NCBI GenBank assembly: GCA_007751255.1
Contig: CP036296.1
Location: 3,906,001 to 3,970,000 of the forward strand
Direction of reading: 5' to 3'
DNA length: 64,000 bases
Source: Engelhardtia mirabilis
Lineage (GTDB): Bacteria; Planctomycetota; UBA1135; GCA-002686595
Shown: in pieces, positions 1-64,000 of the stretch
How positions within the stretch are numbered: position 1 is the first letter of the stretch
How the letters are laid out: the number at the start of each line of letters is the position of its first letter
Made by a program: the position numbers and the translations under genes
Notes under the pieces: model-generated
What the model saw: the letters and a program-made list of their open reading frames with translations, nothing else
Database searches by the model: none
What the model was told of the DNA's origin: nothing

Positions 1-70
1 CGGACCTGCGCGCTTCGGCCGATTGCGCGCGGATCCACTCCTCTCTTCCGCAACCCAAGTCCTGCCCGAC

Positions 71-1195
71 ATGAATACTCTTCGCACCGCCAGCTTCACC
101 CTGGCCGGTCTCGCGCTCGCCTCCGTGGCCAACGCCCAGACCTTCGAGACCATCGCCACCGAGTCCTTCGACTACGCCGACCTCAGCGGCATCGACGGCC
201 AGGTCGGCGGCTTCGGCTGGTTCCAGCAGTGGTATGCCGGCGGCGCCGGCTACGTGACCGTGCCCGGCCTCGACGCCGCCGGCGGCGCGGCGCTCACCGA
301 CGGCAACAACGTCGGTGCCTACCGCAGCCCGAAGACCGGCCCCTGGACCCAGACCGTGGCCCCCGGCTTCAACTTCGGCGCCGACTCGGGCTACTCCATG
401 TGGGTCAGCTTCACGGCCCAGCGCGCGCCGGGTTCGGACAGCCAGTACGGCGGTCTCTCCCTGCACACCTCCTTCGTGGGTGAGAAGCTGTTCATCGGCA
501 GCCCCTTCGCCTCGGGCGAGTGGGGCCTCGCGGTCCCCGGCTGCTGCGACTTCCGCGTGACCGGCAGCGACGTCACCGTCCCGACCCGCATCGTGGTCAA
601 GATCGACTACCTGGTCGGCGACGAGCGCGTGCAGCTCTGGCTGGATCCGGGCGTCGACCACCCCACCACCACCGCCGACCTCGACATCATCGCCACCAAC
701 CACGACTGGAACGAGATCCGCCTGCAGTCGGGTGAAGGCCCGACCGCCAACGGTTGGCTCTGGGACGACATCGTGATCGAGTGCGAGGACTGCACGCCGC
801 CGGATCTCGTGACCGACGTGGACGCCATCTCCGTGGCCACCGGCGGCGCCCAGACGATGACCCTCTACGCCGGCCAGGAGAACGAGGGCGACCTCTACAT
901 CCTGGTGGGTTCCCTGTCGGGCACCTCGCCCGGTATCCCGATCGGTCCGGGCGTCCTGCCCCTGAACCTCGACGCGTACCTCAACGCCACGCTCAGCGCG
1001 CCGGCCGGCGTCGGCCTGACCAACTCGAGCAACTTCCTCAACGGTGACGGCAGCGAGAACGCAACCCTGACGGTTCCCGCCGGCCTCGGCGTGCTCGCCG
1101 GTCTGACCGCCAACCACGCCTACGTCGTGCTCGACCTCGGCACCTTCGGCATCAGCAAGGTCAGCAGCGCCGCGTCGCTGACCTTCAACCCGTGA
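71..1195 (+). CDS. Secreted protein of unknown function, tandem paralogue 1
   Basis: The function is not recognised. The protein has 374 residues from the ATG at 71. It opens with a clear signal peptide (TASFTLAGLALASVANAQ, cleavage after about residue 23), so it is exported. A first domain contains a QWYAG stretch, a GEKLFIGSPF stretch and a CEDC pair near residue 240. A C-terminal module follows (LYILVGSLSGTSPG, then LPLNLDAYL, then NHAYVVLDL). The same order of motifs recurs in the next gene, so the two are tandem duplicates. In-frame codons reach back to 23, but only the ATG at 71 puts the signal peptide at the N terminus. The first domain may be a lectin/laminin-G-like beta sandwich; that is a guess from the Gly/Asp-rich strands. 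Confidence 0.8.
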   Translation: MNTLRTASFTLAGLALASVANAQTFETIATESFDYADLSGIDGQVGGFGWFQQWYAGGAGYVTVPGLDAAGGAALTDGNNVGAYRSPKTGPWTQTVAPGFNFGADSGYSMWVSFTAQRAPGSDSQYGGLSLHTSFVGEKLFIGSPFASGEWGLAVPGCCDFRVTGSDVTVPTRIVVKIDYLVGDERVQLWLDPGVDHPTTTADLDIIATNHDWNEIRLQSGEGPTANGWLWDDIVIECEDCTPPDLVTDVDAISVATGGAQTMTLYAGQENEGDLYILVGSLSGTSPGIPIGPGVLPLNLDAYLNATLSAPAGVGLTNSSNFLNGDGSENATLTVPAGLGVLAGLTANHAYVVLDLGTFGISKVSSAASLTFNP

Positions 1196-1237
1196 TCCGC
1201 TAGCGGAGCGCCCAGAGCGCCTCGCTCCGAGCGCCTC

Positions 1238-1273
1238 GGGGCGGCTCCGACCCTCGCAGGTCGGGGCCGCCCT
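1238..1273 (+). terminator. GC-rich hairpin after the first secreted-protein gene
   Basis: A 14-bp stem (1239-1252 with 1259-1272, one G-T pair) closes a 6-base loop 43 bases after the stop codon at 1195. There is no T-tract, so intrinsic termination is plausible but not certain. It lies in the roughly 200-base gap before the paralogue at 1395. Confidence 0.45.
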
Positions 1274-1394
1274 CGGGCGACCTCGGGAACGCAATGGGCC
1301 CGTCGACCCTCGCTCGCCCACCAAGCTCACGACCCGGCGTGTGGCCAAGCCCGCCGCGGTCGACCCCTTCGACATCCGTGAACTCGATCCAACC

Positions 1395-2618
1395 ATGAAC
1401 ACCTCGCTCGAGCGCTGCCTCCTCGTGGCGGCCAGCGCGGCCCTCTGCGCCGGCGCTGCCCAGGCCCAGGCAGGCACCTACCGCACCATCTGCGAAGAGT
1501 CCTTCGACCTGGCCCCCGGCACCAACCTCGGCCAGACCGGGTCCGGCAGCGGCTGGGAAGCCGCCTGGTACTCCGGACCGACGGACACCAACGCCCTGAT
1601 CATCCCGGGCTCGCCCGGAGTCACGATCGGCGACGCGGTCGGCAACATCGCGTACATGAGCAACTCCCTGAACGACGGCGGTAACTACCGCCGCATCTCG
1701 GGGACGGGCTTCGAGAACATCACCGACGCGATGTTCGGCTCCGCCACGGGTCCGCTGTTCGGCAAGGACGACACGACTCTGTGGGTCACCTTCGACGCCC
1801 AGAAGATCCCGGGCGGCGACGACGCCTACGGCGGACTCTCGTTCTTCATCTTCCTGGACCCCAACGGCGTGGGTGAGTACCTGTTCATGGGCAGCCCGTT
1901 CCTGTTCGACGACTGGGGTCTGGACACCCCCACCGGGGCTCCCGGCGCGTCGACCATCGGGCAGGGCAACATCGACCAGCCCAGCCACATGGTCTACCGG
2001 ATCGACTTCCTGCCCGGGGACGAGCGGATCCAGTTCTGGCTCAACCCGACCACGGACAAGCCGAGCACCACGGCGGACCTGGACCTGATGATCCCGAACT
2101 TCCGCTTCAACGAGCTGCGGATCCAGTCGGGCACCGGCGGCGGAACCACCGGCGGCTCCGCGCCGGGCTTCTACTTCGACGGCATCAAGCTCGAGTGCGA
2201 GGACTGCGAACCGCCCCAGGCCTTGGCCGGCACGCCCTCGACCCTCAGCGTCAGCTTCGGCGGCAACCAGTCGTTGATCCTGAACGCAGGCGCGGGCAAC
2301 GCGGGCAAGACCTACTTCCTGCTCGGTTCCGTGTCGGGCACCTCGCCGGGCTTCCCGATCGACGGGCTGACCCTGCCCCTGAACTTCGACAGCTACTTCG
2401 TCTACACGCTGAGCTACGCCAACCAGCCGCCGCTGACGAACTCCTTCGGGGTTCTGGACGCCGCGGGCACGGCCCAGGCGAACTTCAACATGCCGGTCGG
2501 GATCATTCCGCTGGTGGGTCAGCAGATCAACCACGCCTACGTGGTGATCGACTTCGCAGGCATCATTCCCTTCGTGGGCTTCGTCAGCAACGCGGCCCCG
2601 CTGGACGTGACCAACTGA
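1395..2618 (+). CDS. Secreted protein of unknown function, tandem paralogue 2
   Basis: The protein has 407 residues and no recognised function. The ATG at 1395 starts a signal peptide (CLLVAASAALCAGAAQAQ). The body parallels the previous gene: an ESFD start, a GEYLFMGSPF stretch, a CEDCEPP pair near residue 275, and a C-terminal module beginning TYFLLGSVSGTSPGFP and continuing LPLNFDSYF, NHAYVVIDF and SNAAPLDV. The tandem arrangement and shared order indicate duplication followed by divergence. The upstream in-frame extension to 1341 lacks a signal sequence and was not used. The C-terminal module resembles the ends of several other exported proteins in this window and may serve attachment or sorting; that role is inferred. 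Confidence 0.8.
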   Translation: MNTSLERCLLVAASAALCAGAAQAQAGTYRTICEESFDLAPGTNLGQTGSGSGWEAAWYSGPTDTNALIIPGSPGVTIGDAVGNIAYMSNSLNDGGNYRRISGTGFENITDAMFGSATGPLFGKDDTTLWVTFDAQKIPGGDDAYGGLSFFIFLDPNGVGEYLFMGSPFLFDDWGLDTPTGAPGASTIGQGNIDQPSHMVYRIDFLPGDERIQFWLNPTTDKPSTTADLDLMIPNFRFNELRIQSGTGGGTTGGSAPGFYFDGIKLECEDCEPPQALAGTPSTLSVSFGGNQSLILNAGAGNAGKTYFLLGSVSGTSPGFPIDGLTLPLNFDSYFVYTLSYANQPPLTNSFGVLDAAGTAQANFNMPVGIIPLVGQQINHAYVVIDFAGIIPFVGFVSNAAPLDVTN

Positions 2619-2636
2619 GCTGCTGACGGGTGGCCG

Positions 2637-2761
2637 CGGTGGGACGTACGGTGCCGCGATCATTTGTCCCACGCGAACGCAGAGCGCCCCGATCGGCGAA
2701 GCCGATCGGGGCGCTCTGCGTTCGCGTGGGACAAATGATCGCGGCACCGTACGTCCCACCG
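2637..2761. repeat. Giant perfect palindrome with 61-bp arms and a 3-base spacer
   Basis: Bases 2637-2697 are the exact reverse complement of 2701-2761, separated only by GAA. The palindrome lies between the convergent ends of the secreted-protein gene (2618) and ileS (2781). As RNA it would form a very long hairpin on either strand, so it could act as a bidirectional terminator. Each arm also contains a smaller inverted pair (GGGAC, then GTCCC about 20 bases on) and the core CGTACGGTGCC that recurs in the palindrome at 25563-25697. The sharing suggests a mobilised palindromic unit, possibly of the REP/RAYT kind. No transposase lies beside it. Confidence 0.9.
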
Positions 2762-2780
2762 GACGTCCCAGCTCGCCGCC

Positions 2781-5984
<3,204 letters not shown>

Positions 5985-6207
5985 GGCTCGCGGGGGCGAT
6001 CTGTGGACAGCGCGGGGCTCGGGACAGCCGCGCAGGATACGGCAGCGGCGCGGGGTCTCGCCAGCGGACGGGATTCGCCGCGGCGAGGGTGGCAGGCGAC
6101 GGAATCGAGGCCAAAGGTCCGCATACTCTGCGCGCGGCCCACCCGGCCGCCGCGCCTCGCCCGACCGCCCCACCGCCGCCCACAGCGGCCTCGACCCATC
6201 GCCTCCC

Positions 6208-7188
6208 TTGAAGCTCCTCCGCCGTCTGCTGCTCCTGGTCGTCCTGCCCCTCGCCGTCCTCGTTGGGCTCTTTCTCATGCGTGACGGCTTCCTGGCGACC
6301 GTGATCGCCAAGGCCGGCACCCACGCCCTGGGCGTGAGAACGGAGGTGGCCTCGGTCTCGACCTCGCTCACCGAGGGTCGCTTCGAAGTCGCGGGCCTCT
6401 CGGCGGCGAACCCGCCCGGCTTCTCCGACCAGCCCTTGCTCTCGGTCGCCGGCTTCGGCACGGAGCTGCCCCTCACTCGCCTGCGCGACGACCCTTTGGT
6501 GGTCGAGGACCTGTCGGTCGAGGGCGTCGTCGTGCGCATCGAACGGAAGGGCTCGCAGTTCAACTTGGAGCCGATTCGCGAACACCTGCAGTCCCTGGCG
6601 GGCTCGGATGAAGGCCAACCGGACCAGGGCGGCGGCGAGGCCCCCGCCCCCACCGGCGGCGAGGGCGAAGGCTCGGGTGGCAAGGCGATCGTCCTGCGCC
6701 GCGTGAACATCGATGGCGCCAAGCTGATCCTCGACCTGGGCGCGCCCTGGCTCGAGCCGCGCAGCGTGGCCATGGGTCAGATCGTGCTGACCGACATCGA
6801 AGCCAGCGGCGACGAGGCCCTGGCCAAGGTCATGGGCCAGGTCCTGGAGCAGCTCCTGGACGAGGCCCTAGGCATGGTCGGCGACCTGCCGCCGGAGTTG
6901 CTGCCGATCCTCGACAGCCTGCGGGCCGGTCTGCAGGACGGCTTCCAGGGCGAGGATCTCCAGGCGACCCTCGACGCCGCCATGGGTCAGCTCGAGGGCG
7001 TCGGTCAGGAGGCCTTCGACGCGGCTGTGAACGACGCCGTCGACCAGGGCAAGGCCGAGCTGCAGAAGCAAGCCGAGGAGCTGCTGGGGAATCAGTCCAA
7101 CGAGCTGCTCCAGGGCGCGGGTCAGCAGGCCACCGAGAAGCTCGGCGGACTGCTCGACGGGCTCAAGAAGAAGAAGGACGGGAACTGA
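6208..7188 (+). CDS. AsmA-like membrane-anchored protein
   Basis: The product has 326 residues from a TTG at 6208. That start places a single hydrophobic segment (LLLLVVLPLAVLVGLFL, residues about 6-22) at the N terminus. The following region (GVRTEVASVSTSLTEGRFEVAGLSAANPPGF, then VVVRIERKGSQFNLEPI) resembles the N-terminal domain of AsmA/DUF748-type envelope proteins, which lie in the periplasm and are linked to outer-membrane assembly or lipid transport. A Gly/Glu-rich linker follows near residue 140. The C-terminal half is rich in Gln, Glu, Leu and Ala and is probably helical. The in-frame stretch back to 5953 is Arg-rich and overlaps the ileS start, so it was rejected. The gene diverges from ileS and converges on the rhomboid gene. 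Confidence 0.65.
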   Translation: MKLLRRLLLLVVLPLAVLVGLFLMRDGFLATVIAKAGTHALGVRTEVASVSTSLTEGRFEVAGLSAANPPGFSDQPLLSVAGFGTELPLTRLRDDPLVVEDLSVEGVVVRIERKGSQFNLEPIREHLQSLAGSDEGQPDQGGGEAPAPTGGEGEGSGGKAIVLRRVNIDGAKLILDLGAPWLEPRSVAMGQIVLTDIEASGDEALAKVMGQVLEQLLDEALGMVGDLPPELLPILDSLRAGLQDGFQGEDLQATLDAAMGQLEGVGQEAFDAAVNDAVDQGKAELQKQAEELLGNQSNELLQGAGQQATEKLGGLLDGLKKKKDGN

Positions 7189-7199
7189 TGCGCGGGGGT

Positions 7200-7239
7200 C
7201 GACGCCCGGTGGGAGTCAATCCGACCCCACCGAGCGTCG
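7200..7239. terminator. Hairpin between convergent AsmA-like and rhomboid genes
   Basis: A 14-bp stem with one mismatch (7200-7213 with 7226-7239) spans the 3' end of the rhomboid gene and the gap after the AsmA-like gene. Its place between converging genes suggests a shared terminator. No T-tract is evident. Confidence 0.4.
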
Positions 7240-7899
7240 GTGCCGCTCGCGCAGGGTGAACCAGTCCCAGCCGCCCGCGTCCAGGAGCCCCGACTTGAGG
7301 CCGGCGATCGCAAGGGGCAGGCCGATCAGCGCGCCCATCAGGTGCAGCGCGGCGCTGCCGAGGCGCAGCTCCTCGAAGACGAGCGAGAGCACCTCCATCG
7401 CGACCAGGCCGAAGCCCAGCACGCCCAGGGGCAGCTCCATCACTCGGATCCGCAGACCGAGCAGGACCAGGGAGTCGACGTTGGTGCGCGGCGCGAGCAC
7501 CAGGGCGCTCGACAGCAGGCCGAAGAGGATCGCGGAGAAGCCGAAGGAGCCGCCCTCGGAGCCGGACATCAGGAGCTGCTCGACGAGCCCCTGTAGGACC
7601 GCGATGGACAGGGCCAGGGCCAGCATCCAGCGCGTGCCGACCGCCCCCTCGACGATCTGACCCAGGGTCCACAGGAAGATCAGGTTGCCGATCAGGTGCA
7701 CCCATCCGCCGTGGACGAAGACCGAGGTCACCCACTGCAACGGGTGGATGCCGTCCCAGTGCAGGATCAGAGGGTCGATATCGATCAAGCCACCGACGCC
7801 CGCCAGGAACACGACCAGGTTGACGGCCATCAGACAGACCGTGCCCCAGGGCAAGCGGTCCGCGTAGGCGTCGGTGCGGAATGGCAGGAAGGCGAGCAT
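7216..7899 (-). CDS. Rhomboid-family intramembrane serine protease
   Basis: This 227-residue polytopic membrane protein has about six hydrophobic segments. Rhomboid hallmarks are HGGWVHLIGNLIFLWTLG at residues 63-80 (loop-1/TM2 region), GFSAILFG with Ser122 in the GxS position, and HLMGALIG with His186 as the second member of the catalytic dyad. The usual GxSG is GFSA here, a small deviation in the residue after the serine. Members cleave transmembrane segments of other membrane proteins; the substrate cannot be told from sequence. It is transcribed away from the aminotransferase upstream of it on the same strand, with a 60-base gap. Confidence 0.85.
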   Translation of the reverse strand: MLAFLPFRTDAYADRLPWGTVCLMAVNLVVFLAGVGGLIDIDPLILHWDGIHPLQWVTSVFVHGGWVHLIGNLIFLWTLGQIVEGAVGTRWMLALALSIAVLQGLVEQLLMSGSEGGSFGFSAILFGLLSSALVLAPRTNVDSLVLLGLRIRVMELPLGVLGFGLVAMEVLSLVFEELRLGSAALHLMGALIGLPLAIAGLKSGLLDAGGWDWFTLRERHRRSVGSD

Positions 7900-7959
7900 G
7901 GCCTACGAGCTACGTCGCCCGACCGGGATGATTCCCGCCATTCGCCCCGGGGCATGGGT

Positions 7960-9129
7960 TCAGGCAGGCTGCAGGACCGACGCCACCCGTTCCAAGGCGC
8001 GCTCGATGTTCTCCTTGCTGCTCGCATAGGAGAAGCGCAGGTAGCCCTCGCCCAGGTGACCGAAGCTGGTGCCCGACAGCACCGCGACACCCGCCTTCCT
8101 CAAGAGCAGAGTCTCCAGCTCCTGACTCTTCATCCCCGTCCCCGTGATGTTCGGGAAGGTGTAGAACGCCCCCTTCGGCATCACGCACGAGAACCCCGGC
8201 AGGGCGTTCAACCCCTCGACGATGACCTTCCGGCGCTCGTCGAACGCCGCCATCATCGTGTCCACCGCGGTCTGCGGACCGCGCAGGGCCTCGATCGCCG
8301 CCACCTGCACCGGGGCACTGGGGCACGAGGTCGAGTTGATCTGAAGGCGCTCGGCCTGGGCGATCAGGCTCGCCGGCCAAAGACCCCAGCCCAGACGCCA
8401 GCCGGTCATCGAGAAGGTCTTGCTCCAACCGTCGAGCACGATCAGGCGATCGCGGATCGAGTCGAACTCGAGCAGGCTGACGTGCTCCTCGCCGTCGTAG
8501 GTCATGCGCGAGTAGATCTCGTCCGACAGGATCGCCACGTGGGGGTGCGCCTCGAGGCCCTTGACCAGCTTTTCCAACTCGGCCCGCGGCACCAGCCCGC
8601 CGGTCGGGTTGGCCGGGGTGTTGACGATGATCAGGCGCGTGTTGCGGTTGATCTTGGCCAGCACCGCGTCGGCGTCGAAGGTGAAGCCCTTCTCCTCCAA
8701 CAACTCGATCGGCACCGGCGTGGCGCCCGAAAAGCGGATCATCGACTCGTAGATCGGGAAGCCGGGGTTCGGGTAGAGGATCTCGGCCCCCGGCTCCCCG
8801 AACATCAGCATCGCGAAGAACATGGTCGGCTTGCCGCCGGGCACGATCAGCACGTTGTCCGGATCGATCGTCGCGCCCCGGTACTTCAGCACGTCCTCGG
8901 CCACCGCCTGGCGCAGGTCGGGCAGGCCCTTGGCCGGGGTGTAGAAGTGGTAGCCGTCGCGCAGGGCCTTGATCCCGGCTTCGACGATGTTGTCCGGGGT
9001 GCGGAAGTCCGGCGCGCCGATGCCCAGGTTGATGATGTCGTGGCCCTCGGCCTCGAGTCGCTTCGCCCGCGCGAGGACGTCGAAGGCGGTCTCGGTGCCG
9101 AGCATGGACATGCGCTGTGAGAGTTGCAC
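7960..9129 (-). CDS. PLP-dependent class I/II aminotransferase
   Basis: The product has 389 residues starting from GTG at 9129, giving the usual N terminus of the family (VQLSQRMSMLGTETAFDVL). The fold-type I features are NLGIGAPDF near 34-42, NPTGG near 174-178, SDEIY near 202-206, and SKTFSMTGWRLGW, in which Lys237 (SK) is the PLP-binding lysine. It transfers amino groups between an amino acid and a 2-oxo acid; the aspartate/alanine/aromatic group is likely but the exact substrate is open. The open frame continues to 10329 on the complement of the ABC binding-protein gene, so only the portion from 9129 is taken as real. It is divergent from the iron-ABC operon, with about 200 bases between. 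Confidence 0.9.
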   Translation of the reverse strand: MQLSQRMSMLGTETAFDVLARAKRLEAEGHDIINLGIGAPDFRTPDNIVEAGIKALRDGYHFYTPAKGLPDLRQAVAEDVLKYRGATIDPDNVLIVPGGKPTMFFAMLMFGEPGAEILYPNPGFPIYESMIRFSGATPVPIELLEEKGFTFDADAVLAKINRNTRLIIVNTPANPTGGLVPRAELEKLVKGLEAHPHVAILSDEIYSRMTYDGEEHVSLLEFDSIRDRLIVLDGWSKTFSMTGWRLGWGLWPASLIAQAERLQINSTSCPSAPVQVAAIEALRGPQTAVDTMMAAFDERRKVIVEGLNALPGFSCVMPKGAFYTFPNITGTGMKSQELETLLLRKAGVAVLSGTSFGHLGEGYLRFSYASSKENIERALERVASVLQPA

Positions 9130-9327
9130 GGTGGGACTCCGGGGGGCTGCGTGGCGGGGGTGAGCGGGCTGGTTCGCGGGACAGCCGGGGAAGATAACCG
9201 CTGGGCCCCCCGCCGCCGAACCGCCAACCCCTTCCCGGACGGATCGGCACAGGTCTTGCTGTATCGTTCCCCGGTGCCGGCCCGGGCCACGCCCGGTGCC
9301 CTCCATCACCCCAGCCGCCCCGCCAAG

Positions 9328-10377
9328 ATGCGTCCGCAGACAACGCCCCAATGGCTCACGAGAGCCGCCGCCCTCGCCTTCCTGACCCTGATCAGCGGCT
9401 GTGGCGCCGGGGATTACGACCTGACGGTCTACTCCGCGGCGGACCAGATCCACGCCGAGCCCCTGCTCCAGCGTTTCGAAGAGGAAACAGGCCTGCGCGT
9501 CAATATGGTCTTCGACGTCGAGGCCAACAAGACGGTCGGGCTCGTGGCGCGGCTGCGCAAGGAGGCCGAGCAGGGCACCGTGCGCTGCGACGTCTTCTGG
9601 AACAACGAGATCGCCAACACCGTCGCCCTCGCGGCCGACGGCCTGCTGCAGCCCTACGACTCCCCCGCCGCCGCCGACATCCCGGCCACGTTCAAGGATC
9701 CGGGGCACCTGTGGACAGGGTTCGCCGCCCGGGGACGGGTGCTGATCGTCAACACCGAGCGGCTCGGCGACCGCGCGGCGCCGAGCTCCCTCGACGACCT
9801 GTTGAGCCCCGCCTGGAGCGGTGAAGCGGGGATCGCACGACCCCTGTCGGGCACGACCCTGACCCACGCGGCGGTGCTCTACGACGTCCTCGGCGACGAC
9901 GCAGCGCGCGCCTTCTGGAAGTCGGTCAAGCAACGCAACGCCGCCGGCGCGTTGAACCTGGCCAGCGGCAACGGACCGCTGATGCGCTCGGTCGGGACCG
10001 GCGAGTACACCTGGGGCTGGACCGATACCGACGACTTCAACGTGGCCCGCGTGCGCGGCATGCCGGTCCTGCGTGTTGCGCCGGACCAGGTCGAGGGCGG
10101 CATGGGCCTGTTGATGATCCCCAACACCGCCGCGATCGTCGCTGGGGCCCCGAACCTCGACAACGCCAAGCGTTTCTACGACTGGCTGGTCTCCGCGGAC
10201 ACCGAGGCCGCCCTGGCCTCCTCGGACTCCGCCAACGTCCCGGTGCGACCGAACCTGGTGCGGCCCGAGAACGTCCTGGGCACCTCCGAGCTCCACGTGA
10301 TGGAAGTCGACTGGCAGCAGGTAGGCCAACGACTCCCGGCGATCCAGACCGAGCTCAAGGAGCTGTTCCTCGATTGA
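9328..10377 (+). CDS. Iron(III)-type ABC transporter substrate-binding lipoprotein
   Basis: The product has 349 residues and starts at ATG 9328. A lipoprotein signal ends in LISGC, with the modified cysteine at residue 25. The body begins DLTVYSAADQIHAEPLLQRFEEETGL, the classical opening of FbpA/FutA-type ferric-iron binding proteins, and continues with DVFWNNEI and WGWTDTDDF. It should bind the substrate at the outer face of the cytoplasmic membrane and deliver it to the permease encoded next. It overlaps the permease gene by four bases and heads a five-gene overlapping operon. Other substrates of this subfamily (2-aminoethylphosphonate, thiamine) are possible, so iron is a family-based inference. 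Confidence 0.85.
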   Translation: MRPQTTPQWLTRAAALAFLTLISGCGAGDYDLTVYSAADQIHAEPLLQRFEEETGLRVNMVFDVEANKTVGLVARLRKEAEQGTVRCDVFWNNEIANTVALAADGLLQPYDSPAAADIPATFKDPGHLWTGFAARGRVLIVNTERLGDRAAPSSLDDLLSPAWSGEAGIARPLSGTTLTHAAVLYDVLGDDAARAFWKSVKQRNAAGALNLASGNGPLMRSVGTGEYTWGWTDTDDFNVARVRGMPVLRVAPDQVEGGMGLLMIPNTAAIVAGAPNLDNAKRFYDWLVSADTEAALASSDSANVPVRPNLVRPENVLGTSELHVMEVDWQQVGQRLPAIQTELKELFLD

Positions 10378-12059
10378 GTCGTTCGCTCGTCATCGCCGCC
10401 TGCGCGGTCTTTGCAATCTGCGCCCTGGCGCCGATTCTCGCCGCCTATGGAACGGTGCGCGGTGACGACCTGGAAGCGCTGATGGATGCGCGCACCTGGG
10501 GCCTCCTGTGGCGCACGATCCAGCTCGGCCTCGGGGTGACCGCCGTTGCCGTGGGCTTCGGCCTGCCCTTCGGCTTCCTCGTGGCGCGCACGGATCTGCC
10601 CGGTGCCGGCCTGCTGCGGACCCTGGGCGTGGCACCGCTGTTCGTGCCGACCCTGCTGATCGCCATGACCTGGACGATCTTCAGCGACGTGCGCGGCGCG
10701 CCGATGACGACCTGGGTCCTGGGCCTGGCCAACTTCCCCCTGGTCGCGGTCTTCGCGGCGCGGGCGGCCGAGCGCATCGACGCACGCCTCGAGGAAGCGG
10801 CGCGGGTCGCCGGCGGTTGGCGCGCAGTGCTGCGCGTGGATCTGGCCCTGATCCTGCCCGCGAGCGCCTGCGGCGCCTGCCTGGCCTTCACCTTCGCGGT
10901 CAACGACTTCGCCGTCCCCGACTACGTCTCGTCGGTCGGTGTGAAGTTCAACGTCTACGCCGACGAGATCTTCGCCAACTGGAGCCAGTTCGAGGCCCCG
11001 GGCCTGGCCGCCGCCTCGGCCGCGCCGCTGATCGCCCTGACCCTGGCGGCCTTGATCCCGGCTCTGGCCCTGCGTCGCCGCGGCGCGCTGGCGACCCTGC
11101 GCGGAGGCTTTCGCCCGCCCGAACGGATTCCCCTCGGGCCCTGGCGTTGGCCGGCCTTCGCCTTCGCGCTGCTGGTGGTCGGACTCTCGACCCTGGCGCC
11201 CCTGGGGCGCCTGGCCTTCGAGGCCGGCGGTGGCCCCCATCGCTGGAGACCGATGTCGGTCCAAGCCGCGGCAGCAGGTGCCGAGATTCCGACCCCGGCC
11301 GCGGTCACCGAGCGCGAGCAGGCCGGCGAGAGCACCACCGTCTCGACCGCGACCTACCTGAAGACGGCGCCCCGGATCCTGATGGCCCAGGTCAGCCAGA
11401 TGGGCTCCGCCTTCGGCAAGGCCATCGACAAGGCACGCGACGACCTGCGGCGCAGCCTGACCTACGCCGTGGGGGCCGCCACCGCCGCCGTGCTCCTGGG
11501 CCTGATCCTGGGGCACGCCATCGAACGCGCGCGCCGCCGCTGGGTGGGGCGCTCCCTCGAGGTGCTGGCCCTCTTGCCCCTGGCCGCGCCGGCGACGCTG
11601 TTCGCCTTCGGTGCGATCGTGCTGTGGAGCCGGCCGCTGACCTCCGACCTTTACGCCAGCCAGGTGATGGTCCCGATCCTGTTCACCGGCCGCCTGGCCA
11701 CCTTCGCGGTGTTGATCCTGGCCGGCGGCGTGGCCTCCATGTCGCGCGAGCTCGAGGACGTGGCCGCGACCTCGGGCGCGGGTCCGGCGCGGCGCCTGTT
11801 CACCGTTGTCGCGCCGAACCTGCTGGGCTCGATCGCCGGTGCGTGGGTGCTGGTCTTCGCCTTCGCCATGCGCGAACTCGACGCGGGGATTCTGGTGCCG
11901 GCCGCCAACAAGACCGCCATCGTGCGCGTGTTCAACGGCGTGCACTTCGGGCGTGACGACTACGTGGCGGCCCTCTCCCTCCTGCTCGTCTTCACGATCG
12001 TGCTGCCCGGACTGCTCTGGAACCTCTTCGCCAAGCGGCGACTGGAGATGCTGCCGTGA
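10374..12059 (+). CDS. Iron(III)-type ABC transporter permease, two fused membrane domains
   Basis: The product has 561 residues with two binding-protein-dependent transport modules in one chain, as in FbpB. The EAA-type loops that contact the ATPase are EEAARVAGGWRAVLRVDLALI (near 142-162) and LEDVAATSGAGPARRLFTVV (near 461-480). Roughly twelve hydrophobic segments are seen, with a soluble stretch of about 80 residues between halves. The start is a TTG at 10374 that overlaps the stop of the binding-protein gene, which implies translational coupling. It forms the membrane channel of the importer with the ATPase that follows. Confidence 0.87.
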   Translation: MSRSLVIAACAVFAICALAPILAAYGTVRGDDLEALMDARTWGLLWRTIQLGLGVTAVAVGFGLPFGFLVARTDLPGAGLLRTLGVAPLFVPTLLIAMTWTIFSDVRGAPMTTWVLGLANFPLVAVFAARAAERIDARLEEAARVAGGWRAVLRVDLALILPASACGACLAFTFAVNDFAVPDYVSSVGVKFNVYADEIFANWSQFEAPGLAAASAAPLIALTLAALIPALALRRRGALATLRGGFRPPERIPLGPWRWPAFAFALLVVGLSTLAPLGRLAFEAGGGPHRWRPMSVQAAAAGAEIPTPAAVTEREQAGESTTVSTATYLKTAPRILMAQVSQMGSAFGKAIDKARDDLRRSLTYAVGAATAAVLLGLILGHAIERARRRWVGRSLEVLALLPLAAPATLFAFGAIVLWSRPLTSDLYASQVMVPILFTGRLATFAVLILAGGVASMSRELEDVAATSGAGPARRLFTVVAPNLLGSIAGAWVLVFAFAMRELDAGILVPAANKTAIVRVFNGVHFGRDDYVAALSLLLVFTIVLPGLLWNLFAKRRLEMLP

Positions 12060-12751
12060 CCGAGAACCTGCTCACCATCCACGACCTCAGCGTCGAGCTG
12101 GCCGGCGCTCCGGTCCTGCCGGGCCCGGTGGAGTTCCAACTCGAGGCCGGCGAGCACGTCCTGTTGGTCGGGCGGTCCGGTTCAGGCAAGACTTCGCTCC
12201 TGAGGGCGATCGCCGGGCTGGTGGCACCCAAGACCGGCACGATCGACCTGGAGGGCGCGCGGGTCAGCGGGCCCGGCAGGGTGCTGGTGGCGCCCGAGGC
12301 CCGCGGCATCGGCTACATGCCCCAGGGCGGCGCCCTTTGGCCCCACTTGAGCGTGACCAAGACCCTGGAGTTCGTCCTCGCGCGGGGCGGCCTGAACCGC
12401 TCCGGGCGCGCCCGGCGCGCGAGTGAGCTGCTGGAGCTGGTCGAGCTTCCGGGCTTCGAATCGCGTTACCCGTCGACCCTCTCCGGAGGCGAGGCCCAGC
12501 GCGTAGCGCTGGCGCGGGCCCTGGCCCGGAAGCCGCGGCTGCTGCTGCTCGACGAACCCCTCGGGCCGCTCGACGCCGAGCTGCGCCGGGATCTGCTCGC
12601 GCGCCTCGGCAACCTGCGCGCCGAGCTCGGCTTCGCCGCCCTGCACGTGACCCACGATCCCGCCGAGGCCATCGCCATGGCCGACCGGGCCGTTCGACTG
12701 GAAGACGGGACTCTGCGCCCCTACGAGGCGGTAACCGCGTCCGCCCGCTGA
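12056..12751 (+). CDS. ABC transporter ATP-binding protein (iron-type importer)
   Basis: The protein has 231 residues. It shows Walker A GRSGSGKTS (about 40-48), a Q-loop at YMPQGG, the signature LSGGEAQRVALARALA near 142-157, Walker B LLLLDEPLGPLDAE and the switch histidine in HVTHDPAEA. It energises the importer on the cytoplasmic side. The GTG start at 12056 overlaps the permease stop (GTGA), so the two are probably coupled. It lacks the long C-terminal regulatory domain found in some FbpC/PotA proteins, hence the short length. The cytochrome gene begins ten bases after its stop. Confidence 0.9.
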   Translation: MTENLLTIHDLSVELAGAPVLPGPVEFQLEAGEHVLLVGRSGSGKTSLLRAIAGLVAPKTGTIDLEGARVSGPGRVLVAPEARGIGYMPQGGALWPHLSVTKTLEFVLARGGLNRSGRARRASELLELVELPGFESRYPSTLSGGEAQRVALARALARKPRLLLLDEPLGPLDAELRRDLLARLGNLRAELGFAALHVTHDPAEAIAMADRAVRLEDGTLRPYEAVTASAR

Positions 12752-12761
12752 AAGACCGACC

Positions 12762-13790
12762 ATGAACCCTCGACCGATACTCGGATCCGTGCTGGCCCTG
12801 CTCGGGGTCGTCGTCGCGGTCGCGATCTTCGCCCCCGATCAAGAGGCCGCCGCCGAGCCGCGCCAGTTCTCGTCCAGTCGCGAGTGCGCCGAGTGCCACG
12901 CCGAGGCCTACGGCGAGTGGTCGGTGACGGAGCACGCCAGCGCCTGGACCGGGGCCGAGGTACGCGCGCTCTCGAACGACTTCTCCAACCAGGACTGCAT
13001 CGACTGCCACGCCCCGAAGCCGGTGTTCGAGACCGGCATCGGCAATCGCGTGCAGCCGCGGACCCTGAACCGCGTCGAGGGTGTGGACTGCCTCACCTGC
13101 CACCAGCTGCCGGGCGGCGGTGTGGCGGGGAGCACGAACGACAGCAACGCCGCGTGCCGGCCGCAGGAGCGCCGGGAGCTGACCAGTCCGAACCTCTGCG
13201 GCGGCTGCCACAACCAACACAAGACCGTCGACCAGTGGCGTGGCTCGAAGTGGGCCGAGCAGGGCATCGACTGCATCGACTGCCACATGCCCTTCCGCGA
13301 CGGGGATCCGAGCAAGGGTCGCGACCACTCGATGCACGGTGGTTCGAGCCTCGACAACCTGCACAAGGCGGTCGAGCTGCGCGGGATGCTGGAGGACGGC
13401 CACTGGGTGGTGGAGGTCGAGAACGTGGGCACCGGGCACAGCTTCCCCGCGGATGAACGCAGCCGCGCGGCGGACGTGTTCTGGCGTCCGCTCGACGACA
13501 ACGGAGCTGGCGTCGGTGCCTGGCGCCACCTGCACCGCTTCCGCAGTCCCTACCGCCAAGAGGCGGACCTCGAGGACACCCTGCTGTTGGTCCACGAGAA
13601 CCGTCGCATGCCGGTGCTCGAGTCCGACGTGACCTTCATCGGCTCGGGCGGCTTGAGCGAGGGCACGCCGGTCTCAGGGCCGATCGAAGTGGCCCTGTTC
13701 TACAAGCGCAAGCCCTACTACACGAACCAGGACCAGCCCGACCCCGAGGCCGAGGCGACCCTGGTCCATCGCATCGAGCTGATCCCGTGA
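12762..13790 (+). CDS. Exported pentahaem cytochrome c (cytochrome c554-like)
   Basis: The product has 342 residues. An N-terminal hydrophobic segment (VLALLGVVVAVAIF, residues 10-23) serves as signal or anchor. Five c-type haem sites are visible: CAECH 42-46, CIDCH 79-83, CLTCH 110-114, CGGCH 146-150 and CIDCH 171-175. The C-terminal part (after about 185) has no haem motif and contains GTGHSFPADE, a stretch seen in multihaem cytochromes of the c554/NrfA-like type. It is likely a periplasmic electron carrier or reductase. It lies ten bases after the ABC ATPase gene and overlaps the next gene by four bases, so it is co-transcribed with the importer. The redox partner is unknown. Confidence 0.85.
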   Translation: MNPRPILGSVLALLGVVVAVAIFAPDQEAAAEPRQFSSSRECAECHAEAYGEWSVTEHASAWTGAEVRALSNDFSNQDCIDCHAPKPVFETGIGNRVQPRTLNRVEGVDCLTCHQLPGGGVAGSTNDSNAACRPQERRELTSPNLCGGCHNQHKTVDQWRGSKWAEQGIDCIDCHMPFRDGDPSKGRDHSMHGGSSLDNLHKAVELRGMLEDGHWVVEVENVGTGHSFPADERSRAADVFWRPLDDNGAGVGAWRHLHRFRSPYRQEADLEDTLLLVHENRRMPVLESDVTFIGSGGLSEGTPVSGPIEVALFYKRKPYYTNQDQPDPEAEATLVHRIELIP

Positions 13791-15259
13791 GCTTGCTGAG
13801 AACTCGAGACAGGCTGGAGCCGCTCCTCGCGCTGGCGCTGCTGCTCGCACTGGCTGCCTGCGGCGGATCGCAACCCGTCGCGGCGACGCCGCCGCCCGAT
13901 CCGGCGCCGCCGGCCCTCGAGCCGGTGGTGGCGAACAACATGGCCAAGTACGGGGCGCTGCTCGAAGCGCCGCCGGTCCTGCCGGAGACCGAGGCCGAGC
14001 TGGCCAAGCAGACCGAGTCCCTGGTCGGCTACGTGGCCTACTCGTCCAACCAGCGCACCCGCGCTCTGGGTCTCGAGGAGCTCGCTGGCCTGGGCCCGGA
14101 CTCGGCCGCGGCCCTGCGCGATCTGGCCCTCGACGGCGAGCTGCCCGAGGTCGAGCGCGCCACCGCGATCGAGGGCCTGAAGGCCCTCGGCGGGCAGGTC
14201 GCCGTGGTCGCTCTGATCGAGCTGATGGAGACGGGCAAGCCCGCGTGGGTGCGCGCGCGCTGCGCCTGGTACCTGGGACAGCTCAAGCAGGACCGCGCGA
14301 TCCCCATGCTGCTCAAGTGCCTGAAGTACGAGAAGGACGAGGAGACCGCCGTCTGGATCGCCTGGGCTCTGGGACAGATGGGCAACCTCGCGGGGGTCGA
14401 GGCGCTCTTGGTGGTTCGCAATCGCGAGGGTGCGAGTGCCCTGTGGCCGACGATCGACGGGCACCTGGCCGAGCTCTCCAAGCGCTTCAGTACCGACGTG
14501 GCCGGCCTGCGCGCCCTGTGGTCCGGGCCACCGGTCTACGACATCACCTTCGAGCGTTCGGACGCCTGGCACTACGAGGTCTGGCACTGGATCGATCGCC
14601 TGGACGAGTTCCAGCTGCGCGGCGTCGACGACGCGCGCTATATCTTCAGCCAACTGGGGCCGGCCGCGGTACCGCTGTTGGCGCAGGCCCTGCACGACGA
14701 GAGCCGCTACCGACGAATGAACTCGGCCCAAGGCTTGGAGCGCATGGGTGCGCGGGCCCAGGGAGCGGTACCCGCACTGATCGACGCCCTGAACCAGCCG
14801 GACCTCTCGACCCAGGCGGCCCAGTCCCTCGGTGCGATCGGCGGCGAGGGCGCGCTCGAGGCCCTGGTGGATCGGTTGAAGCCGCACCGCGATGCCGCCA
14901 TGCGTGTGGCGGCGGCGTGGGCCCTGGGTGAGCTCGGGGATGCGGCCGCGGTCGAGCCCCTGCGCCAGTTCGGGCTCGACGCCGGGATCGCCGAGCTCAG
15001 CCAGGCTGCGGCCGAGAGCATCGCGTTCCTGGGCGGGGGCGAGTCCGTGCTCGAGGCCCTGTTCGCCATGCGCACCGACCCGACCCTCGAGAGCGCGCGC
15101 ACCGAGCGGGCCCTGCTGACCTGGCTGCGCCATCGCGCCGCCGGAGGGGACGCACTCGCGGGCAGCTTGGTCGCCCGTTTCGATGCCGGAGACGCGCCTT
15201 GGGACGAAGTCCACGCGGCCTTCGCCGACGGCCCCGACGAGTCGGAGCCGCAACACTGA
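13787..15259 (+). CDS. HEAT-repeat lipoprotein
   Basis: The product has 490 residues. The N terminus (LLALALLLALAACGG) is a lipoprotein signal with the cysteine at about 25. The rest is a run of alpha-helical repeats of HEAT/PBS-lyase type, e.g. ARCAWYLGQLKQDRAIPML, WIAWALGQMGNLAGVEALL, AAQSLGAIGGEGALEALV and AAAWALGELGDAAAVEPL. Such solenoids act as protein-protein scaffolds. The GTG start overlaps the cytochrome stop (GTGA), so it belongs to the same operon. A role in holding the cytochrome at the membrane is possible but is only inferred from position. Confidence 0.8.
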   Translation: MSLLRTRDRLEPLLALALLLALAACGGSQPVAATPPPDPAPPALEPVVANNMAKYGALLEAPPVLPETEAELAKQTESLVGYVAYSSNQRTRALGLEELAGLGPDSAAALRDLALDGELPEVERATAIEGLKALGGQVAVVALIELMETGKPAWVRARCAWYLGQLKQDRAIPMLLKCLKYEKDEETAVWIAWALGQMGNLAGVEALLVVRNREGASALWPTIDGHLAELSKRFSTDVAGLRALWSGPPVYDITFERSDAWHYEVWHWIDRLDEFQLRGVDDARYIFSQLGPAAVPLLAQALHDESRYRRMNSAQGLERMGARAQGAVPALIDALNQPDLSTQAAQSLGAIGGEGALEALVDRLKPHRDAAMRVAAAWALGELGDAAAVEPLRQFGLDAGIAELSQAAAESIAFLGGGESVLEALFAMRTDPTLESARTERALLTWLRHRAAGGDALAGSLVARFDAGDAPWDEVHAAFADGPDESEPQH

Positions 15260-15680
15260 CCGCCCAGAACGTCGACCTCACGCGCAGCGCCCATCGGCCC
15301 TGGCCGATCCCGTCTGGCTCCTGGGCCATGCGTATGGCCTGGCACGACCTGGCCTTCCTGCACTGGCCGCTGCCGGCCGCGGCCATCGCCGAGCGCCTGC
15401 CCGAGGGCCTCGAGGTCGACACCTACGGCGGCGAGGCCTGGATCGGCGTCGTGCCCTTCCGCATGACCGGCGTCACCCCGCGCTTCGTGCCCCCGCTGCC
15501 CGGCGTCTCGGCCTTCCCCGAGATCAACTTGCGGACCTACGTGCGCCACGGCGACAAGGCCGGCGTGTGGTTCTTCAGCCTCGACGTCACCGACTGGCTG
15601 CCGGTGCAGGTCGCGCGGCGCCTGTTCCACCTGCCCTACTTTCACGCCGCGATGCACTGCCGGCCCGACGGCGACGGGCT

Positions 15681-15688
15681 CGACTACC
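15681..15688. repeat. Target-site duplication, left copy
   Basis: CGACTACC directly abuts the left inverted repeat of the IS66 element and matches 18137-18144 exactly. Confidence 0.93.
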
Positions 15689-15711
15689 GTACGTGTCCGG
15701 CCGTCCCATCT
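15689..15711. repeat. IS66 left terminal inverted repeat
   Basis: Of 23 bases, the first 12 (GTACGTGTCCGG) and the last 6 (CCATCT), with most of the bases between, match the complement of 18114-18136. Confidence 0.88.
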
Positions 15712-15745
15712 CGCCGCAAGGCGGAAGATCGAGTAGGAGCGGTCC

Positions 15746-17332
15746 TCAGGAATTCGCCTGAGCTTCGACGTCGGCCGCCTGACGAGCCTTCCAGCCCCAC
15801 GGTGTCAGCTCAGCGATGCGCTCCTGCGGCGTTGTCGAGACCCGCTGGATCACGTCCTCGATGTAGGCGTCGGGCGGTACCTCGGCGAGCTTGCAGCTCA
15901 TGGTGAGCGAGTAGAGCCGCGCGGCGACCTCGCCGCCACGTTGGCTGCCGAAGATCCCCCAGTTCTTCCTCCCGACGGCGACGTGGCGCAGGGCCCGCTC
16001 GGTGTCGTTGTTGTGGATCGGGAGGCGGCCGTCGCGAAGCATGGCCGTCAGCGGCTCGCGCTGATTGATGACGTAGCGGGCGGCTTTGCCGAGGCTGCCG
16101 CGCGCGCCGATCGATGCGTCCTCGTCGAGGGCGAAGACGACCTCGAAGATCGTCTCGAGTACGTGACGCGACCGCCGATCGCGGACCGTCGCGCGCAGTT
16201 GGGCGAGTCCGCCCAGCTCCAGACCGTCACGCTGCGCCCTGGCCACGACGGCGCGTTCGATCCAGAAGAGTCTCTGGATCGGTCGAAGCACGGCCGCGGC
16301 CTTCTTTTGGTTCGAGTCGAGCGCGTCGACGAATTTCCGTCGCGCATGGGCCCAGCAGCCCGCGCGCACGATGCCGTTGCGATCCGCGACCGGATTCACT
16401 CCGTCGTACCCGTCGGTCAGCAGCGTTCCGGACCAGTCACCGAGGAAGGCCGCGGGTTCTTTCGCCGACCGGTCGGGCCAGAAGTCGGCGAGGACCTTCT
16501 CCTCGGGACTGCCGCGAACGTTGCGCCAGGCCCAGAGCTGTCCTCGGCGGGTCCCCTTCTGGCCCTCCGTCTGGACCGCGATCGGCGTCTCGTCGGCCTG
16601 CAGGACCTCTTCTTCGAGGAGCTGGCGGCGCATCTCGCGCAGGACCGGCCGCGCGACGATCTCGTCGAGCCGCACCATGAGGTCCCACATCGTCTGCCGC
16701 GCGAAGTGGACGCCGTCGCGTTTGAAGATCGACTGGATCCGATTGAGCGGCAGGTGATCGGCGTACTTCGAAGTCGCCACGTGGGCGTAGACCGACGCCT
16801 CGTACTTGCCACCGTCGATGACGCCATCGGGCAGCGGCGCGACCTTGACGGTGTGGCCGTCCTTGCAAGCGTACTTCCGACGCTCGTAACGTTTCACGAC
16901 GAAGCGCGCCGGGATCAGGTGGCCGCGCTCGGTTACCTCGACGCCAATCTCGTGCAGAGGTCCACTGCAGTCCGGGCAGCTGCGGTCCGCTTCGGGGACG
17001 TCGAGCGTCACCGTCTGGCGCGGGAGGTCCTCCGGGAAAGGCGCACGTCCGTGTCCCTTGGCGGGCTCGCGCTTCGGCTTGCGAGGCATCGCTGCCACTT
17101 CCTCCTCGAGCTTGGTCAGGAGGGCCTGGCTCGTCTCGAAGAGCCGCAGCTGGTTCGGGTCGATCGTTTCGCGGCGACGACCGAAGAGGTGTCGCTGCAG
17201 GTGGGCGAGTTGCTCCCGCAGCACGGCGATCTCTTCGCTCTTCGCGTCGATCGCCCGCTGCTGCTCCTCGACGGTGGAGTGCAGCGTCTGAAGCTGGGCA
17301 TTCGCTTCGTCGATGTCCGTCAGCGGCGTCAC
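15746..17332 (-). CDS. tnpC: IS66 family transposase TnpC (large ORF)
   Basis: The protein has 528 residues. The N-terminal part is a leucine-zipper-like coiled coil (residues about 8-45: DEANAQLQTLHSTVEEQQRA onwards), followed by LQRHLFGRRRE. Next comes a zinc-finger-type region with CPDCSG (about 118-123), then the DDE domain with LQADETPIAVQ, LLTDGYDGVNPV, RAGCWAHARRKF and LPIHNNDTERALRHVAVGRKNW. These are the usual IS66 transposase landmarks. It catalyses DNA cleavage and joining of the element ends. No frameshift or stop is seen. Confidence 0.95.
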   Translation of the reverse strand: MTPLTDIDEANAQLQTLHSTVEEQQRAIDAKSEEIAVLREQLAHLQRHLFGRRRETIDPNQLRLFETSQALLTKLEEEVAAMPRKPKREPAKGHGRAPFPEDLPRQTVTLDVPEADRSCPDCSGPLHEIGVEVTERGHLIPARFVVKRYERRKYACKDGHTVKVAPLPDGVIDGGKYEASVYAHVATSKYADHLPLNRIQSIFKRDGVHFARQTMWDLMVRLDEIVARPVLREMRRQLLEEEVLQADETPIAVQTEGQKGTRRGQLWAWRNVRGSPEEKVLADFWPDRSAKEPAAFLGDWSGTLLTDGYDGVNPVADRNGIVRAGCWAHARRKFVDALDSNQKKAAAVLRPIQRLFWIERAVVARAQRDGLELGGLAQLRATVRDRRSRHVLETIFEVVFALDEDASIGARGSLGKAARYVINQREPLTAMLRDGRLPIHNNDTERALRHVAVGRKNWGIFGSQRGGEVAARLYSLTMSCKLAEVPPDAYIEDVIQRVSTTPQERIAELTPWGWKARQAADVEAQANS

Positions 17333-17363
17333 GTCCGCAAACTTAGCCCAGCGAGTCTCGCGG

Positions 17364-17741
17364 TCAAGCGCCGATTAGCTCCTTCACCTCCGCTCTTTGC
17401 ATCACCCGCCGGGCGCCGCGAAGATCGATGCCGTCGAGCACCAGCGCAAGCTCATGGCTCGCGAGCTCGTAGCTCGTCGCGTTGCCCGATGCACGATCGA
17501 AGACCTGGAAGCGACCACCCTCGAGTCGCTTCGAGAGCACCCAATAGCCTGAAGCCTCCCAGACCAGCGCCTTCATCATCGAGCGGCGCTTGTTGAAGAA
17601 GAGGAACAGGTGCCCCGATTGCGGGTCCTGGTCCACGACGTCGATCACCGCTCCGCTGAGCCCGTCAAAGCTCTTTCTCATGTCCACCGGCGTGCGACAC
17701 ACGAAGATCCGCACCTGCGGTGAGGGCGGAAAGCTCAGCAT
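17364..17741 (-). CDS. tnpB: IS66 family accessory protein TnpB
   Basis: The protein has 125 residues. It has the conserved run VDMRKSFDGLSGAV, GHLFLFFNKRR, MKALVWEASGYWVLSKRLE and GRFQVF found in IS66 Orf2 proteins. It is needed for transposition in studied IS66 members, but its biochemical role is not settled. Its start overlaps the end of the tnpA gene by seven bases, which suggests coupled translation. Confidence 0.94.
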   Translation of the reverse strand: MLSFPPSPQVRIFVCRTPVDMRKSFDGLSGAVIDVVDQDPQSGHLFLFFNKRRSMMKALVWEASGYWVLSKRLEGGRFQVFDRASGNATSYELASHELALVLDGIDLRGARRVMQRAEVKELIGA

Positions 17742-18079
17742 GACCCGAGCACGCCGAGCAGGCGACGAAGCGCAACCTCGTCGAAGTCACGCCGCACGCG
17801 CAGCGACAGACCAGAGGGCAGCACGAGCTCGATCAGGGTTGCGTCGGCGCCCTCCGTTGGGGCCGGCTCCTCGAGCCGAAGCTCGAAGAAGGGCTCCGGT
17901 CGAGGACGCATTGCCCGGCGACGTTCGGCCGCCCGAGCGTTGTAGAGGCTCCAGGGCTTCACTCCCTTGGAGCGGGCGAACGCGGCCAAGCTGACATCGG
18001 ACCTGGAGTGCTCCTTCAGCAGCGCGAGTGCCTCCTCGGCCGGGACTGAACGGGGCACGGAGTTCGAGTTGGGGTTCAT
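17735..18079 (-). CDS. tnpA: IS66 family accessory protein TnpA
   Basis: The protein has 114 residues. The N-terminal part (EEALALLKEHSRSDVSLAAF, then ARSKGVKPWSLYNARA) looks like the helix-turn-helix domain of IS66 Orf1 proteins. The C-terminal part ends LIELVLPSGLSLRVRRDFDEVALRRLLGVL, the common tail of this family. It is the first gene of the element. Confidence 0.9.
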   Translation of the reverse strand: MNPNSNSVPRSVPAEEALALLKEHSRSDVSLAAFARSKGVKPWSLYNARAAERRRAMRPRPEPFFELRLEEPAPTEGADATLIELVLPSGLSLRVRRDFDEVALRRLLGVLGSC

Positions 18080-18113
18080 CCCGCGCAGCCTCCCGTCTCC
18101 CCACGGACGCGCA

Positions 18114-18136
18114 AGATGGGCTCACCGGACACGTAC
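18114..18136. repeat. IS66 right terminal inverted repeat
   Basis: The complement of this stretch begins GTACGTGTCCGG, as the left end does. It is followed immediately by the second target duplication. Confidence 0.88.
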
Positions 18137-18144
18137 CGACTACC
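18137..18144. repeat. Target-site duplication, right copy
   Basis: CGACTACC is identical to 15681-15688 and continues into the 3' part of the DUF2071 frame. Confidence 0.93.
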
Positions 18145-18483
18145 TGTCCGAGCGTCGCCCGCGCTCGGGGCCGTCCATGTCCTTCGCCGGACGCTACCGC
18201 CCCACCGGTCCGGTGCAGCTCGCGGAATCAGGCAGCCTGGAGCACTGGCTCACCGAGCGCTACTGCCTCTATTCCGCCGACTCCCACGGGGTCATCTACC
18301 GCAGCGAGATCCACCACGAGCCCTGGCCCCTGCAAGTGGGCGAAGCCGAAGTCCTGGTCAACCTCACGACCTCGCAGATCGGCCTGCAGCTCCCCGACAC
18401 GGCCCCCCTGGTGCACTTCGCCCGGCGACTGGACGTCGTGGCCTGGCTCATCGACCCGATCGCCTGAGGCGCGGCAGCGCACA

Positions 18484-19296
18484 CTACTCGCGCTTCAGCA
18501 CGCCCGAGGCGTCGATCGTCACCAGCGCACCGTCGACGCGCGCCATGCCACGAATCCAATCGTCGTGGCGGCGCAGGACCGAGTCGACCCGTGCGCGCAG
18601 GGGATCGAGGGCGCGCACGGCTCCGTCGGCGCAACCCGAGAGCAGCTCGTCTTCGCTCCAGATCAAGCACAGCACCGCCCCACCGTGATCGCGGATGATG
18701 CGGCGCATGCGTCCGATGTCGTGCTGCCAGATGCGGACGGTGCGGTCTGCCGCGCCGCTGGCGAGCTGGGTTCCGTCGGGGCTGAAGGCCAGGCAGGTGA
18801 CGCGGTCGGTGTGGCTCGAGAGGGTGCGCAGGCACTCGCCCTCGCTCCACAGTCGGATCGTGCGGTCGAGCGATCCACTGGCCAAGGTGCCGTCCGGCGC
18901 CACGGCCAGGCACAGAACCTGGTCGCTGTGTCCTTCGAGGAACGTCGCTCCCTCGCCGGAGGCCGGGATCACGCCGACGGTGTGGTCCGCGCTGGCCGTG
19001 TACAGGGTCCCGCCGTCCGGGCTCCAGGCCACGTCGTAGATCACGTCGTCGTGGACCTGGCGCTCGAAGACCAGGTCACCGGTCGTCACATCCCACAGTC
19101 GCAGGCTGCCGTACTCGCCGGCGAGCCCCCCGGCCTCGGCCAACAGCTCGCCGTCGGGGCTGGCCTCGATCGCGACGATCGGGCGCACTTCGCCGAGCAT
19201 CGCCTCACCCACCGCGAGTCCGGCATCGGTGGCGACGGCGAGTCCCGCGCCTGTAGCGCACAGATCCGTCGCCGCCAGCAGCAACGCCGCGATCAC
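18484..19296 (-). CDS. WD40-repeat protein
   Basis: The product has 270 residues. About six WD40 blades can be seen, with SPDG turns and WD/IW endings: GSLRLWDV, DVAWSPDGGTLYTASADHTV, GTLASGSLDRTIRLW, CLAFSPDGTQLASGAADRTVRIW. The first 16 or so residues (MIAALLLAATDLCAT) are hydrophobic and could be a signal peptide. It probably acts as a binding platform. It is the last gene of a planctomycetal operon with DUF1501 and DUF1549/DUF1553 genes and overlaps the DUF1501 stop by four bases. In related bacteria WD40 proteins often accompany this pair. Confidence 0.85.
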   Translation of the reverse strand: MIAALLLAATDLCATGAGLAVATDAGLAVGEAMLGEVRPIVAIEASPDGELLAEAGGLAGEYGSLRLWDVTTGDLVFERQVHDDVIYDVAWSPDGGTLYTASADHTVGVIPASGEGATFLEGHSDQVLCLAVAPDGTLASGSLDRTIRLWSEGECLRTLSSHTDRVTCLAFSPDGTQLASGAADRTVRIWQHDIGRMRRIIRDHGGAVLCLIWSEDELLSGCADGAVRALDPLRARVDSVLRRHDDWIRGMARVDGALVTIDASGVLKRE

Positions 19297-20579
19297 AGCA
19301 GCTCCCCGATCGGCCGCACGTGATCGGGCAGCACCTGCAGGCGGCGCCCGTCCGCGGTCTGGTAGGTGGCCGAGGTCTGCACCCCCAGGCGATCGTAGAT
19401 GGTCGCGATCAACTCCTCGGGCGTCACCGGTCGCTCGGCGGGCAGCTCGCCCCGCGCATCCGTCCGGCCCAGGGCCTGGCCAGTGCGAATGCCGCCACCG
19501 GCCATCACGCAGAAGCTGGACCGCGGCCAGTGGTCGCGCCCGCCCTTGGCGTTGATCTTCGGCGTGCGGCCGAACTCGCCCATCAGCACCACCAGGGTGC
19601 GCTCGAGCATCCCGCGCTCCGCCAGGTCGGCGATCAGCGCCGGGTAGGCCAGGTCGAGGGTCGGCAGGGGCCCGGGGTAGCCGAAGGTCAGGCGCTGGAA
19701 CACGTCGTCGTGCATGTCCCAGCCACCGTTGTAGACGGTGACGAAGCGCGAGCCAGCCTCCACCAAACGCCGCGCGGTGAGGCAGGCGTCGCTGAGGCCC
19801 GTGCCGCCGAAGCGCGAGCGCGAGGCCTCGGGCTCGAGCGACAGGTCGAAGGCGTTGCGCGCGACCGGCGAGGTCAAGAGGTCGAAGGCCTGGCCGTAGA
19901 AGCTATCGAGCGTACTGTCGCCGCTACCGCCCTGGGCCGCCTGGACCCGCTCGCGCAGGGCGCGGCGGCGCTCCATGCGCTCGATCGACAGGCCCTCGGT
20001 CGACACATCGCGGGCCGCGCCGACCGCGGTCTCGTAGGGGTCGTATTTGCGATCCAGGTAGCCGGCGCCGCCGTACTGGGGCGTGCGCCCGAGGGTCACG
20101 TAGGTCGGCACCCCCGCGTCGCCCACGCCCCGCTGTCGCGCCAGGACCGAGCCCATGCTGGGGTAGACCAGCGCCGGCGAGGGCCGAAAGCCGGTCATGT
20201 AGTGGTGGCTGCCGCGGTCGTGGTTGCCCTCGGCCGAGGTCAAGGTGCGAATCAGCGCCACCTGGTCCATCATCTTGGCCGTGCGCGGCAGGTGCTCGCA
20301 GATGCGCACGCCGTCGAGGCTCGTGTCGATCGCGCCGAACTCGCCGCGGTACTCCGCGGGCGCCTCGGGCTTGGGGTCGAAGGTGTCCAGGTGGCTGGGG
20401 CCGCCGTCGAGCCAGATCAGGATGCAGGCGTCGGCGCGGCGGGCGGACGATGCCGCGCCCAGGGCCGCGTGGGCCAGGGCCGAGGGCATCAGGGGCGACG
20501 CGCCGAGGCCCAGACCGGCGAAGGCGCCCAGCCGCAGGAGGTCGCGGCGAGCGAGGTTGGCACTTCGATCAGCGGACAT
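19293..20579 (-). CDS. DUF1501 protein with Tat signal
   Basis: The product has 428 residues. The N terminus has a twin-arginine signal (NLARRDLLRLGAFAGLGLG), so it should be exported folded. The DUF1501 core is evident: ACILIWLDGGPSHLDTFDPK, then EGNHDRGSHHYMTG, then VVLMGEFGRTPKINAKGGRDHWP. The fold is related to the sulfatase/alkaline phosphatase group, but no activity is established. It overlaps the upstream DUF1549 gene by 11 bases, the pairing that is characteristic of Planctomycetota. Confidence 0.93.
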   Translation of the reverse strand: MSADRSANLARRDLLRLGAFAGLGLGASPLMPSALAHAALGAASSARRADACILIWLDGGPSHLDTFDPKPEAPAEYRGEFGAIDTSLDGVRICEHLPRTAKMMDQVALIRTLTSAEGNHDRGSHHYMTGFRPSPALVYPSMGSVLARQRGVGDAGVPTYVTLGRTPQYGGAGYLDRKYDPYETAVGAARDVSTEGLSIERMERRRALRERVQAAQGGSGDSTLDSFYGQAFDLLTSPVARNAFDLSLEPEASRSRFGGTGLSDACLTARRLVEAGSRFVTVYNGGWDMHDDVFQRLTFGYPGPLPTLDLAYPALIADLAERGMLERTLVVLMGEFGRTPKINAKGGRDHWPRSSFCVMAGGGIRTGQALGRTDARGELPAERPVTPEELIATIYDRLGVQTSATYQTADGRRLQVLPDHVRPIGELL

Positions 20580-22536
20580 GGAGGAACTCCTCGGAGTTGA
20601 GCAGGGCCCACATCAGGTCTTCGAGACCCTCCCGGCTGGTCGGCGCCAGCTCGCGCTCGCGGCCGGTCGGCCCGCGCCCCAGGGCGCGGCGATAGATCTC
20701 GTCCAGGTCCATGTTCTCCATCCGCGCCACCTTGGCGTTCACGGCCTCGGAGGTGATCAAGTGCAGGCTCTGGGCCAAGCTGCCCGAAAAATCCGAGCGC
20801 CGGCCGGAGACGTCCAGGGTGGCCGAGTCCATGGTCGGGTTCTGCACCGCGCGCTTGGCATCGGGCACGCCGGTGGCGTCGGCGATGGCGTCGACCAACA
20901 CCGCGGCGGGCATCAGTCGGGGCTGCTTCAAGCGCCCGTAGGCGTCGGAGCGGGCGATGACGCCGACCAAGTGCTGCAGGGACGAGTCGTGCTCGGTGAA
21001 GTCCGCCGCCAGAGCTGCCAGCAGCGCCTCGTTGGAGGCCGGGTTCGAGGGGCGCAGGTCGTCGACCGGCTCCACCAGGCCCTCGCCCATCAACGCCGCC
21101 CAGACGCGGTTGGCCATCAGGCGCGCGAAGTCGTCCCGTTCCACGACCCAATCGGCCAGGGCCCAGCGCCGATCCCCATCGGGCTCCATCGACGGCGCGA
21201 CGCCGCCCGGGAAGGTCGGATGGACCACCTCACCGGTGTCGAGGGTGCGCACTTCCCCGCGGCTCGCGAGCTGCAGACCCGTGTCTTCGATCCGCACCCG
21301 CGCAAAGAAGGCCGCCACGCCGAAGTAGTCGTCCTGGCTGAACGACATGAACGGGTGGTTGTGGCATTGGGCGCACTGGATCTGCTTGCCGAGGAAGCTC
21401 TCGAAGAGGTTCTCGGCGATCATCTTCGGGTCGTTCGTGCTGAACAGGGCCGTGCCCGGCTGGTGGCCGGTGGCGGTCATGATCGTGCGCGCGACGTCGG
21501 TCCAGGGTCGCTCGGCCGCGAGCTCGGTGCGCAGCCAGCCCACCAGCTTGGGCGAGGTCGGCAGCAGCTCGGCCAGCCGATAGGCCCAGAACTCGGCGAA
21601 GGCGTCCGAGGCGATCAGCCCGTCCACCAATCGATCGCGGTCGGGGTCGCGCTCGAACGCCGCCTGCTGCTCGAGACTCGGCAGCCGGCCGGTCAGATCG
21701 AGGGTCACCCGGCGCAGGAAGGTCGCGTCGGAGCAGCGCTCCGGCGGGGCCACCCCCATGCGCCGCCACTGTTCGGCCACGAGTTCGTCGACGAAGCCCA
21801 GGGGCTCGTACTCGAACTCCACCTGACCGAAGGGCGTGGTCACCGGAACCACGGCGAGCTTGCCACCGTAGCGCACGATCACCGACGTCTGCCCCGGTCG
21901 CAGGGCCTCGATCTCGATCCGCCCGTCTTCACGCTCGCTCCACTGGGCGCCTTCGACCCAGGCGATGGACTCGTCGTTGGAGGTCACCAGGGCCCACTCG
22001 GTCACGTCGCGCCGTGTGCCGTCGTCGTAGATCGCCGTGACCCGCAGGCCGTCGTCCTCGACCACTTCGATCCGCTCCAACTCGCGCTCGACGGTGCGGT
22101 AGGGCGCGCCGGACTCGATCCAGCGCAGCAGGAGCTGGTAGCCCTCGCTGTCCGCTTCGAGCACCAGTCCCCCGCCGTGATGCGTGCGCTCGGAGGGCTT
22201 ACGCAGCAGCAGGCTGTCTTCGGGCTCGATCTGTTGGATCCGGCGACCGCGCAGGTCGCGGGTCAGGGCCTCCCAATCCGCGCGGGGGTCGTAGCCGAGC
22301 AGGGACAGCTTGAAGCGATTCTGGCCCAGGGCGGCGCCATGGCAATCGCCCGTGTTGCAGCCGGCGGCCGTCAGCACTGGCATCACGTCGTTGACGAAGT
22401 CGGGCGACTCGGTCCCGGCGATCGTCGGCAACCACGCGCCGCTCCCCTCGCCCGACGCCAAGTCCGGACCCGGGAGGGTGATCACGAGCGCCATGTAGGC
22501 GGCGGGCGCGAGCCCGAACCAGGCTGCCAGCTTCAA
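20569..22536 (-). CDS. DUF1549/DUF1553 planctomycetal cytochrome-like protein
   Basis: The product has 655 residues. The N terminus (about 1-22) is a hydrophobic signal or anchor. The stretch VMPVLTAAGCNTGDCHG (residues 51-67) is the planctomycete cytochrome-like region, here C-x4-C-H. A true CxxCH occurs later in QIQCAQCHNHPFMSFSQDDYFGVAAFF, typical of DUF1549. The C-terminal half, with MANRVWAALMGEGLVEPVDD and a stretch near the end naming the SLAQSLHLI element, is DUF1553. A middle Ig-like part (EWALVTSNDESIAWV) resembles Big_2 domains. Proteins of this kind are proposed to work in extracellular polymer breakdown; that is not proven. The start lies four bases after the preceding gene. Confidence 0.92.
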   Translation of the reverse strand: MKLAAWFGLAPAAYMALVITLPGPDLASGEGSGAWLPTIAGTESPDFVNDVMPVLTAAGCNTGDCHGAALGQNRFKLSLLGYDPRADWEALTRDLRGRRIQQIEPEDSLLLRKPSERTHHGGGLVLEADSEGYQLLLRWIESGAPYRTVERELERIEVVEDDGLRVTAIYDDGTRRDVTEWALVTSNDESIAWVEGAQWSEREDGRIEIEALRPGQTSVIVRYGGKLAVVPVTTPFGQVEFEYEPLGFVDELVAEQWRRMGVAPPERCSDATFLRRVTLDLTGRLPSLEQQAAFERDPDRDRLVDGLIASDAFAEFWAYRLAELLPTSPKLVGWLRTELAAERPWTDVARTIMTATGHQPGTALFSTNDPKMIAENLFESFLGKQIQCAQCHNHPFMSFSQDDYFGVAAFFARVRIEDTGLQLASRGEVRTLDTGEVVHPTFPGGVAPSMEPDGDRRWALADWVVERDDFARLMANRVWAALMGEGLVEPVDDLRPSNPASNEALLAALAADFTEHDSSLQHLVGVIARSDAYGRLKQPRLMPAAVLVDAIADATGVPDAKRAVQNPTMDSATLDVSGRRSDFSGSLAQSLHLITSEAVNAKVARMENMDLDEIYRRALGRGPTGRERELAPTSREGLEDLMWALLNSEEFLHVR

Positions 22537-22540
22537 GTCG

Positions 22541-23539
22541 TCAACGCTCCCCGCCGTCCAGGGCCGCAGCGCCGACCTTCGTCGCCAGCTCGCTCAGCTC
22601 GCGCCGGATCGAGTCGCTGCCGGAGCCGTCCTTGCGGATCTGCTCCAGGCTCTGCAAGAAGCGCGGCACGAGGGTGGCGTCCTCGGTCAGGATCGCTTCG
22701 ATCGAGCGCACCGCCGACTGGGACTGGCGCGGGCGCTTCATCTCCAGGGCCTGGGCCAGGAGGCGCGCGAGCTCGGTCTCGTTGTCGAGCGGCGCCCGCT
22801 CCATGTCCCCCTCCATGCGCGCGCCGCGCATGGCCTCGGGGCCCGCGCCGGTCATGCCGCTGGCAGCCGCCAGCCTCTCGAGTTCGGCCACCCGCGTGCG
22901 CAGGGCCAGCAGCTCGCGCTTGACGTCTTCGAAGCTCTCGAGCGTCAGCAGCGCTTGGTCCACCGCTGCCATCACCTGGGGCACGTCGGTGGCGTTGGTG
23001 GTCAACAGGGGGAAGCTCGCGACGGCCACGTCCCGGCGCGTCACCACGATCGTCAGGGACATCTCGCGGTTGAGCCCCCAGGCCCCGGGCCCCTCCTGGC
23101 CGTCCAGGGACACGGCCAGGGGCGAGCGGACCTCCAACAGGCCCGGCAGCTCCAGCCCGTAGCGCTCGGTCTCGTCCTGGTCCTTGCCGAGCAGCACGAA
23201 CAGCGTTTCGAGGCCATCGGGGCGGCGCGCCACGCAGGCTTCGTCCAGGGCGCGGATGGTCCGACTGGTGGCGCGGGAGACCTCGTGGATGAAGCACCAG
23301 ACAGTAGTCGCTCCTGCGAAGTCCGCCACGAAGTCGTGGACCTCGTCGCGCAACTCGCCGTTCATCCCAACGGCCTCGAAGCCGACGATGGGCTCTCCCG
23401 GCAGGGGCCCGGAGAAGGCCTCGTCCTGCAGAGCGCCGGCTGCGGCGGCGGCACCGAGGCAGGCCAGGGCCAGGCCGGTGAGCACTGACCGCAGGGGCCG
23501 CGGGGAGGTCTTGGGGAAGGCGGTGAGGGTGGCTTTCAT
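22541..23539 (-). CDS. Exported thioredoxin-fold-like protein with coiled-coil tail
   Basis: The product has 332 residues from the ATG at 23539, which gives a signal peptide (SVLTGLALACLGAAAAAG). Residues about 45-210 resemble an AhpC/TlpA-type thioredoxin fold (PGEPIVGFEAVGMNGELRDEV as the entry strand, then GLNREMSLTIVVTRRDVAVASF) but no CxxC is present, so a disulfide role is doubtful. A heptad-rich helix follows (SFEDVKRELLALRTRVAELE). It heads the operon with the DUF1549/DUF1553, DUF1501 and WD40 genes, only four bases apart from the next. The frame continues upstream to 23701 but that stretch is Pro/Arg-rich and lacks a signal. Confidence 0.7.
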   Translation of the reverse strand: MKATLTAFPKTSPRPLRSVLTGLALACLGAAAAAGALQDEAFSGPLPGEPIVGFEAVGMNGELRDEVHDFVADFAGATTVWCFIHEVSRATSRTIRALDEACVARRPDGLETLFVLLGKDQDETERYGLELPGLLEVRSPLAVSLDGQEGPGAWGLNREMSLTIVVTRRDVAVASFPLLTTNATDVPQVMAAVDQALLTLESFEDVKRELLALRTRVAELERLAAASGMTGAGPEAMRGARMEGDMERAPLDNETELARLLAQALEMKRPRQSQSAVRSIEAILTEDATLVPRFLQSLEQIRKDGSGSDSIRRELSELATKVGAAALDGGER

Positions 23540-23821
23540 CGCGCGGGCAGGGTTGGTGGTTCGGGGGGGGTGGGAGCCGTGGGTGGCGAGCGACCCCGAT
23601 AGTGTTCCTCGCGAGGCAGCGGGTCGGAAGATCGGTCCCGCCTCTGGCTCCCCCCCGCCGCGGTTGGCCCGTCCAAGCGGCGCAGGCCAGGGTCCCGCCA
23701 CCGGGCTTCAGCGACCTCATGAAGGTACGCACGGCAAGGCGCCGGGGGAGTAACCACACCGTAACCACCCCGCTGGACGGTCTTCCGTCGCCGTCGCCGT
23801 TCCCGACCGGCTCGGCCCGCG

Positions 23822-24733
23822 TCAGATCAAGCCGGCGAGCACCGCCACGACCACCGCCAGCCAGGCCAGGGTGTTCAGGGCGAAGAGCCGGTCCCCGCCG
23901 AGGAAGACCTTGGTCGGGTTGCCGGTGTCGGTCCCCGAGCGCGCCAGCAGCATGTAGCGGCCCAGGCCGAAGACCACGAAGGGCACCGACCAGACAAGGC
24001 GGTTGCCCTCGCCGAACTTGGCGGCGGTGACCGGGTCGACCGTGTAGAGCGTGTAGCAGACGATCGTGCAGGCGGCCATGACCGAGATCATCTGGTCCAG
24101 GAAGCCGGTCGAGTACTGCGACAGGTTGGCGCGGTGATCGGCGGCGGCGTCACCCAACAGGGCGATCTCGGCGCGCCGCTTGTTGAGGCCCAGGAACAGG
24201 GCCAGGAACAGTGTGCACAGGAGCAGCCAGCGCGACAGCTCGATCCCCGCCGCGGCGCCGCCCACCGCCACGCGCAAGAGAAAGCCGGTCGCGATGCAGA
24301 ACACATCCACCAGCACGATGCGCTTGAGCCCGAAGCTGTAGGCCACGTTGATCGCGACGTACCCGGCCAGGATCGCCCACACGGGCGTCGGGTCACCGCC
24401 GGCCAGCACAGCGAGCACCGCGGCCCCCACGGCACAACCGATCGCCGCCAACTTGGCCGCGCCAGTGGAGAGCTCCCCTGCGGCGATGGGTCGCAAGCGC
24501 TTCTCCGGGTGCAGGCGATCGCTCTCGACGTCGAGCAGATCGTTCAGCACGTAGATCGAGCTGGACGCCAGGCTGAAGGCGCCGAAGGCGAACAGCACGG
24601 CGATGATCGCCCCCTCCACGTGGTCCACGCCAAGGCTGCGGTCGCCGAGGGCGAAGCCGATCGCCGCCAGGACGAAGACGTTCTTCGACCACTGGTGCGG
24701 CCGCAATGCGCGTACGAGGGGGGGCAGGGTCAT
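23822..24733 (-). CDS. UbiA-type prenyltransferase, probable decaprenyl-phosphate phosphoribosyltransferase
   Basis: This polytopic membrane protein has 303 residues and about nine hydrophobic segments. The first Asp-rich motif is NDLLDVESD at 64-72, followed by HPEKRLRPIAAG. The second is DVFCIATGFLLRVAVGG, then YSTGFLDQMISV. This pattern matches DPPR synthases, which transfer phosphoribose to a polyprenyl phosphate for D-arabinose-type sugar donors. In Gram-negatives similar proteins occur in polysaccharide loci, so the exact polyprenyl acceptor is open. No DprE1/DprE2 partner is visible in the window. The gene is transcribed in the same direction as the pseudopilin gene, 93 bases after it. 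Confidence 0.8.
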   Translation of the reverse strand: MTLPPLVRALRPHQWSKNVFVLAAIGFALGDRSLGVDHVEGAIIAVLFAFGAFSLASSSIYVLNDLLDVESDRLHPEKRLRPIAAGELSTGAAKLAAIGCAVGAAVLAVLAGGDPTPVWAILAGYVAINVAYSFGLKRIVLVDVFCIATGFLLRVAVGGAAAGIELSRWLLLCTLFLALFLGLNKRRAEIALLGDAAADHRANLSQYSTGFLDQMISVMAACTIVCYTLYTVDPVTAAKFGEGNRLVWSVPFVVFGLGRYMLLARSGTDTGNPTKVFLGGDRLFALNTLAWLAVVVAVLAGLI

Positions 24734-24826
24734 CGTGAGGAGCGGGGGCAGCTCCGTTCCAGCGCACGCCGGGCCAGCGCACGCCGCGGTAGTTCACGGT
24801 CCAACTCGCTGGATCGATCGCGCGCC

Positions 24827-25468
24827 TCAGTCGAGCGACAGCTTGCGCAGCATCTCGTGGGGCGAGTCCGGACCGACCGCGAGGTACTCCTCGCCCTCGG
24901 TCAACACGCCCTCTTCGATCAACGTCGCGGTCTCCAGGCGGTCCACCGACCCGTCGCCGCGCAGCATCAGCGTCGTGGTGCGGAAGTTCATCTCCGGATC
25001 GTTGTCGGTGGCGACCCAGGCCTCGGTCCCGCGCCGGTTGCGGATCGGGAACTGCTTGGTGTCGCGGCCGGCGTAAGCCGAGTAGCTGCCGTCGATCATG
25101 TCGGGATCGCTGAACCACTCCTCCTCGTCCAGCTCGCCGATCGTCAGGGCCCCCAGGTCGACGCCGGGGCAGGTCAGCTTGCGCGCCGAAGCGGGGGTGT
25201 TCTCCCACACGCCCTTGTAGATCAGGCAGGCGAAGAACTTGACCCCGGAGTCGCTGGGCAGGCGGTCGAAGCGCCCCTCGTAGGCCACGGTCCCGCCGTA
25301 GATGTCCATCAGGTTCTTCCGCGACCCGGTGATCTTGGCCTCCTCGATGGCCTCGGGGATCTTGGGCAGCAGGAAGGTGGCCAGGATCCCGATGATCAGG
25401 ATCACGACCATCAGCTCGATCAGCGTGAAGCCGGACGTGGCGCGCGTGCGGAGGTTGGTTCGAAGCAT
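24827..25468 (-). CDS. Type II secretion/type IV pilin-like pseudopilin
   Basis: The product has 213 residues from the ATG at 25468. The class III signal is SGFTLIELMVVILIIGILATF: prepilin peptidase would cut between Gly and Phe, with Glu at +5 of the mature protein. The hydrophobic N-terminal helix is followed by a polar globular domain with one cysteine pair (near CLIYKG and LTCPG). The first domain resembles GspG/GspH pseudopilins. No other secretion genes are nearby. The frame continues upstream into the palindrome at 25563-25697 but that part is not coding. Confidence 0.88.
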   Translation of the reverse strand: MLRTNLRTRATSGFTLIELMVVILIIGILATFLLPKIPEAIEEAKITGSRKNLMDIYGGTVAYEGRFDRLPSDSGVKFFACLIYKGVWENTPASARKLTCPGVDLGALTIGELDEEEWFSDPDMIDGSYSAYAGRDTKQFPIRNRRGTEAWVATDNDPEMNFRTTTLMLRGDGSVDRLETATLIEEGVLTEGEEYLAVGPDSPHEMLRKLSLD

Positions 25469-25562
25469 GACGGGGCGCGGGACGAGGGGAACACCCAGGT
25501 TATCCGCCCCGTGGGCCTCGGTCACCCTTTGGGAGGGCCGAGCGTGCTCTGGGTGTCGCGGA

Positions 25563-25697
25563 GGGGCTCTTGGCGTTCGTACGGTGCCAGGCACAAAACC
25601 GCCGCCTACCGGGACGGGGCCCGGCGCCTTCGGCGCCGGGGCCCGTCCCGGTAGGCGGCGGTTTTGTGCCTGGCACCGTACGAACGCCAAGAGCCCC
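25563..25697. repeat. Giant near-perfect palindrome with 66-bp arms and a 3-base spacer
   Basis: Bases 25563-25628 pair with 25632-25697 with a single G-G mismatch (25619/25641); the spacer is TTC. It lies 50 bases after the metK stop and about 95 bases before the pseudopilin start. Each arm contains the core CGTACGGTGCC shared with the palindrome at 2637-2761, and a nested GTGCC-A-GGCAC. As RNA it would be a very stable hairpin able to terminate metK transcription. A mobile palindromic unit is equally possible. The two strands encode near-identical spurious peptides because of the symmetry. Confidence 0.92.
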
Positions 25698-25747
25698 GCT
25701 GGCCGGAGGGGGCCTGCGGGGCTCGTGGCTGTCGTCGGACCCCGGGC

Positions 25748-26944
25748 TCAGCCCGCGGTCGCGGCCGAGGCGGCTTCCTGGAGCGCGGCGACCTTGTTGG
25801 TCGCCTCCCAGGGGAAGCCCTCGCGGCCGAAGTGGCCGTGGTAGGCGGTCTGCTCGTAGCGCGGCTTGAGCAGGTCGAGGCTCTCGATGATGCCCGCGGG
25901 GCGCAGGTCGAAGACCTTGTCGACCAACTCACCCAGGACGTCGTCGGTCAGCTTGCCGGTGCCGAAGGTGTCCACGCGCACCGAGAGCGGACGCGCCACG
26001 CCGATGGCGTAGGACAGTTGGACTTCGCAGCGGGTCGCGAGGCCGGCGGCGACGACGTTCTTGGCCACCCAACGGGCGGCGTAGGCGGCCGAACGATCGA
26101 CCTTGCTCGGGTCCTTGCCGGAGAAGGCACCGCCGCCGTGACGGCCCATGCCGCCGTAGGTGTCGACGATGATCTTGCGGCCGGTCAGGCCGCAGTCACC
26201 GTGCGGGCCGCCGATCACGAACTTGCCGGTCGGGTTGACGTGGTAGATCGTCTTGTCGTCGAGCATCCCGGCCGGGAAGACCGGCTTGATGACCTTCTCG
26301 ATGATCTCCTTGCGGATCTCGTCGAGCACGTCCTGCTCGGCGGACTTGCCGTTGACCTCGGGGTCGTGCTGGGTCGAGATCACGACCGTGTGCACGCGAG
26401 CGACCTTGCCGTCCTCGCCGTACTCGACGGTGACCTGGGACTTGCTGTCGGGACGCAGCCACGCGAGGCGACCGCTCTGACGCTCCTCGGCCATCTTCTC
26501 GACCAGGCGGTGCGAGTAGTGGATCGGGAAGGGCATCAGCTCCGGCGTCTCGTCGCAGGCGAAGCCGAACATCAGGCCTTGGTCGCCGGCGCCCTGTTCC
26601 TTGTGCAGGCCCTCGCCCTCGGTGACGCCTTGGGCGATGTCGGGCGACTGGCGGTCGAGGCTGACGAGCACCGCGCAGGTGTCGCCGTTGATGCCGAAGT
26701 GATCGTCCGTGTAGCCGATGCGCTTGATCGTGTCGCGCACGATCTGCTGGTAGTCGATGCGCGCGTTGGTGGTGATCTCACCCGCGATGACCGCCATGCC
26801 CGTCGTGACCATGGTCTCGCAGGCCACGCGGCTCTTGGGGTCCTGTGCGAGGAGCGCGTCGAGAATCGCGTCCGAGACCTGGTCAGCCACCTTGTCGGGG
26901 TGACCCATCGATACGGACTCGGAAGTGAAGAGCTGTCGAGCCAT
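25748..26944 (-). CDS. metK: S-adenosylmethionine synthetase
   Basis: The enzyme makes S-adenosylmethionine from methionine and ATP. It has 398 residues from the ATG at 26944, in line with the family. Characteristic stretches are [22 protein letters not shown] at the start (the ATP-binding HPDK), [14 protein letters not shown], and [21 protein letters not shown] with [19 protein letters not shown]. All sit in the expected order without gaps. The frame could extend to 27088 but the added part has no conserved feature. No known SAM riboswitch could be recognised in the about 190 bases upstream, although a GGGGCG/CGCCCC hairpin lies there. Confidence 0.97.
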
Positions 26945-27138
26945 GTGTGGCGGGGGGGCGGGTCTGAGGGGCGCGGACGCCCCGGGAAGCCTGAGTTTGG
27001 ACTGATTGGACGCGGAGCCCCGGGTACGGAGGGGTGCGCCTGACCGTCCCCGCACAGTTGGGCGGGTCCAGTCGATTCCCAAGAGCATACCCCACCAGGG
27101 GGACTAGGCAGGATCCCCGTGACCGCAGCTTGGCGCGG

Positions 27139-28503
27139 TCAGAGTCCGAAGCACCCGGCCAGCCGAGCCCAGGTCGCGTCGGTCGCACCCCGCTGGGCTC
27201 GGACCACCTCGGCCCCGGCGCGTCCCAGGGCGCCGGCGGCCTCGGGGTCGGTCAGGAGCTGGGCCACGACGCGCCCCAGCTCCGCCGCATCGGCCACCTG
27301 CAGGCAGCCGCCGTGCTCCTTGAGCAGGGCGACCTCGGACACGAAGTTCTGCATGTGGGGGCCGAACAGGACCGGCAGGCCCTGGGCGGCTGGCTCGAGG
27401 ACGTTCTGCCCGCCGTGGGGCATCAGACTGCCGCCCACAAAGGCCACGTCCGCGAGGCCGAAGACGGCCTCCAACTCGCCGATGGTGTCGACGATCACCG
27501 GACGCGAGGGGTCGGGTTCCTCGCCCGCTCGCAGGGCCGTCAGGCGTTGGGGCGGCAGGCCGATCGCCGTCAGCTCGCGGACGACCTCCGGCGCCCGCTC
27601 GGGGTGCCGCGGGACCAGGATCAAGCGCGCCTTTGGGACCGAGTCGCGCCAAGCCTCGGCCACCATCCGCTCCTCGGGTGCGTGGGTGCTCCCGGCGACG
27701 AGCACGGCCCGGCCGTCCGAGCTGCCGAGCAAGGCTGCTAGCCCCGCGCCCGGCTCCACCCGGCCCACTCGCAGTCCGTCGATCTTGATGTTCCCGGTCA
27801 CGTGCACCCGCGCCGGGTCGACCTGCAAGCGCCGGAAGCGGCTGGCGTAGATCTCCGACTGCACGCAGAACAGCGAGATGCGGTTGAACTGCGGGAAGAC
27901 GCTGCGGAACAGGCGGTAGCGCGGGTAGCTGCGCTCGGTGATGCGCCCGTTGACGACCGCCACGGGGATGCCGCGGCGGTTGGCGGCACGCAGGAAGTTG
28001 GGCCAGATCTCGAGCTCCATGAGCACGACGAGGTCGGGCCGCACACGGTCGAAGAAGCGCCGCACGATCGGCGTCGGGTCCGCCGGGAAGCGCACCACCC
28101 GCAGGTCCGGGAAGAGGCCGCGCGCGACCTCTTGGCTGGTGTCGGTGGTGGTGCAGAGCACGACCTCCAACTCGGGATGGGTCTCGCGCGCGCGGGCCAC
28201 CAGGGCCTGGGCGGCCTTGATCTCCCCCACCGAGACCCCGTGCACCAGCATGCGCGTCGGCCCGTCGGAGGACAGTCGCGGCACGCGCAGTCCGGCGCGC
28301 TCGAGCACCATGCGCCGAAAGGCCGACGACCGCAGGCTGCGCCAGGCCAGCCAGGGCGAGCCGAGGACCAGGCCCACCAGCCACGCCAGGTCATAGACGG
28401 CGTGCAGCGCTTGTCGAGCCAGCTCCGGGTTGGGGTCCGCGACGATCGGCGCGGCCGTGCCCTGGGGCTGCGCCCGTGCGGTCCCTGCTTCCCGGACGCT
28501 CAT
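27139..28503 (-). CDS. waaA: 3-deoxy-D-manno-octulosonic acid transferase (Kdo transferase)
   Basis: The product has 454 residues from the ATG at 28503. The N-terminal GT-B domain holds the hallmark stretches HGVSVGEIKAAQALV, ELEVVLCTTTDTSQEVAR and LMELEIWPNFLRAANRRGIPV. The C-terminal domain has VAGSTHAPEERMV, VPRHPERAPEV and FVGGSLMPHGGQNVLEPAAQG. It adds Kdo to lipid A precursors at the inner face of the cytoplasmic membrane, which implies an LPS-type outer membrane in this organism. It follows secA by about 70 bases on the same strand. A GTG at 28512 is an alternative start. Confidence 0.93.
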   Translation of the reverse strand: MSVREAGTARAQPQGTAAPIVADPNPELARQALHAVYDLAWLVGLVLGSPWLAWRSLRSSAFRRMVLERAGLRVPRLSSDGPTRMLVHGVSVGEIKAAQALVARARETHPELEVVLCTTTDTSQEVARGLFPDLRVVRFPADPTPIVRRFFDRVRPDLVVLMELEIWPNFLRAANRRGIPVAVVNGRITERSYPRYRLFRSVFPQFNRISLFCVQSEIYASRFRRLQVDPARVHVTGNIKIDGLRVGRVEPGAGLAALLGSSDGRAVLVAGSTHAPEERMVAEAWRDSVPKARLILVPRHPERAPEVVRELTAIGLPPQRLTALRAGEEPDPSRPVIVDTIGELEAVFGLADVAFVGGSLMPHGGQNVLEPAAQGLPVLFGPHMQNFVSEVALLKEHGGCLQVADAAELGRVVAQLLTDPEAAGALGRAGAEVVRAQRGATDATWARLAGCFGL

Positions 28504-28574
28504 TGGGCGCACTTCATCGACCGTCGATCAGCTCCCCGAGGCCGGACGATCCGGCCCCGGGCCGCGCCAGCGGC

Positions 28575-31463
<2,889 letters not shown>

Positions 31464-31623
31464 CGATGCTTGTAGAGGCGGGGCGCCAGGGGCGCCGAGG
31501 TGGGGTCGCGCCCCCGATCGCGCCCGCGCCGGACCCGGTCAGGGTCACGGTCGAGAACACGGTCCGGCACGGCGACTTAGGTGCAGCGGCGGAGGGGAGG
31601 ACCCGCGGGGATCCCGCCGCGCA

Positions 31624-31649
31624 GCGGGCCGACCATTTAACAGGCCCGC
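31624..31649 (-). terminator. Small hairpin downstream of the response-regulator gene
   Basis: A 7-bp perfect GC stem (GCGGGCC with GGCCCGC) closes a 12-base AT-rich loop about 90 bases after the response-regulator stop and about 160 bases before secA. There is no T-tract. It could terminate the pyrD/response-regulator transcript. Confidence 0.3.
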
Positions 31650-31738
31650 GGTCCCAAGGTGAAGGGTCGGACGCCGTCCCTGACCCTCGAGCGCCAGGAA
31701 TCTCGGCCCAGCCCCCCCTCACGCGGCCATCGCGGCGC

Positions 31739-32578
31739 TCAGCTACCGGGGTCGTCGGAGCCCAGCAGGTTGGCCAGGATCGCGAACAGCACCTGGCGCG
31801 GGTAGGGCTTGTGGAGCAGGCCTGCGACCTCCTGGAGCTGGGCCAGGTCGATCGCCGCAGCCGTGGCCATCAGCACCGGGATCCCCGTCAGGTTCGGATC
31901 GGCCCGCAGCCGCCGGAGGGTCTCCTTGCCGTCCATGCCGGGCATCTCCACGTCCAGGAGCAGGAGATCGGGCCGCGGCTCCCGCTGCAGCCGCTCCAGG
32001 GCCGAGCGGCCGTCGTGGACCACTTCGGCGTCGTAGCCTCGGGCCGCCAGCAGCCGCCGGATGCCCTCGGCCACCATCTCCTCATCGTCGGCGATCAGGA
32101 TCAGACGCCGCTTGTGCTCCTCGCACTCGCGCTTCGAGACCCGCTTGAGCAGCTTCAGGAGGTCGTGGTGCGTGGGCAGGCCAGCCTGGTCCCAGGCGTC
32201 TTCGATGCGGTCCTTGAGCGCCCGGTTGAAGCGCTTGAGCTCCTCCCAGGCGTCGAAGTCCGGCGCCTCGGGCCCTACGTCGAGGTTGTCGTGGGTGTCG
32301 ACCGACAGGAAGAACTCGTTCGCGACCAGGTGCTCCTGGAGCACGAACTTCATGAACGGGTAGCGCTGGTTGCCAAGCCGCAGGGTGAAGCGCCGCGAAT
32401 CGGGGTCGTCGCCCGGATCGCCGCGCTCGAAGGCCTCTAGGGCCTCGGTCACGGTCGACGCCCGCTCGATCGGAGCGGTGTCCAACCGCGGCCCGCCGCC
32501 GCCGTCGGGCCATGCCAACTCGCGGTAGAGGTCCAACGCGAGTCGCAGGTGGTCCGGGGTCAGGTCTTCGAGGCGCAC
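31739..32578 (-). CDS. Response regulator with N-terminal domain of unknown function
   Basis: The product has 279 residues from a GTG at 32578 that lies inside the end of pyrD. Residues 159-272 form a receiver domain: acidic pair D164/D165, phospho-acceptor D209 in LLLLDVEMPGMDG, T239 and K257 (HKPYP). Residues 1-155 form a separate, unrecognised domain with RYPFMKFVLQEHLVANEFFLSVDTHD (no transmembrane segment, no DNA-binding motif). Usually regulators carry an output domain after the receiver; here the extra domain precedes it. No histidine kinase gene is next to it. It probably works as a phospho-dependent adaptor. Confidence 0.8.
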   Translation of the reverse strand: MRLEDLTPDHLRLALDLYRELAWPDGGGGPRLDTAPIERASTVTEALEAFERGDPGDDPDSRRFTLRLGNQRYPFMKFVLQEHLVANEFFLSVDTHDNLDVGPEAPDFDAWEELKRFNRALKDRIEDAWDQAGLPTHHDLLKLLKRVSKRECEEHKRRLILIADDEEMVAEGIRRLLAARGYDAEVVHDGRSALERLQREPRPDLLLLDVEMPGMDGKETLRRLRADPNLTGIPVLMATAAAIDLAQLQEVAGLLHKPYPRQVLFAILANLLGSDDPGS

Positions 32579-33573
32579 GGCTGCCCTCGATCCCTCTCTC
32601 TCCCAGCGCCGTCGCCGGCCGCTCCGGAAGGCGAGCCCGCTGCGCCCGGGGTGTGCTGGCGTCCGTCCCGAATCGTCCCGATCACGTCGCGCACGTCGCC
32701 GATCCCGGCAGCGTCGAGCAGGGCCCCGACCTCCTCGGCCAGGCGCCCCGGCCGCGAGGGGTCGGAGAAGGCACTGGTGCCCACCTGCACCGCCGCGCAG
32801 CCCACGGCGAGGAACTGCAACACGTCGTCGGCGCTGGTGATGCCCCCCACTCCGACCACGGGGATCGACACCCGCTTGGCGCACTCCCAGGCGCTGCGCA
32901 GGGCCACGGGCTTGATCCCGGGCCCAGAGTAGCCGCCCTGGACCGTGGCCACGCCGGGGCGACCGCTGCGCCAATCGACGCTCAGGCCCAGGAGCGTGTT
33001 GACCGCGGTGATCCCGTCCGCGCCGCCGGCCTCCGCGGCCACGGCCATGTCGCCGATGCGCGTGACGTTGGGGGTCAGCTTGACCCAGATCGGCTTCGTG
33101 GTCGCCTCTCGTACCCGTCGCACCACCGCCTCGGAGCGCGCCGGGTCGGTGGCCAGCGGCAACTTGCCGTCCTGGACGTTGGGACAGGACAGGTTCAGCT
33201 CGAGTACGTCGACCTCGGCCTGGCCGTCCAAGCGCGCGGCCAACTCGACCAACTCCTCGTCCCGCTCGCCGCCGATGTTGGTGACGACGATCGAGTCGAT
33301 CCCCACCAGGGTCGGCAGCACGTGCTCGACATAGTGGTCGATGCCCTTGTTCTCGAGGCCGATCGAGTTGATCAACCCGGCCTCCGTCTCGCACAGCCGC
33401 GGCGCGGGGTTGCCGTGCCGGGGATGCAGGGTGACCGTCTTGCTGACCCAGCCGCCGAGGCGCTCGATCGGCGTGAAACCGGTCATCTCCAGCCCGTGCC
33501 CGTAGGTGCCCGAGGCCGAGAAGATCGGGTTGCGAGCTGTGATCGGCCCGATAGCCACCTCGAGACGCGCCAT
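32560..33573 (-). CDS. pyrD: Dihydroorotate dehydrogenase, class 1B type
   Basis: The enzyme oxidises dihydroorotate to orotate in pyrimidine synthesis. It has 337 residues. FMN-binding and active-site features are NPIFSASGTYGHG near 15-27, LINSIGLENKG near 68-77, ELNLSCPNV with catalytic Cys130 (class 1), VKLTPNVT, NTLLGLSVDW, and GVGGITSADDVLQFLAVGC. The tail after about 305 is a low-complexity Gly/Ala/Arg stretch and overlaps the response-regulator start. Class 1B enzymes work with a PyrK partner, which is not in the window. Confidence 0.93.
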   Translation of the reverse strand: MARLEVAIGPITARNPIFSASGTYGHGLEMTGFTPIERLGGWVSKTVTLHPRHGNPAPRLCETEAGLINSIGLENKGIDHYVEHVLPTLVGIDSIVVTNIGGERDEELVELAARLDGQAEVDVLELNLSCPNVQDGKLPLATDPARSEAVVRRVREATTKPIWVKLTPNVTRIGDMAVAAEAGGADGITAVNTLLGLSVDWRSGRPGVATVQGGYSGPGIKPVALRSAWECAKRVSIPVVGVGGITSADDVLQFLAVGCAAVQVGTSAFSDPSRPGRLAEEVGALLDAAGIGDVRDVIGTIRDGRQHTPGAAGSPSGAAGDGAGRERDRGQPCASKT

Positions 33574-33681
33574 GGGCCCAAATCTAGCAACCTGCCACCG
33601 CCCACGGGAACCGCGACCGCCGCGAGTCCTCGCCCCAGGGCGGCCGAGGTGGCCCGGTCCGCCGTCGCCCGCGGGCTCGGA

Positions 33682-34305
33682 TCAGGCGGCGTCGGTACCG
33701 GGCTCGGTCGCCGCGCCGGCGACGGCGGGCTCCTCCGCGCGGCTGAACAGGCCGCCGACGATCAGGATCACGGCCCCCACGGTGATGCAGGAGTCCGCCA
33801 CGTTGAACGTCGGGAAGTGGTACTTCCACCAGTAGAAGTACACGTGGATGAAGTCGCGCACCGCCCCGTAGGGGTGGTCGGGCGCCGCCGGCTGCAGCAG
33901 GTTGTCGTGCAGGTTGCCGAGCGCTCCGGAGAGGATCAGAGCCAGGGCGGCCAGGGTCCAAGGGTGCCGGCGGTCGGCGCGCCACAGGAGCACGGCCAGG
34001 ACGATCGAGGCCACGACCCGCCCGCCGACCAGCAGGTGCGGCATGGAGTCGCCGAAGCCCCAGGCCGCCCCCTTGTTCAGGCTCAGCATGAAGCCGAGGA
34101 AGTCGCCCAGGACCTCGTAGCGCAGGCGGCCCGTGATCCAGACCTCGACCCCCTCGGACGGGGCCTGACCGGCCACGGGGGTCAACCAGGCGAAGACCGC
34201 GTGCTTGGTCCACAGGTCGGCGGCGATCAGGAGCCCGACGATCAGGAAGCGCAGCCACGGCAGCCCGCGGGGCGCGGATCGGGGCTCGGGATGGTGGTCA
34301 GTCAT
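33682..34305 (-). CDS. lspA: Lipoprotein signal peptidase
   Basis: The enzyme cleaves lipoprotein signal peptides in the inner membrane. It has 207 residues and about four membrane segments. Catalytic aspartates are D134 (GNLHDNL) and D171 (FNVADSCITVGA). DLWTK at 30-34 and NKGAAWGF at 77-84 are also typical. The residue after D134 is Asn rather than the usual Arg of the GNxxDR motif, a variant that may still be active. It is divergent from the xer recombinase gene. Its presence agrees with the lipoproteins predicted elsewhere in the window. Confidence 0.9.
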   Translation of the reverse strand: MTDHHPEPRSAPRGLPWLRFLIVGLLIAADLWTKHAVFAWLTPVAGQAPSEGVEVWITGRLRYEVLGDFLGFMLSLNKGAAWGFGDSMPHLLVGGRVVASIVLAVLLWRADRRHPWTLAALALILSGALGNLHDNLLQPAAPDHPYGAVRDFIHVYFYWWKYHFPTFNVADSCITVGAVILIVGGLFSRAEEPAVAGAATEPGTDAA

Positions 34306-34380
34306 GACGGAGGGGCCGGAGTATAGGAGCCCAAGTCGCCCCTCCCCACCTCGGTCCGCGGTCGGCCGCGGGCCCGGGCC

Positions 34381-35355
34381 TTGCGCCGGGGGTCCCCGGC
34401 GGCGGATGCTCCGCAGGTGCCGCCCACCGGAATCGACGCCGAGCGCCCCGAGCTCCCGGCCCACCTGGCCGGTTGGCGCGACGAGTTCCTCGAGTCCCTG
34501 CGGGTCGAGGGCGCCTTCTCGCGCCACACCCTGGCCGCCTACCGCCGCGACCTGGACGGGCTCCTGCGCTGGATGGGCGAGCGCGGCATCGAGCGCTTCG
34601 ACCAGGTCGGAACCGACGACCTGGTGGCCTTCATGTCGTGGCTGCGATCCGGCCGCGGGCTGGCGGAGTCGTCGGTGGCGCGGGCCCTCGCCGCCGTACG
34701 CACCTTCCTGCACTTCCTGGTGGCCGAGGGCGAGTTGACCCGCGACCCCACCGCGCGCCTGCCCACGCCCAAGCTGCCCAAGACCCTCCCGGCGGTGCTG
34801 TCGGTGGCCCAGGTCGAGCGCCTCCTGACCACGACCGACGGCGGCGGATGGCGCAGCCTGCGGGATCGGGCCCTGCTCGAGGTGCTCTACGCCTGCGGCG
34901 CGCGCGTGAGCGAGTGCGTCGGGCTGACCCTGGACCAACTGCCGGCGGGCCTGCGCGAGCTGCGCCTGCTCGGCAAGGGCGACAAGACGCGCATCGTGCC
35001 CCTGGGTCTGCGCGCGGCCGACGCGCTGCTGGGCTGGATCGAGAGCGGCCGTCCGCAGCTCAAGGGAGCCGTGGCCCGGCGCGAGGTCTTCCTCGGCTCC
35101 CGCGGCGCGCCCCTGACCCGCGAGGGCGCCTGGCGCATCGTCAAGACCCGTGCCCGCGAGGCCGGTCTCAACGCCGACGTGTCGCCGCACACCCTGCGAC
35201 ACAGCTTCGCCAGCCACATGGTCGAGGCCGGCGCCGACCTCCGCACGGTCCAGGAACTCCTGGGGCACGCCTCGATCCAGACCACCCAGCGCTACACGCA
35301 CCTGGATGGCGAGAAGGTCCGCGCCCTGCACCGCCTCTACCACCCTCGCGGCTGA
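34381..35355 (+). CDS. Tyrosine recombinase XerC/XerD type
   Basis: The product has 324 residues. The N-terminal core-binding domain includes SLRVEGAFSRHTLAAYRRDL. The catalytic domain has all tyrosine-recombinase residues: R175 (GARVSE), K199 (LLGKGDKTR), H270 and R273 (HTLRHSFASH), H296 (LGHASIQTT) and the nucleophile Y305 (QRYTH). Full-length housekeeping Xer proteins resolve chromosome dimers at dif. No integrase-type genes or attachment sites adjoin it, so the housekeeping role is favoured. The start is TTG at 34381; GTG at 34417 is an in-frame alternative. Whether it is XerC or XerD cannot be told here. Confidence 0.92.
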   Translation: MRRGSPAADAPQVPPTGIDAERPELPAHLAGWRDEFLESLRVEGAFSRHTLAAYRRDLDGLLRWMGERGIERFDQVGTDDLVAFMSWLRSGRGLAESSVARALAAVRTFLHFLVAEGELTRDPTARLPTPKLPKTLPAVLSVAQVERLLTTTDGGGWRSLRDRALLEVLYACGARVSECVGLTLDQLPAGLRELRLLGKGDKTRIVPLGLRAADALLGWIESGRPQLKGAVARREVFLGSRGAPLTREGAWRIVKTRAREAGLNADVSPHTLRHSFASHMVEAGADLRTVQELLGHASIQTTQRYTHLDGEKVRALHRLYHPRG

Positions 35356-35540
35356 CCCCTCGAGCCCCCCGGGGGCTCCGGCGCGGAAGCGGAATCGAGC
35401 TCCGCCCTCCCGGAGGGGTCCCTACGGGGATCAGACGGTAGACGAGCCGCTTGGATGGCGGACCGGCTCTAGCGTGGGGCTCCCGGCGCGGATTCCCCGC
35501 GCCACGGTCACTTGCCGGGCCCTGGGCCCACTGGATTCCG

Positions 35541-36815
35541 ATGGGACACCGACTCTTGCACTGCGCCCTCCCCCTCGTCCTGGTCCTCGCCAGCACAGCG
35601 GGCGCCCAATCCGTCTGGACCGTCGACGACGACCCGGGAGCGGGCGTGGACTTCTCCGAGGTGCAGGCTGCCGTCGACGCCGCCGCGATCGGCGATTTGG
35701 TCCTCGTCCGCGAGGGCGTGTACCTGCCCTTCTCCATCGACGGCAAGGGCTTGTCGGTGGTCGGCGACGGGCCGGGCGTCAAGCTGATCCAGGGTCCGCC
35801 CCAGGCCGGCGGGACGAGCATCACGAACCTCCCTGTCGGACAACTCGTCCTGCTGCGTGGACTGCGACTCCAGCCCCTGGCTGTCTCAGGCGGGAGCATC
35901 TTCGGTACGACGCTCGACCTGGATGGCTGTCTGGGGAGTGTGTGGGTCGAGGAGTGCGAGCTGCCCACGTCGGCGGTGAGCATCTTCGGCGACCTGCAGC
36001 AGATCACCGCGCTGGGAGTGACCGATTGCGATGAGGTCTTCCTCGTGGACTGTCTGCTGCAGGGTCAACCGGGCTCGTCGCAGCCGACCTACAGCCAGGA
36101 GTACGGCTCGCGCGGGGCCACCTTCCGACGCTGCACGGCCTACCTCTACGACTGCGTCATTTCGCCCGGCTACAACGACATCGTCGGCAACCAGGGCCAG
36201 ACCGGCGTCCTGGTCGAGGACTCGTTGGTGGTCATGCGTGCCTGCCAGGCGACGGGCGGCGTCGGCGGCCCCGGTGGCGGACTGTTCCTGCCGGTCGACC
36301 CCGGCAACGGCGGTGTGGCCGTCGAGGTCCAGGGGAGCTCGGAGCTCTACACCATCGGCTCGACCCTGACCGGCGGGCCCGGCGGCACCGACGACTTCTC
36401 GATGGCGGTCGGCGACGAGGGCGAACCCTTGGTCGTGCAGACCGGGGCGACCTACGTCGATCACAGCGCCCACGACGCGAACCTCACGGTCCCCGCCATC
36501 GTGCGGTCGGACGACGACGTCGTGATCTCCATCACCACCGACCCCTTCTCCAGTGTCTTCCTGCTGGTCGCGCTGGGCGTCGACGGTCAGTTCCTGAGCG
36601 CGTTGCCGGATGCCGTGGCCGTGGGCCTGGGTCCGATCCTGCTGCCCCTCGCCCCCACGGGGGCGAGTGGTTCATCGAGCTTCGAGATCGGCATCCCGAT
36701 CCTGCCGCCCGGGCTGGTGTTCACCTGGGTCTTGCAAGCCGCGGTGGTGACGCCCACCACGGGACTCGAGCTGAGTGAGCCGAGCTACGTGAACGCGATC
36801 GCGGTCACTCCCTGA
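35541..36815 (+). CDS. Secreted beta-helix-like protein
   Basis: The product has 424 residues. The ATG at 35541 gives a signal peptide (LLHCALPLVLVLASTAGAQ). Then come WTVDDDPGAGVDFSEVQAAVDAA and GDLVLVREGVYLPFSIDGKGLSVVGDG, the opening of DUF1565/pectate-lyase-like right-handed beta helices. Many short beta-strand-like repeats follow (VGNQGQTGVLVEDSLVVMRA and so on). The last about 90 residues (VFLLVALGVDGQFLSALPDAVAVGL, LPLAPTGASG, IPILPPGLVFTWVLQAAVV) look like the C-terminal module of the other secreted proteins in the window. Function is unknown; surface attachment or polysaccharide binding is possible. Confidence 0.75.
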   Translation: MGHRLLHCALPLVLVLASTAGAQSVWTVDDDPGAGVDFSEVQAAVDAAAIGDLVLVREGVYLPFSIDGKGLSVVGDGPGVKLIQGPPQAGGTSITNLPVGQLVLLRGLRLQPLAVSGGSIFGTTLDLDGCLGSVWVEECELPTSAVSIFGDLQQITALGVTDCDEVFLVDCLLQGQPGSSQPTYSQEYGSRGATFRRCTAYLYDCVISPGYNDIVGNQGQTGVLVEDSLVVMRACQATGGVGGPGGGLFLPVDPGNGGVAVEVQGSSELYTIGSTLTGGPGGTDDFSMAVGDEGEPLVVQTGATYVDHSAHDANLTVPAIVRSDDDVVISITTDPFSSVFLLVALGVDGQFLSALPDAVAVGLGPILLPLAPTGASGSSSFEIGIPILPPGLVFTWVLQAAVVTPTTGLELSEPSYVNAIAVTP

Positions 36816-36830
36816 GCGGTCCGCCCGCGA

Positions 36831-36878
36831 ACGCGAGCGGAGGCGCACCGACGACAGGTCAGTGCGCCTCCGCTGCGT
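36831..36878. terminator. Bidirectional hairpin between convergent genes
   Basis: Bases 36831-36847 pair with 36863-36878 (16 pairs and one bulged G) around a 15-base loop. It lies between the stop of the beta-helix-like gene (36815) and the end of the decayed protease gene (36891). Confidence 0.6.
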
Positions 36879-36890
36879 TCTTGCGGTCAC

Positions 36891-38900
36891 TCAGGAGAAG
36901 GTCGAATTCAGCGTCGAGCTGACGCCGCTGGGGATCAGCGTGAAGGTCGTCAGGTCGAACACCGCCGCTTGGAAGTGCAGGAGCGTTCCGAGGGGCAGGG
37001 CCCCGCCGCCACCGATCTGTCCGCTGGCGATACCCGAGGTGGGCAACACACCAGTGGCGACGGTGAACAGCAACAGCCCACCGTTGCCGATGCCCAGGTC
37101 GACGATGCCCGGAAGCTGGGTCGGCGAGGACGAGGGCGAGAGGACCACGAAGTAGGGCTCGCCCGGGTTCGATTCCAGGCCCCACCAGACCGTGCTCACA
37201 AAGTTGATGGGTGTGATACCGAACTTCGGCAGCCCCACGCCGACCTCCACGAAGACGCCGCTGGAACCGAGGGGGCCGAGGACCTCGGCCAGGTGCACGC
37301 CGGTGGGGAAGCCCGCGGGGACCTGCACGCGAATGCGGCCGGGCGCTTGGTAGGTGAAGTTGACCGACTGACCGCCGAGGCGCACGGACGTGGCCTGGGC
37401 CAGACCCACGCCCTTGATGTAGAAGTGCCCCATCGGGCTGTCGTCGTTCAGGACCTGGACCGGATCAGCGAAGTTGGCAATCGGCCCCGGTTGACCCACG
37501 TCAGGATCGGTCGCGAGGGTCGGCGTCTGGTTCAAGCCGGCCTGGGCCACGCGGGTCGGAGTCGAGCCGAAGGCCGCCTTGATTCGCGCGGCGAGGGTGA
37601 AGCCTCCCGTCTCGCCGAAGGTGTATTCGATCTGGTCGACGTTCTGGATCGCACCGTTGCTGCTCCACACGACCAGACCGGCCGGGCTGCGCAGATCCAG
37701 GTCCACGTCGTTCGACTCGTCCAGGTTGGTCGCGTTGCGGCCGCTGACAAAGGTCGCGCTGAGAGTCTCACCGGCGACGCCGGCGATGCTGAAGCGCGCT
37801 TCTTGTCCCGCGGGGAGCAGGAAGTCCGAGTGCTCACCGGCCTGGGCGGCCTGCACCGCCGTGAGGCTACACATGAACCCGTAGCCGCCCGCATTCGGGT
37901 CGCCAGCGGTAACGTCGGCCGCCGTGTGCAGGATCAACGCCTTGACCTCGAGCGGCGTCAAGCTCGGCACCGCCTGGTAGAGCAGCGCCGCGGTCCCGCT
38001 CACCAGGGCCGCCGCACCCGACGAACCGTAGGAGTCGATCGAGAAGTTGTCGTTGTCGAGGGTCGCGCAGGTGATCTTCTCCCCCACCGCCAGGATCTGC
38101 GGGTACACGCGCCCGTCGGGCAGCGGTCCGATCGCGCTGGTGAAGACACCGTGCACGTCGTAGGGCTGCTTCGCGGCCTAGAACGAGGCACCGGTGACAA
38201 TCACGTCGAAGGCCCCGTGCATGAAGAACAGGGATGCGTTCGGCGCGGTGCCGTCGGCGATGTCCGGCAGGACATTCCACTGGGCACCGGCCGCGATCGA
38301 CCCCATGCGCGTGCCGTGGCCCGTCTCGTCGTCGGCGTAGGTCACCCCGGGGCAATCCGGCCCGGTCTGGTAGGGGAACCAGGCCGCGGACAGCACTCGG
38401 CTGCCGGCGATGCCCCCTGCGGGCGAAGCCGTCTGCGGATCCCCGTCGGGATAGAAGGCCGCGTGGGGCCGGCCGCTGCCCGCAATGTCGATGTCGAGGC
38501 CGCTGTTCACGATCCCGATCGTCACGTCGCTGCCCTCGAGGGGCAGACCGCCGAGCTGCAGGGCGTGGGCGGCCTTGAGTCCGTGGACCTGGGTGGCCTG
38601 GGCCAGGTTGGGAGCGCGCAGGGCGTCGCGCTCGGCGCGCCGGACCAGGCCGTGCTCGGCCAGTGCGGCAAGCGCCGAAGCGTCGCCACCGCGGACCACG
38701 ATCGAGGGCGGAGCCACGTGCATGCCCAGCACCTCGATCCCCAGCTCCTCGGCGCGCGCGATCAAGGGCTCCGCCAGGGCGCGGATCTGGTCACGGCGAC
38801 CGTCGACCGCCGCTCGCAGGGCGACACCGCCGCCGGCGCGCCGCCAGGCCGCCATCTCGGACAGGGCCGCGGTCACGAGCGGTTGAGGGAATCGTTGCAT
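36891..38900 (-). pseudogene. Decayed subtilisin-like (S8) serine protease
   Basis: The reading frame is broken by one in-frame TAG (38178-38180); codons before and after it are in the same frame. Before the stop are VTIGIVNSGLDID (the catalytic Asp of the DSG motif is Asn here) and DDETGHGTRMGSI (catalytic His kept). After GTAPNASLFFMHGAFDV the part that carries the oxyanion Asn and about 80 residues in the paralogue at 39284-41653 is missing. The frame resumes with FTSAIGPLPDGRVYP and SIDSYGSSGAAALVSG (serine region), followed by the C-terminal module ending LPLGTLLHFQAAVFD. No signal peptide is found at the 5' end. The gene is therefore damaged in several places and inactive as a protease. 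Confidence 0.85.
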
Positions 38901-39214
38901 GGCAGTAGAAGATCGAATCTCAACCGCGCCGAGCGGCGCGATGGGTCGACGAGTGAATCGCGGCCAACGTCCTGTCGGCGAGGCGGGGCCGAGGCTGAGC
39001 GACGAGAACGCGCCGCGCTCTGAAGACGCGCGCAAAGGGAGGCTGCGGGGCTCCGAGCGCACGGTCGCGAACCGAGCGCGGGCGCGTAGCCGAGGTGTCG
39101 CTCGACTGGAAAGGAAGTCGAGGTAGCAGGGCGCGGCGTCACCGGAGGGCAAGCCCCGGCGCCGCCGCGCTCGACATTGATCCAGCGCGGGGAACGCGCT
39201 CGACCGGTCATTCC

Positions 39215-39275
39215 TCGCCCGGGCCCCCACGGCCCGGGCGAAGTCTGATCAGGATCCGGGTCCGATTGGACCCGG
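39215..39275 (-). terminator. Tandem hairpins after the intact S8 protease gene
   Basis: Two perfect stems lie just after the stop at 39284 (minus strand): an 8-bp stem 39256-39263/39268-39275, then an 11-bp stem 39215-39225/39231-39241. They are well placed for termination, although no T-tract follows. Confidence 0.55.
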
Positions 39276-39283
39276 TGGGTGCA

Positions 39284-41653
39284 TCACCAGCCGAAGTGGA
39301 CGGCGCGCACGGACTCGACCACGTTGCTGGGGATCAAGCTCAGGGTCGAGAAGTCGAAGACCACACCCTGGAAGTAGACGACCGTGCCGAGGGGCAGACC
39401 GCCGCCGCCGCCGACGAAGCCCGAGGCCTCGCCAGCCACGTTCAGCGCGCCCGAGTTGACCAGAAGCAGCGACGCGCCGGCGTTGCCGATGTCGAGTTGG
39501 ATCACGCCGGGGAAGTCGGTCGGGGTGATGCTCGGGGAGAAGAACACGCCGTACAGGTCGCCCGCCTGGCCTTGCAGTTCCCAGGCCACGTTGTCGATGA
39601 AATTCACGTAGCCAGACAGGACCGGCGCCTTGACCCCGATCACGATGTTGGCGGTGTCGTTGCCACCAGGCGCCGACAGGGTCAGCGCCTGGATGCCCGC
39701 GGCCAGACCATTGGGGACGTCCACGCGCAGGCGACCGGGGGCCTGGTAGGCGAAGGTGGCCGCCTGACCTCCGAGGTCCACCGCAGTGACCTGGTCCAGC
39801 CCCTCACCCTTCACGAAGAAGCGCGCGTACAACCCGGAGTTGGGCACGCCCTGGGGCGCGACCTGGGCGATGGCCGGAGCCGCCGCAGTGAAGTCTTCCA
39901 CGACGAAGGAGGGACCCGAGGAGACCGGCTCACTCGTCGCCAGGGCGAAGTCGACCAGCGGAATCGAGGTCGAGGCGGGCATCCGCACGACGACGTCCAC
40001 CGTGGTGGCGGTCGGGAAGGTCTGCGTGACCTGCTCCACGTTGTCGAGCACGGACGTCGAGCTGGCGACGACGGTGCCGTCGGCATGACGCAGCTCGAGG
40101 TCCAGGTCGTCGACCTCGAACTGGGAGGTCACCTCGCGGCTCCAGGTCAGGGTCGCCTTGAACTCCTGGCCGGCTGCGGCGAGGGCGCTGTAGCGCACCT
40201 CGTAGCCGGCGGCGATCGTCCCGTCGGTCACGTCTCCAGCGATCGCGCCCTCCACCGCGGCCAGGGTGTCGAGGAAGCCGAGGCCCGAGGCATCGTCGTC
40301 ACCGGCGACCACCGGGGCCAGGGTGTTCAGGACCAGGGCCTTGGCCGAGAGCACGTCCAGGGACGGGCGCGCCTGGAACATCAGAGCCGCGGAGCCCGAA
40401 ACCAGGGCGGCCGCGCCGCTCGAGCCGTAGGAGTCGATCACACCGAACTCCTTGTCGAGCTCGGCGGTCGAGATCTGCTCGCCCGTCGCAAGCATGTTCG
40501 GGTAACGACGACCGTCCGGGAGCGGGCCGATCGCGCTGGTCTGGAAGCCGGGGAAGAAGTACGGCTCAGCCTGGGCCACGAAGGACGCCCCCACCGTCAA
40601 GCCCCCGAAGCGGCCGTGGTGGAAGTTCGTCGAGGCGCCCGAGTTGCCCGCCGAGGCCACGACCAGCACGCCGGCCAGCTCGGCGTTGTCCATGGAGATG
40701 TTGAAGAAGTACGTCGGCGCCGAGGTGCCGTCGTAGCTCAGGTTGACCACACGCACGTCGGAGGTGCCGACGGCGGCGCTCAGCGCGGCGTCCATGGCCA
40801 AGGTCGATGCCAGGGGGCTTCCGCAGTCGGTGACCTTGTAGTTGCGGATGAAGGCGTCCGGCGCGGCGCCATCGGCCGCGGCCAGGATCGCCGTCCACTT
40901 GGCGCCGGCCATGATCGCGCCCATGCGCGTTCCGTGACCGGTCTGGTCCTCGCCGTCCTTGGTCGCGCAGGTGAGGAAGCCGTACTCGCCGGTCGAGAGC
41001 ACCCGGCTGCCGCCGATGCCCGGCCCCTGGCTGGTCTCGATGCCGTCCTCGAAGAAGGCCTTGTGGGGCCGACCGAGGCCGTTGGTGTCGAGGTCCATGC
41101 CGCTGTCGAGGAGCGCGACCGTGACGCCGGTTCCCACCAGCGGTGGACCGCCGTCGACCTGCAGCGCGTGGGCCGCCGGGATGTGGTGGGCCGCGTTGGC
41201 CTCGACCTGGTTGGGCTGGCGCGGCGAGGCCTCGAAGGCGCCCTCGACGAGCGGGTGGGCGCGCAGGGCGGCCAGCTCGGCCGGGTCCTCGATCCACACG
41301 GAGAGCGAGGGGTTGAGCCAGGACTCCTGCAGCAGCTCGACGTCGTACTCGGCAGCCAGGGCGCGCAGGGGCTGCGAGCGTTGGGCCTGGGCCTCGCTCA
41401 GGAGCTGTACGCGCTGGCCGAAGCCCGTCGGCTCACCGGCGCGGCGCCACAGGCTCAGGTCCTCGAGGGCGGCGCGGTGCGCCGCAGCGTCGTGACGCAA
41501 GGTCAGGATCCACGCGCTGCCAGCAGCGAGTTCGGAACGATCGGCAACCGGAACCGAATCGATCGGCAGTTGGACTTGGGCGGTGGCAGCGGGTGCCAGG
41601 GAAGACAGCGCAGCAGTGAGCGCGCTCGCGGCGAAATTGAACGGGGAAGGCAT
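39284..41653 (-). CDS. Subtilisin-like (S8) secreted serine protease
   Basis: The product has 789 residues. The ATG at 41653 has a GAGGA five bases upstream and starts a signal peptide (AASALTAALSSLAPAATAQ); an ATG at 41665 is an alternative. The triad is complete: Asp in VTVALLDSGMD, His in DQTGHGTRMGAIMAG, Ser in VIDSYGSSGAAALVSG. The oxyanion Asn lies in VVASAGNSGASTNF. The region before the catalytic domain may be an inhibitor-like propeptide. The catalytic domain is followed by a jelly-roll-like part and the C-terminal module (LYGVFFSPSITPTDFPG, then LPLGTVVYFQGVVFDF) also found in the decayed neighbour. It should be an extracellular protease. Confidence 0.9.
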   Translation of the reverse strand: MPSPFNFAASALTAALSSLAPAATAQVQLPIDSVPVADRSELAAGSAWILTLRHDAAAHRAALEDLSLWRRAGEPTGFGQRVQLLSEAQAQRSQPLRALAAEYDVELLQESWLNPSLSVWIEDPAELAALRAHPLVEGAFEASPRQPNQVEANAAHHIPAAHALQVDGGPPLVGTGVTVALLDSGMDLDTNGLGRPHKAFFEDGIETSQGPGIGGSRVLSTGEYGFLTCATKDGEDQTGHGTRMGAIMAGAKWTAILAAADGAAPDAFIRNYKVTDCGSPLASTLAMDAALSAAVGTSDVRVVNLSYDGTSAPTYFFNISMDNAELAGVLVVASAGNSGASTNFHHGRFGGLTVGASFVAQAEPYFFPGFQTSAIGPLPDGRRYPNMLATGEQISTAELDKEFGVIDSYGSSGAAALVSGSAALMFQARPSLDVLSAKALVLNTLAPVVAGDDDASGLGFLDTLAAVEGAIAGDVTDGTIAAGYEVRYSALAAAGQEFKATLTWSREVTSQFEVDDLDLELRHADGTVVASSTSVLDNVEQVTQTFPTATTVDVVVRMPASTSIPLVDFALATSEPVSSGPSFVVEDFTAAAPAIAQVAPQGVPNSGLYARFFVKGEGLDQVTAVDLGGQAATFAYQAPGRLRVDVPNGLAAGIQALTLSAPGGNDTANIVIGVKAPVLSGYVNFIDNVAWELQGQAGDLYGVFFSPSITPTDFPGVIQLDIGNAGASLLLVNSGALNVAGEASGFVGGGGGLPLGTVVYFQGVVFDFSTLSLIPSNVVESVRAVHFGW

Positions 41654-41982
41654 GGGGATCCTCATGGGGACGGGGTCAGGTGGCCAGCCACGGACGCTTG
41701 CGACGATCGTGCCACGCTCGCCCAATGGCCCTGTCGACCTGCCCCGTGGGCCACGAGCCACCTCTCTCGGGGCGACGGCGTTCCCATCTGGTGACACCCT
41801 GGTTCGCTCGCGTGCAGGACCTGGCGGCGGGGGCCGTCCCCAGGGCTTACAGGCCTCGGCGCCCGAGCCCTTGGGTTGACTGGGCGAAGGCTTCTGCGCT
41901 GGCTCGACCGTCCCGCCACGGCCCGAGAGGCCGCGCGCGCCCACCGGTCGGACTTCTGCTCGCGGGCCCGGAAGGCGAAGCC

Positions 41983-43167
41983 CTATTGCGCTGATCCGGC
42001 CAGCCGCTCCGCAAGGGCCTCGCCCAGGACCCGCAGGCCGGCCACATTCAGGTGCTCGTCGGCGATCCAGTAGCACGGCTCGGTCGCGCCGCGCAGGGCG
42101 GGACGGGCGTCGAGGGTCTCGACGCCGCGCGCGCCGAGCGCGGCGAGGAAGCGGTCGGCCAGGCGCTCGGTGGCCTTCAGGTCGGCGTCCTCGAGCTCGA
42201 GCACCGAGAGCAGCGGGGCGTAGACGGGCCCGACCACCTCCGGATGGACGTCGCTCACCGGCGGGACGTAGGCCACCACCAGGCGAGTGCCGACCTCGTC
42301 CGCCAGGCGCTGGATCGCCTCCACGTATTCCAACGACCGCGCCAGCGCCCACTCGAGCCGCGGCGGGTCCACGGTGAACAAGAGCTCCTGGTTCAGGAAC
42401 TGCCACAGGCTCGGTCCGGCCTCGCGACCGGCGACCTGGACTTCGAGCGCCCGGACGAGCCGCTCGTTGTAGCCCGGGGGCCGCAGCGGCTTGGGATCGC
42501 CCCGCAGCTCCGCTTCATCGGTCTCCAGGGCCCCGAAGTCGTTGCCGCCGAAGACCACCAGCACGAACACGTCGGGCGCGAGCTGCAGGTAGCGCCAGGC
42601 CGTGCCCAGGTAGTGCGGGAAGGTGTACATGCCCGTGGCCGCGTTCAAGACCCGCGCCCCCTCGGCGGCGGGATCGCGGGCCAGGGCGCGCTCCAGGAAG
42701 GCGGCCGCGGTCTCCCCGTTGGAGCAGACCCCCTCCATGTGCGAGTCCCCCACCAAGACGATCAGCGGTTCGGGACGCTCGCCCGGCAGGGGCCCGGTGA
42801 GTCGCAGGCCGCGGAAGTCGGCCTCGACTACGAACTCGCCACGGTCGTGCTCGGGCCAGGGAATCCGGCGCTCGGTCCAGGCCGGACGGCGGAAGTAGCT
42901 GGCGCCGTCCGCCACCAGGGTCGAGGTGGAGCCGTCACGGAAGACCGCCAGGGGCTTCTCGCCCGCGAAACGCGGCAGCAGCGCGGGGCGGGAACCGGCC
43001 GGCGGCAGGTGGTCGACGACCTCGAGCCAGGCCGGTACCTGCGACCCGTCGACCGGTCCGCGCGCGTACCACCCGCCGGCGAAGCCCAGCACCAGGCCCA
43101 GGAGGACCAGCAGCGCGCCCTTGGGCGCCGAGCCGCGGCGTGCTGCTTGCGGTTGGGGATCGGCCAT
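41983..43167 (-). CDS. Membrane-anchored SGNH-hydrolase-like protein, copy 1
   Basis: The product has 394 residues from ATG 43167; a GTG at 43191 that overlaps the previous stop (GTGA) is an equally possible start. One N-terminal membrane segment (ALLVLLGLVLGFAGGWYA) is followed by an SGNH fold: LIVLVGDSHMEG (nucleophile Ser in GDSH), VLVVFGGNDFG (GGND) and IADEHLNVAG (DxHLN with catalytic Asp/His). The active site would face the periplasm. Related proteins are O-acetyl transferases or esterases for surface polysaccharides. It is a tandem paralogue of the next gene. The 329 bases between it and the S8 protease start show no gene. Confidence 0.8.
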   Translation of the reverse strand: MADPQPQAARRGSAPKGALLVLLGLVLGFAGGWYARGPVDGSQVPAWLEVVDHLPPAGSRPALLPRFAGEKPLAVFRDGSTSTLVADGASYFRRPAWTERRIPWPEHDRGEFVVEADFRGLRLTGPLPGERPEPLIVLVGDSHMEGVCSNGETAAAFLERALARDPAAEGARVLNAATGMYTFPHYLGTAWRYLQLAPDVFVLVVFGGNDFGALETDEAELRGDPKPLRPPGYNERLVRALEVQVAGREAGPSLWQFLNQELLFTVDPPRLEWALARSLEYVEAIQRLADEVGTRLVVAYVPPVSDVHPEVVGPVYAPLLSVLELEDADLKATERLADRFLAALGARGVETLDARPALRGATEPCYWIADEHLNVAGLRVLGEALAERLAGSAQ

Positions 43168-43187
43168 GGTCGCGCGTCCGATCCGAC

Positions 43188-44429
43188 TCACTCGCCGGCG
43201 CGGGGCTCGGCCAGCCGCTGGGCCAAGAGCTCACCCAACAAACGGTGTCCGACCGTGTTCAAGTGCTCGTCGGCGACCCAGTACAGGTGGCCGGGCCACT
43301 CGCGCAGGGTCGGGCGGGCGTCGACGGTCTCGATGCCGCGGGCCTCGAGCCCGGCCAACATGGCGTCCGCCACGCGGTTGGAGCTCGCGAGGGCCGACTC
43401 GTCGATCTCGAGCTCCTTGAACAGCGAGGCGTAGAGGTTGCGCGAGAACTCCTCGCGCACGTCGTGCATGGGCGGCAGGTAGGCGGCGATGAAGCGCGTG
43501 CCGCGGGCGCGCGCCATGCGGTCGATCTCCTCCAGGTACACCAGGGAGCGCTCCACCGAGCGAGTCTCGAGCTCGGGTTGGACCTCGAACAGGTAGACCT
43601 GGTTCAGCGCCTGCCACAGGCTCGCTCCGCCGCGGCGACCGGCCAGCTTGGTCTTGACCACGCGCTGGATGTGTTGGTCGTAGCCGGCCGGGCGCACGGG
43701 CTCCGGTTCGCCGGCCAACTCGGCCTCGACGCTGTCGATCGCCCCGAAGTCGTTGCCGCCGAAGACCACGACGACGAGCACGTCGGGAGCCAGCTCGAGG
43801 TAACGCCAGGCCACGGCCAGGTAGTGCGGGAAGGTGTACTGACCGACGCCTGCGTTCAGCACGCGCACGGCTTCCACGCCGGGACGCAGGGCGAGGTTGG
43901 CCTCGAGCACCGCCGCCGCCGTCTCGTCCTCGGCGCAGACGCCGTCCATGTGCGAATCGCCGGTCAGCACGATCAGCGGCTCGGGCCGTTGGGCGGGCAG
44001 CGGGCCCGTCAGTCGCAGGCCGGCGACGCCCGTGGCGCGCACGAACTCTCCGTCGGGGTGCTCGCGCCAGTGCAGCACCCGCGAGCGGTTCTCCGGACGC
44101 CGGAAGTAGACCCAGGGGTCGGTGACCAGGACTTCTTCGCGGCCTTCGAGGATCGAGAGCTTCACGCCCTCCGGCAGGCGCGGCACCAGGGCCGGTCGCT
44201 GGGACTCGTCGGGCTCCGCGAGGATCGGCTGGATCCAAGCGGGGACGCCGCCCTCCTCGACGACCGGCTCGCCGACGCCCACGGCCTCGCCCGGTTCGGG
44301 CCGCACGAACTGGTAGGCGATGGCCACCACCAGCACCGCCGCCAGGGAGCTGGCCAGGGCCAGGGCGAAGCGGTTGGCGCCGGCGCGCGGCGAGGAACCG
44401 GGGGTGCGGGGGGCGATCGTGGGCGGCAT
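43188..44429 (-). CDS. Membrane-anchored SGNH-hydrolase-like protein, copy 2
   Basis: The product has 413 residues from ATG 44429. Layout matches copy 1: N-terminal membrane anchor (FALALASSLAAVLVVAIAYQF), LIVLTGDSHMDGVCAEDETA, VVVVFGGNDFGAID, and WVADEHLNTVG. Both copies share long stretches (TFPHYLAVAWRYLELAPDVL here, TFPHYLGTAWRYLQLAPDVF in copy 1), so they arose by tandem duplication. It is likely periplasmic. An esterase or acetyl-transferase role is inferred from fold only. Confidence 0.8.
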   Translation of the reverse strand: MPPTIAPRTPGSSPRAGANRFALALASSLAAVLVVAIAYQFVRPEPGEAVGVGEPVVEEGGVPAWIQPILAEPDESQRPALVPRLPEGVKLSILEGREEVLVTDPWVYFRRPENRSRVLHWREHPDGEFVRATGVAGLRLTGPLPAQRPEPLIVLTGDSHMDGVCAEDETAAAVLEANLALRPGVEAVRVLNAGVGQYTFPHYLAVAWRYLELAPDVLVVVVFGGNDFGAIDSVEAELAGEPEPVRPAGYDQHIQRVVKTKLAGRRGGASLWQALNQVYLFEVQPELETRSVERSLVYLEEIDRMARARGTRFIAAYLPPMHDVREEFSRNLYASLFKELEIDESALASSNRVADAMLAGLEARGIETVDARPTLREWPGHLYWVADEHLNTVGHRLLGELLAQRLAEPRAGE

Positions 44430-44519
44430 CGGCGCGGCGCTGGACCGCGCCGGCGGCAAGGTTAGCCCACGGACGCGGATCGGGACCACGGCGGATCGCC
44501 CATCCGGCGACGGGCGGGC

Positions 44520-46382
44520 TCAGGCCGAAGGGGCCTGCGGGTCGGACCGGTCGTGCAGGTGGTCGACGATCACCTGCGCCAGCTTGGGACCGATCGACGG
44601 CAGGGCGCCGATTTGCTCGACGCTGGCCTGCTTGACCCCGACCACCGAACCGAAGGCGCGCAGCAGGGCCTTGCGCTTGGCCTCGCCCACGCCGGGGATC
44701 GAGTCCAGGCGCGAGGTGATCCGGCCGCGCTCCTTGCGGTGGTAGGTGATCGCGAAGCGGTGGGCCTCGTCGCGGATGCGCTCGAGCAGGTGCCGCACGG
44801 CGCTGTGGCGCGGAAGCTCGATCGGCTCGATGTCCGGGGCCAGGACCAGGCGCTCCTCGGAGCGGCCCACGCGCCGCTTGCCGATGGTGCGCTCCGCCCG
44901 GGCCTTGGCGATGCCGACGATGGGCACGTCGAAGGCCCCGGCGTCCTCGCGCGCCTGCAGCGCCACCGCGAGCTGCTGCTGACCGCCGTCGACCACGATC
45001 AGGTCGGGCAGGTCGTCCTCGTCGAGGCCCCGCCGCAGGCTGCGCCCGACCACCTCGGCCATCGAAGCGAAGTCGTCCTGGCCCTCGACCGTGCGCACCT
45101 TGAAGCGCCGATAGCCGCCGCGGTCGGCCAGGCCGCCTCGGAAGCGCACGCGGCTCGCGACCACGTTGGAGCCCTGCATGTTCGAGACGTCGAAGCAGTC
45201 GATCACCTCGGGCGCCTGGCTCGGATCGAGGTCGAGCAGCTTGGCGAGCTGCTCCAGGGCGGTGGTGGCCTGCTCGTCGTCGTCGGTGGCCCGCTCCAGC
45301 TCCGCCCGGGCGTTGGCCGCGGCGATGTCGAGCATCCGCTGGCGCTCGCCGCTGGAGGGCACGACGAACTGGGTGCTCGCGAAGAGGTCCTCGAACAGCT
45401 CCACGTCTGCCGGCTGGCAGGGCAGCACGAGTTCGCGCGGCGCTTCGCGCCGACCCGGCGCGTAGAGGGCGGTCAGCACGTTGTGGAGCAGCTCCTCGTC
45501 CGGCAGGCGCGACTTGAAACGGTGGCTGCGGCTCTCGGTCATGCGCCCCTCGCGGAAGGCCAGACGGTGCACCACGGCCCACTCCCCACGGCGCACGAAG
45601 GCCAACACGTCGCGCTCGACCGTGTCCTTGGCTCGCACGCCCTGACGCTCGACGGTCCGACGCACGGCGGTCAGCCGGTCGCGCCACTGGGCCGCCAGCT
45701 CGAACTCGAGCTTCTCGGCCGCCGCCTGCATGCGCGTCTCCAGGTCCCGCTCGAGCTCGGCCGTTTCGCCGGCCAGGACTTCGATCGCCTTCTCGACGAG
45801 GGTCGCGTACTCGTCCTTCGAGACGAGTCCGACACAGGGCGCCGAGCACAGGCCGATCTGGTGCTTCAAGCACGGCCGCGAGCGGTTCTCGAGCACGTTG
45901 TCGGTGCAGTCCCGCAGGGGCACCACGCGGTGCAGGTCGCTCATGGTCTTGCGCACCGAGCGCGCCGAGGCGAAGGGGCCGAAGTACCGCGAGCGCCCCT
46001 TGCCCTTGCGCTCGTCGGGCCGGTGGGCCCGCACGAACTTGAGCCGCGGCCAGCGCTCGTCCAGGTCGACCCGGATCATCAGGAAGGACTTGTCGTCCTT
46101 CAGCCGCACGTTGTAGGGCGGCTTGTGCTGCTTGATCAGGGTGTCCTCGAGCAGCAGCGCCTCGGCCTCGGTGCGCGTGACGATCGTCTCGACCGAAGCC
46201 GCCTCGCGCTCCAGGAACCAGACCCCCAGCCGCCCGTCGCCCCCCGGCCGCCGGTAGGAGAACAGCCGCTGGCGCAGGCTGCGCGCCTTGCCAACGTAGA
46301 GGACCGCCCCCTCTTCGTTGCGGAAGAGATAGACACCGGGGCGCGTGGGCACGCCCTCCATGGACCAGCGGGGCTCGGACAT
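44520..46382 (-). CDS. uvrC: Excinuclease ABC subunit C
   Basis: The enzyme makes the dual incisions of nucleotide excision repair with UvrA and UvrB. It has 620 residues. The GIY-YIG domain is at the N terminus (RPGVYLFRNEEGAVLYVGKA). The UvrB-binding UVR region is ETRMQAAAEKLEFELAAQWRDRL. The RNase H-like nuclease domain holds IDCFDVSNMQGSNVVASRVR and IVVDGGQQQLAVA. The C-terminal helix-hairpin-helix pair is LDSIPGVGEAKRKALLRAFG and GALPSIGPKLAQVIV. It is complete and looks functional. Confidence 0.96.
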   Translation of the reverse strand: MSEPRWSMEGVPTRPGVYLFRNEEGAVLYVGKARSLRQRLFSYRRPGGDGRLGVWFLEREAASVETIVTRTEAEALLLEDTLIKQHKPPYNVRLKDDKSFLMIRVDLDERWPRLKFVRAHRPDERKGKGRSRYFGPFASARSVRKTMSDLHRVVPLRDCTDNVLENRSRPCLKHQIGLCSAPCVGLVSKDEYATLVEKAIEVLAGETAELERDLETRMQAAAEKLEFELAAQWRDRLTAVRRTVERQGVRAKDTVERDVLAFVRRGEWAVVHRLAFREGRMTESRSHRFKSRLPDEELLHNVLTALYAPGRREAPRELVLPCQPADVELFEDLFASTQFVVPSSGERQRMLDIAAANARAELERATDDDEQATTALEQLAKLLDLDPSQAPEVIDCFDVSNMQGSNVVASRVRFRGGLADRGGYRRFKVRTVEGQDDFASMAEVVGRSLRRGLDEDDLPDLIVVDGGQQQLAVALQAREDAGAFDVPIVGIAKARAERTIGKRRVGRSEERLVLAPDIEPIELPRHSAVRHLLERIRDEAHRFAITYHRKERGRITSRLDSIPGVGEAKRKALLRAFGSVVGVKQASVEQIGALPSIGPKLAQVIVDHLHDRSDPQAPSA

Positions 46383-46530
46383 CGGAGCCGTGGAGTCTAG
46401 TCACGCAGGACCGCAGGTCCCTGGCCGCACACCTGCGAAACTCTACCGCCCAGACCGCCCAGACGACCGTCCGCTAGACTCAGGTCTCTTCCCCGACCCT
46501 TGACCACACCTTGTCCCCTACACGCATCCA

Positions 46531-48234
46531 ATGATTCGCCTGACTTCGATCGTCGCCGCTTCGGTGCTGCTCACCCTCCCACTGTCCGCCAAGCCACTGT
46601 CCGCCAATCCACTGGCCGCCCAGGTTTCGGGATTCGGCACCCCTTTCGACCCGAACCCGCCATCCGACGTGCGCGACGGCGTCAACCTCGGCTGGGGCAC
46701 CAGCATCCGCAGCTTGCTCGTCGATGGTGATCACTCGATGGTGATGACCAGGCTGACGGGCACCGACAGGCCCTACTCGTCCTGGTCGGACGGGCGAGGA
46801 CTCGAATGGTCTCCGCTGAAGGCCCTCCCCGAAGGGTATGAACCCAACTACTTCGCCGGCCGCTCGACCCTGGTGGGCGAGAGCGCGTACTTCGCATGGA
46901 CCGACTTTCCGGACGTGTTCATCGGCCACACGAAGGACGCCGGAGCCAGTTGGAGCGCGCCGGTTCGGCTCCCGATCGCGCCCTTCGAGTCCTTCTTCTT
47001 CCACAACGACGCCGTCGAAGACTTGGTCGTGTTGCCAGGCTCGCCCCACGATCGGGTCTACCTGCTGGTCGAGACCTCGGAACACCGACTCAACCTCCTG
47101 GTCTCCGAGGACAGCGGGCAGACCTTTCCGATCGTGACGCCGGTCAGCAACTTCTTCCACAACGGTGGGAAGCTCGTGGTTGACGGCTCCACGGTCCACG
47201 CGATCTACGGTGACGGCGTCGGCATGGACCTCTCGGTCATGCACCGCAGGAGCATCGACGGTGGCGTGACCTTCGAACCGCGCAAGCTGCTCCACTTCAG
47301 CCCCGAGATCGCCGACCTCTACTTGGATGTCGAACTCGACGGTCCGGTGATCACGGTTGTCAGCTCCATCATCGCGGCCTTCTCCCAGTCAGCGTGGGTC
47401 CAGCGGTCGGTCGATGCTGGATCCAGCTTCGCGCCCGCCGTTGCCATCCCGGGTGTGACCCCGACCATCCTCGGTCGTGCGGTCTCCATTCGGGGCGATC
47501 GAATCTTCTACGCCCACCCCACGGTTTCGTACCTCCCGACGACCGGCCGTGTCCTCTACACGTACTCGACCGATGGCGGGCAAGCGTGGGCTGCGCCGCA
47601 GTTGACGGAAGGCGTCACGGGAGAGATCGACCAGGTCTTTCTGACCGAACTGGGCGGTCGCCCCCTGTTGACCACCAGGGCCGATATGCTGACCGCTTCC
47701 GCCTACTTCGACGATGCTGCGGGTAGCTTCGAGCTCGGCTTCCTGTCACTGAGCGGCGCGGACGGCGGCTTCGCCCCGTCGATCGATGTTCGAGTCGGCG
47801 TGAGCGATGTGTACGACAACCTCGTGAGCGTGTTCGTCGATCCGGACCTCAAGGTCTGGTCGACGGGCTTCCGGCCCCAGCGGCTCACGCCCGACGGCTT
47901 CTTCGCAGGACCGAGCGTCGCGAGCTTCGACCTGGACCAGTTCGGAAGCGAGAGCACCCTCGGGTGGGTGCTCCTGGCCCTCGGCGAGGGAGACCTGATC
48001 CTTCCGGATGGCCGCAACCTGGGCCTGTCCAACGATCCGCTGCTGGCCACGTCGCTCGATCTCGCCGCCGCCGGCGTGCTCTCCGCAACGCTGGTACCCG
48101 ATGGTGCCGGGAGCACGACCGCGGTGCCCATCGGGCTGCCGCCTGGACTGACGCTGCACGCTGTCGGCGTCGGGCTCGACCTGGTTGCCGGTACGGTCGG
48201 ACCGATCACCGACGTGGTCGAGATCGGACTCTAG
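46531..48234 (+). CDS. Secreted BNR/sialidase-like repeat protein
   Basis: The product has 567 residues. The ATG at 46531 opens a signal peptide (IVAASVLLTLPLSAKPL), whose end is coded by a 15-bp direct repeat (see 46581-46620). The body has several bacterial neuraminidase-type repeats, S-x-D-x-G-x-T/S-x-F/W, such as SEDSGQTFPI, SIDGGVTFEP, STDGGQAWAAP and SVDAGSSFAPA. The last about 90 residues (LGWVLLALGEGDLILPDGRNL, VPIGLPPGLTLHAVGVGLDL) look like the C-terminal module of the other exported proteins. BNR repeats often bind sugars but are not a proof of sialidase activity. Confidence 0.72.
   Translation: MIRLTSIVAASVLLTLPLSAKPLSANPLAAQVSGFGTPFDPNPPSDVRDGVNLGWGTSIRSLLVDGDHSMVMTRLTGTDRPYSSWSDGRGLEWSPLKALPEGYEPNYFAGRSTLVGESAYFAWTDFPDVFIGHTKDAGASWSAPVRLPIAPFESFFFHNDAVEDLVVLPGSPHDRVYLLVETSEHRLNLLVSEDSGQTFPIVTPVSNFFHNGGKLVVDGSTVHAIYGDGVGMDLSVMHRRSIDGGVTFEPRKLLHFSPEIADLYLDVELDGPVITVVSSIIAAFSQSAWVQRSVDAGSSFAPAVAIPGVTPTILGRAVSIRGDRIFYAHPTVSYLPTTGRVLYTYSTDGGQAWAAPQLTEGVTGEIDQVFLTELGGRPLLTTRADMLTASAYFDDAAGSFELGFLSLSGADGGFAPSIDVRVGVSDVYDNLVSVFVDPDLKVWSTGFRPQRLTPDGFFAGPSVASFDLDQFGSESTLGWVLLALGEGDLILPDGRNLGLSNDPLLATSLDLAAAGVLSATLVPDGAGSTTAVPIGLPPGLTLHAVGVGLDLVAGTVGPITDVVEIGL
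46581..46620 (+). repeat. 15-bp tandem repeat in a signal-peptide coding region
   Basis: Two copies of ACTGTCCGCCAAGCC-type units (46581-46595 and 46596-46610, differing at one base) and a partial third lie in frame and encode LSAKP, LSANP and LAA. Confidence 0.7.
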
Positions 48235-48252
48235 TAAGCAACGGAGTCGATC

Positions 48253-48289
48253 CGACGCCACGACAGTGTCGCGATCGCGTGTGGCGTCG
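48253..48289 (+). terminator. Hairpin after the BNR-like gene
   Basis: A 9-bp stem (CGACGCCAC with GTGGCGTCG) lies 19 bases after the stop codon of the secreted-protein gene. The 19-base loop contains further self-complementary bases. Confidence 0.45.
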
Positions 48290-48305
48290 TATCGGCGGGG
48301 CTCGG

Positions 48306-48334
48306 CCGTCGCCCGGTGAAAGCCGGGCGGACGG
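48306..48334 (+). promoter_or_regulatory. Hairpin in the selO leader
   Basis: An about 11-bp stem (48306-48316 with 48323-48334, one bulge) lies upstream of the GTG start of selO. It may be structured leader RNA or part of the preceding terminator. It is not a known riboswitch. Confidence 0.3.
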
Positions 48335-48388
48335 TTGAGTATCTCGGCCCGCCCACCCAGGATCTTCGCGGCCCAACGCAGGACCCCC

Positions 48389-49897
48389 GTGATCGACTCC
48401 AACACTGCCACGCCCCTCGGCGAGCCCGCGCCGTTCGCCTTCGACAATTCCTTCGCGCGCGACATGCCGGGCTTCTTTAGCCCCGCCCGGCCGGCGCGGG
48501 CGCGGGAGCCGCGGCTCTTGTTCTTCAACGGCGCTCTGGCGCAGGAGCTGGGCCTCGACATCGACGAACTGGCCTCTGAGCGCGGCGCGAGGATCCTGAC
48601 CGGCCAGGAGCTGCCCGCCGGGGCGGAGCCCATCGCCCAGGCCTACGCGGGGCACCAGTTCGGGCACTTCACGCCCCAGCTCGGCGACGGACGCGCCCTG
48701 CTCCTGGGCGAGGTGGTCGACCGCGACGGCAGGCGCCGCGACATCCAGCTCAAGGGCAGCGGGCCGACGCACTTCTCGCGCGGGGGCGACGGACTCTCGG
48801 CCCTCGGTCCGGTGCTGCGCGAGTACCTGGTCAGCGAGGCCATGCACGCCCTCGGCGTGCCCACCACCCGCGCCCTCGCGGCGGCGACCACGGGGGAGTC
48901 TGTGTACCGCGATCGGCCACTGCCCGGCGCGGTCCTGACGCGCGTCGCAGCCAGCCACCTGCGCGTCGGCACCTTCGAGTACTTCGCGGCGCGCGGGCAG
49001 GTCGACGAGGTCCGTAAGCTCGCCGACTACGCCATCGCGCGGCACGATCCGCACCTGCTCGACATCGACGGCGGCCCGCGCTACCTGCGCTTCTTCGAGG
49101 CCGTGCGCGACCGTCAAGCGCGGTTGATCGCGTGGTGGATGAGCCTCGGCTTCGTGCACGGGGTGATGAATACCGACAACACCTCGATCAGCGGCGAGAC
49201 CATCGACTACGGGCCCTGCGCCTTCATGGAGCGCTTCGACGAGGCCACGGTCTTCAGCTCGATCGACCACGGCGGGCGCTACGCCTTCGGTCAGCAGCCG
49301 CAGATCGGACTGTGGAACCTGGTGCGCCTGGCCGAGACGCTGTTGCCGCTGTTCGACGCGGACCCGGAACGCGCGGGAGCGGGCGCGCGGGCAGCCTTGG
49401 AGGGATTTCAACCGGCCTACGAGGCTCGGTATCTCGCGCGGATGCGGCCCAAGCTGGGCCTCGCGACCGAGCGAGCGGAGGACGAAGGCCTGATCGAGGG
49501 GTTCTTGTCGCTGCTGCGAAGAGGCGAGGTCGACTACACCAATGCCCTGCGGGCCCTGACCTCCGCCGAAAAGGACCCCGCCGCGCTGCGCGGGCTCGTT
49601 GCCGACTCGGCGGCGCTCGACGCGTGGCTCCAACGCTGGCGCGATCGACTCTCCCACGAGTCGACGATGCCCGCTGCCCGCGCCGCGGCCATGGCCGCCG
49701 TCAACCCGCTCTTCATCCCGCGCAACCACCGCGTCGAGGCGGCCCTGGACGCGGCCGTCGACGAGGGCGACCTGACGCTGTTCGAGGAGCTCCTCGCCGT
49801 GGTCACGCGGCCCTTCGACGAGCGCCCCGATCGCACCGACCTGACCCTGCCCGCGCCGGCCGACGCTCCGCCCTACCGGACCTTCTGCGGAACCTGA
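48389..49897 (+). CDS. selO: Protein adenylyltransferase SelO
   Basis: The product has 502 residues from the GTG at 48389, which brings FAFDNSFARDMPGFFSP to its expected place near the N terminus. SelO is a pseudokinase-fold enzyme that transfers AMP to protein targets. Signature stretches: AQAYAGHQFGHFTPQLGDGRA, DIQLKGSGPTHFSRGGDG, SEAMHALGVPTTRALA, and VHGVMNTDNTSISGETIDYGPCAFM. The C-terminal cysteine three residues from the end (FCGT) is the place where eukaryotic SelO has selenocysteine. The TTG at 48335 is a less likely start. Confidence 0.92.
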   Translation: MIDSNTATPLGEPAPFAFDNSFARDMPGFFSPARPARAREPRLLFFNGALAQELGLDIDELASERGARILTGQELPAGAEPIAQAYAGHQFGHFTPQLGDGRALLLGEVVDRDGRRRDIQLKGSGPTHFSRGGDGLSALGPVLREYLVSEAMHALGVPTTRALAAATTGESVYRDRPLPGAVLTRVAASHLRVGTFEYFAARGQVDEVRKLADYAIARHDPHLLDIDGGPRYLRFFEAVRDRQARLIAWWMSLGFVHGVMNTDNTSISGETIDYGPCAFMERFDEATVFSSIDHGGRYAFGQQPQIGLWNLVRLAETLLPLFDADPERAGAGARAALEGFQPAYEARYLARMRPKLGLATERAEDEGLIEGFLSLLRRGEVDYTNALRALTSAEKDPAALRGLVADSAALDAWLQRWRDRLSHESTMPAARAAAMAAVNPLFIPRNHRVEAALDAAVDEGDLTLFEELLAVVTRPFDERPDRTDLTLPAPADAPPYRTFCGT

Positions 49898-49957
49898 GCC
49901 GCTCCGGCCTCGATCTGGAATCCGCCCCCTGCTGACCTCGGCTCTTCGACCAAAGTC

Positions 49958-50458
49958 ATGGAACCGGCCTCCCCCGCGATCCGCCTGGACGCCGAAGTCG
50001 GCGACGACGAGCTCGGCCGGCTCTTGCTGGCGGCGTTCGTCGATCGAGACCACCCCGATCCGGCGGGCGCGCAGGTGCGGCTCGAGCCGCGGCGGGTGCG
50101 CCCCCGCGGACGCTTGATCGCCGCGCGCAACGGTGCAAGGGGCGAGCTCCTGGGCGTGGCCTTCCTGGTCGCGCCGGGAAGCGGCACGGCCCAGGTCGCG
50201 GGACCGGACGAGGGCGAGATCCAGTTGCTCGCCGTCGCACCCGACCAGCGCCGGCGCGGCGCCGGACGACTGTTGATGGAGGCCGCGATAGCCGAGGGCC
50301 AGCGCCTGGGCTGGGCGGCCATGGTGCTCTCGACCCGCCCCACCATGGGACCTGCCCACGCCCTGTACCACTCGCTCGGATTCGAGCGCTGCGCCGCGCG
50401 CGACTGGATCGGTGACGAGCGCCCCTTCCTCGTCTTCCGCCTCGACCTCGGGTGCTGA
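49958..50458 (+). CDS. GNAT family N-acetyltransferase
   Basis: The product has 166 residues. The acetyl-CoA-binding motif A is LLAVAPDQRRRGAGRLLMEAA (R/Q-x-x-G-x-G/A), preceded by a strand ending GEIQ, and followed by ALYHSLGFERC (motif B). These are typical of the GNAT fold. The substrate is unknown. Its stop overlaps the start of the next membrane-protein gene, so the two are likely in one transcript, perhaps with selO. Confidence 0.82.
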   Translation: MEPASPAIRLDAEVGDDELGRLLLAAFVDRDHPDPAGAQVRLEPRRVRPRGRLIAARNGARGELLGVAFLVAPGSGTAQVAGPDEGEIQLLAVAPDQRRRGAGRLLMEAAIAEGQRLGWAAMVLSTRPTMGPAHALYHSLGFERCAARDWIGDERPFLVFRLDLGC

Positions 50459-50970
50459 GCCGGGGGCTGGCCCCGGCATTCTCAAGACCCTCCGATCCCG
50501 GAGCCGATGGCGCCTCAGTGGCAACCCCCAATCGAGTCGGGGTCGTCGACCCTGCGCCCGAGCCCGAAGCGGCCCCGTGGCCTGCCGAGGTCGAGGCCCT
50601 GCGGGCCCAGCAGCGCGAGCGCGACCGGGCTCGAATGGAAGAGCTGCTCCTGCTCCGCCGCGCCCGGCTGCGCGGGGACGCGGTCCGGGGTGCCCTGCTC
50701 CTGGCCTTCACCAACCTGTGGTTCGTCCACGGGCCGATCGACCTGATCCTCGTCTTGGCCATTGGAGCCCTGGCCGGGCTGCTGTGGGCGCTGGTCGGCG
50801 CCGGGAGCATCGGCGTCGGCCTGATCGCGGCCGCAGCTCAAGCGGTCGTGTGCCTCGGTCCCCTGGCAGGCCAACCCGGGTTCATCTTCACCCTGCTGTT
50901 CGGATCGGCCTTCGCCGCCCTCGCGGGGAGCTACCTCGGGATGCGCCGGGAAGAGCGCGCGTTCGGCTAG
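50452..50970 (+). CDS. Small membrane protein of unknown function
   Basis: The product has 172 residues and is not recognised. The first 75 or so residues are polar, with an Arg/Glu-rich helix (RAQQRERDRARMEELLLLRRARLRG). Three hydrophobic segments follow (GALLLAFTNLWFV, LILVLAIGALAGLLWALVG, GVGLIAAAAQAVVCLGPLA) and a fourth near the end (FIFTLLFGSAFAALAGSYLG). The GTG at 50452 lies inside the end of the GNAT gene. It converges on the racemase gene, 58 bases away. Confidence 0.6.
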   Translation: MLSRGLAPAFSRPSDPGADGASVATPNRVGVVDPAPEPEAAPWPAEVEALRAQQRERDRARMEELLLLRRARLRGDAVRGALLLAFTNLWFVHGPIDLILVLAIGALAGLLWALVGAGSIGVGLIAAAAQAVVCLGPLAGQPGFIFTLLFGSAFAALAGSYLGMRREERAFG

Positions 50971-51028
50971 CGGCTCGGGCTTCTCTGTCCAATCGGAAGT
51001 GACCTCGCGCCCGGGTCCTCGCCCCCCA

Positions 51029-52111
51029 TCAAGCGGGCACAACCGCCGCGCGTTTCCGCATGACCTTGGCCACGAAGGGCGAGGTCATGCCCCGCAGCAG
51101 CGCGCTGTAGTTGACCTGGAAGCGAACCTCGGAGCCGACGGCCAGACGTCGACGACCGGTGCCCAGGATCAGGTGATCGCTGCTGGCGCCGAGGATCTCG
51201 ATCCCGATCGGCGGGGTCAGCCCCGCCGCGTCGGTGTCCTGGCGGCCGACGGCCAGGATCGTCCGCACGAGCTCGCCGCGGTCGGGTGCGAGCGTCAGGT
51301 CCCCGAACGCGGCCTGGGCGATCTCCCCCCAGGCCCTGGAGGGCTTGAGCTTCGACTCGATCACCTCGGCCACGAGGATGAACGCGTCGGTCAACAGGCC
51401 CTGCACCGGTTCGCGCTGCAAGGTCTCGCGACCGAGCAGGATTGCCTCGCCCAGGCGCAGGTCGTTCACGCGCCCCTTGTCGCCGGCGCCCAGGGCCCAG
51501 GCGAGGTTCGCGGAGTTGCCGCCGGAGACGACCTCTAGCCGGACGCCACAGTCAGCCTCGATCGAGGTGGCCAGGTCGGACAGCTCGGTCATGTTCGCGT
51601 GGCCGGGAACGACCCCGCTGTGGCAGGCGAGGTTGGTCCCGATGCCCTGCAGGGCGATGCCGGGAAGGCGCAGCACGCGGCGGACGAAGGGCTCGAGGTC
51701 GCCCGGCAGGATGCCTTCGCGCAGGTCGCCCAACTCGACCATCAGAAGGATCCGGTGCACCAGTCCCCGCGCCCGGGCGGCCTCCGACAGGGCGCCGATC
51801 GCATCGAGCTCGGTGCCCATGCTCGCGGTGGCGCCGGCCACGACTCGCGCGGCCTGGCTCACCATCGGCGAGCGGATCAGGGTCGTCGGCACCTCGACGC
51901 CACCGCGGCGTAGGGCCTCGATGTTCTCGATCCGCGATTCCCCGAGCCCGCGAACGCCACCTCGCACCATGGCCGCCGCAACCGCCGGCGAGCCCAGCGT
52001 CGCCTTGGTCACGCCAGTCACGGCGATCCCCACGCCGGCCAGTCGACCGACCAGGCTGCGCGCGTTGTGTTGAATCTTGTCCAGGTCGATCTCGAGGCGC
52101 GGTGCGCTCAT
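51029..52111 (-). CDS. PLP-dependent alanine/ornithine racemase-family protein
   Basis: The product has 360 residues from the ATG at 52111. It is a TIM-barrel PLP enzyme: LEIDLDKIQHNARSLV at the start, then VTGVTKATLG with Lys36 as PLP lysine, RSPMVSQA, LLMVELGDLREGI, and VSGGNSANL. It matches the short D-ornithine/alanine racemase (YhfX/Orr-like) group better than Alr. It interconverts L- and D-amino acids; the substrate is open. Its ATG overlaps the stop of the DUF1611 gene (ATGA), so the two work in the same unit. No DadX/Alr-type C-terminal domain start is evident. Confidence 0.82.
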   Translation of the reverse strand: MSAPRLEIDLDKIQHNARSLVGRLAGVGIAVTGVTKATLGSPAVAAAMVRGGVRGLGESRIENIEALRRGGVEVPTTLIRSPMVSQAARVVAGATASMGTELDAIGALSEAARARGLVHRILLMVELGDLREGILPGDLEPFVRRVLRLPGIALQGIGTNLACHSGVVPGHANMTELSDLATSIEADCGVRLEVVSGGNSANLAWALGAGDKGRVNDLRLGEAILLGRETLQREPVQGLLTDAFILVAEVIESKLKPSRAWGEIAQAAFGDLTLAPDRGELVRTILAVGRQDTDAAGLTPPIGIEILGASSDHLILGTGRRRLAVGSEVRFQVNYSALLRGMTSPFVAKVMRKRAAVVPA

Positions 52112-53334
52112 CGAGACACGTGCGCCTGCTTCTGCGCGAGCTCCGGGAAGGCTGCCAGGACCATCTGCACCAAGCGCTCGGTGGGACGAGTCAAGGCATC
52201 GGTGGCGGGGATCCCCAGCTCGCGCTCGTACTGCTCGATGGCCGCATCCACCTGAATCTCGGTCAAGTGCTCGTGGTTGAGCGTGAGGCCGATGACCTTG
52301 GTGTCGGAGAAGGTCTCGATCAGGCGGATCTCGCTGGCCGGATCGGGCATCGGCATCTGCTCGAAGTCGCAGCGGTGCCGCCGTCCGGGAGCGTGCTGGA
52401 GCACCACCGCCTGGGGGCAACTGCCCCGCAGGATGAAGGCCGAGGTCGAGTAGGCCGGGTGGCTGAGGGCTCCCTGTCCTTCGACGATGATGACGTCGGG
52501 ATGCTCGCCTTCGAAGGCCTCGAGGATCGTCGCCTCCAGCTCGCCGGCGCAGAACTGGGAGGGGACGGCGTCCAGGGCGATCCCGTAGCGAGCGCCCTGC
52601 ATCAGGCCGGTCTGGCCCGTGCCGACCATCACCGCCTTCAAGCCTCTTTCGTTCAGGGCCCGGGCCAGGATGTTGGCGGTTGTGCGCTTGCCGATGGCGC
52701 AGTCGGTGCCGAGCACCGCGATGCGCGGACAGTCGAGCAGGCCGACGCGACCGCTGAACATCCGCAGATCCTTTTTGGCGCGGGGCCTGCGCACGTCGAG
52801 GAGCTCGACTCGGCTCGCCGCACCCGCCGCCACGAACTCCGGATCATCGTTCAGGAATTCGTGCAGTCCGTTGACCACGTGCATGCCGAGACCGATGGCC
52901 TCGAGGATCAGGCCGCGCTCGACGATCGACAGGGCGCCGCTGGCAGGTGCGATCCCGAAGATGAAGAATTGGGGCAGCGTCCCCTCCAAGGCCAGGGAGG
53001 CGGCGAGGTCGTGGCAGATGGGGATACCGTTCGGCTCGCCATCCAGCACCTGACCCGCGTCCGAGCCGGCCTGCTCGCTGTCGATCACCGAGTGGATCGT
53101 GTACTTCTCCGAGTGCCGCACGAGCCCGTTGGCTGTCTTGCCGTCGACGTCGCCGAAATTGCCTTCGCAGTAGACGACCGCGGTTGCGTCGATTCGAACG
53201 GGGTCTTCGGCCACTCTGCGCGAGCGCTGCGCCGCCGCACGAATCACCGGGGAGCGCATCTCGCCGAACAGGGCTGTGCGACCGATGGGGTCGCCGTTCA
53301 GTCTCGACGACGTGGAGCGCGGGTCAGGGGACAT
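52108..53334 (-). CDS. DUF1611 P-loop protein (DgcN-like)
   Basis: The product has 408 residues. A nucleotide-binding P-loop is clear: RIAVLGTDCAIGKRTTANIL. IIVEGQGALSHPAYST and VLQHAPGRRHRCDF follow in the order known for DUF1611. DgcN, a characterised member, N-acetylates D-glutamate before an epimerase acts. Here the partner is a PLP racemase instead. A role in D-amino acid metabolism is therefore likely but the acceptor is unknown. It is the first gene of the pair. Confidence 0.85.
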   Translation of the reverse strand: MSPDPRSTSSRLNGDPIGRTALFGEMRSPVIRAAAQRSRRVAEDPVRIDATAVVYCEGNFGDVDGKTANGLVRHSEKYTIHSVIDSEQAGSDAGQVLDGEPNGIPICHDLAASLALEGTLPQFFIFGIAPASGALSIVERGLILEAIGLGMHVVNGLHEFLNDDPEFVAAGAASRVELLDVRRPRAKKDLRMFSGRVGLLDCPRIAVLGTDCAIGKRTTANILARALNERGLKAVMVGTGQTGLMQGARYGIALDAVPSQFCAGELEATILEAFEGEHPDVIIVEGQGALSHPAYSTSAFILRGSCPQAVVLQHAPGRRHRCDFEQMPMPDPASEIRLIETFSDTKVIGLTLNHEHLTEIQVDAAIEQYERELGIPATDALTRPTERLVQMVLAAFPELAQKQAHVSR

Positions 53335-53440
53335 GGTCCCTCCTCGAGTCAGGCTCAGAGGAGGCGACGGAATCGTGACGACCAGAGGTGGCCGTATTTC
53401 AACGAGAGGTCCCCACTAAGTAGAGTTTCTAGCGCAGCAC

Positions 53441-53609
53441 GCTAGTGTCCTGGATCAGAAATTTGGTGTCACTTCCCGGAGGTCCGATCGATGCTGGCTA
53501 GGCGCGCCGACGACGCGTATCCGCTGCGATACTCGGAGGAGGCGCTGGCGACGCCAGCGGCGATCGGAGCCCGGGAAGTGACGCCGAATTTCTGTTCCAG
53601 GACACTAGC
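53441..53609. mobile_element. MITE-like palindromic element with IS630/Tc1-type ends
   Basis: The ends are imperfect inverted repeats of about 41 bases: GCTAGTGTCCTGGATCAGAA at the left and the complement of a right end reading GCTAGTGTCCTGGAACAGAA. The similarity carries on inward to GTCACTTCCCG. A TA lies at each end, the target used by IS630/Tc1-mariner elements. The inside (about 85 bases) is partly self-complementary and has no gene. The whole 169 bp is thus a non-autonomous element that would need a transposase in trans. No such transposase is in the window. Confidence 0.72.
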
Positions 53610-53778
53610 ACGGCTGCCATCAACCTCCGCTGAGGGCTCCCCGGTTCCACCCTGCCCACCCGGGGCAGAGGGCAAGGACCGCGATCGCAGGGCGGATCGA
53701 TACCCGACGTGGGGATGTTCTGCAGCAGCGCCCCCTGTCCGATCCGGCTGTTCGGCACCAAGGGCCGCCCGCGCGCCA

Positions 53779-54711
53779 CTACAGGTGCGAACCCAAGCCC
53801 GACGCCCAGGTCGGCTCGAAGGCGTGGGACCCGAGCCCCGCCGACAGCAAGGCGGACGATCGGATGACCGCGTCCGCCGGAGCCGCGGTCGGGCTCTCGA
53901 GCATCGCGCTGTGACTGCCCAGCCCGAGCGCGAAGACCAGCCCAAGGCCGGCGAAGAGGCCAGCGCCTGCGCCGCGCTTGCTCTGGTCGCCATTCGCCGC
54001 GGTCCTCGCCGCTGCCAACTTGGGGAAGTTCACTTGGAACGACGCCTGACTGCGGAACCAAGCCAGGTCCGGATCCTCGAGCACGCTCTTGGACAGCTCG
54101 GACCCCGGCTCGTCGGCGACCGGGAACCGATCGACCAGGGCCGCCGCGCGGGCGTCGAGCCTGCGGCCATTCTCAGCCATCGATTCGATCGCCAGGGCGT
54201 TGTAGAGCGCGAGCTCGACCGGATCGATCGACAGGGCTATGTCGTTCTGCTCGCGGGCCGCAGCGAAGTCGCCGGTCAGGGCCAGGGTGTAGCCCAGGTT
54301 GGAGTGCAACTCGACCGACACCGGCTCGTACTCGCACACACCGATCCCCTCGCGGAAGTGGTCGATTCCGGCCTCGTGCCGCCCCAGGCTGACTTCCGCC
54401 ATGCCGAGCCAGGTCAGGTAGGTCTCACGCGCCGGAGAGGGCAGCTCTCGGAAGTCGAAGAGCGGACCGAGCTCGCTCACGACCTTCCAGTCGCGCTCGT
54501 CGCGGTAGCGACGCACGGCGTAGAAGTAGGCCGGCACGTCCTTGCGGCGCAGCTCGGCGTCGTACTCCGACGGCCTCGTGGTGAAGATCGCGACCCGGGG
54601 GTCCAACACGCGAAGCAGGCGGATGGCGGCGCCGACGCCGCCGGTCAGGCTGGTGAGCAGGGCACCCAGTCCCTGGACGGCCTCGGTGATCTGATGCAGC
54701 GATTTGATCAT
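53779..54711 (-). CDS. Tetratricopeptide-like protein with C-terminal GLGSH repeats
   Basis: The product has 310 residues from the ATG at 54711. Residues about 90-190 have TPR-like helices (TYLTWLGMAEVSLGRHEAGIDHFREG, then LHSNLGYTLALTGDFAAARE). The C-terminal about 70 residues contain a hydrophobic stretch (AGAGLFAGLGLVFALGLG) and three copies of GLGSH (LGLGSHSA, AGLGSHAF, SGLGSHL, the last at the C terminus). Function is unknown. The 377 bases between it and recQ show no gene or repeat. An upstream ATG at 54783 would add an Arg-rich extension and was not chosen. Confidence 0.65.
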   Translation of the reverse strand: MIKSLHQITEAVQGLGALLTSLTGGVGAAIRLLRVLDPRVAIFTTRPSEYDAELRRKDVPAYFYAVRRYRDERDWKVVSELGPLFDFRELPSPARETYLTWLGMAEVSLGRHEAGIDHFREGIGVCEYEPVSVELHSNLGYTLALTGDFAAAREQNDIALSIDPVELALYNALAIESMAENGRRLDARAAALVDRFPVADEPGSELSKSVLEDPDLAWFRSQASFQVNFPKLAAARTAANGDQSKRGAGAGLFAGLGLVFALGLGSHSAMLESPTAAPADAVIRSSALLSAGLGSHAFEPTWASGLGSHL

Positions 54712-55088
54712 GGCTCTCCCTCGGACTCGTTCGGATCGACGTCGTCCGGCAAGGCGACGTTCTCGATGGGGTGAGCGCCCCACCTACCGAGGTCCGAACG
54801 GCACCGAGCGGACGTTCGTTGGGGCGTCGCTCGGGGTCCTGGTCGGGGGACCGGCGCGGACGGCCCTCCCGGCTCGAGCGCTTCGGCGCCCTGGGCTCCG
54901 ACGGGAGGAGCTCTGCGGCGATCCGGGCCACCTGTCCCCCGGCCGAGCCGGGCGCGCGACGCGCTGCCCCGGCGACGCAGCGCCATTCGGCCGGGGAGTT
55001 CACCCGAGAGGGGGTCTCGCCCCTTGAACCCGTAACCGCAGGCTGCTTCCATCGGTCCTAGTCGTGGCGGGTCTCCGCCGCGCCGCCC

Positions 55089-56963
55089 ATGGACGCGCTC
55101 CCCTCCAGCCCCACCACCGAGCCCGGGAGCGCCCTCCAGGCGCTGGCGGAGCGCATTCGCGGGGTCTTCGGCTTCGACCGCCTGCGTCCGCTCCAGGGCG
55201 AGGCCATGGCGGCGGTGCTCGAAGGACGCGACGCCCTGGTGGTGCTGCCCACCGGCGGCGGCAAGAGCCTGTGCTACCAGGCCCCGGCGCTGGTCAAGGA
55301 GGGCTTCACCCTGGTGGTCAGCCCGCTGATCGCCCTGATGGCCGACCAGCTCCACAGCCTGGAGGGGCACGGGGTCGACGCCGGGGTGCTGAACAGCGTC
55401 CAGACCCCGGAGGAGCGCGCCCTGACCTGGGCCAAGCTGCACTCGGGCCAGCTCGACATCCTGTTCTGCGCCCCGGAGCGCCTGGCGGTGGGCGACTTCT
55501 TCGGCGGGCTGGTCGAGGCCGGCCTCTCGGCCATCGCTGTCGACGAGGCCCATTGCATCAGCCACTGGGGCCACGACTTCCGCCCCGACTACCGCGCCCT
55601 GGGCACGCTCAGAAAGCGCGCGCCGGGCGTGCCGATCCTGGCCCTGACGGCCACGGCCTCGCCGCGGGTCCAGGACGACATCTGTGAACAGCTCCAACTG
55701 CGCGACCCGGCGCGGCTGGTCGGCAACTTCGACCGGCCCAACCTGACCTACCGCATCGTGCCGCGGGAGAACCTCGTCTCCCAGGCGCTGAACGTGATCC
55801 AGCGCCACGCGGGCCAGGCCGGCATCGTCTACGTAATGCGGCGCAAGGACGCCGAGCAGGTGGCTGGGGACCTGGCCGCCAAGGGCGTGCGCGTCGAGCC
55901 CTACCACGCGGGCATGACGCCGCAGAAGCGCAAGCAGGCCCAGGACGCGTTCCTGTCCGAGCGCATCGACGTGATCGTGGCCACGGTCGCCTTCGGCATG
56001 GGCATCGACCGCTCGGACGTGCGCTTCGTGATCCACGCGGCCCTGCCCAAGGGCGTCGAGCAGTACAGCCAAGAGACTGGGCGCGCGGGCCGCGACGGCC
56101 TGCCGGCCGAGTGTGTCCTGTTCTACTCGGGCGCGGACTTCCACGGCCAGCGCAGCCTGATGGAGCGCAGCGCGGCCGAGGCCGACGAGGCCGGGGTGAC
56201 GACGGCGCGCGTGGAGTTGGAGGGCAACCTCGAGCGCCTCGGGCACATGTGGGGCTTCGCCGCCGGGGCCTTCTGCCGACACCGCTTCCTGGTCGAGTAC
56301 TTCGGCGGACGCTTCGAGGTCCTGCCCGACGGCTGCGGCGCCTGCGACGTGTGCCTGGGCGAGCTGCCCGCGGAGGACGACGCCCAGGTCATCGCCCAGA
56401 AGATCCTTTCGTGCGTGGTGCACTGTCGCCAGGGCTACGGTGCGGGCCACGTGACCAACGTGCTGCGCGGCGCGAAGCTCAAGAAGATCGAGCAGCTCGG
56501 CCACGACCAATTCACGACCTTCGGCCTGCTCGCGGACAAGTCCCAGGCCGAGGTGCGCTCCTACATCGATCAACTGATCGCCCAGGAGTACCTGCGTGTG
56601 AGCCCCGGCAAGTACCCGGTGATCGGCATGACCCGCTCGGGGCTCGCGGTGATGAAGGGCGAGGAGCAGGCGACCCTGTTCAAGCCGCCGGCGCCCAAGA
56701 AGAAGTCCGCCGCGCGCAGCCGCCCGGCGCCGATCCTCGACGAGCCCGACCTGGACCAGGACCTGGTCGAGCGCCTGCGTTCCCTGCGGCGCCGACTGGC
56801 GCGGGAGCGCGGTGTGCCGCCCTACCTGCTGTTCAACGACCGCACCCTGGTGGACCTGGCCAAGAAACGGCCGACGAACGAGGAAGAGCTGCTCGAGGTC
56901 GAGGGCATCGGAGCCAAGAAGGCCGCGGACCTGGGCGAAGTGCTGCTCGAGGCACTGCTCTGA
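55089..56963 (+). CDS. recQ: ATP-dependent DNA helicase RecQ
   Basis: The product has 624 residues. Motif 0 (FGFDRLRPLQGEAM, 28-41), Walker A PTGGGKS (54-60), DEAH (152-155) and QETGRAGRDG (motif VI) are in order. The zinc-binding cysteines of the RQC part are seen in FCRHRFLVEYFGG and GCGACDVC. The C terminus is an HRDC domain (ERLRSLRRRLARERGVPPYL to the end). It unwinds DNA 3' to 5' in recombination and repair. The stop overlaps a possible CTG start of the LpxR-like gene. Confidence 0.96.
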   Translation: MDALPSSPTTEPGSALQALAERIRGVFGFDRLRPLQGEAMAAVLEGRDALVVLPTGGGKSLCYQAPALVKEGFTLVVSPLIALMADQLHSLEGHGVDAGVLNSVQTPEERALTWAKLHSGQLDILFCAPERLAVGDFFGGLVEAGLSAIAVDEAHCISHWGHDFRPDYRALGTLRKRAPGVPILALTATASPRVQDDICEQLQLRDPARLVGNFDRPNLTYRIVPRENLVSQALNVIQRHAGQAGIVYVMRRKDAEQVAGDLAAKGVRVEPYHAGMTPQKRKQAQDAFLSERIDVIVATVAFGMGIDRSDVRFVIHAALPKGVEQYSQETGRAGRDGLPAECVLFYSGADFHGQRSLMERSAAEADEAGVTTARVELEGNLERLGHMWGFAAGAFCRHRFLVEYFGGRFEVLPDGCGACDVCLGELPAEDDAQVIAQKILSCVVHCRQGYGAGHVTNVLRGAKLKKIEQLGHDQFTTFGLLADKSQAEVRSYIDQLIAQEYLRVSPGKYPVIGMTRSGLAVMKGEEQATLFKPPAPKKKSAARSRPAPILDEPDLDQDLVERLRSLRRRLARERGVPPYLLFNDRTLVDLAKKRPTNEEELLEVEGIGAKKAADLGEVLLEALL

Positions 56964-58027
56964 GCCGGCCACACTCCCCGTGCGCGACCGATCCTAGGCC
57001 CGGCGGCCCGCGCGCGGCCGCCGTGGCCACGCTCGTCGCCTGCCTGGGCGCCTGCGCGGCGCCCCCGGACGTCGTCGAGCCGGGCGCGTTCCACGAGACG
57101 GTCGCCCTGACCTACGACAACGACGTCTTCACGCGCAGCGACGACAACTACACCAACGGCGTGGCCCTGACCTGGATCCGTGGGCCGGTGGCGCGCGAGC
57201 GCGACGGGAGCCTGGCCGACCGGTTCGCGCGCCTCTGGCGCGGCGCCCCGTTCCTCGGCGACGACCGCGAGGAGCTCTACGTGGCGATGGGCCTGGGCCA
57301 CGAGATCTTCACCCCCGACGACATCACCTTGGCCGATCCCCCGCGGGACGACCAGCCCTACGCGGGGGTGCTGTTCGTGGACCTGGCCCTGGCCCGCCTG
57401 CGTCCGGACCGCAGCGACAACTGGCAACTGCGGCTGGGACTGGTGGGGCCATCCTCCGGGGCCGAGTGGGTGCAGACCAAGGTCCACGAGACGATTGGCG
57501 TGGACGTGCCGGAGGGCTGGGACACCCAGCTCCCCGACGAGCCGATCATCAACCTCGACTACACCCGCGCGACGGAGTGGCTGACGAGCGGCGACATGTC
57601 GGATGCCGGCGCCCGCGTCGTCCCGGTCTTCGGCGCCGGAGCCGGGACCTACTTCACCGGGGTCACCGCCGGACTCTACGGGGAAGCCGGCTGGAACCTG
57701 CCCGACCCGGTGGGCGCCTTCTCCCTGCGCCAAGGGGTCGGCCCGCAGTTCCTGGGCGACATCGGCGCCAGCGGTCAGCCGTCGGTCAGCTTCTTCGCCG
57801 GCCTCGGCGGCTACGCCACGGCGCACTACCTGCCCCTGGACGGAACGGTCTTCAGTTCGAGCAGGTCGGTGGACACCGAGCCCCTCGTCGGCTTCGGCTC
57901 GTTCGGCGCGACCGTGCGCTACGGGTCCCTCTCGGTGACCTTCGTCGGTTCGGTGGCGACGGACCAGTTCGCGACCCAGCGCAGCGCCACCAAGTTCGGC
58001 TCGTTGACCGTGGCCTACCGCTTCTGA
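56960..58027 (+). CDS. LpxR-family (DUF2219) outer-membrane lipid A deacylase-like protein
   Basis: The family removes the 3'-acyloxyacyl group of lipid A in the outer membrane. The hallmark VALTYDNDVFTRSDDNYTNG is near the N terminus, and DDQPYAGVLFVDL and VQTKVHETIGVDVPEGW follow, with beta-barrel-type alternation and a terminal Phe. The start is unclear: no ATG is present. A CTG at 56960 overlapping the recQ stop (CTGA) gives a basic N-region and an AVATLVACLGAC lipobox, while a GTG at 57023 leaves a shorter leader. About 355 residues from the CTG. Occurrence with a Kdo transferase in the same window agrees with an LPS-type membrane. Confidence 0.75.
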   Translation: MSRPHSPCATDPRPGGPRAAAVATLVACLGACAAPPDVVEPGAFHETVALTYDNDVFTRSDDNYTNGVALTWIRGPVARERDGSLADRFARLWRGAPFLGDDREELYVAMGLGHEIFTPDDITLADPPRDDQPYAGVLFVDLALARLRPDRSDNWQLRLGLVGPSSGAEWVQTKVHETIGVDVPEGWDTQLPDEPIINLDYTRATEWLTSGDMSDAGARVVPVFGAGAGTYFTGVTAGLYGEAGWNLPDPVGAFSLRQGVGPQFLGDIGASGQPSVSFFAGLGGYATAHYLPLDGTVFSSSRSVDTEPLVGFGSFGATVRYGSLSVTFVGSVATDQFATQRSATKFGSLTVAYRF

Positions 58028-58164
58028 GCGGGCCCGAGGCCCGAGCGGCCGCGTGCGAGGACTTGGCTTCGGCCGACGGGACTGCGAGGAGCCCGGTCGC
58101 TACCCCGCGCAAGTCCCGCAAGAATCCGGGGACGCTCCGCCGTCGGCGGCGTCCCGTCCGTGCC

Positions 58165-60948
58165 ATGCAGGACATCACCACCGCCCTCCTCTCCGAACGC
58201 GACTGGCTCGCGTCCTTCGCCCAGCGGCTCGTGCGGGACGCCGCCGCCGCCGACGACCTGGTCCAGGAGACCTGGTTGAAGGCGCTGCAGCACCCCCCCG
58301 CTCGCCTCGACCGGCCGCGCGGTTGGCTCGCGACCGTGATGCGTTCGGTGCTGGTGCAGACCGGCCGCGCGGACTCCCGCCGCGAGCGGCGTGAGCGGCT
58401 GAGCGCGGCCGGCGAGGCGCTCGACGACGTGACGGTGGCCCTGCAGCGCTCGGAGCTCGAGCAGCAGGTGGCCCAGGCCGTGGCCGAGCTGCCCCAGGAC
58501 CAGCGCGAGGCGATCGTGCTGCGCTTCCGCGAGGGCTGGTCCAGCGTGCGTATCGCCCGCGAGCTCGAGCTGACCGACAGCGCCGTGCGCTCGCGCGTGC
58601 ACCGCGGGCTCGAGCAGGTGCGCGCCAAGCTGCGTCGGAGTCACCCGGAGGACGAGCGCGCCTGGGCTCTGGCGCTGATCCCCCTCGCGCGCAGGGCCAT
58701 GGGAACGCGAAGCCTGTTGGCGGGTCCGACCCTGGGTGTCGCCCTCGTCGCCGCCGCGGTGCTGGCATTCGTCGCCCTCTCCGCGCCGAGGGGACTGGAA
58801 CCGGCCAGCGGCGGCGGCGCGCGGCCCGATCGGCTGGCCCAAGCCGGCGCTCCGGGGCTGGCATCCGTGCAAGCCGACTCGCCCACCTCACGCACGCAAT
58901 GGCTCGCTGGCCCGGGCCGGATGGAAGTCCGTGGTCGCCTGGTCGACGACGGCGGCCAGCCCCTGGCCGAGCGCAGCCTGACGCTCTACTGCGGTCGCGA
59001 GAGCCGACACGAGCTCGTCACCGACGCGGCCGGGATCTTTGCAGTGGTCCTGGAGCGACCCGACGGCGCGGCCTCGGTGGACCTCGATCTGCAGATCACC
59101 GATCCACTCCTGGAGCCTTGGATCGAGCGCTGGACGCGCGACGTCGCCGAGTGCATCGATCTCGGTTCCCTGCGCCGGCCTCGCCGCGGCGCGGTGCGCT
59201 TCACCTTCACCAACGGGGCCGGCCATCGGCCCGCGCGGGTCCAGGGCGCCCTGGTCCAGCCGGGACGCACGAACGTCAGCAGCCCCCTGGCCCGACCGGC
59301 CAGCCCGCCCATCGAGTGGGAACTCGAGGCGGGCCAGGGCCTGTGCCGCGGCGTCGAAGCCGGCAGCTACGTGCTCTGGGTCCGCGGGGACGCCGATCGT
59401 TGGACTTCGCGCGAGCTGGAGGTCGAGCTCGATCGCATCACCGACCTGGGCCCCATCGTCGGCGAAGCGGCGGCCAGCGCAGAGCTGTTGACCGTCGCCC
59501 TGATCGCGCCGGACGGCGCGCCCTTCACCCGTTCTGCGGTGCGCTTCACCGCCGTCGCCGAGGGATGGTTCGCCAGCCAGACGCCGCGTCCCGACGCCCA
59601 GGGGCAGGTGCGTCTGCTGGTCGACGGACCCGGCCCGATCGACCTGGTGGCGAGCTCCTACTCCCGCGAGTTCGCCAGCCTGCGCGTCGAGGTCCGGCCC
59701 GAGACGCCGCGACCGATTCGGATGCAGCTCCAGCCCTGGAGGGCCCTCGAGGTCGAGGTGCGCGATGCGATCGGGCGCCCCGTGCGAGACGCGATGGTGA
59801 GCCTGCGTCCGGCGACGTCGGAGCGCACGGACTGGCTCGCCGGCGGCCGCTACATCGCCCAGGAGAGCTACCAGGAGGCCTGGCCCACATCCATCCCCGG
59901 CACCTATGCCGCCTCGCCCCTGGCCCGCCCCTTCAGCGTCGCGGTGGCCACGCGCCAGGATCCGAGTTCGAGCTTCTGGAGCACCGTCGCCGTCCAAGCG
60001 GTCGACGACCCGAGCCAACTGGGCAGCAGGCTGGTCTTCGAGCTGCCCTTCGAGGTGGCTGCGGACTTCGAGATCGAGGACGGACCAGGGGACGAGCCGG
60101 CGGCTGCGAGGCAACCCGCCGAGTTGGGCGGGCGGGTCTTACGCCCCGATGGGAGCGCGTCCGTCGACGTGACCGTGGCCCTGGTCGACGCAGGCGCCGT
60201 GGTCGACGCCGTCAACACCGACGTCGAGGGCCGCTTCTGGCTCGCGGGCGACGTCGGCCCCGGCGCGAGCCTGGTCACCCTGCCCCACCGCGTCCGACCG
60301 GGCTTCGAGCGCACCGCGGAGGTCGCCATCACCGCCGAGGACCCGCGCTTTCGCCACGCCTTGCCCCCCGCGGATTCCCGCGGGAGCGTCGAACTGATGT
60401 TGCCCGCGCGGGCCAGGCTGACCGGCCGACTGCTCGGGGATCCTTCGCAGGTCGAGCGCTGGTCCCTGCGCATCGACTCGAGCCTCGAGGGTGGCGTCCT
60501 GGCCGACCTCGACGTGCGTGCGGAGCTCGAGCTCCCGCTGGAGCAGGACGGACACTTCGAGGCGGCCTTCGTGCCCCTGGACGAGACCCGGTTGCTGCTG
60601 CGCCGCGCTGCGGAGGACGAGGCGGACGAGCCCCTCGAGCTCGAGCTGCAGTCCGGCGAGTACCGCGACCTCGCCCTCGATCTGAACCTCACCGATCGGA
60701 GCCTGCGGTCGGAGGCGGGCCTCGACGAGAACGAGCGCCTGGCCTGGGTCGCGCTGTCCGCGAACGGTCTGCGACGCAGCGGCGAGGTTCGCGGGCCACT
60801 CGCCCCGGGAGCCACGGTGCTCCTGCGCGACCTGCCCGGCCGGCGCATGGTGGTCGCGCGCAAGCGACAGCTCGGGGAGCACGGTTGGTCGTTCCTGAGC
60901 ACGACCGAGGTCGAGCTCGACGATCAGGAGCTGGTGCAGGTCCCCTGA
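58165..60948 (+). CDS. ECF sigma factor fused to a membrane segment and extracytoplasmic carboxypeptidase-regulatory-like domains
   Basis: The protein has 927 residues. Residues about 1-155 are an ECF sigma factor: region 2 (DAAAADDLVQETWLKAL, then PRGWLATVMR) and region 4 (LPQDQREAIVLRFREGWSSV, helix-turn-helix ARELELTDSAVRSRVHRGLEQ). A single membrane helix follows at about 185-207 (GPTLGVALVAAAVLAFVAL). The rest, about 700 residues, should be outside and has CarboxypepD-regulatory-like beta modules near 251 (MEVRGRLVDDGGQPLAERSL...TDAAGIFAV) and near 655 (ELGGRVLRPDGSASVDVTVAL...NTDVEGRFWLAG). It would need release of the sigma domain (proteolysis, for example) or act at the membrane. No separate anti-sigma gene is next to it. 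Confidence 0.85.
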   Translation: MQDITTALLSERDWLASFAQRLVRDAAAADDLVQETWLKALQHPPARLDRPRGWLATVMRSVLVQTGRADSRRERRERLSAAGEALDDVTVALQRSELEQQVAQAVAELPQDQREAIVLRFREGWSSVRIARELELTDSAVRSRVHRGLEQVRAKLRRSHPEDERAWALALIPLARRAMGTRSLLAGPTLGVALVAAAVLAFVALSAPRGLEPASGGGARPDRLAQAGAPGLASVQADSPTSRTQWLAGPGRMEVRGRLVDDGGQPLAERSLTLYCGRESRHELVTDAAGIFAVVLERPDGAASVDLDLQITDPLLEPWIERWTRDVAECIDLGSLRRPRRGAVRFTFTNGAGHRPARVQGALVQPGRTNVSSPLARPASPPIEWELEAGQGLCRGVEAGSYVLWVRGDADRWTSRELEVELDRITDLGPIVGEAAASAELLTVALIAPDGAPFTRSAVRFTAVAEGWFASQTPRPDAQGQVRLLVDGPGPIDLVASSYSREFASLRVEVRPETPRPIRMQLQPWRALEVEVRDAIGRPVRDAMVSLRPATSERTDWLAGGRYIAQESYQEAWPTSIPGTYAASPLARPFSVAVATRQDPSSSFWSTVAVQAVDDPSQLGSRLVFELPFEVAADFEIEDGPGDEPAAARQPAELGGRVLRPDGSASVDVTVALVDAGAVVDAVNTDVEGRFWLAGDVGPGASLVTLPHRVRPGFERTAEVAITAEDPRFRHALPPADSRGSVELMLPARARLTGRLLGDPSQVERWSLRIDSSLEGGVLADLDVRAELELPLEQDGHFEAAFVPLDETRLLLRRAAEDEADEPLELELQSGEYRDLALDLNLTDRSLRSEAGLDENERLAWVALSANGLRRSGEVRGPLAPGATVLLRDLPGRRMVVARKRQLGEHGWSFLSTTEVELDDQELVQVP

Positions 60949-61049
60949 CGTCGCGTCGGCGCGGGCCCGAATCGCCCGCTCCGGATCAAGGCTGACGTCG
61001 CGAACCCTGATCCGAGCGGCCGGGTGGATCGCGACCTACGCCGACCGCA

Positions 61050-61925
61050 TCACCAAGCCTTCGAGCGACGCGGGTACTTGCAGGCGGCGACTCTCGCCCG
61101 GGGCCGCGGCCCTACGACGACCACCTCGGTTGCACCCGATCCCCCAAAGGCGCCGTCGTCGCCGCCCTGGTCCCGAAGATCGTGCAGCTCCAGGAGCTCG
61201 ATCAGGGCCTCCAACCGCATGGGCAGGACCACGCGCTCGATGAGGACCCGCACGGCCCACGGCAGCAGCTGCAGCCCGAGAAGGATGAGGAAGGACGCGA
61301 CCAGAGCTTGCATGAGGGCACTGAAGGCCAGCAACGCCAGGGCGAGCTGGCTCCCCCACAGCACCCACCAGAGACTGCCGAGGAACTGCACCCGGGCATC
61401 GGCGAGCTCGATGCGATCGAACAGCTCGGGACGCGCCCGCAGCGCGCGGCGGCGCTGGTCCCCAAGCCACCGTTGGCGCAGGACCATGTCCGCCTGCTCA
61501 CCCGACCACGGAACGTCCCCGGCGAGGTCCTCCCGCCCCGTCGCTCGCAGGTGCTCCGCCAGGTAGCGGTAGGGGAAGGAGCAGTCGGGGTTGCTCCACT
61601 TCTTGACCGAGCGGCACGGCATGCTCGCGTCGGAAAAGCGCCGCGCGTTGCGCCGCAGGCTGCGGACCTCGATCGTCTCGAGTCCCAGTCCGGCCAGGAG
61701 GTGGCCGACGGGGTAGCCGACGGCCGCCAGCCCGATCCAACCCAGGTTGCCGGCCCATCCGATGCTCAAGACGATCGACGCATCTCCGCCGACGACCGCG
61801 ACGACGGCCATCCCACAGAACAGCAGGACGAGCGTCCCCAGCAGGCCTGGAATCCAAAGGGCCAGGATCTCGGAGCGCATCGTGCCCCAGGAGCGAATGA
61901 AGCTGGACGAGGATCGAAAACTCAT
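61050..61925 (-). CDS. Membrane protein of unknown function
   Basis: The product has 291 residues from the ATG at 61925. Four or so hydrophobic segments: LALWIPGLLGTLVLLFCGMAVVAVV and IGWAGNLGWIGLAAVGYPVGHLLAGL in the N-terminal half, LGSLWWVLWGSQLALALLAFSALM and ASFLILLGLQLLPWAVRVLI in the other half. Between the pairs is a soluble part of about 100 residues with CRSVKKWSNPDCSFPYRYLAEHLRAT and a helix-rich stretch. The C-terminal tail is basic. No family is recognised. It lies between two genes for large extracytoplasmic beta-domain proteins and converges with the sigma-factor fusion gene. The 353 bases between it and the next gene (61926-62278) contain no recognised feature. Confidence 0.65.
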   Translation of the reverse strand: MSFRSSSSFIRSWGTMRSEILALWIPGLLGTLVLLFCGMAVVAVVGGDASIVLSIGWAGNLGWIGLAAVGYPVGHLLAGLGLETIEVRSLRRNARRFSDASMPCRSVKKWSNPDCSFPYRYLAEHLRATGREDLAGDVPWSGEQADMVLRQRWLGDQRRRALRARPELFDRIELADARVQFLGSLWWVLWGSQLALALLAFSALMQALVASFLILLGLQLLPWAVRVLIERVVLPMRLEALIELLELHDLRDQGGDDGAFGGSGATEVVVVGPRPRARVAACKYPRRSKAW

Positions 61926-62278
61926 CGGTGAAGTCGGGTAGTCGGCATTGGGCGAAAAGGCGAGCGCCGGGGAACGAGCCTCTCGAACTCGCGCCGCCGG
62001 CAGGCGCGACAGGATGCCAGCTCTTGCCTGCCGAGGTCCACTGGCCGCCACCGTCGAGGGCGCCACGCCCCTCGATGCCACGACTCCGGGCGACTCGCTG
62101 CAGTGGACCGCTGATTGGGCCCCCACTGCACGAGCCCGGCCCGCGTCAGATCCGGATCCGAAGGTGCCTCGGCCTCGACCTCGTCGCGCAAGACCTGGCG
62201 GCTCGGTCCCCCTCGCCACCCCGGCGTTCGAGCGCTGGGCCGACTCCTCGAGGTCCGACTTCCCGGCCGCGCCTTTGC

Positions 62279-64000
62279 TCAGCCGCTGAAGGCGGCCTCC
62301 TCGCTCAGGTCGATCACGGTGGTCTCGCCAGCCTGCAGCTCGAAGCTGCCCAGCGGAATCACCGGACGTCCCGACGTTCGAACCCCGATTCGAACCAAGC
62401 CAGCGCGACGGACCTCGCCGGTCAACTCGAAGGCGTTGCTCCCTTCGACGGCCGCCCCTTCGGTGGCGAGTGGAACCCAGATCGAGGCCCTGTCCTCGTC
62501 CGACCAGGTCCACAGGACCTCGGTGTTGGGTGCCGTGAGCATGATGGGTTCTGCTCCCCTCCCCTCCGCGATGTGTGGCAGGCGCACCGTGACCCTCGGC
62601 CATTCTCGCACCCGCAGCACGACCTCCTCCGAGGCGTCATCGAGCACGACCGTGGTCCGGTCGGGGAACCAGCGCTTGCTCGGGGCCAGGACCACCGGGC
62701 CTGCGGGGAGCGTCACCTTGCCGTCCTCTTGACTGGGCCAGACATCGATCAAGGTCCCGTCGTCGATGGCGACCACGCTCGCAGGGGCATCGCTCGGAGC
62801 GACCCTCACACTCGCCGCTTCCAAAAGCGACGCTCCGGATTCGTCGTCGACGTACCGCACGCGAGTCGTCACCAAGCCATCGACGGACCAGGTCAAGCGG
62901 ACATCCTCACCCGGCCCCAGGTCGACCGTCTCGCCGACTCCCAGACCCGCGAGGCGCAGGTCCCAAGATCCAGGAACCACTCGCAACGGCCCCCATTCGA
63001 GTAATCCGGGCTCGACCCCTCGCAGCCCCTTGCGACCTCGGGGCGTCTCGGCACGGAACGAACTTGAGAACTCACGTCGTGGGCTCAGCGTGTATCGCTC
63101 CAACGACGCCATCTGATCCTCCGGGCAGAGGATCGATCCGGAAACCGTAGCCAAGCCCTCGTCGTCCCCCAGTCGATCGAGGTCCAGCCTCCACCCCTCA
63201 TCGGCATCGACCTCCACGGAACCACTGAACGCCGAGCCAGAGAGAACACCCAAGCGATTCACCCGCTCTCCCACGTTGACGAACCCCCTGCCCGCCATTG
63301 CCGGATAGCGAGCCATGCCCTGCTCGAAGTCCGCCGCGTCGATGGCGTACTCGAAGCCCGGGACGCCCAGCGGCACGCCGTCCCAGCGCTCCGGGTCGCC
63401 CGTGTAGAGCTCGACATGGGCGAGCGGAAACGCCAGCACGTCCACATGGGTACCAGAAGGCGGGGGCACGCGGGCAGGCGCATACCCATCAGCGAGGACG
63501 TAGCTGCGCAACTGCGCGTCGGCGACGGAGACCTCGAGGCAGCCATCAACAGCCTCAGGCCCGTCAGCCTGTTGGGCGAGGTGCTCGAGCACCTTCTGGG
63601 TCGTCGGCGGCGGGTAGGTCTCGCGCCACCAGGCCTCAACCAACTTGAACTCCCGGATCGGGCGACCGTCCTGCTGATCGAACACTCGGACCGCAATCCG
63701 CTCCTCGTCATCGCAGAAGGCCAGGTCCAGATTCCCGGCATCATCGACACTCCGTGACGTTGGCGACCACAACCGCAAGCCCCGGCGGAGATAGAGAGGC
63801 CCTAGATCCTCCGCGACCAACGAATCGGGTAGCGCCACGTCGCCCTCGCCCGTCGCTTGGATCGAGACATCAATGACAGCGCCTCCAACAGCCGACCGCA
63901 GGCCGAGGGAATACTCGCCGCTCGGCGCGGGCCCGCCGCAGATGCTCAGATGAAGCTGAGGACCCGCTGGCGACTCGACGACACCTCGCCTCGCTGGGAA
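62279..64000 (-). CDS. Large exported-type beta-domain protein, 5' end beyond the window
   Basis: The frame stays open to the right edge of the window (573 residues seen), so the gene starts outside and the GTG at 63838 is not its true start. The visible part has repeated beta-sandwich-like stretches (GEYSLGLRSAVGGAVIDVS, then DVRLTWSVDGLVTTRVRYVDDES, then RAGLVRIGVRTSGRPVIPLG) reminiscent of the extracytoplasmic part of the sigma-factor fusion at 58165-60948, but no domain is firmly recognised. It ends in DLSEEAAFSG. If the unseen part holds a sigma-factor and a membrane segment, it would be a second fusion of that kind; this is a prediction. Confidence 0.7.
   Translation of the reverse strand, partial: FPARRGVVESPAGPQLHLSICGGPAPSGEYSLGLRSAVGGAVIDVSIQATGEGDVALPDSLVAEDLGPLYLRRGLRLWSPTSRSVDDAGNLDLAFCDDEERIAVRVFDQQDGRPIREFKLVEAWWRETYPPPTTQKVLEHLAQQADGPEAVDGCLEVSVADAQLRSYVLADGYAPARVPPPSGTHVDVLAFPLAHVELYTGDPERWDGVPLGVPGFEYAIDAADFEQGMARYPAMAGRGFVNVGERVNRLGVLSGSAFSGSVEVDADEGWRLDLDRLGDDEGLATVSGSILCPEDQMASLERYTLSPRREFSSSFRAETPRGRKGLRGVEPGLLEWGPLRVVPGSWDLRLAGLGVGETVDLGPGEDVRLTWSVDGLVTTRVRYVDDESGASLLEAASVRVAPSDAPASVVAIDDGTLIDVWPSQEDGKVTLPAGPVVLAPSKRWFPDRTTVVLDDASEEVVLRVREWPRVTVRLPHIAEGRGAEPIMLTAPNTEVLWTWSDEDRASIWVPLATEGAAVEGSNAFELTGEVRRAGLVRIGVRTSGRPVIPLGSFELQAGETTVIDLSEEAAFSG

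Follow-up and report, generated by a model that had tools for sequence, protein, structure and literature searches.

The gene at 58165-60948 on the forward strand of the window, by which we mean the whole 64,000-nucleotide stretch of DNA analysed here, raises the question of whether a sigma factor, a membrane helix and a long outer region can belong to one polypeptide, and if so, how such a protein would be silenced and set to work. According to an earlier note, the gene encodes a membrane sigma factor that carries a long outer region on the same chain, and this observation is confirmed by an intact frame, Pfam matches to sigma regions 2 and 4, a transmembrane segment and a beta-rich structural model.

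Architecture of the 927-residue protein

The frame runs as a single unit from ATG to stop and encodes 927 residues, whose plan comprises ECF regions 2 and 4, a helix with a conserved tryptophan (Trp helix), one transmembrane segment, a flexible stalk and about 670 predicted beta-rich residues:

58165..60948, forward strand: complete gene for the 927-residue one-chain transmembrane ECF sigma factor (open frame and family architecture)
58195..58368, forward strand: sigma region 2, residues 11-68 (Pfam PF04542, Sigma70_r2, E 7.8e-11)
58462..58617, forward strand: sigma region 4, residues 100-151 (Pfam PF08281, Sigma70_r4_2, E 5.9e-14)
58654..58698, forward strand: Trp helix of the linker, residues 164-178, with Trp167 (conservation of the Trp column; predicted helix)
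58729..58785, forward strand: transmembrane segment, residues 189-207 (hydropathy 2.39; predicted helix 192-206)
58786..58914, forward strand: Ala/Pro/Ser-rich disordered stalk, residues 208-250 (pLDDT <50 at 206-247; family composition after the transmembrane segment)
58915..59187, forward strand: first beta-sandwich module, residues 251-341, transthyretin/CnaB-like fold
59476..59751, forward strand: beta module, residues 438-529
60124..60336, forward strand: CarboxypepD_reg module, residues 654-724 (Pfam PF13620, E 6e-12)

According to Pfam, regions 2 and 4 are present and separated by a short linker, and region 3 is absent. Structure prediction, which the earlier note had suggested as a check, returned the ECF helices and a membrane helix, with the rest of the chain mostly beta and in large part of low confidence. 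In detail, the AlphaFold2 model of residues 1-225, built from 130 sequences, shows a confident ECF domain (the helices of region 2 with pLDDT >90) followed by helix 164-178 and membrane helix 192-206. ECF sigma factors held the top ranking when this modelled N-terminal part was compared by Foldseek, and the closest solved structure by sequence is M. tuberculosis SigL, matched by residues 15-157. Region 4 alone superposes on ECF structures to about 1-2 Å, and whole-chain TM-scores are low because the relative placement of the two sigma domains differs. Residues 189-207 form the sole 19-residue window of the protein that reaches 1.6 or more on the Kyte-Doolittle scale. Third-position GC is 0.96 in the sigma part, 0.86 in the linker and transmembrane segment, and 0.86 and 0.91 in two stretches of the ectodomain; being high throughout the frame, it gives no sign of a frameshift join.

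Fused sigma factors in the source genome and in Poly30

The genome that carries the gene (6.95 Mb, two contigs) contains 39 places similar to the 927-residue protein. Among the 28 that were read, 27 have the fused plan, namely the gene itself and 26 paralogs (612-1095 residues, main hydrophobic segment starting at 189-236); the remaining 11 matches fall within open frames 219-373 codons long, and the number of fused genes is at least 27. The recurrence of the plan in 26 paralogs excludes chance and misassembly as its origin. Five of the 27 proteins have a further, weaker hydrophobic window, in one case before the main one, so that the designation as single-pass is uncertain for those five. The genome has 91 region-2 matches, 25 of them within fused genes, and overall the fused type accounts for 27 of approximately 93 sigma-like genes. 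The first 2.0 Mb of contig C1 hold 17 of the 27 fused genes, with 7.8 expected by length, and the gene studied here lies outside this part.

In the planctomycete Poly30 (CP036434.1, 7.7 Mb), which we take to be the cultured Saltatorellus ferox, 84 matches were found, and 65 of the 83 read were fused, by the rule of at least 400 residues and a hydropathy window of 1.6 starting at 150-290. This count is a lower bound, because 150 of 159 candidates were scored and 83 of the 84 matches read; no transmembrane segment above the cut-off was seen in five of the long frames in Poly30 or in two long loci of the species-genome collection described below. Among 54 members searched with Pfam, region 4 was found in 54, region 2 in 53 and CarboxypepD_reg in 52.

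Several arrangements of individual genes were also seen. Fused sigma genes stand in tandem at two loci (four at L046 1903-13223, reverse strand, and two at L037 2953-9063, forward strand), and a 181-residue stand-alone ECF-like frame (L036 2171-2716, forward strand) lies directly upstream of the fused gene L036 2945-6088. The ectodomains of two fused Poly30 sigmas, L220 1017-3110 and L224 (both forward strand), share 95% identity over 465 residues, which marks a recent duplication, and a Poly30 match with an in-frame TGA (6018206-6018700, reverse strand, L240) is possibly a decayed copy.

Distribution in other genomes

Within the family and order set, all 61 genomes, the source genome included, gave a match at E 0.001. 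The best E was below 1e-16 in 45 genomes and weaker than 1e-14 in 16; the latter is the level of ordinary ECF sigma factors, and the fused type is therefore not universal among the relatives. Nor does a low E prove fusion, because the best match of one genome (G029) is a 167-residue stand-alone protein. The places read in relatives numbered 17, and 16 of them were fused. A deeper search of eight relatives at E 1e-9 yielded 14-52 matches each (to be read as "at least" in four of them, where 111 of a larger number of candidates were scored), and most of the matches listed lay in frames of more than 600 codons. Across the phylum, 149 of 294 genomes had a match at E 1e-9, with best E values below 1e-16 in 64 and between 3.6e-14 and 1e-9 in the rest. 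In these multi-genome searches scoring was limited to 14 or 3 candidates for each genome.

From a species-genome collection, 63 of 75 loci were read (all except L138-L140, L146-L153 and L155), and 45 of these were fused, one being itself a Poly30 gene. The record titles of the fused loci name Planctomycetota or Myxococcota (including Minicystis rosea and Paraliomyxa miuraensis) or give no phylum, and the eight gammaproteobacterial and acidobacterial loci read all encode proteins that stand alone and are 160-212 residues long. The expansion is not general, since of the five matches that Minicystis rosea gave at E 1e-6 a single one lies in a long frame.

A sigma-domain tree of 93 fused and 20 stand-alone rows (with 20 of the 67 Poly30 fused rows, and leaving out two Poly30 and one Paenibacillus stand-alone rows) required at least five changes between the two labels, compared to 18.7 in shuffles. 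Four of these changes are forced by well-supported branches, and the bootstrap is not settled. As judged from this tree, the fused type appears clustered and does not form one clean clade.

A conserved linker before the membrane

For the analysis of conservation we aligned 140 members, comprising 27 from the source genome, 67 from Poly30 and 46 from other loci. The Poly30 share consists of the 65 fused proteins, one protein of 374 residues and one incomplete at the edge of its stretch, and L116 and L134 were excluded as Poly30 duplicates. Beyond what the earlier note had described, the genome proves to contain at least 27 such genes, and a conserved Trp helix lies between region 4 and the membrane. 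In the Trp column, 110 of the 132 sequences with a letter at this position have tryptophan (3.18 bits), a conservation similar to that of many sigma-core positions; the pattern GGDRxxWxxALxPLA recurs between region 4 and the transmembrane segment, and 125 of 140 members have a tryptophan somewhere in the linker. Of the Myxococcota members inspected, several keep the pattern and one lacks it.

The H-x3-C-x2-C zinc-finger motif between region 4 and the membrane was found in none of the 140 members, and the 927-residue protein has no cysteine before residue 276. Net charge is higher before the transmembrane segment than after it in 121 of 140 members, the bias being absent in 19; this is as expected for a cytoplasmic sigma part and is the one observation from which the putative topology is derived. 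In sigma region 2, D31 is kept in 134 and Q34 in 137 of the 140 aligned N-terminal parts, and some positions of the recognition helix vary, e.g., 138, 139, 143 and 146.

Outer modules

The outer part comprises about 720 residues, the initial 40 or so predicted to be disordered. Family-wide, the 40 residues after the transmembrane segment consist to 55% of P, A, S, T and G, compared to 40% in the ectodomains. The full-length AlphaFold2 model (54 sequences) has a mean pLDDT of 69, with 278 residues below 50, and is mostly beta beyond the stalk. In this model, residues 251-341 resemble domains of the CnaB/transthyretin type and residues 438-529 the N-terminal extension domain of SusC, and structure comparison of the predicted modules points to pilin- and adhesin-like folds. 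The naming of modules is confined to 251-341, 438-529 and 654-724, the remaining ectodomain being weakly modelled; no carbohydrate-binding module (CBM) was among the Pfam matches of the protein, much of whose ectodomain is at low model confidence.

Outer parts differ strongly among members, although the largest group linked by blastp includes 100 of 136 ectodomains. A phmmer search of the ectodomain against the 140 members returned itself only, and the sole blastp partner was L143 (158 residues, 28% identity, E 1e-5). As the ectodomain clearly matches just one other member, the ligand cannot be read from relatives.

Genomic neighborhood, anti-sigma genes and proteases

That no separate anti-sigma gene adjoins the sigma gene, as the earlier note had stated, was borne out by Pfam searches of the neighboring frames in the window. 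Upstream, an LpxR-like outer-membrane gene (57086-58027, forward strand, PF09982, E 9e-77) ends 137 bases before the sigma gene, with which it is possibly co-transcribed, and the two frames scanned downstream had no Pfam match. The product of the neighboring gene at 62279-64000 (reverse strand; in full L053 10280-12208) has a long outer region behind a single hydrophobic segment at its N terminus, with no Pfam match in its in-window part and no sigma domain seen at its start.

Searching the source genome for three anti-sigma families identified eight domains, comprising five zf-HC2, one RskA_C and two FecR. The five zf-HC2 domains are each separated by 512-779 bases from a non-fused sigma gene, and the RskA_C and the two FecR domains start 180, 558 and 998 bases from one. 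In contrast, the distance from an anti-sigma domain to a fused gene is 13.7 kb for the nearest and at least 46 kb for the others. Separate anti-sigma genes therefore exist in this genome and are paired with ordinary sigma factors.

The fused genes have no recurring neighbor: crude gene calling gave 143 frames, 28 of which are ECF-like, and these contained three similar pairs only. Among 43 immediate neighbors, some of which are probably not genes, Pfam found MFS_1 in three, Reg_prop in two and the others once each among the 25 of 52 families listed. The crude caller missed the LpxR gene and two fused genes and extended the gene at 58165-60948 too far upstream. With four window neighbors as queries, synteny searches gave no match in 15 loci of relatives.

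A promoter of the autoregulatory ECF type was not enriched in the 200 bases upstream of 27 genes of the source genome and 67 of Poly30. The GGAAC pattern occurred before none of the 27 own genes (0.4 expected) and two of the 67 Poly30 genes (1.2 expected), and four looser patterns were likewise not enriched; some hexamers were enriched in the same regions. M50 (site-2) proteases are encoded by four frames in the source genome, and they weigh little in favor of proteolytic release because all 14 control genomes have them as well.

Discussion

One-chain transmembrane sigma factors are already known, and what stands out here is the size of the repertoire, together with the fact that no inhibitor domain of the zinc-finger or FecR type is recognisable. 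IutY of Pseudomonas putida (ECF243) likewise combines a cytosolic ECF domain, one transmembrane segment and a periplasmic part in one polypeptide and is released by Prc and RseP; its periplasmic part, however, is a FecR-type anti-sigma domain that works with an outer-membrane receptor, whereas the outer part of the 927-residue protein is a module array several times longer (PMC5411451). The latter has no Pfam match to FecR up to E 0.1, and the two FecR matches of the genome lie elsewhere. SCO4117/ECF52 of Streptomyces also carries an ECF domain, a transmembrane segment and an outer part in one chain, with a Pro-rich stretch, an outer carbohydrate-binding domain and proposed proteolytic release (PMC5826349). 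It has a zinc-finger anti-sigma domain before the membrane and is said to be exclusive to Actinobacteria (PMC5826349); the zinc-finger motif occurs in none of our 140 members, and the outer modules described here are of the CarboxypepD_reg/CnaB type.

Expanded multidomain ECF sigma factors are reported for the planctomycete family Gemmataceae, where the extension consists of WD40 repeats (PMC8567305, PMC11032199); the likeness lies in the expansion of multidomain ECFs, and WD40 had no Pfam match in the 927-residue protein and was absent among the 25 of 39 families listed for 54 members. More generally, a 2022 review counts at least 26 ECF groups whose regulatory extension stands in for a separate anti-sigma factor, as may be the case here, and names ECF48, ECF52, ECF53 and IutY as fused cases of the proteolysis type (PMC8999054). 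The earlier note had considered this type of ectodomain poorly described, and in agreement with this, searches of an open literature library listed no paper on ECF proteins with a transmembrane segment and CarboxypepD_reg, and no match for the pair "sigma factor" and "CarboxypepD_reg". As the main ECF classification is outside that scope, it is quite possible that a numbered ECF group already covers this architecture.

The structural side of the finding is correct, and its mechanistic side is speculative. Starting from what the computation provides directly (architecture, recurrence, conserved linker, no known anti-sigma neighbor, site-2 protease genes), we infer how inhibition, cleavage, ligand and regulon of the fused sigmas may fit together. 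By analogy with IutY, whose release by Prc and RseP is the precedent (PMC5411451), we give somewhat more credence than doubt to a self-contained transmembrane signalling protein whose sigma domain stays at the membrane until site-1 and then site-2 proteolysis frees it. The N-terminal ECF domain would reside in the cytoplasm, silenced by its anchoring to the membrane, and the Trp helix just before the membrane would probably add to this silencing. One helix would span the inner membrane, and outside, a flexible stalk would bear beta-sandwich modules that bind or feel an extracytoplasmic cue, which in the reading of the earlier note may be an outside polymer. Once the cue has made the stalk accessible to site-1 cleavage, a site-2 protease of the RseP type would cut within the membrane, and the freed sigma domain would bring RNA polymerase to its own promoters.

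ToxR and CadC are regulators that act while membrane-bound. The main alternative, which we regard as unlikely, is that the sigma domain works in a similar manner, an outer change passing through the helix so that polymerase is loaded without cleavage. A single transmembrane segment and a conserved juxtamembrane linker would also serve such signal transmission, and no cleavage site is known; however, the predicted disordered stalk suits cleavage better than rigid transmission, and the two one-chain sigma factors studied are cut (IutY, PMC5411451) or proposed to be cut (SCO4117, PMC5826349). It is also rather improbable that a separate, unlinked or unrecognised anti-sigma factor controls the sigma part, with anchor and outer modules serving placement, adhesion or assembly only. 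The coverage of three anti-sigma families by our search and the pilin- and adhesin-like folds would leave room for this, but the anti-sigma genes that were found adjoin non-fused sigmas, and no neighbor family recurs next to the fused genes. We see very little chance that the sigma domain is a DNA-binding or structural remnant that has lost sigma function: the missing autoregulatory promoter in the own and Poly30 upstream regions would fit, but the Pfam scores are good, with regions 2 and 4 in 53 and 54 of 54 members, and the core positions of the 140-member alignment are nearly fixed. Finally, the joining of two genes by frameshift or misassembly, named by the earlier note as one possible refutation, is ruled out for practical purposes by the recurrence of the plan in many independent genes and assemblies (source genome, Poly30, relatives and species collection) and by the even codon-position GC.

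Returning to the membrane-held sigma factor freed by proteolysis, we tentatively suggest that in some planctomycetes and scattered Myxococcota, a receptor-like family of one-piece transmembrane sigma factors may be a main route of envelope signalling. A conserved core and a likewise conserved, minimal Trp-helix inhibitor replacing the anti-sigma domain would be combined with fast-changing outer modules and varied DNA-contact residues, each gene forming a complete receptor-to-regulon pathway, with at least 27 of them here and 65 in Poly30. Experimental tests are feasible, because Poly30 is a complete chromosome record and the member-bearing Minicystis rosea and Paraliomyxa miuraensis are named strains. 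If the model holds, each gene would encode a complete pathway from the outside to the promoter in one polypeptide, and a single genome could contain tens of them; how a sigma factor stays silent without a recognisable anti-sigma domain would be directly testable, and the role of the conserved Trp helix and the sensing by these little-studied bacteria would become testable as well.
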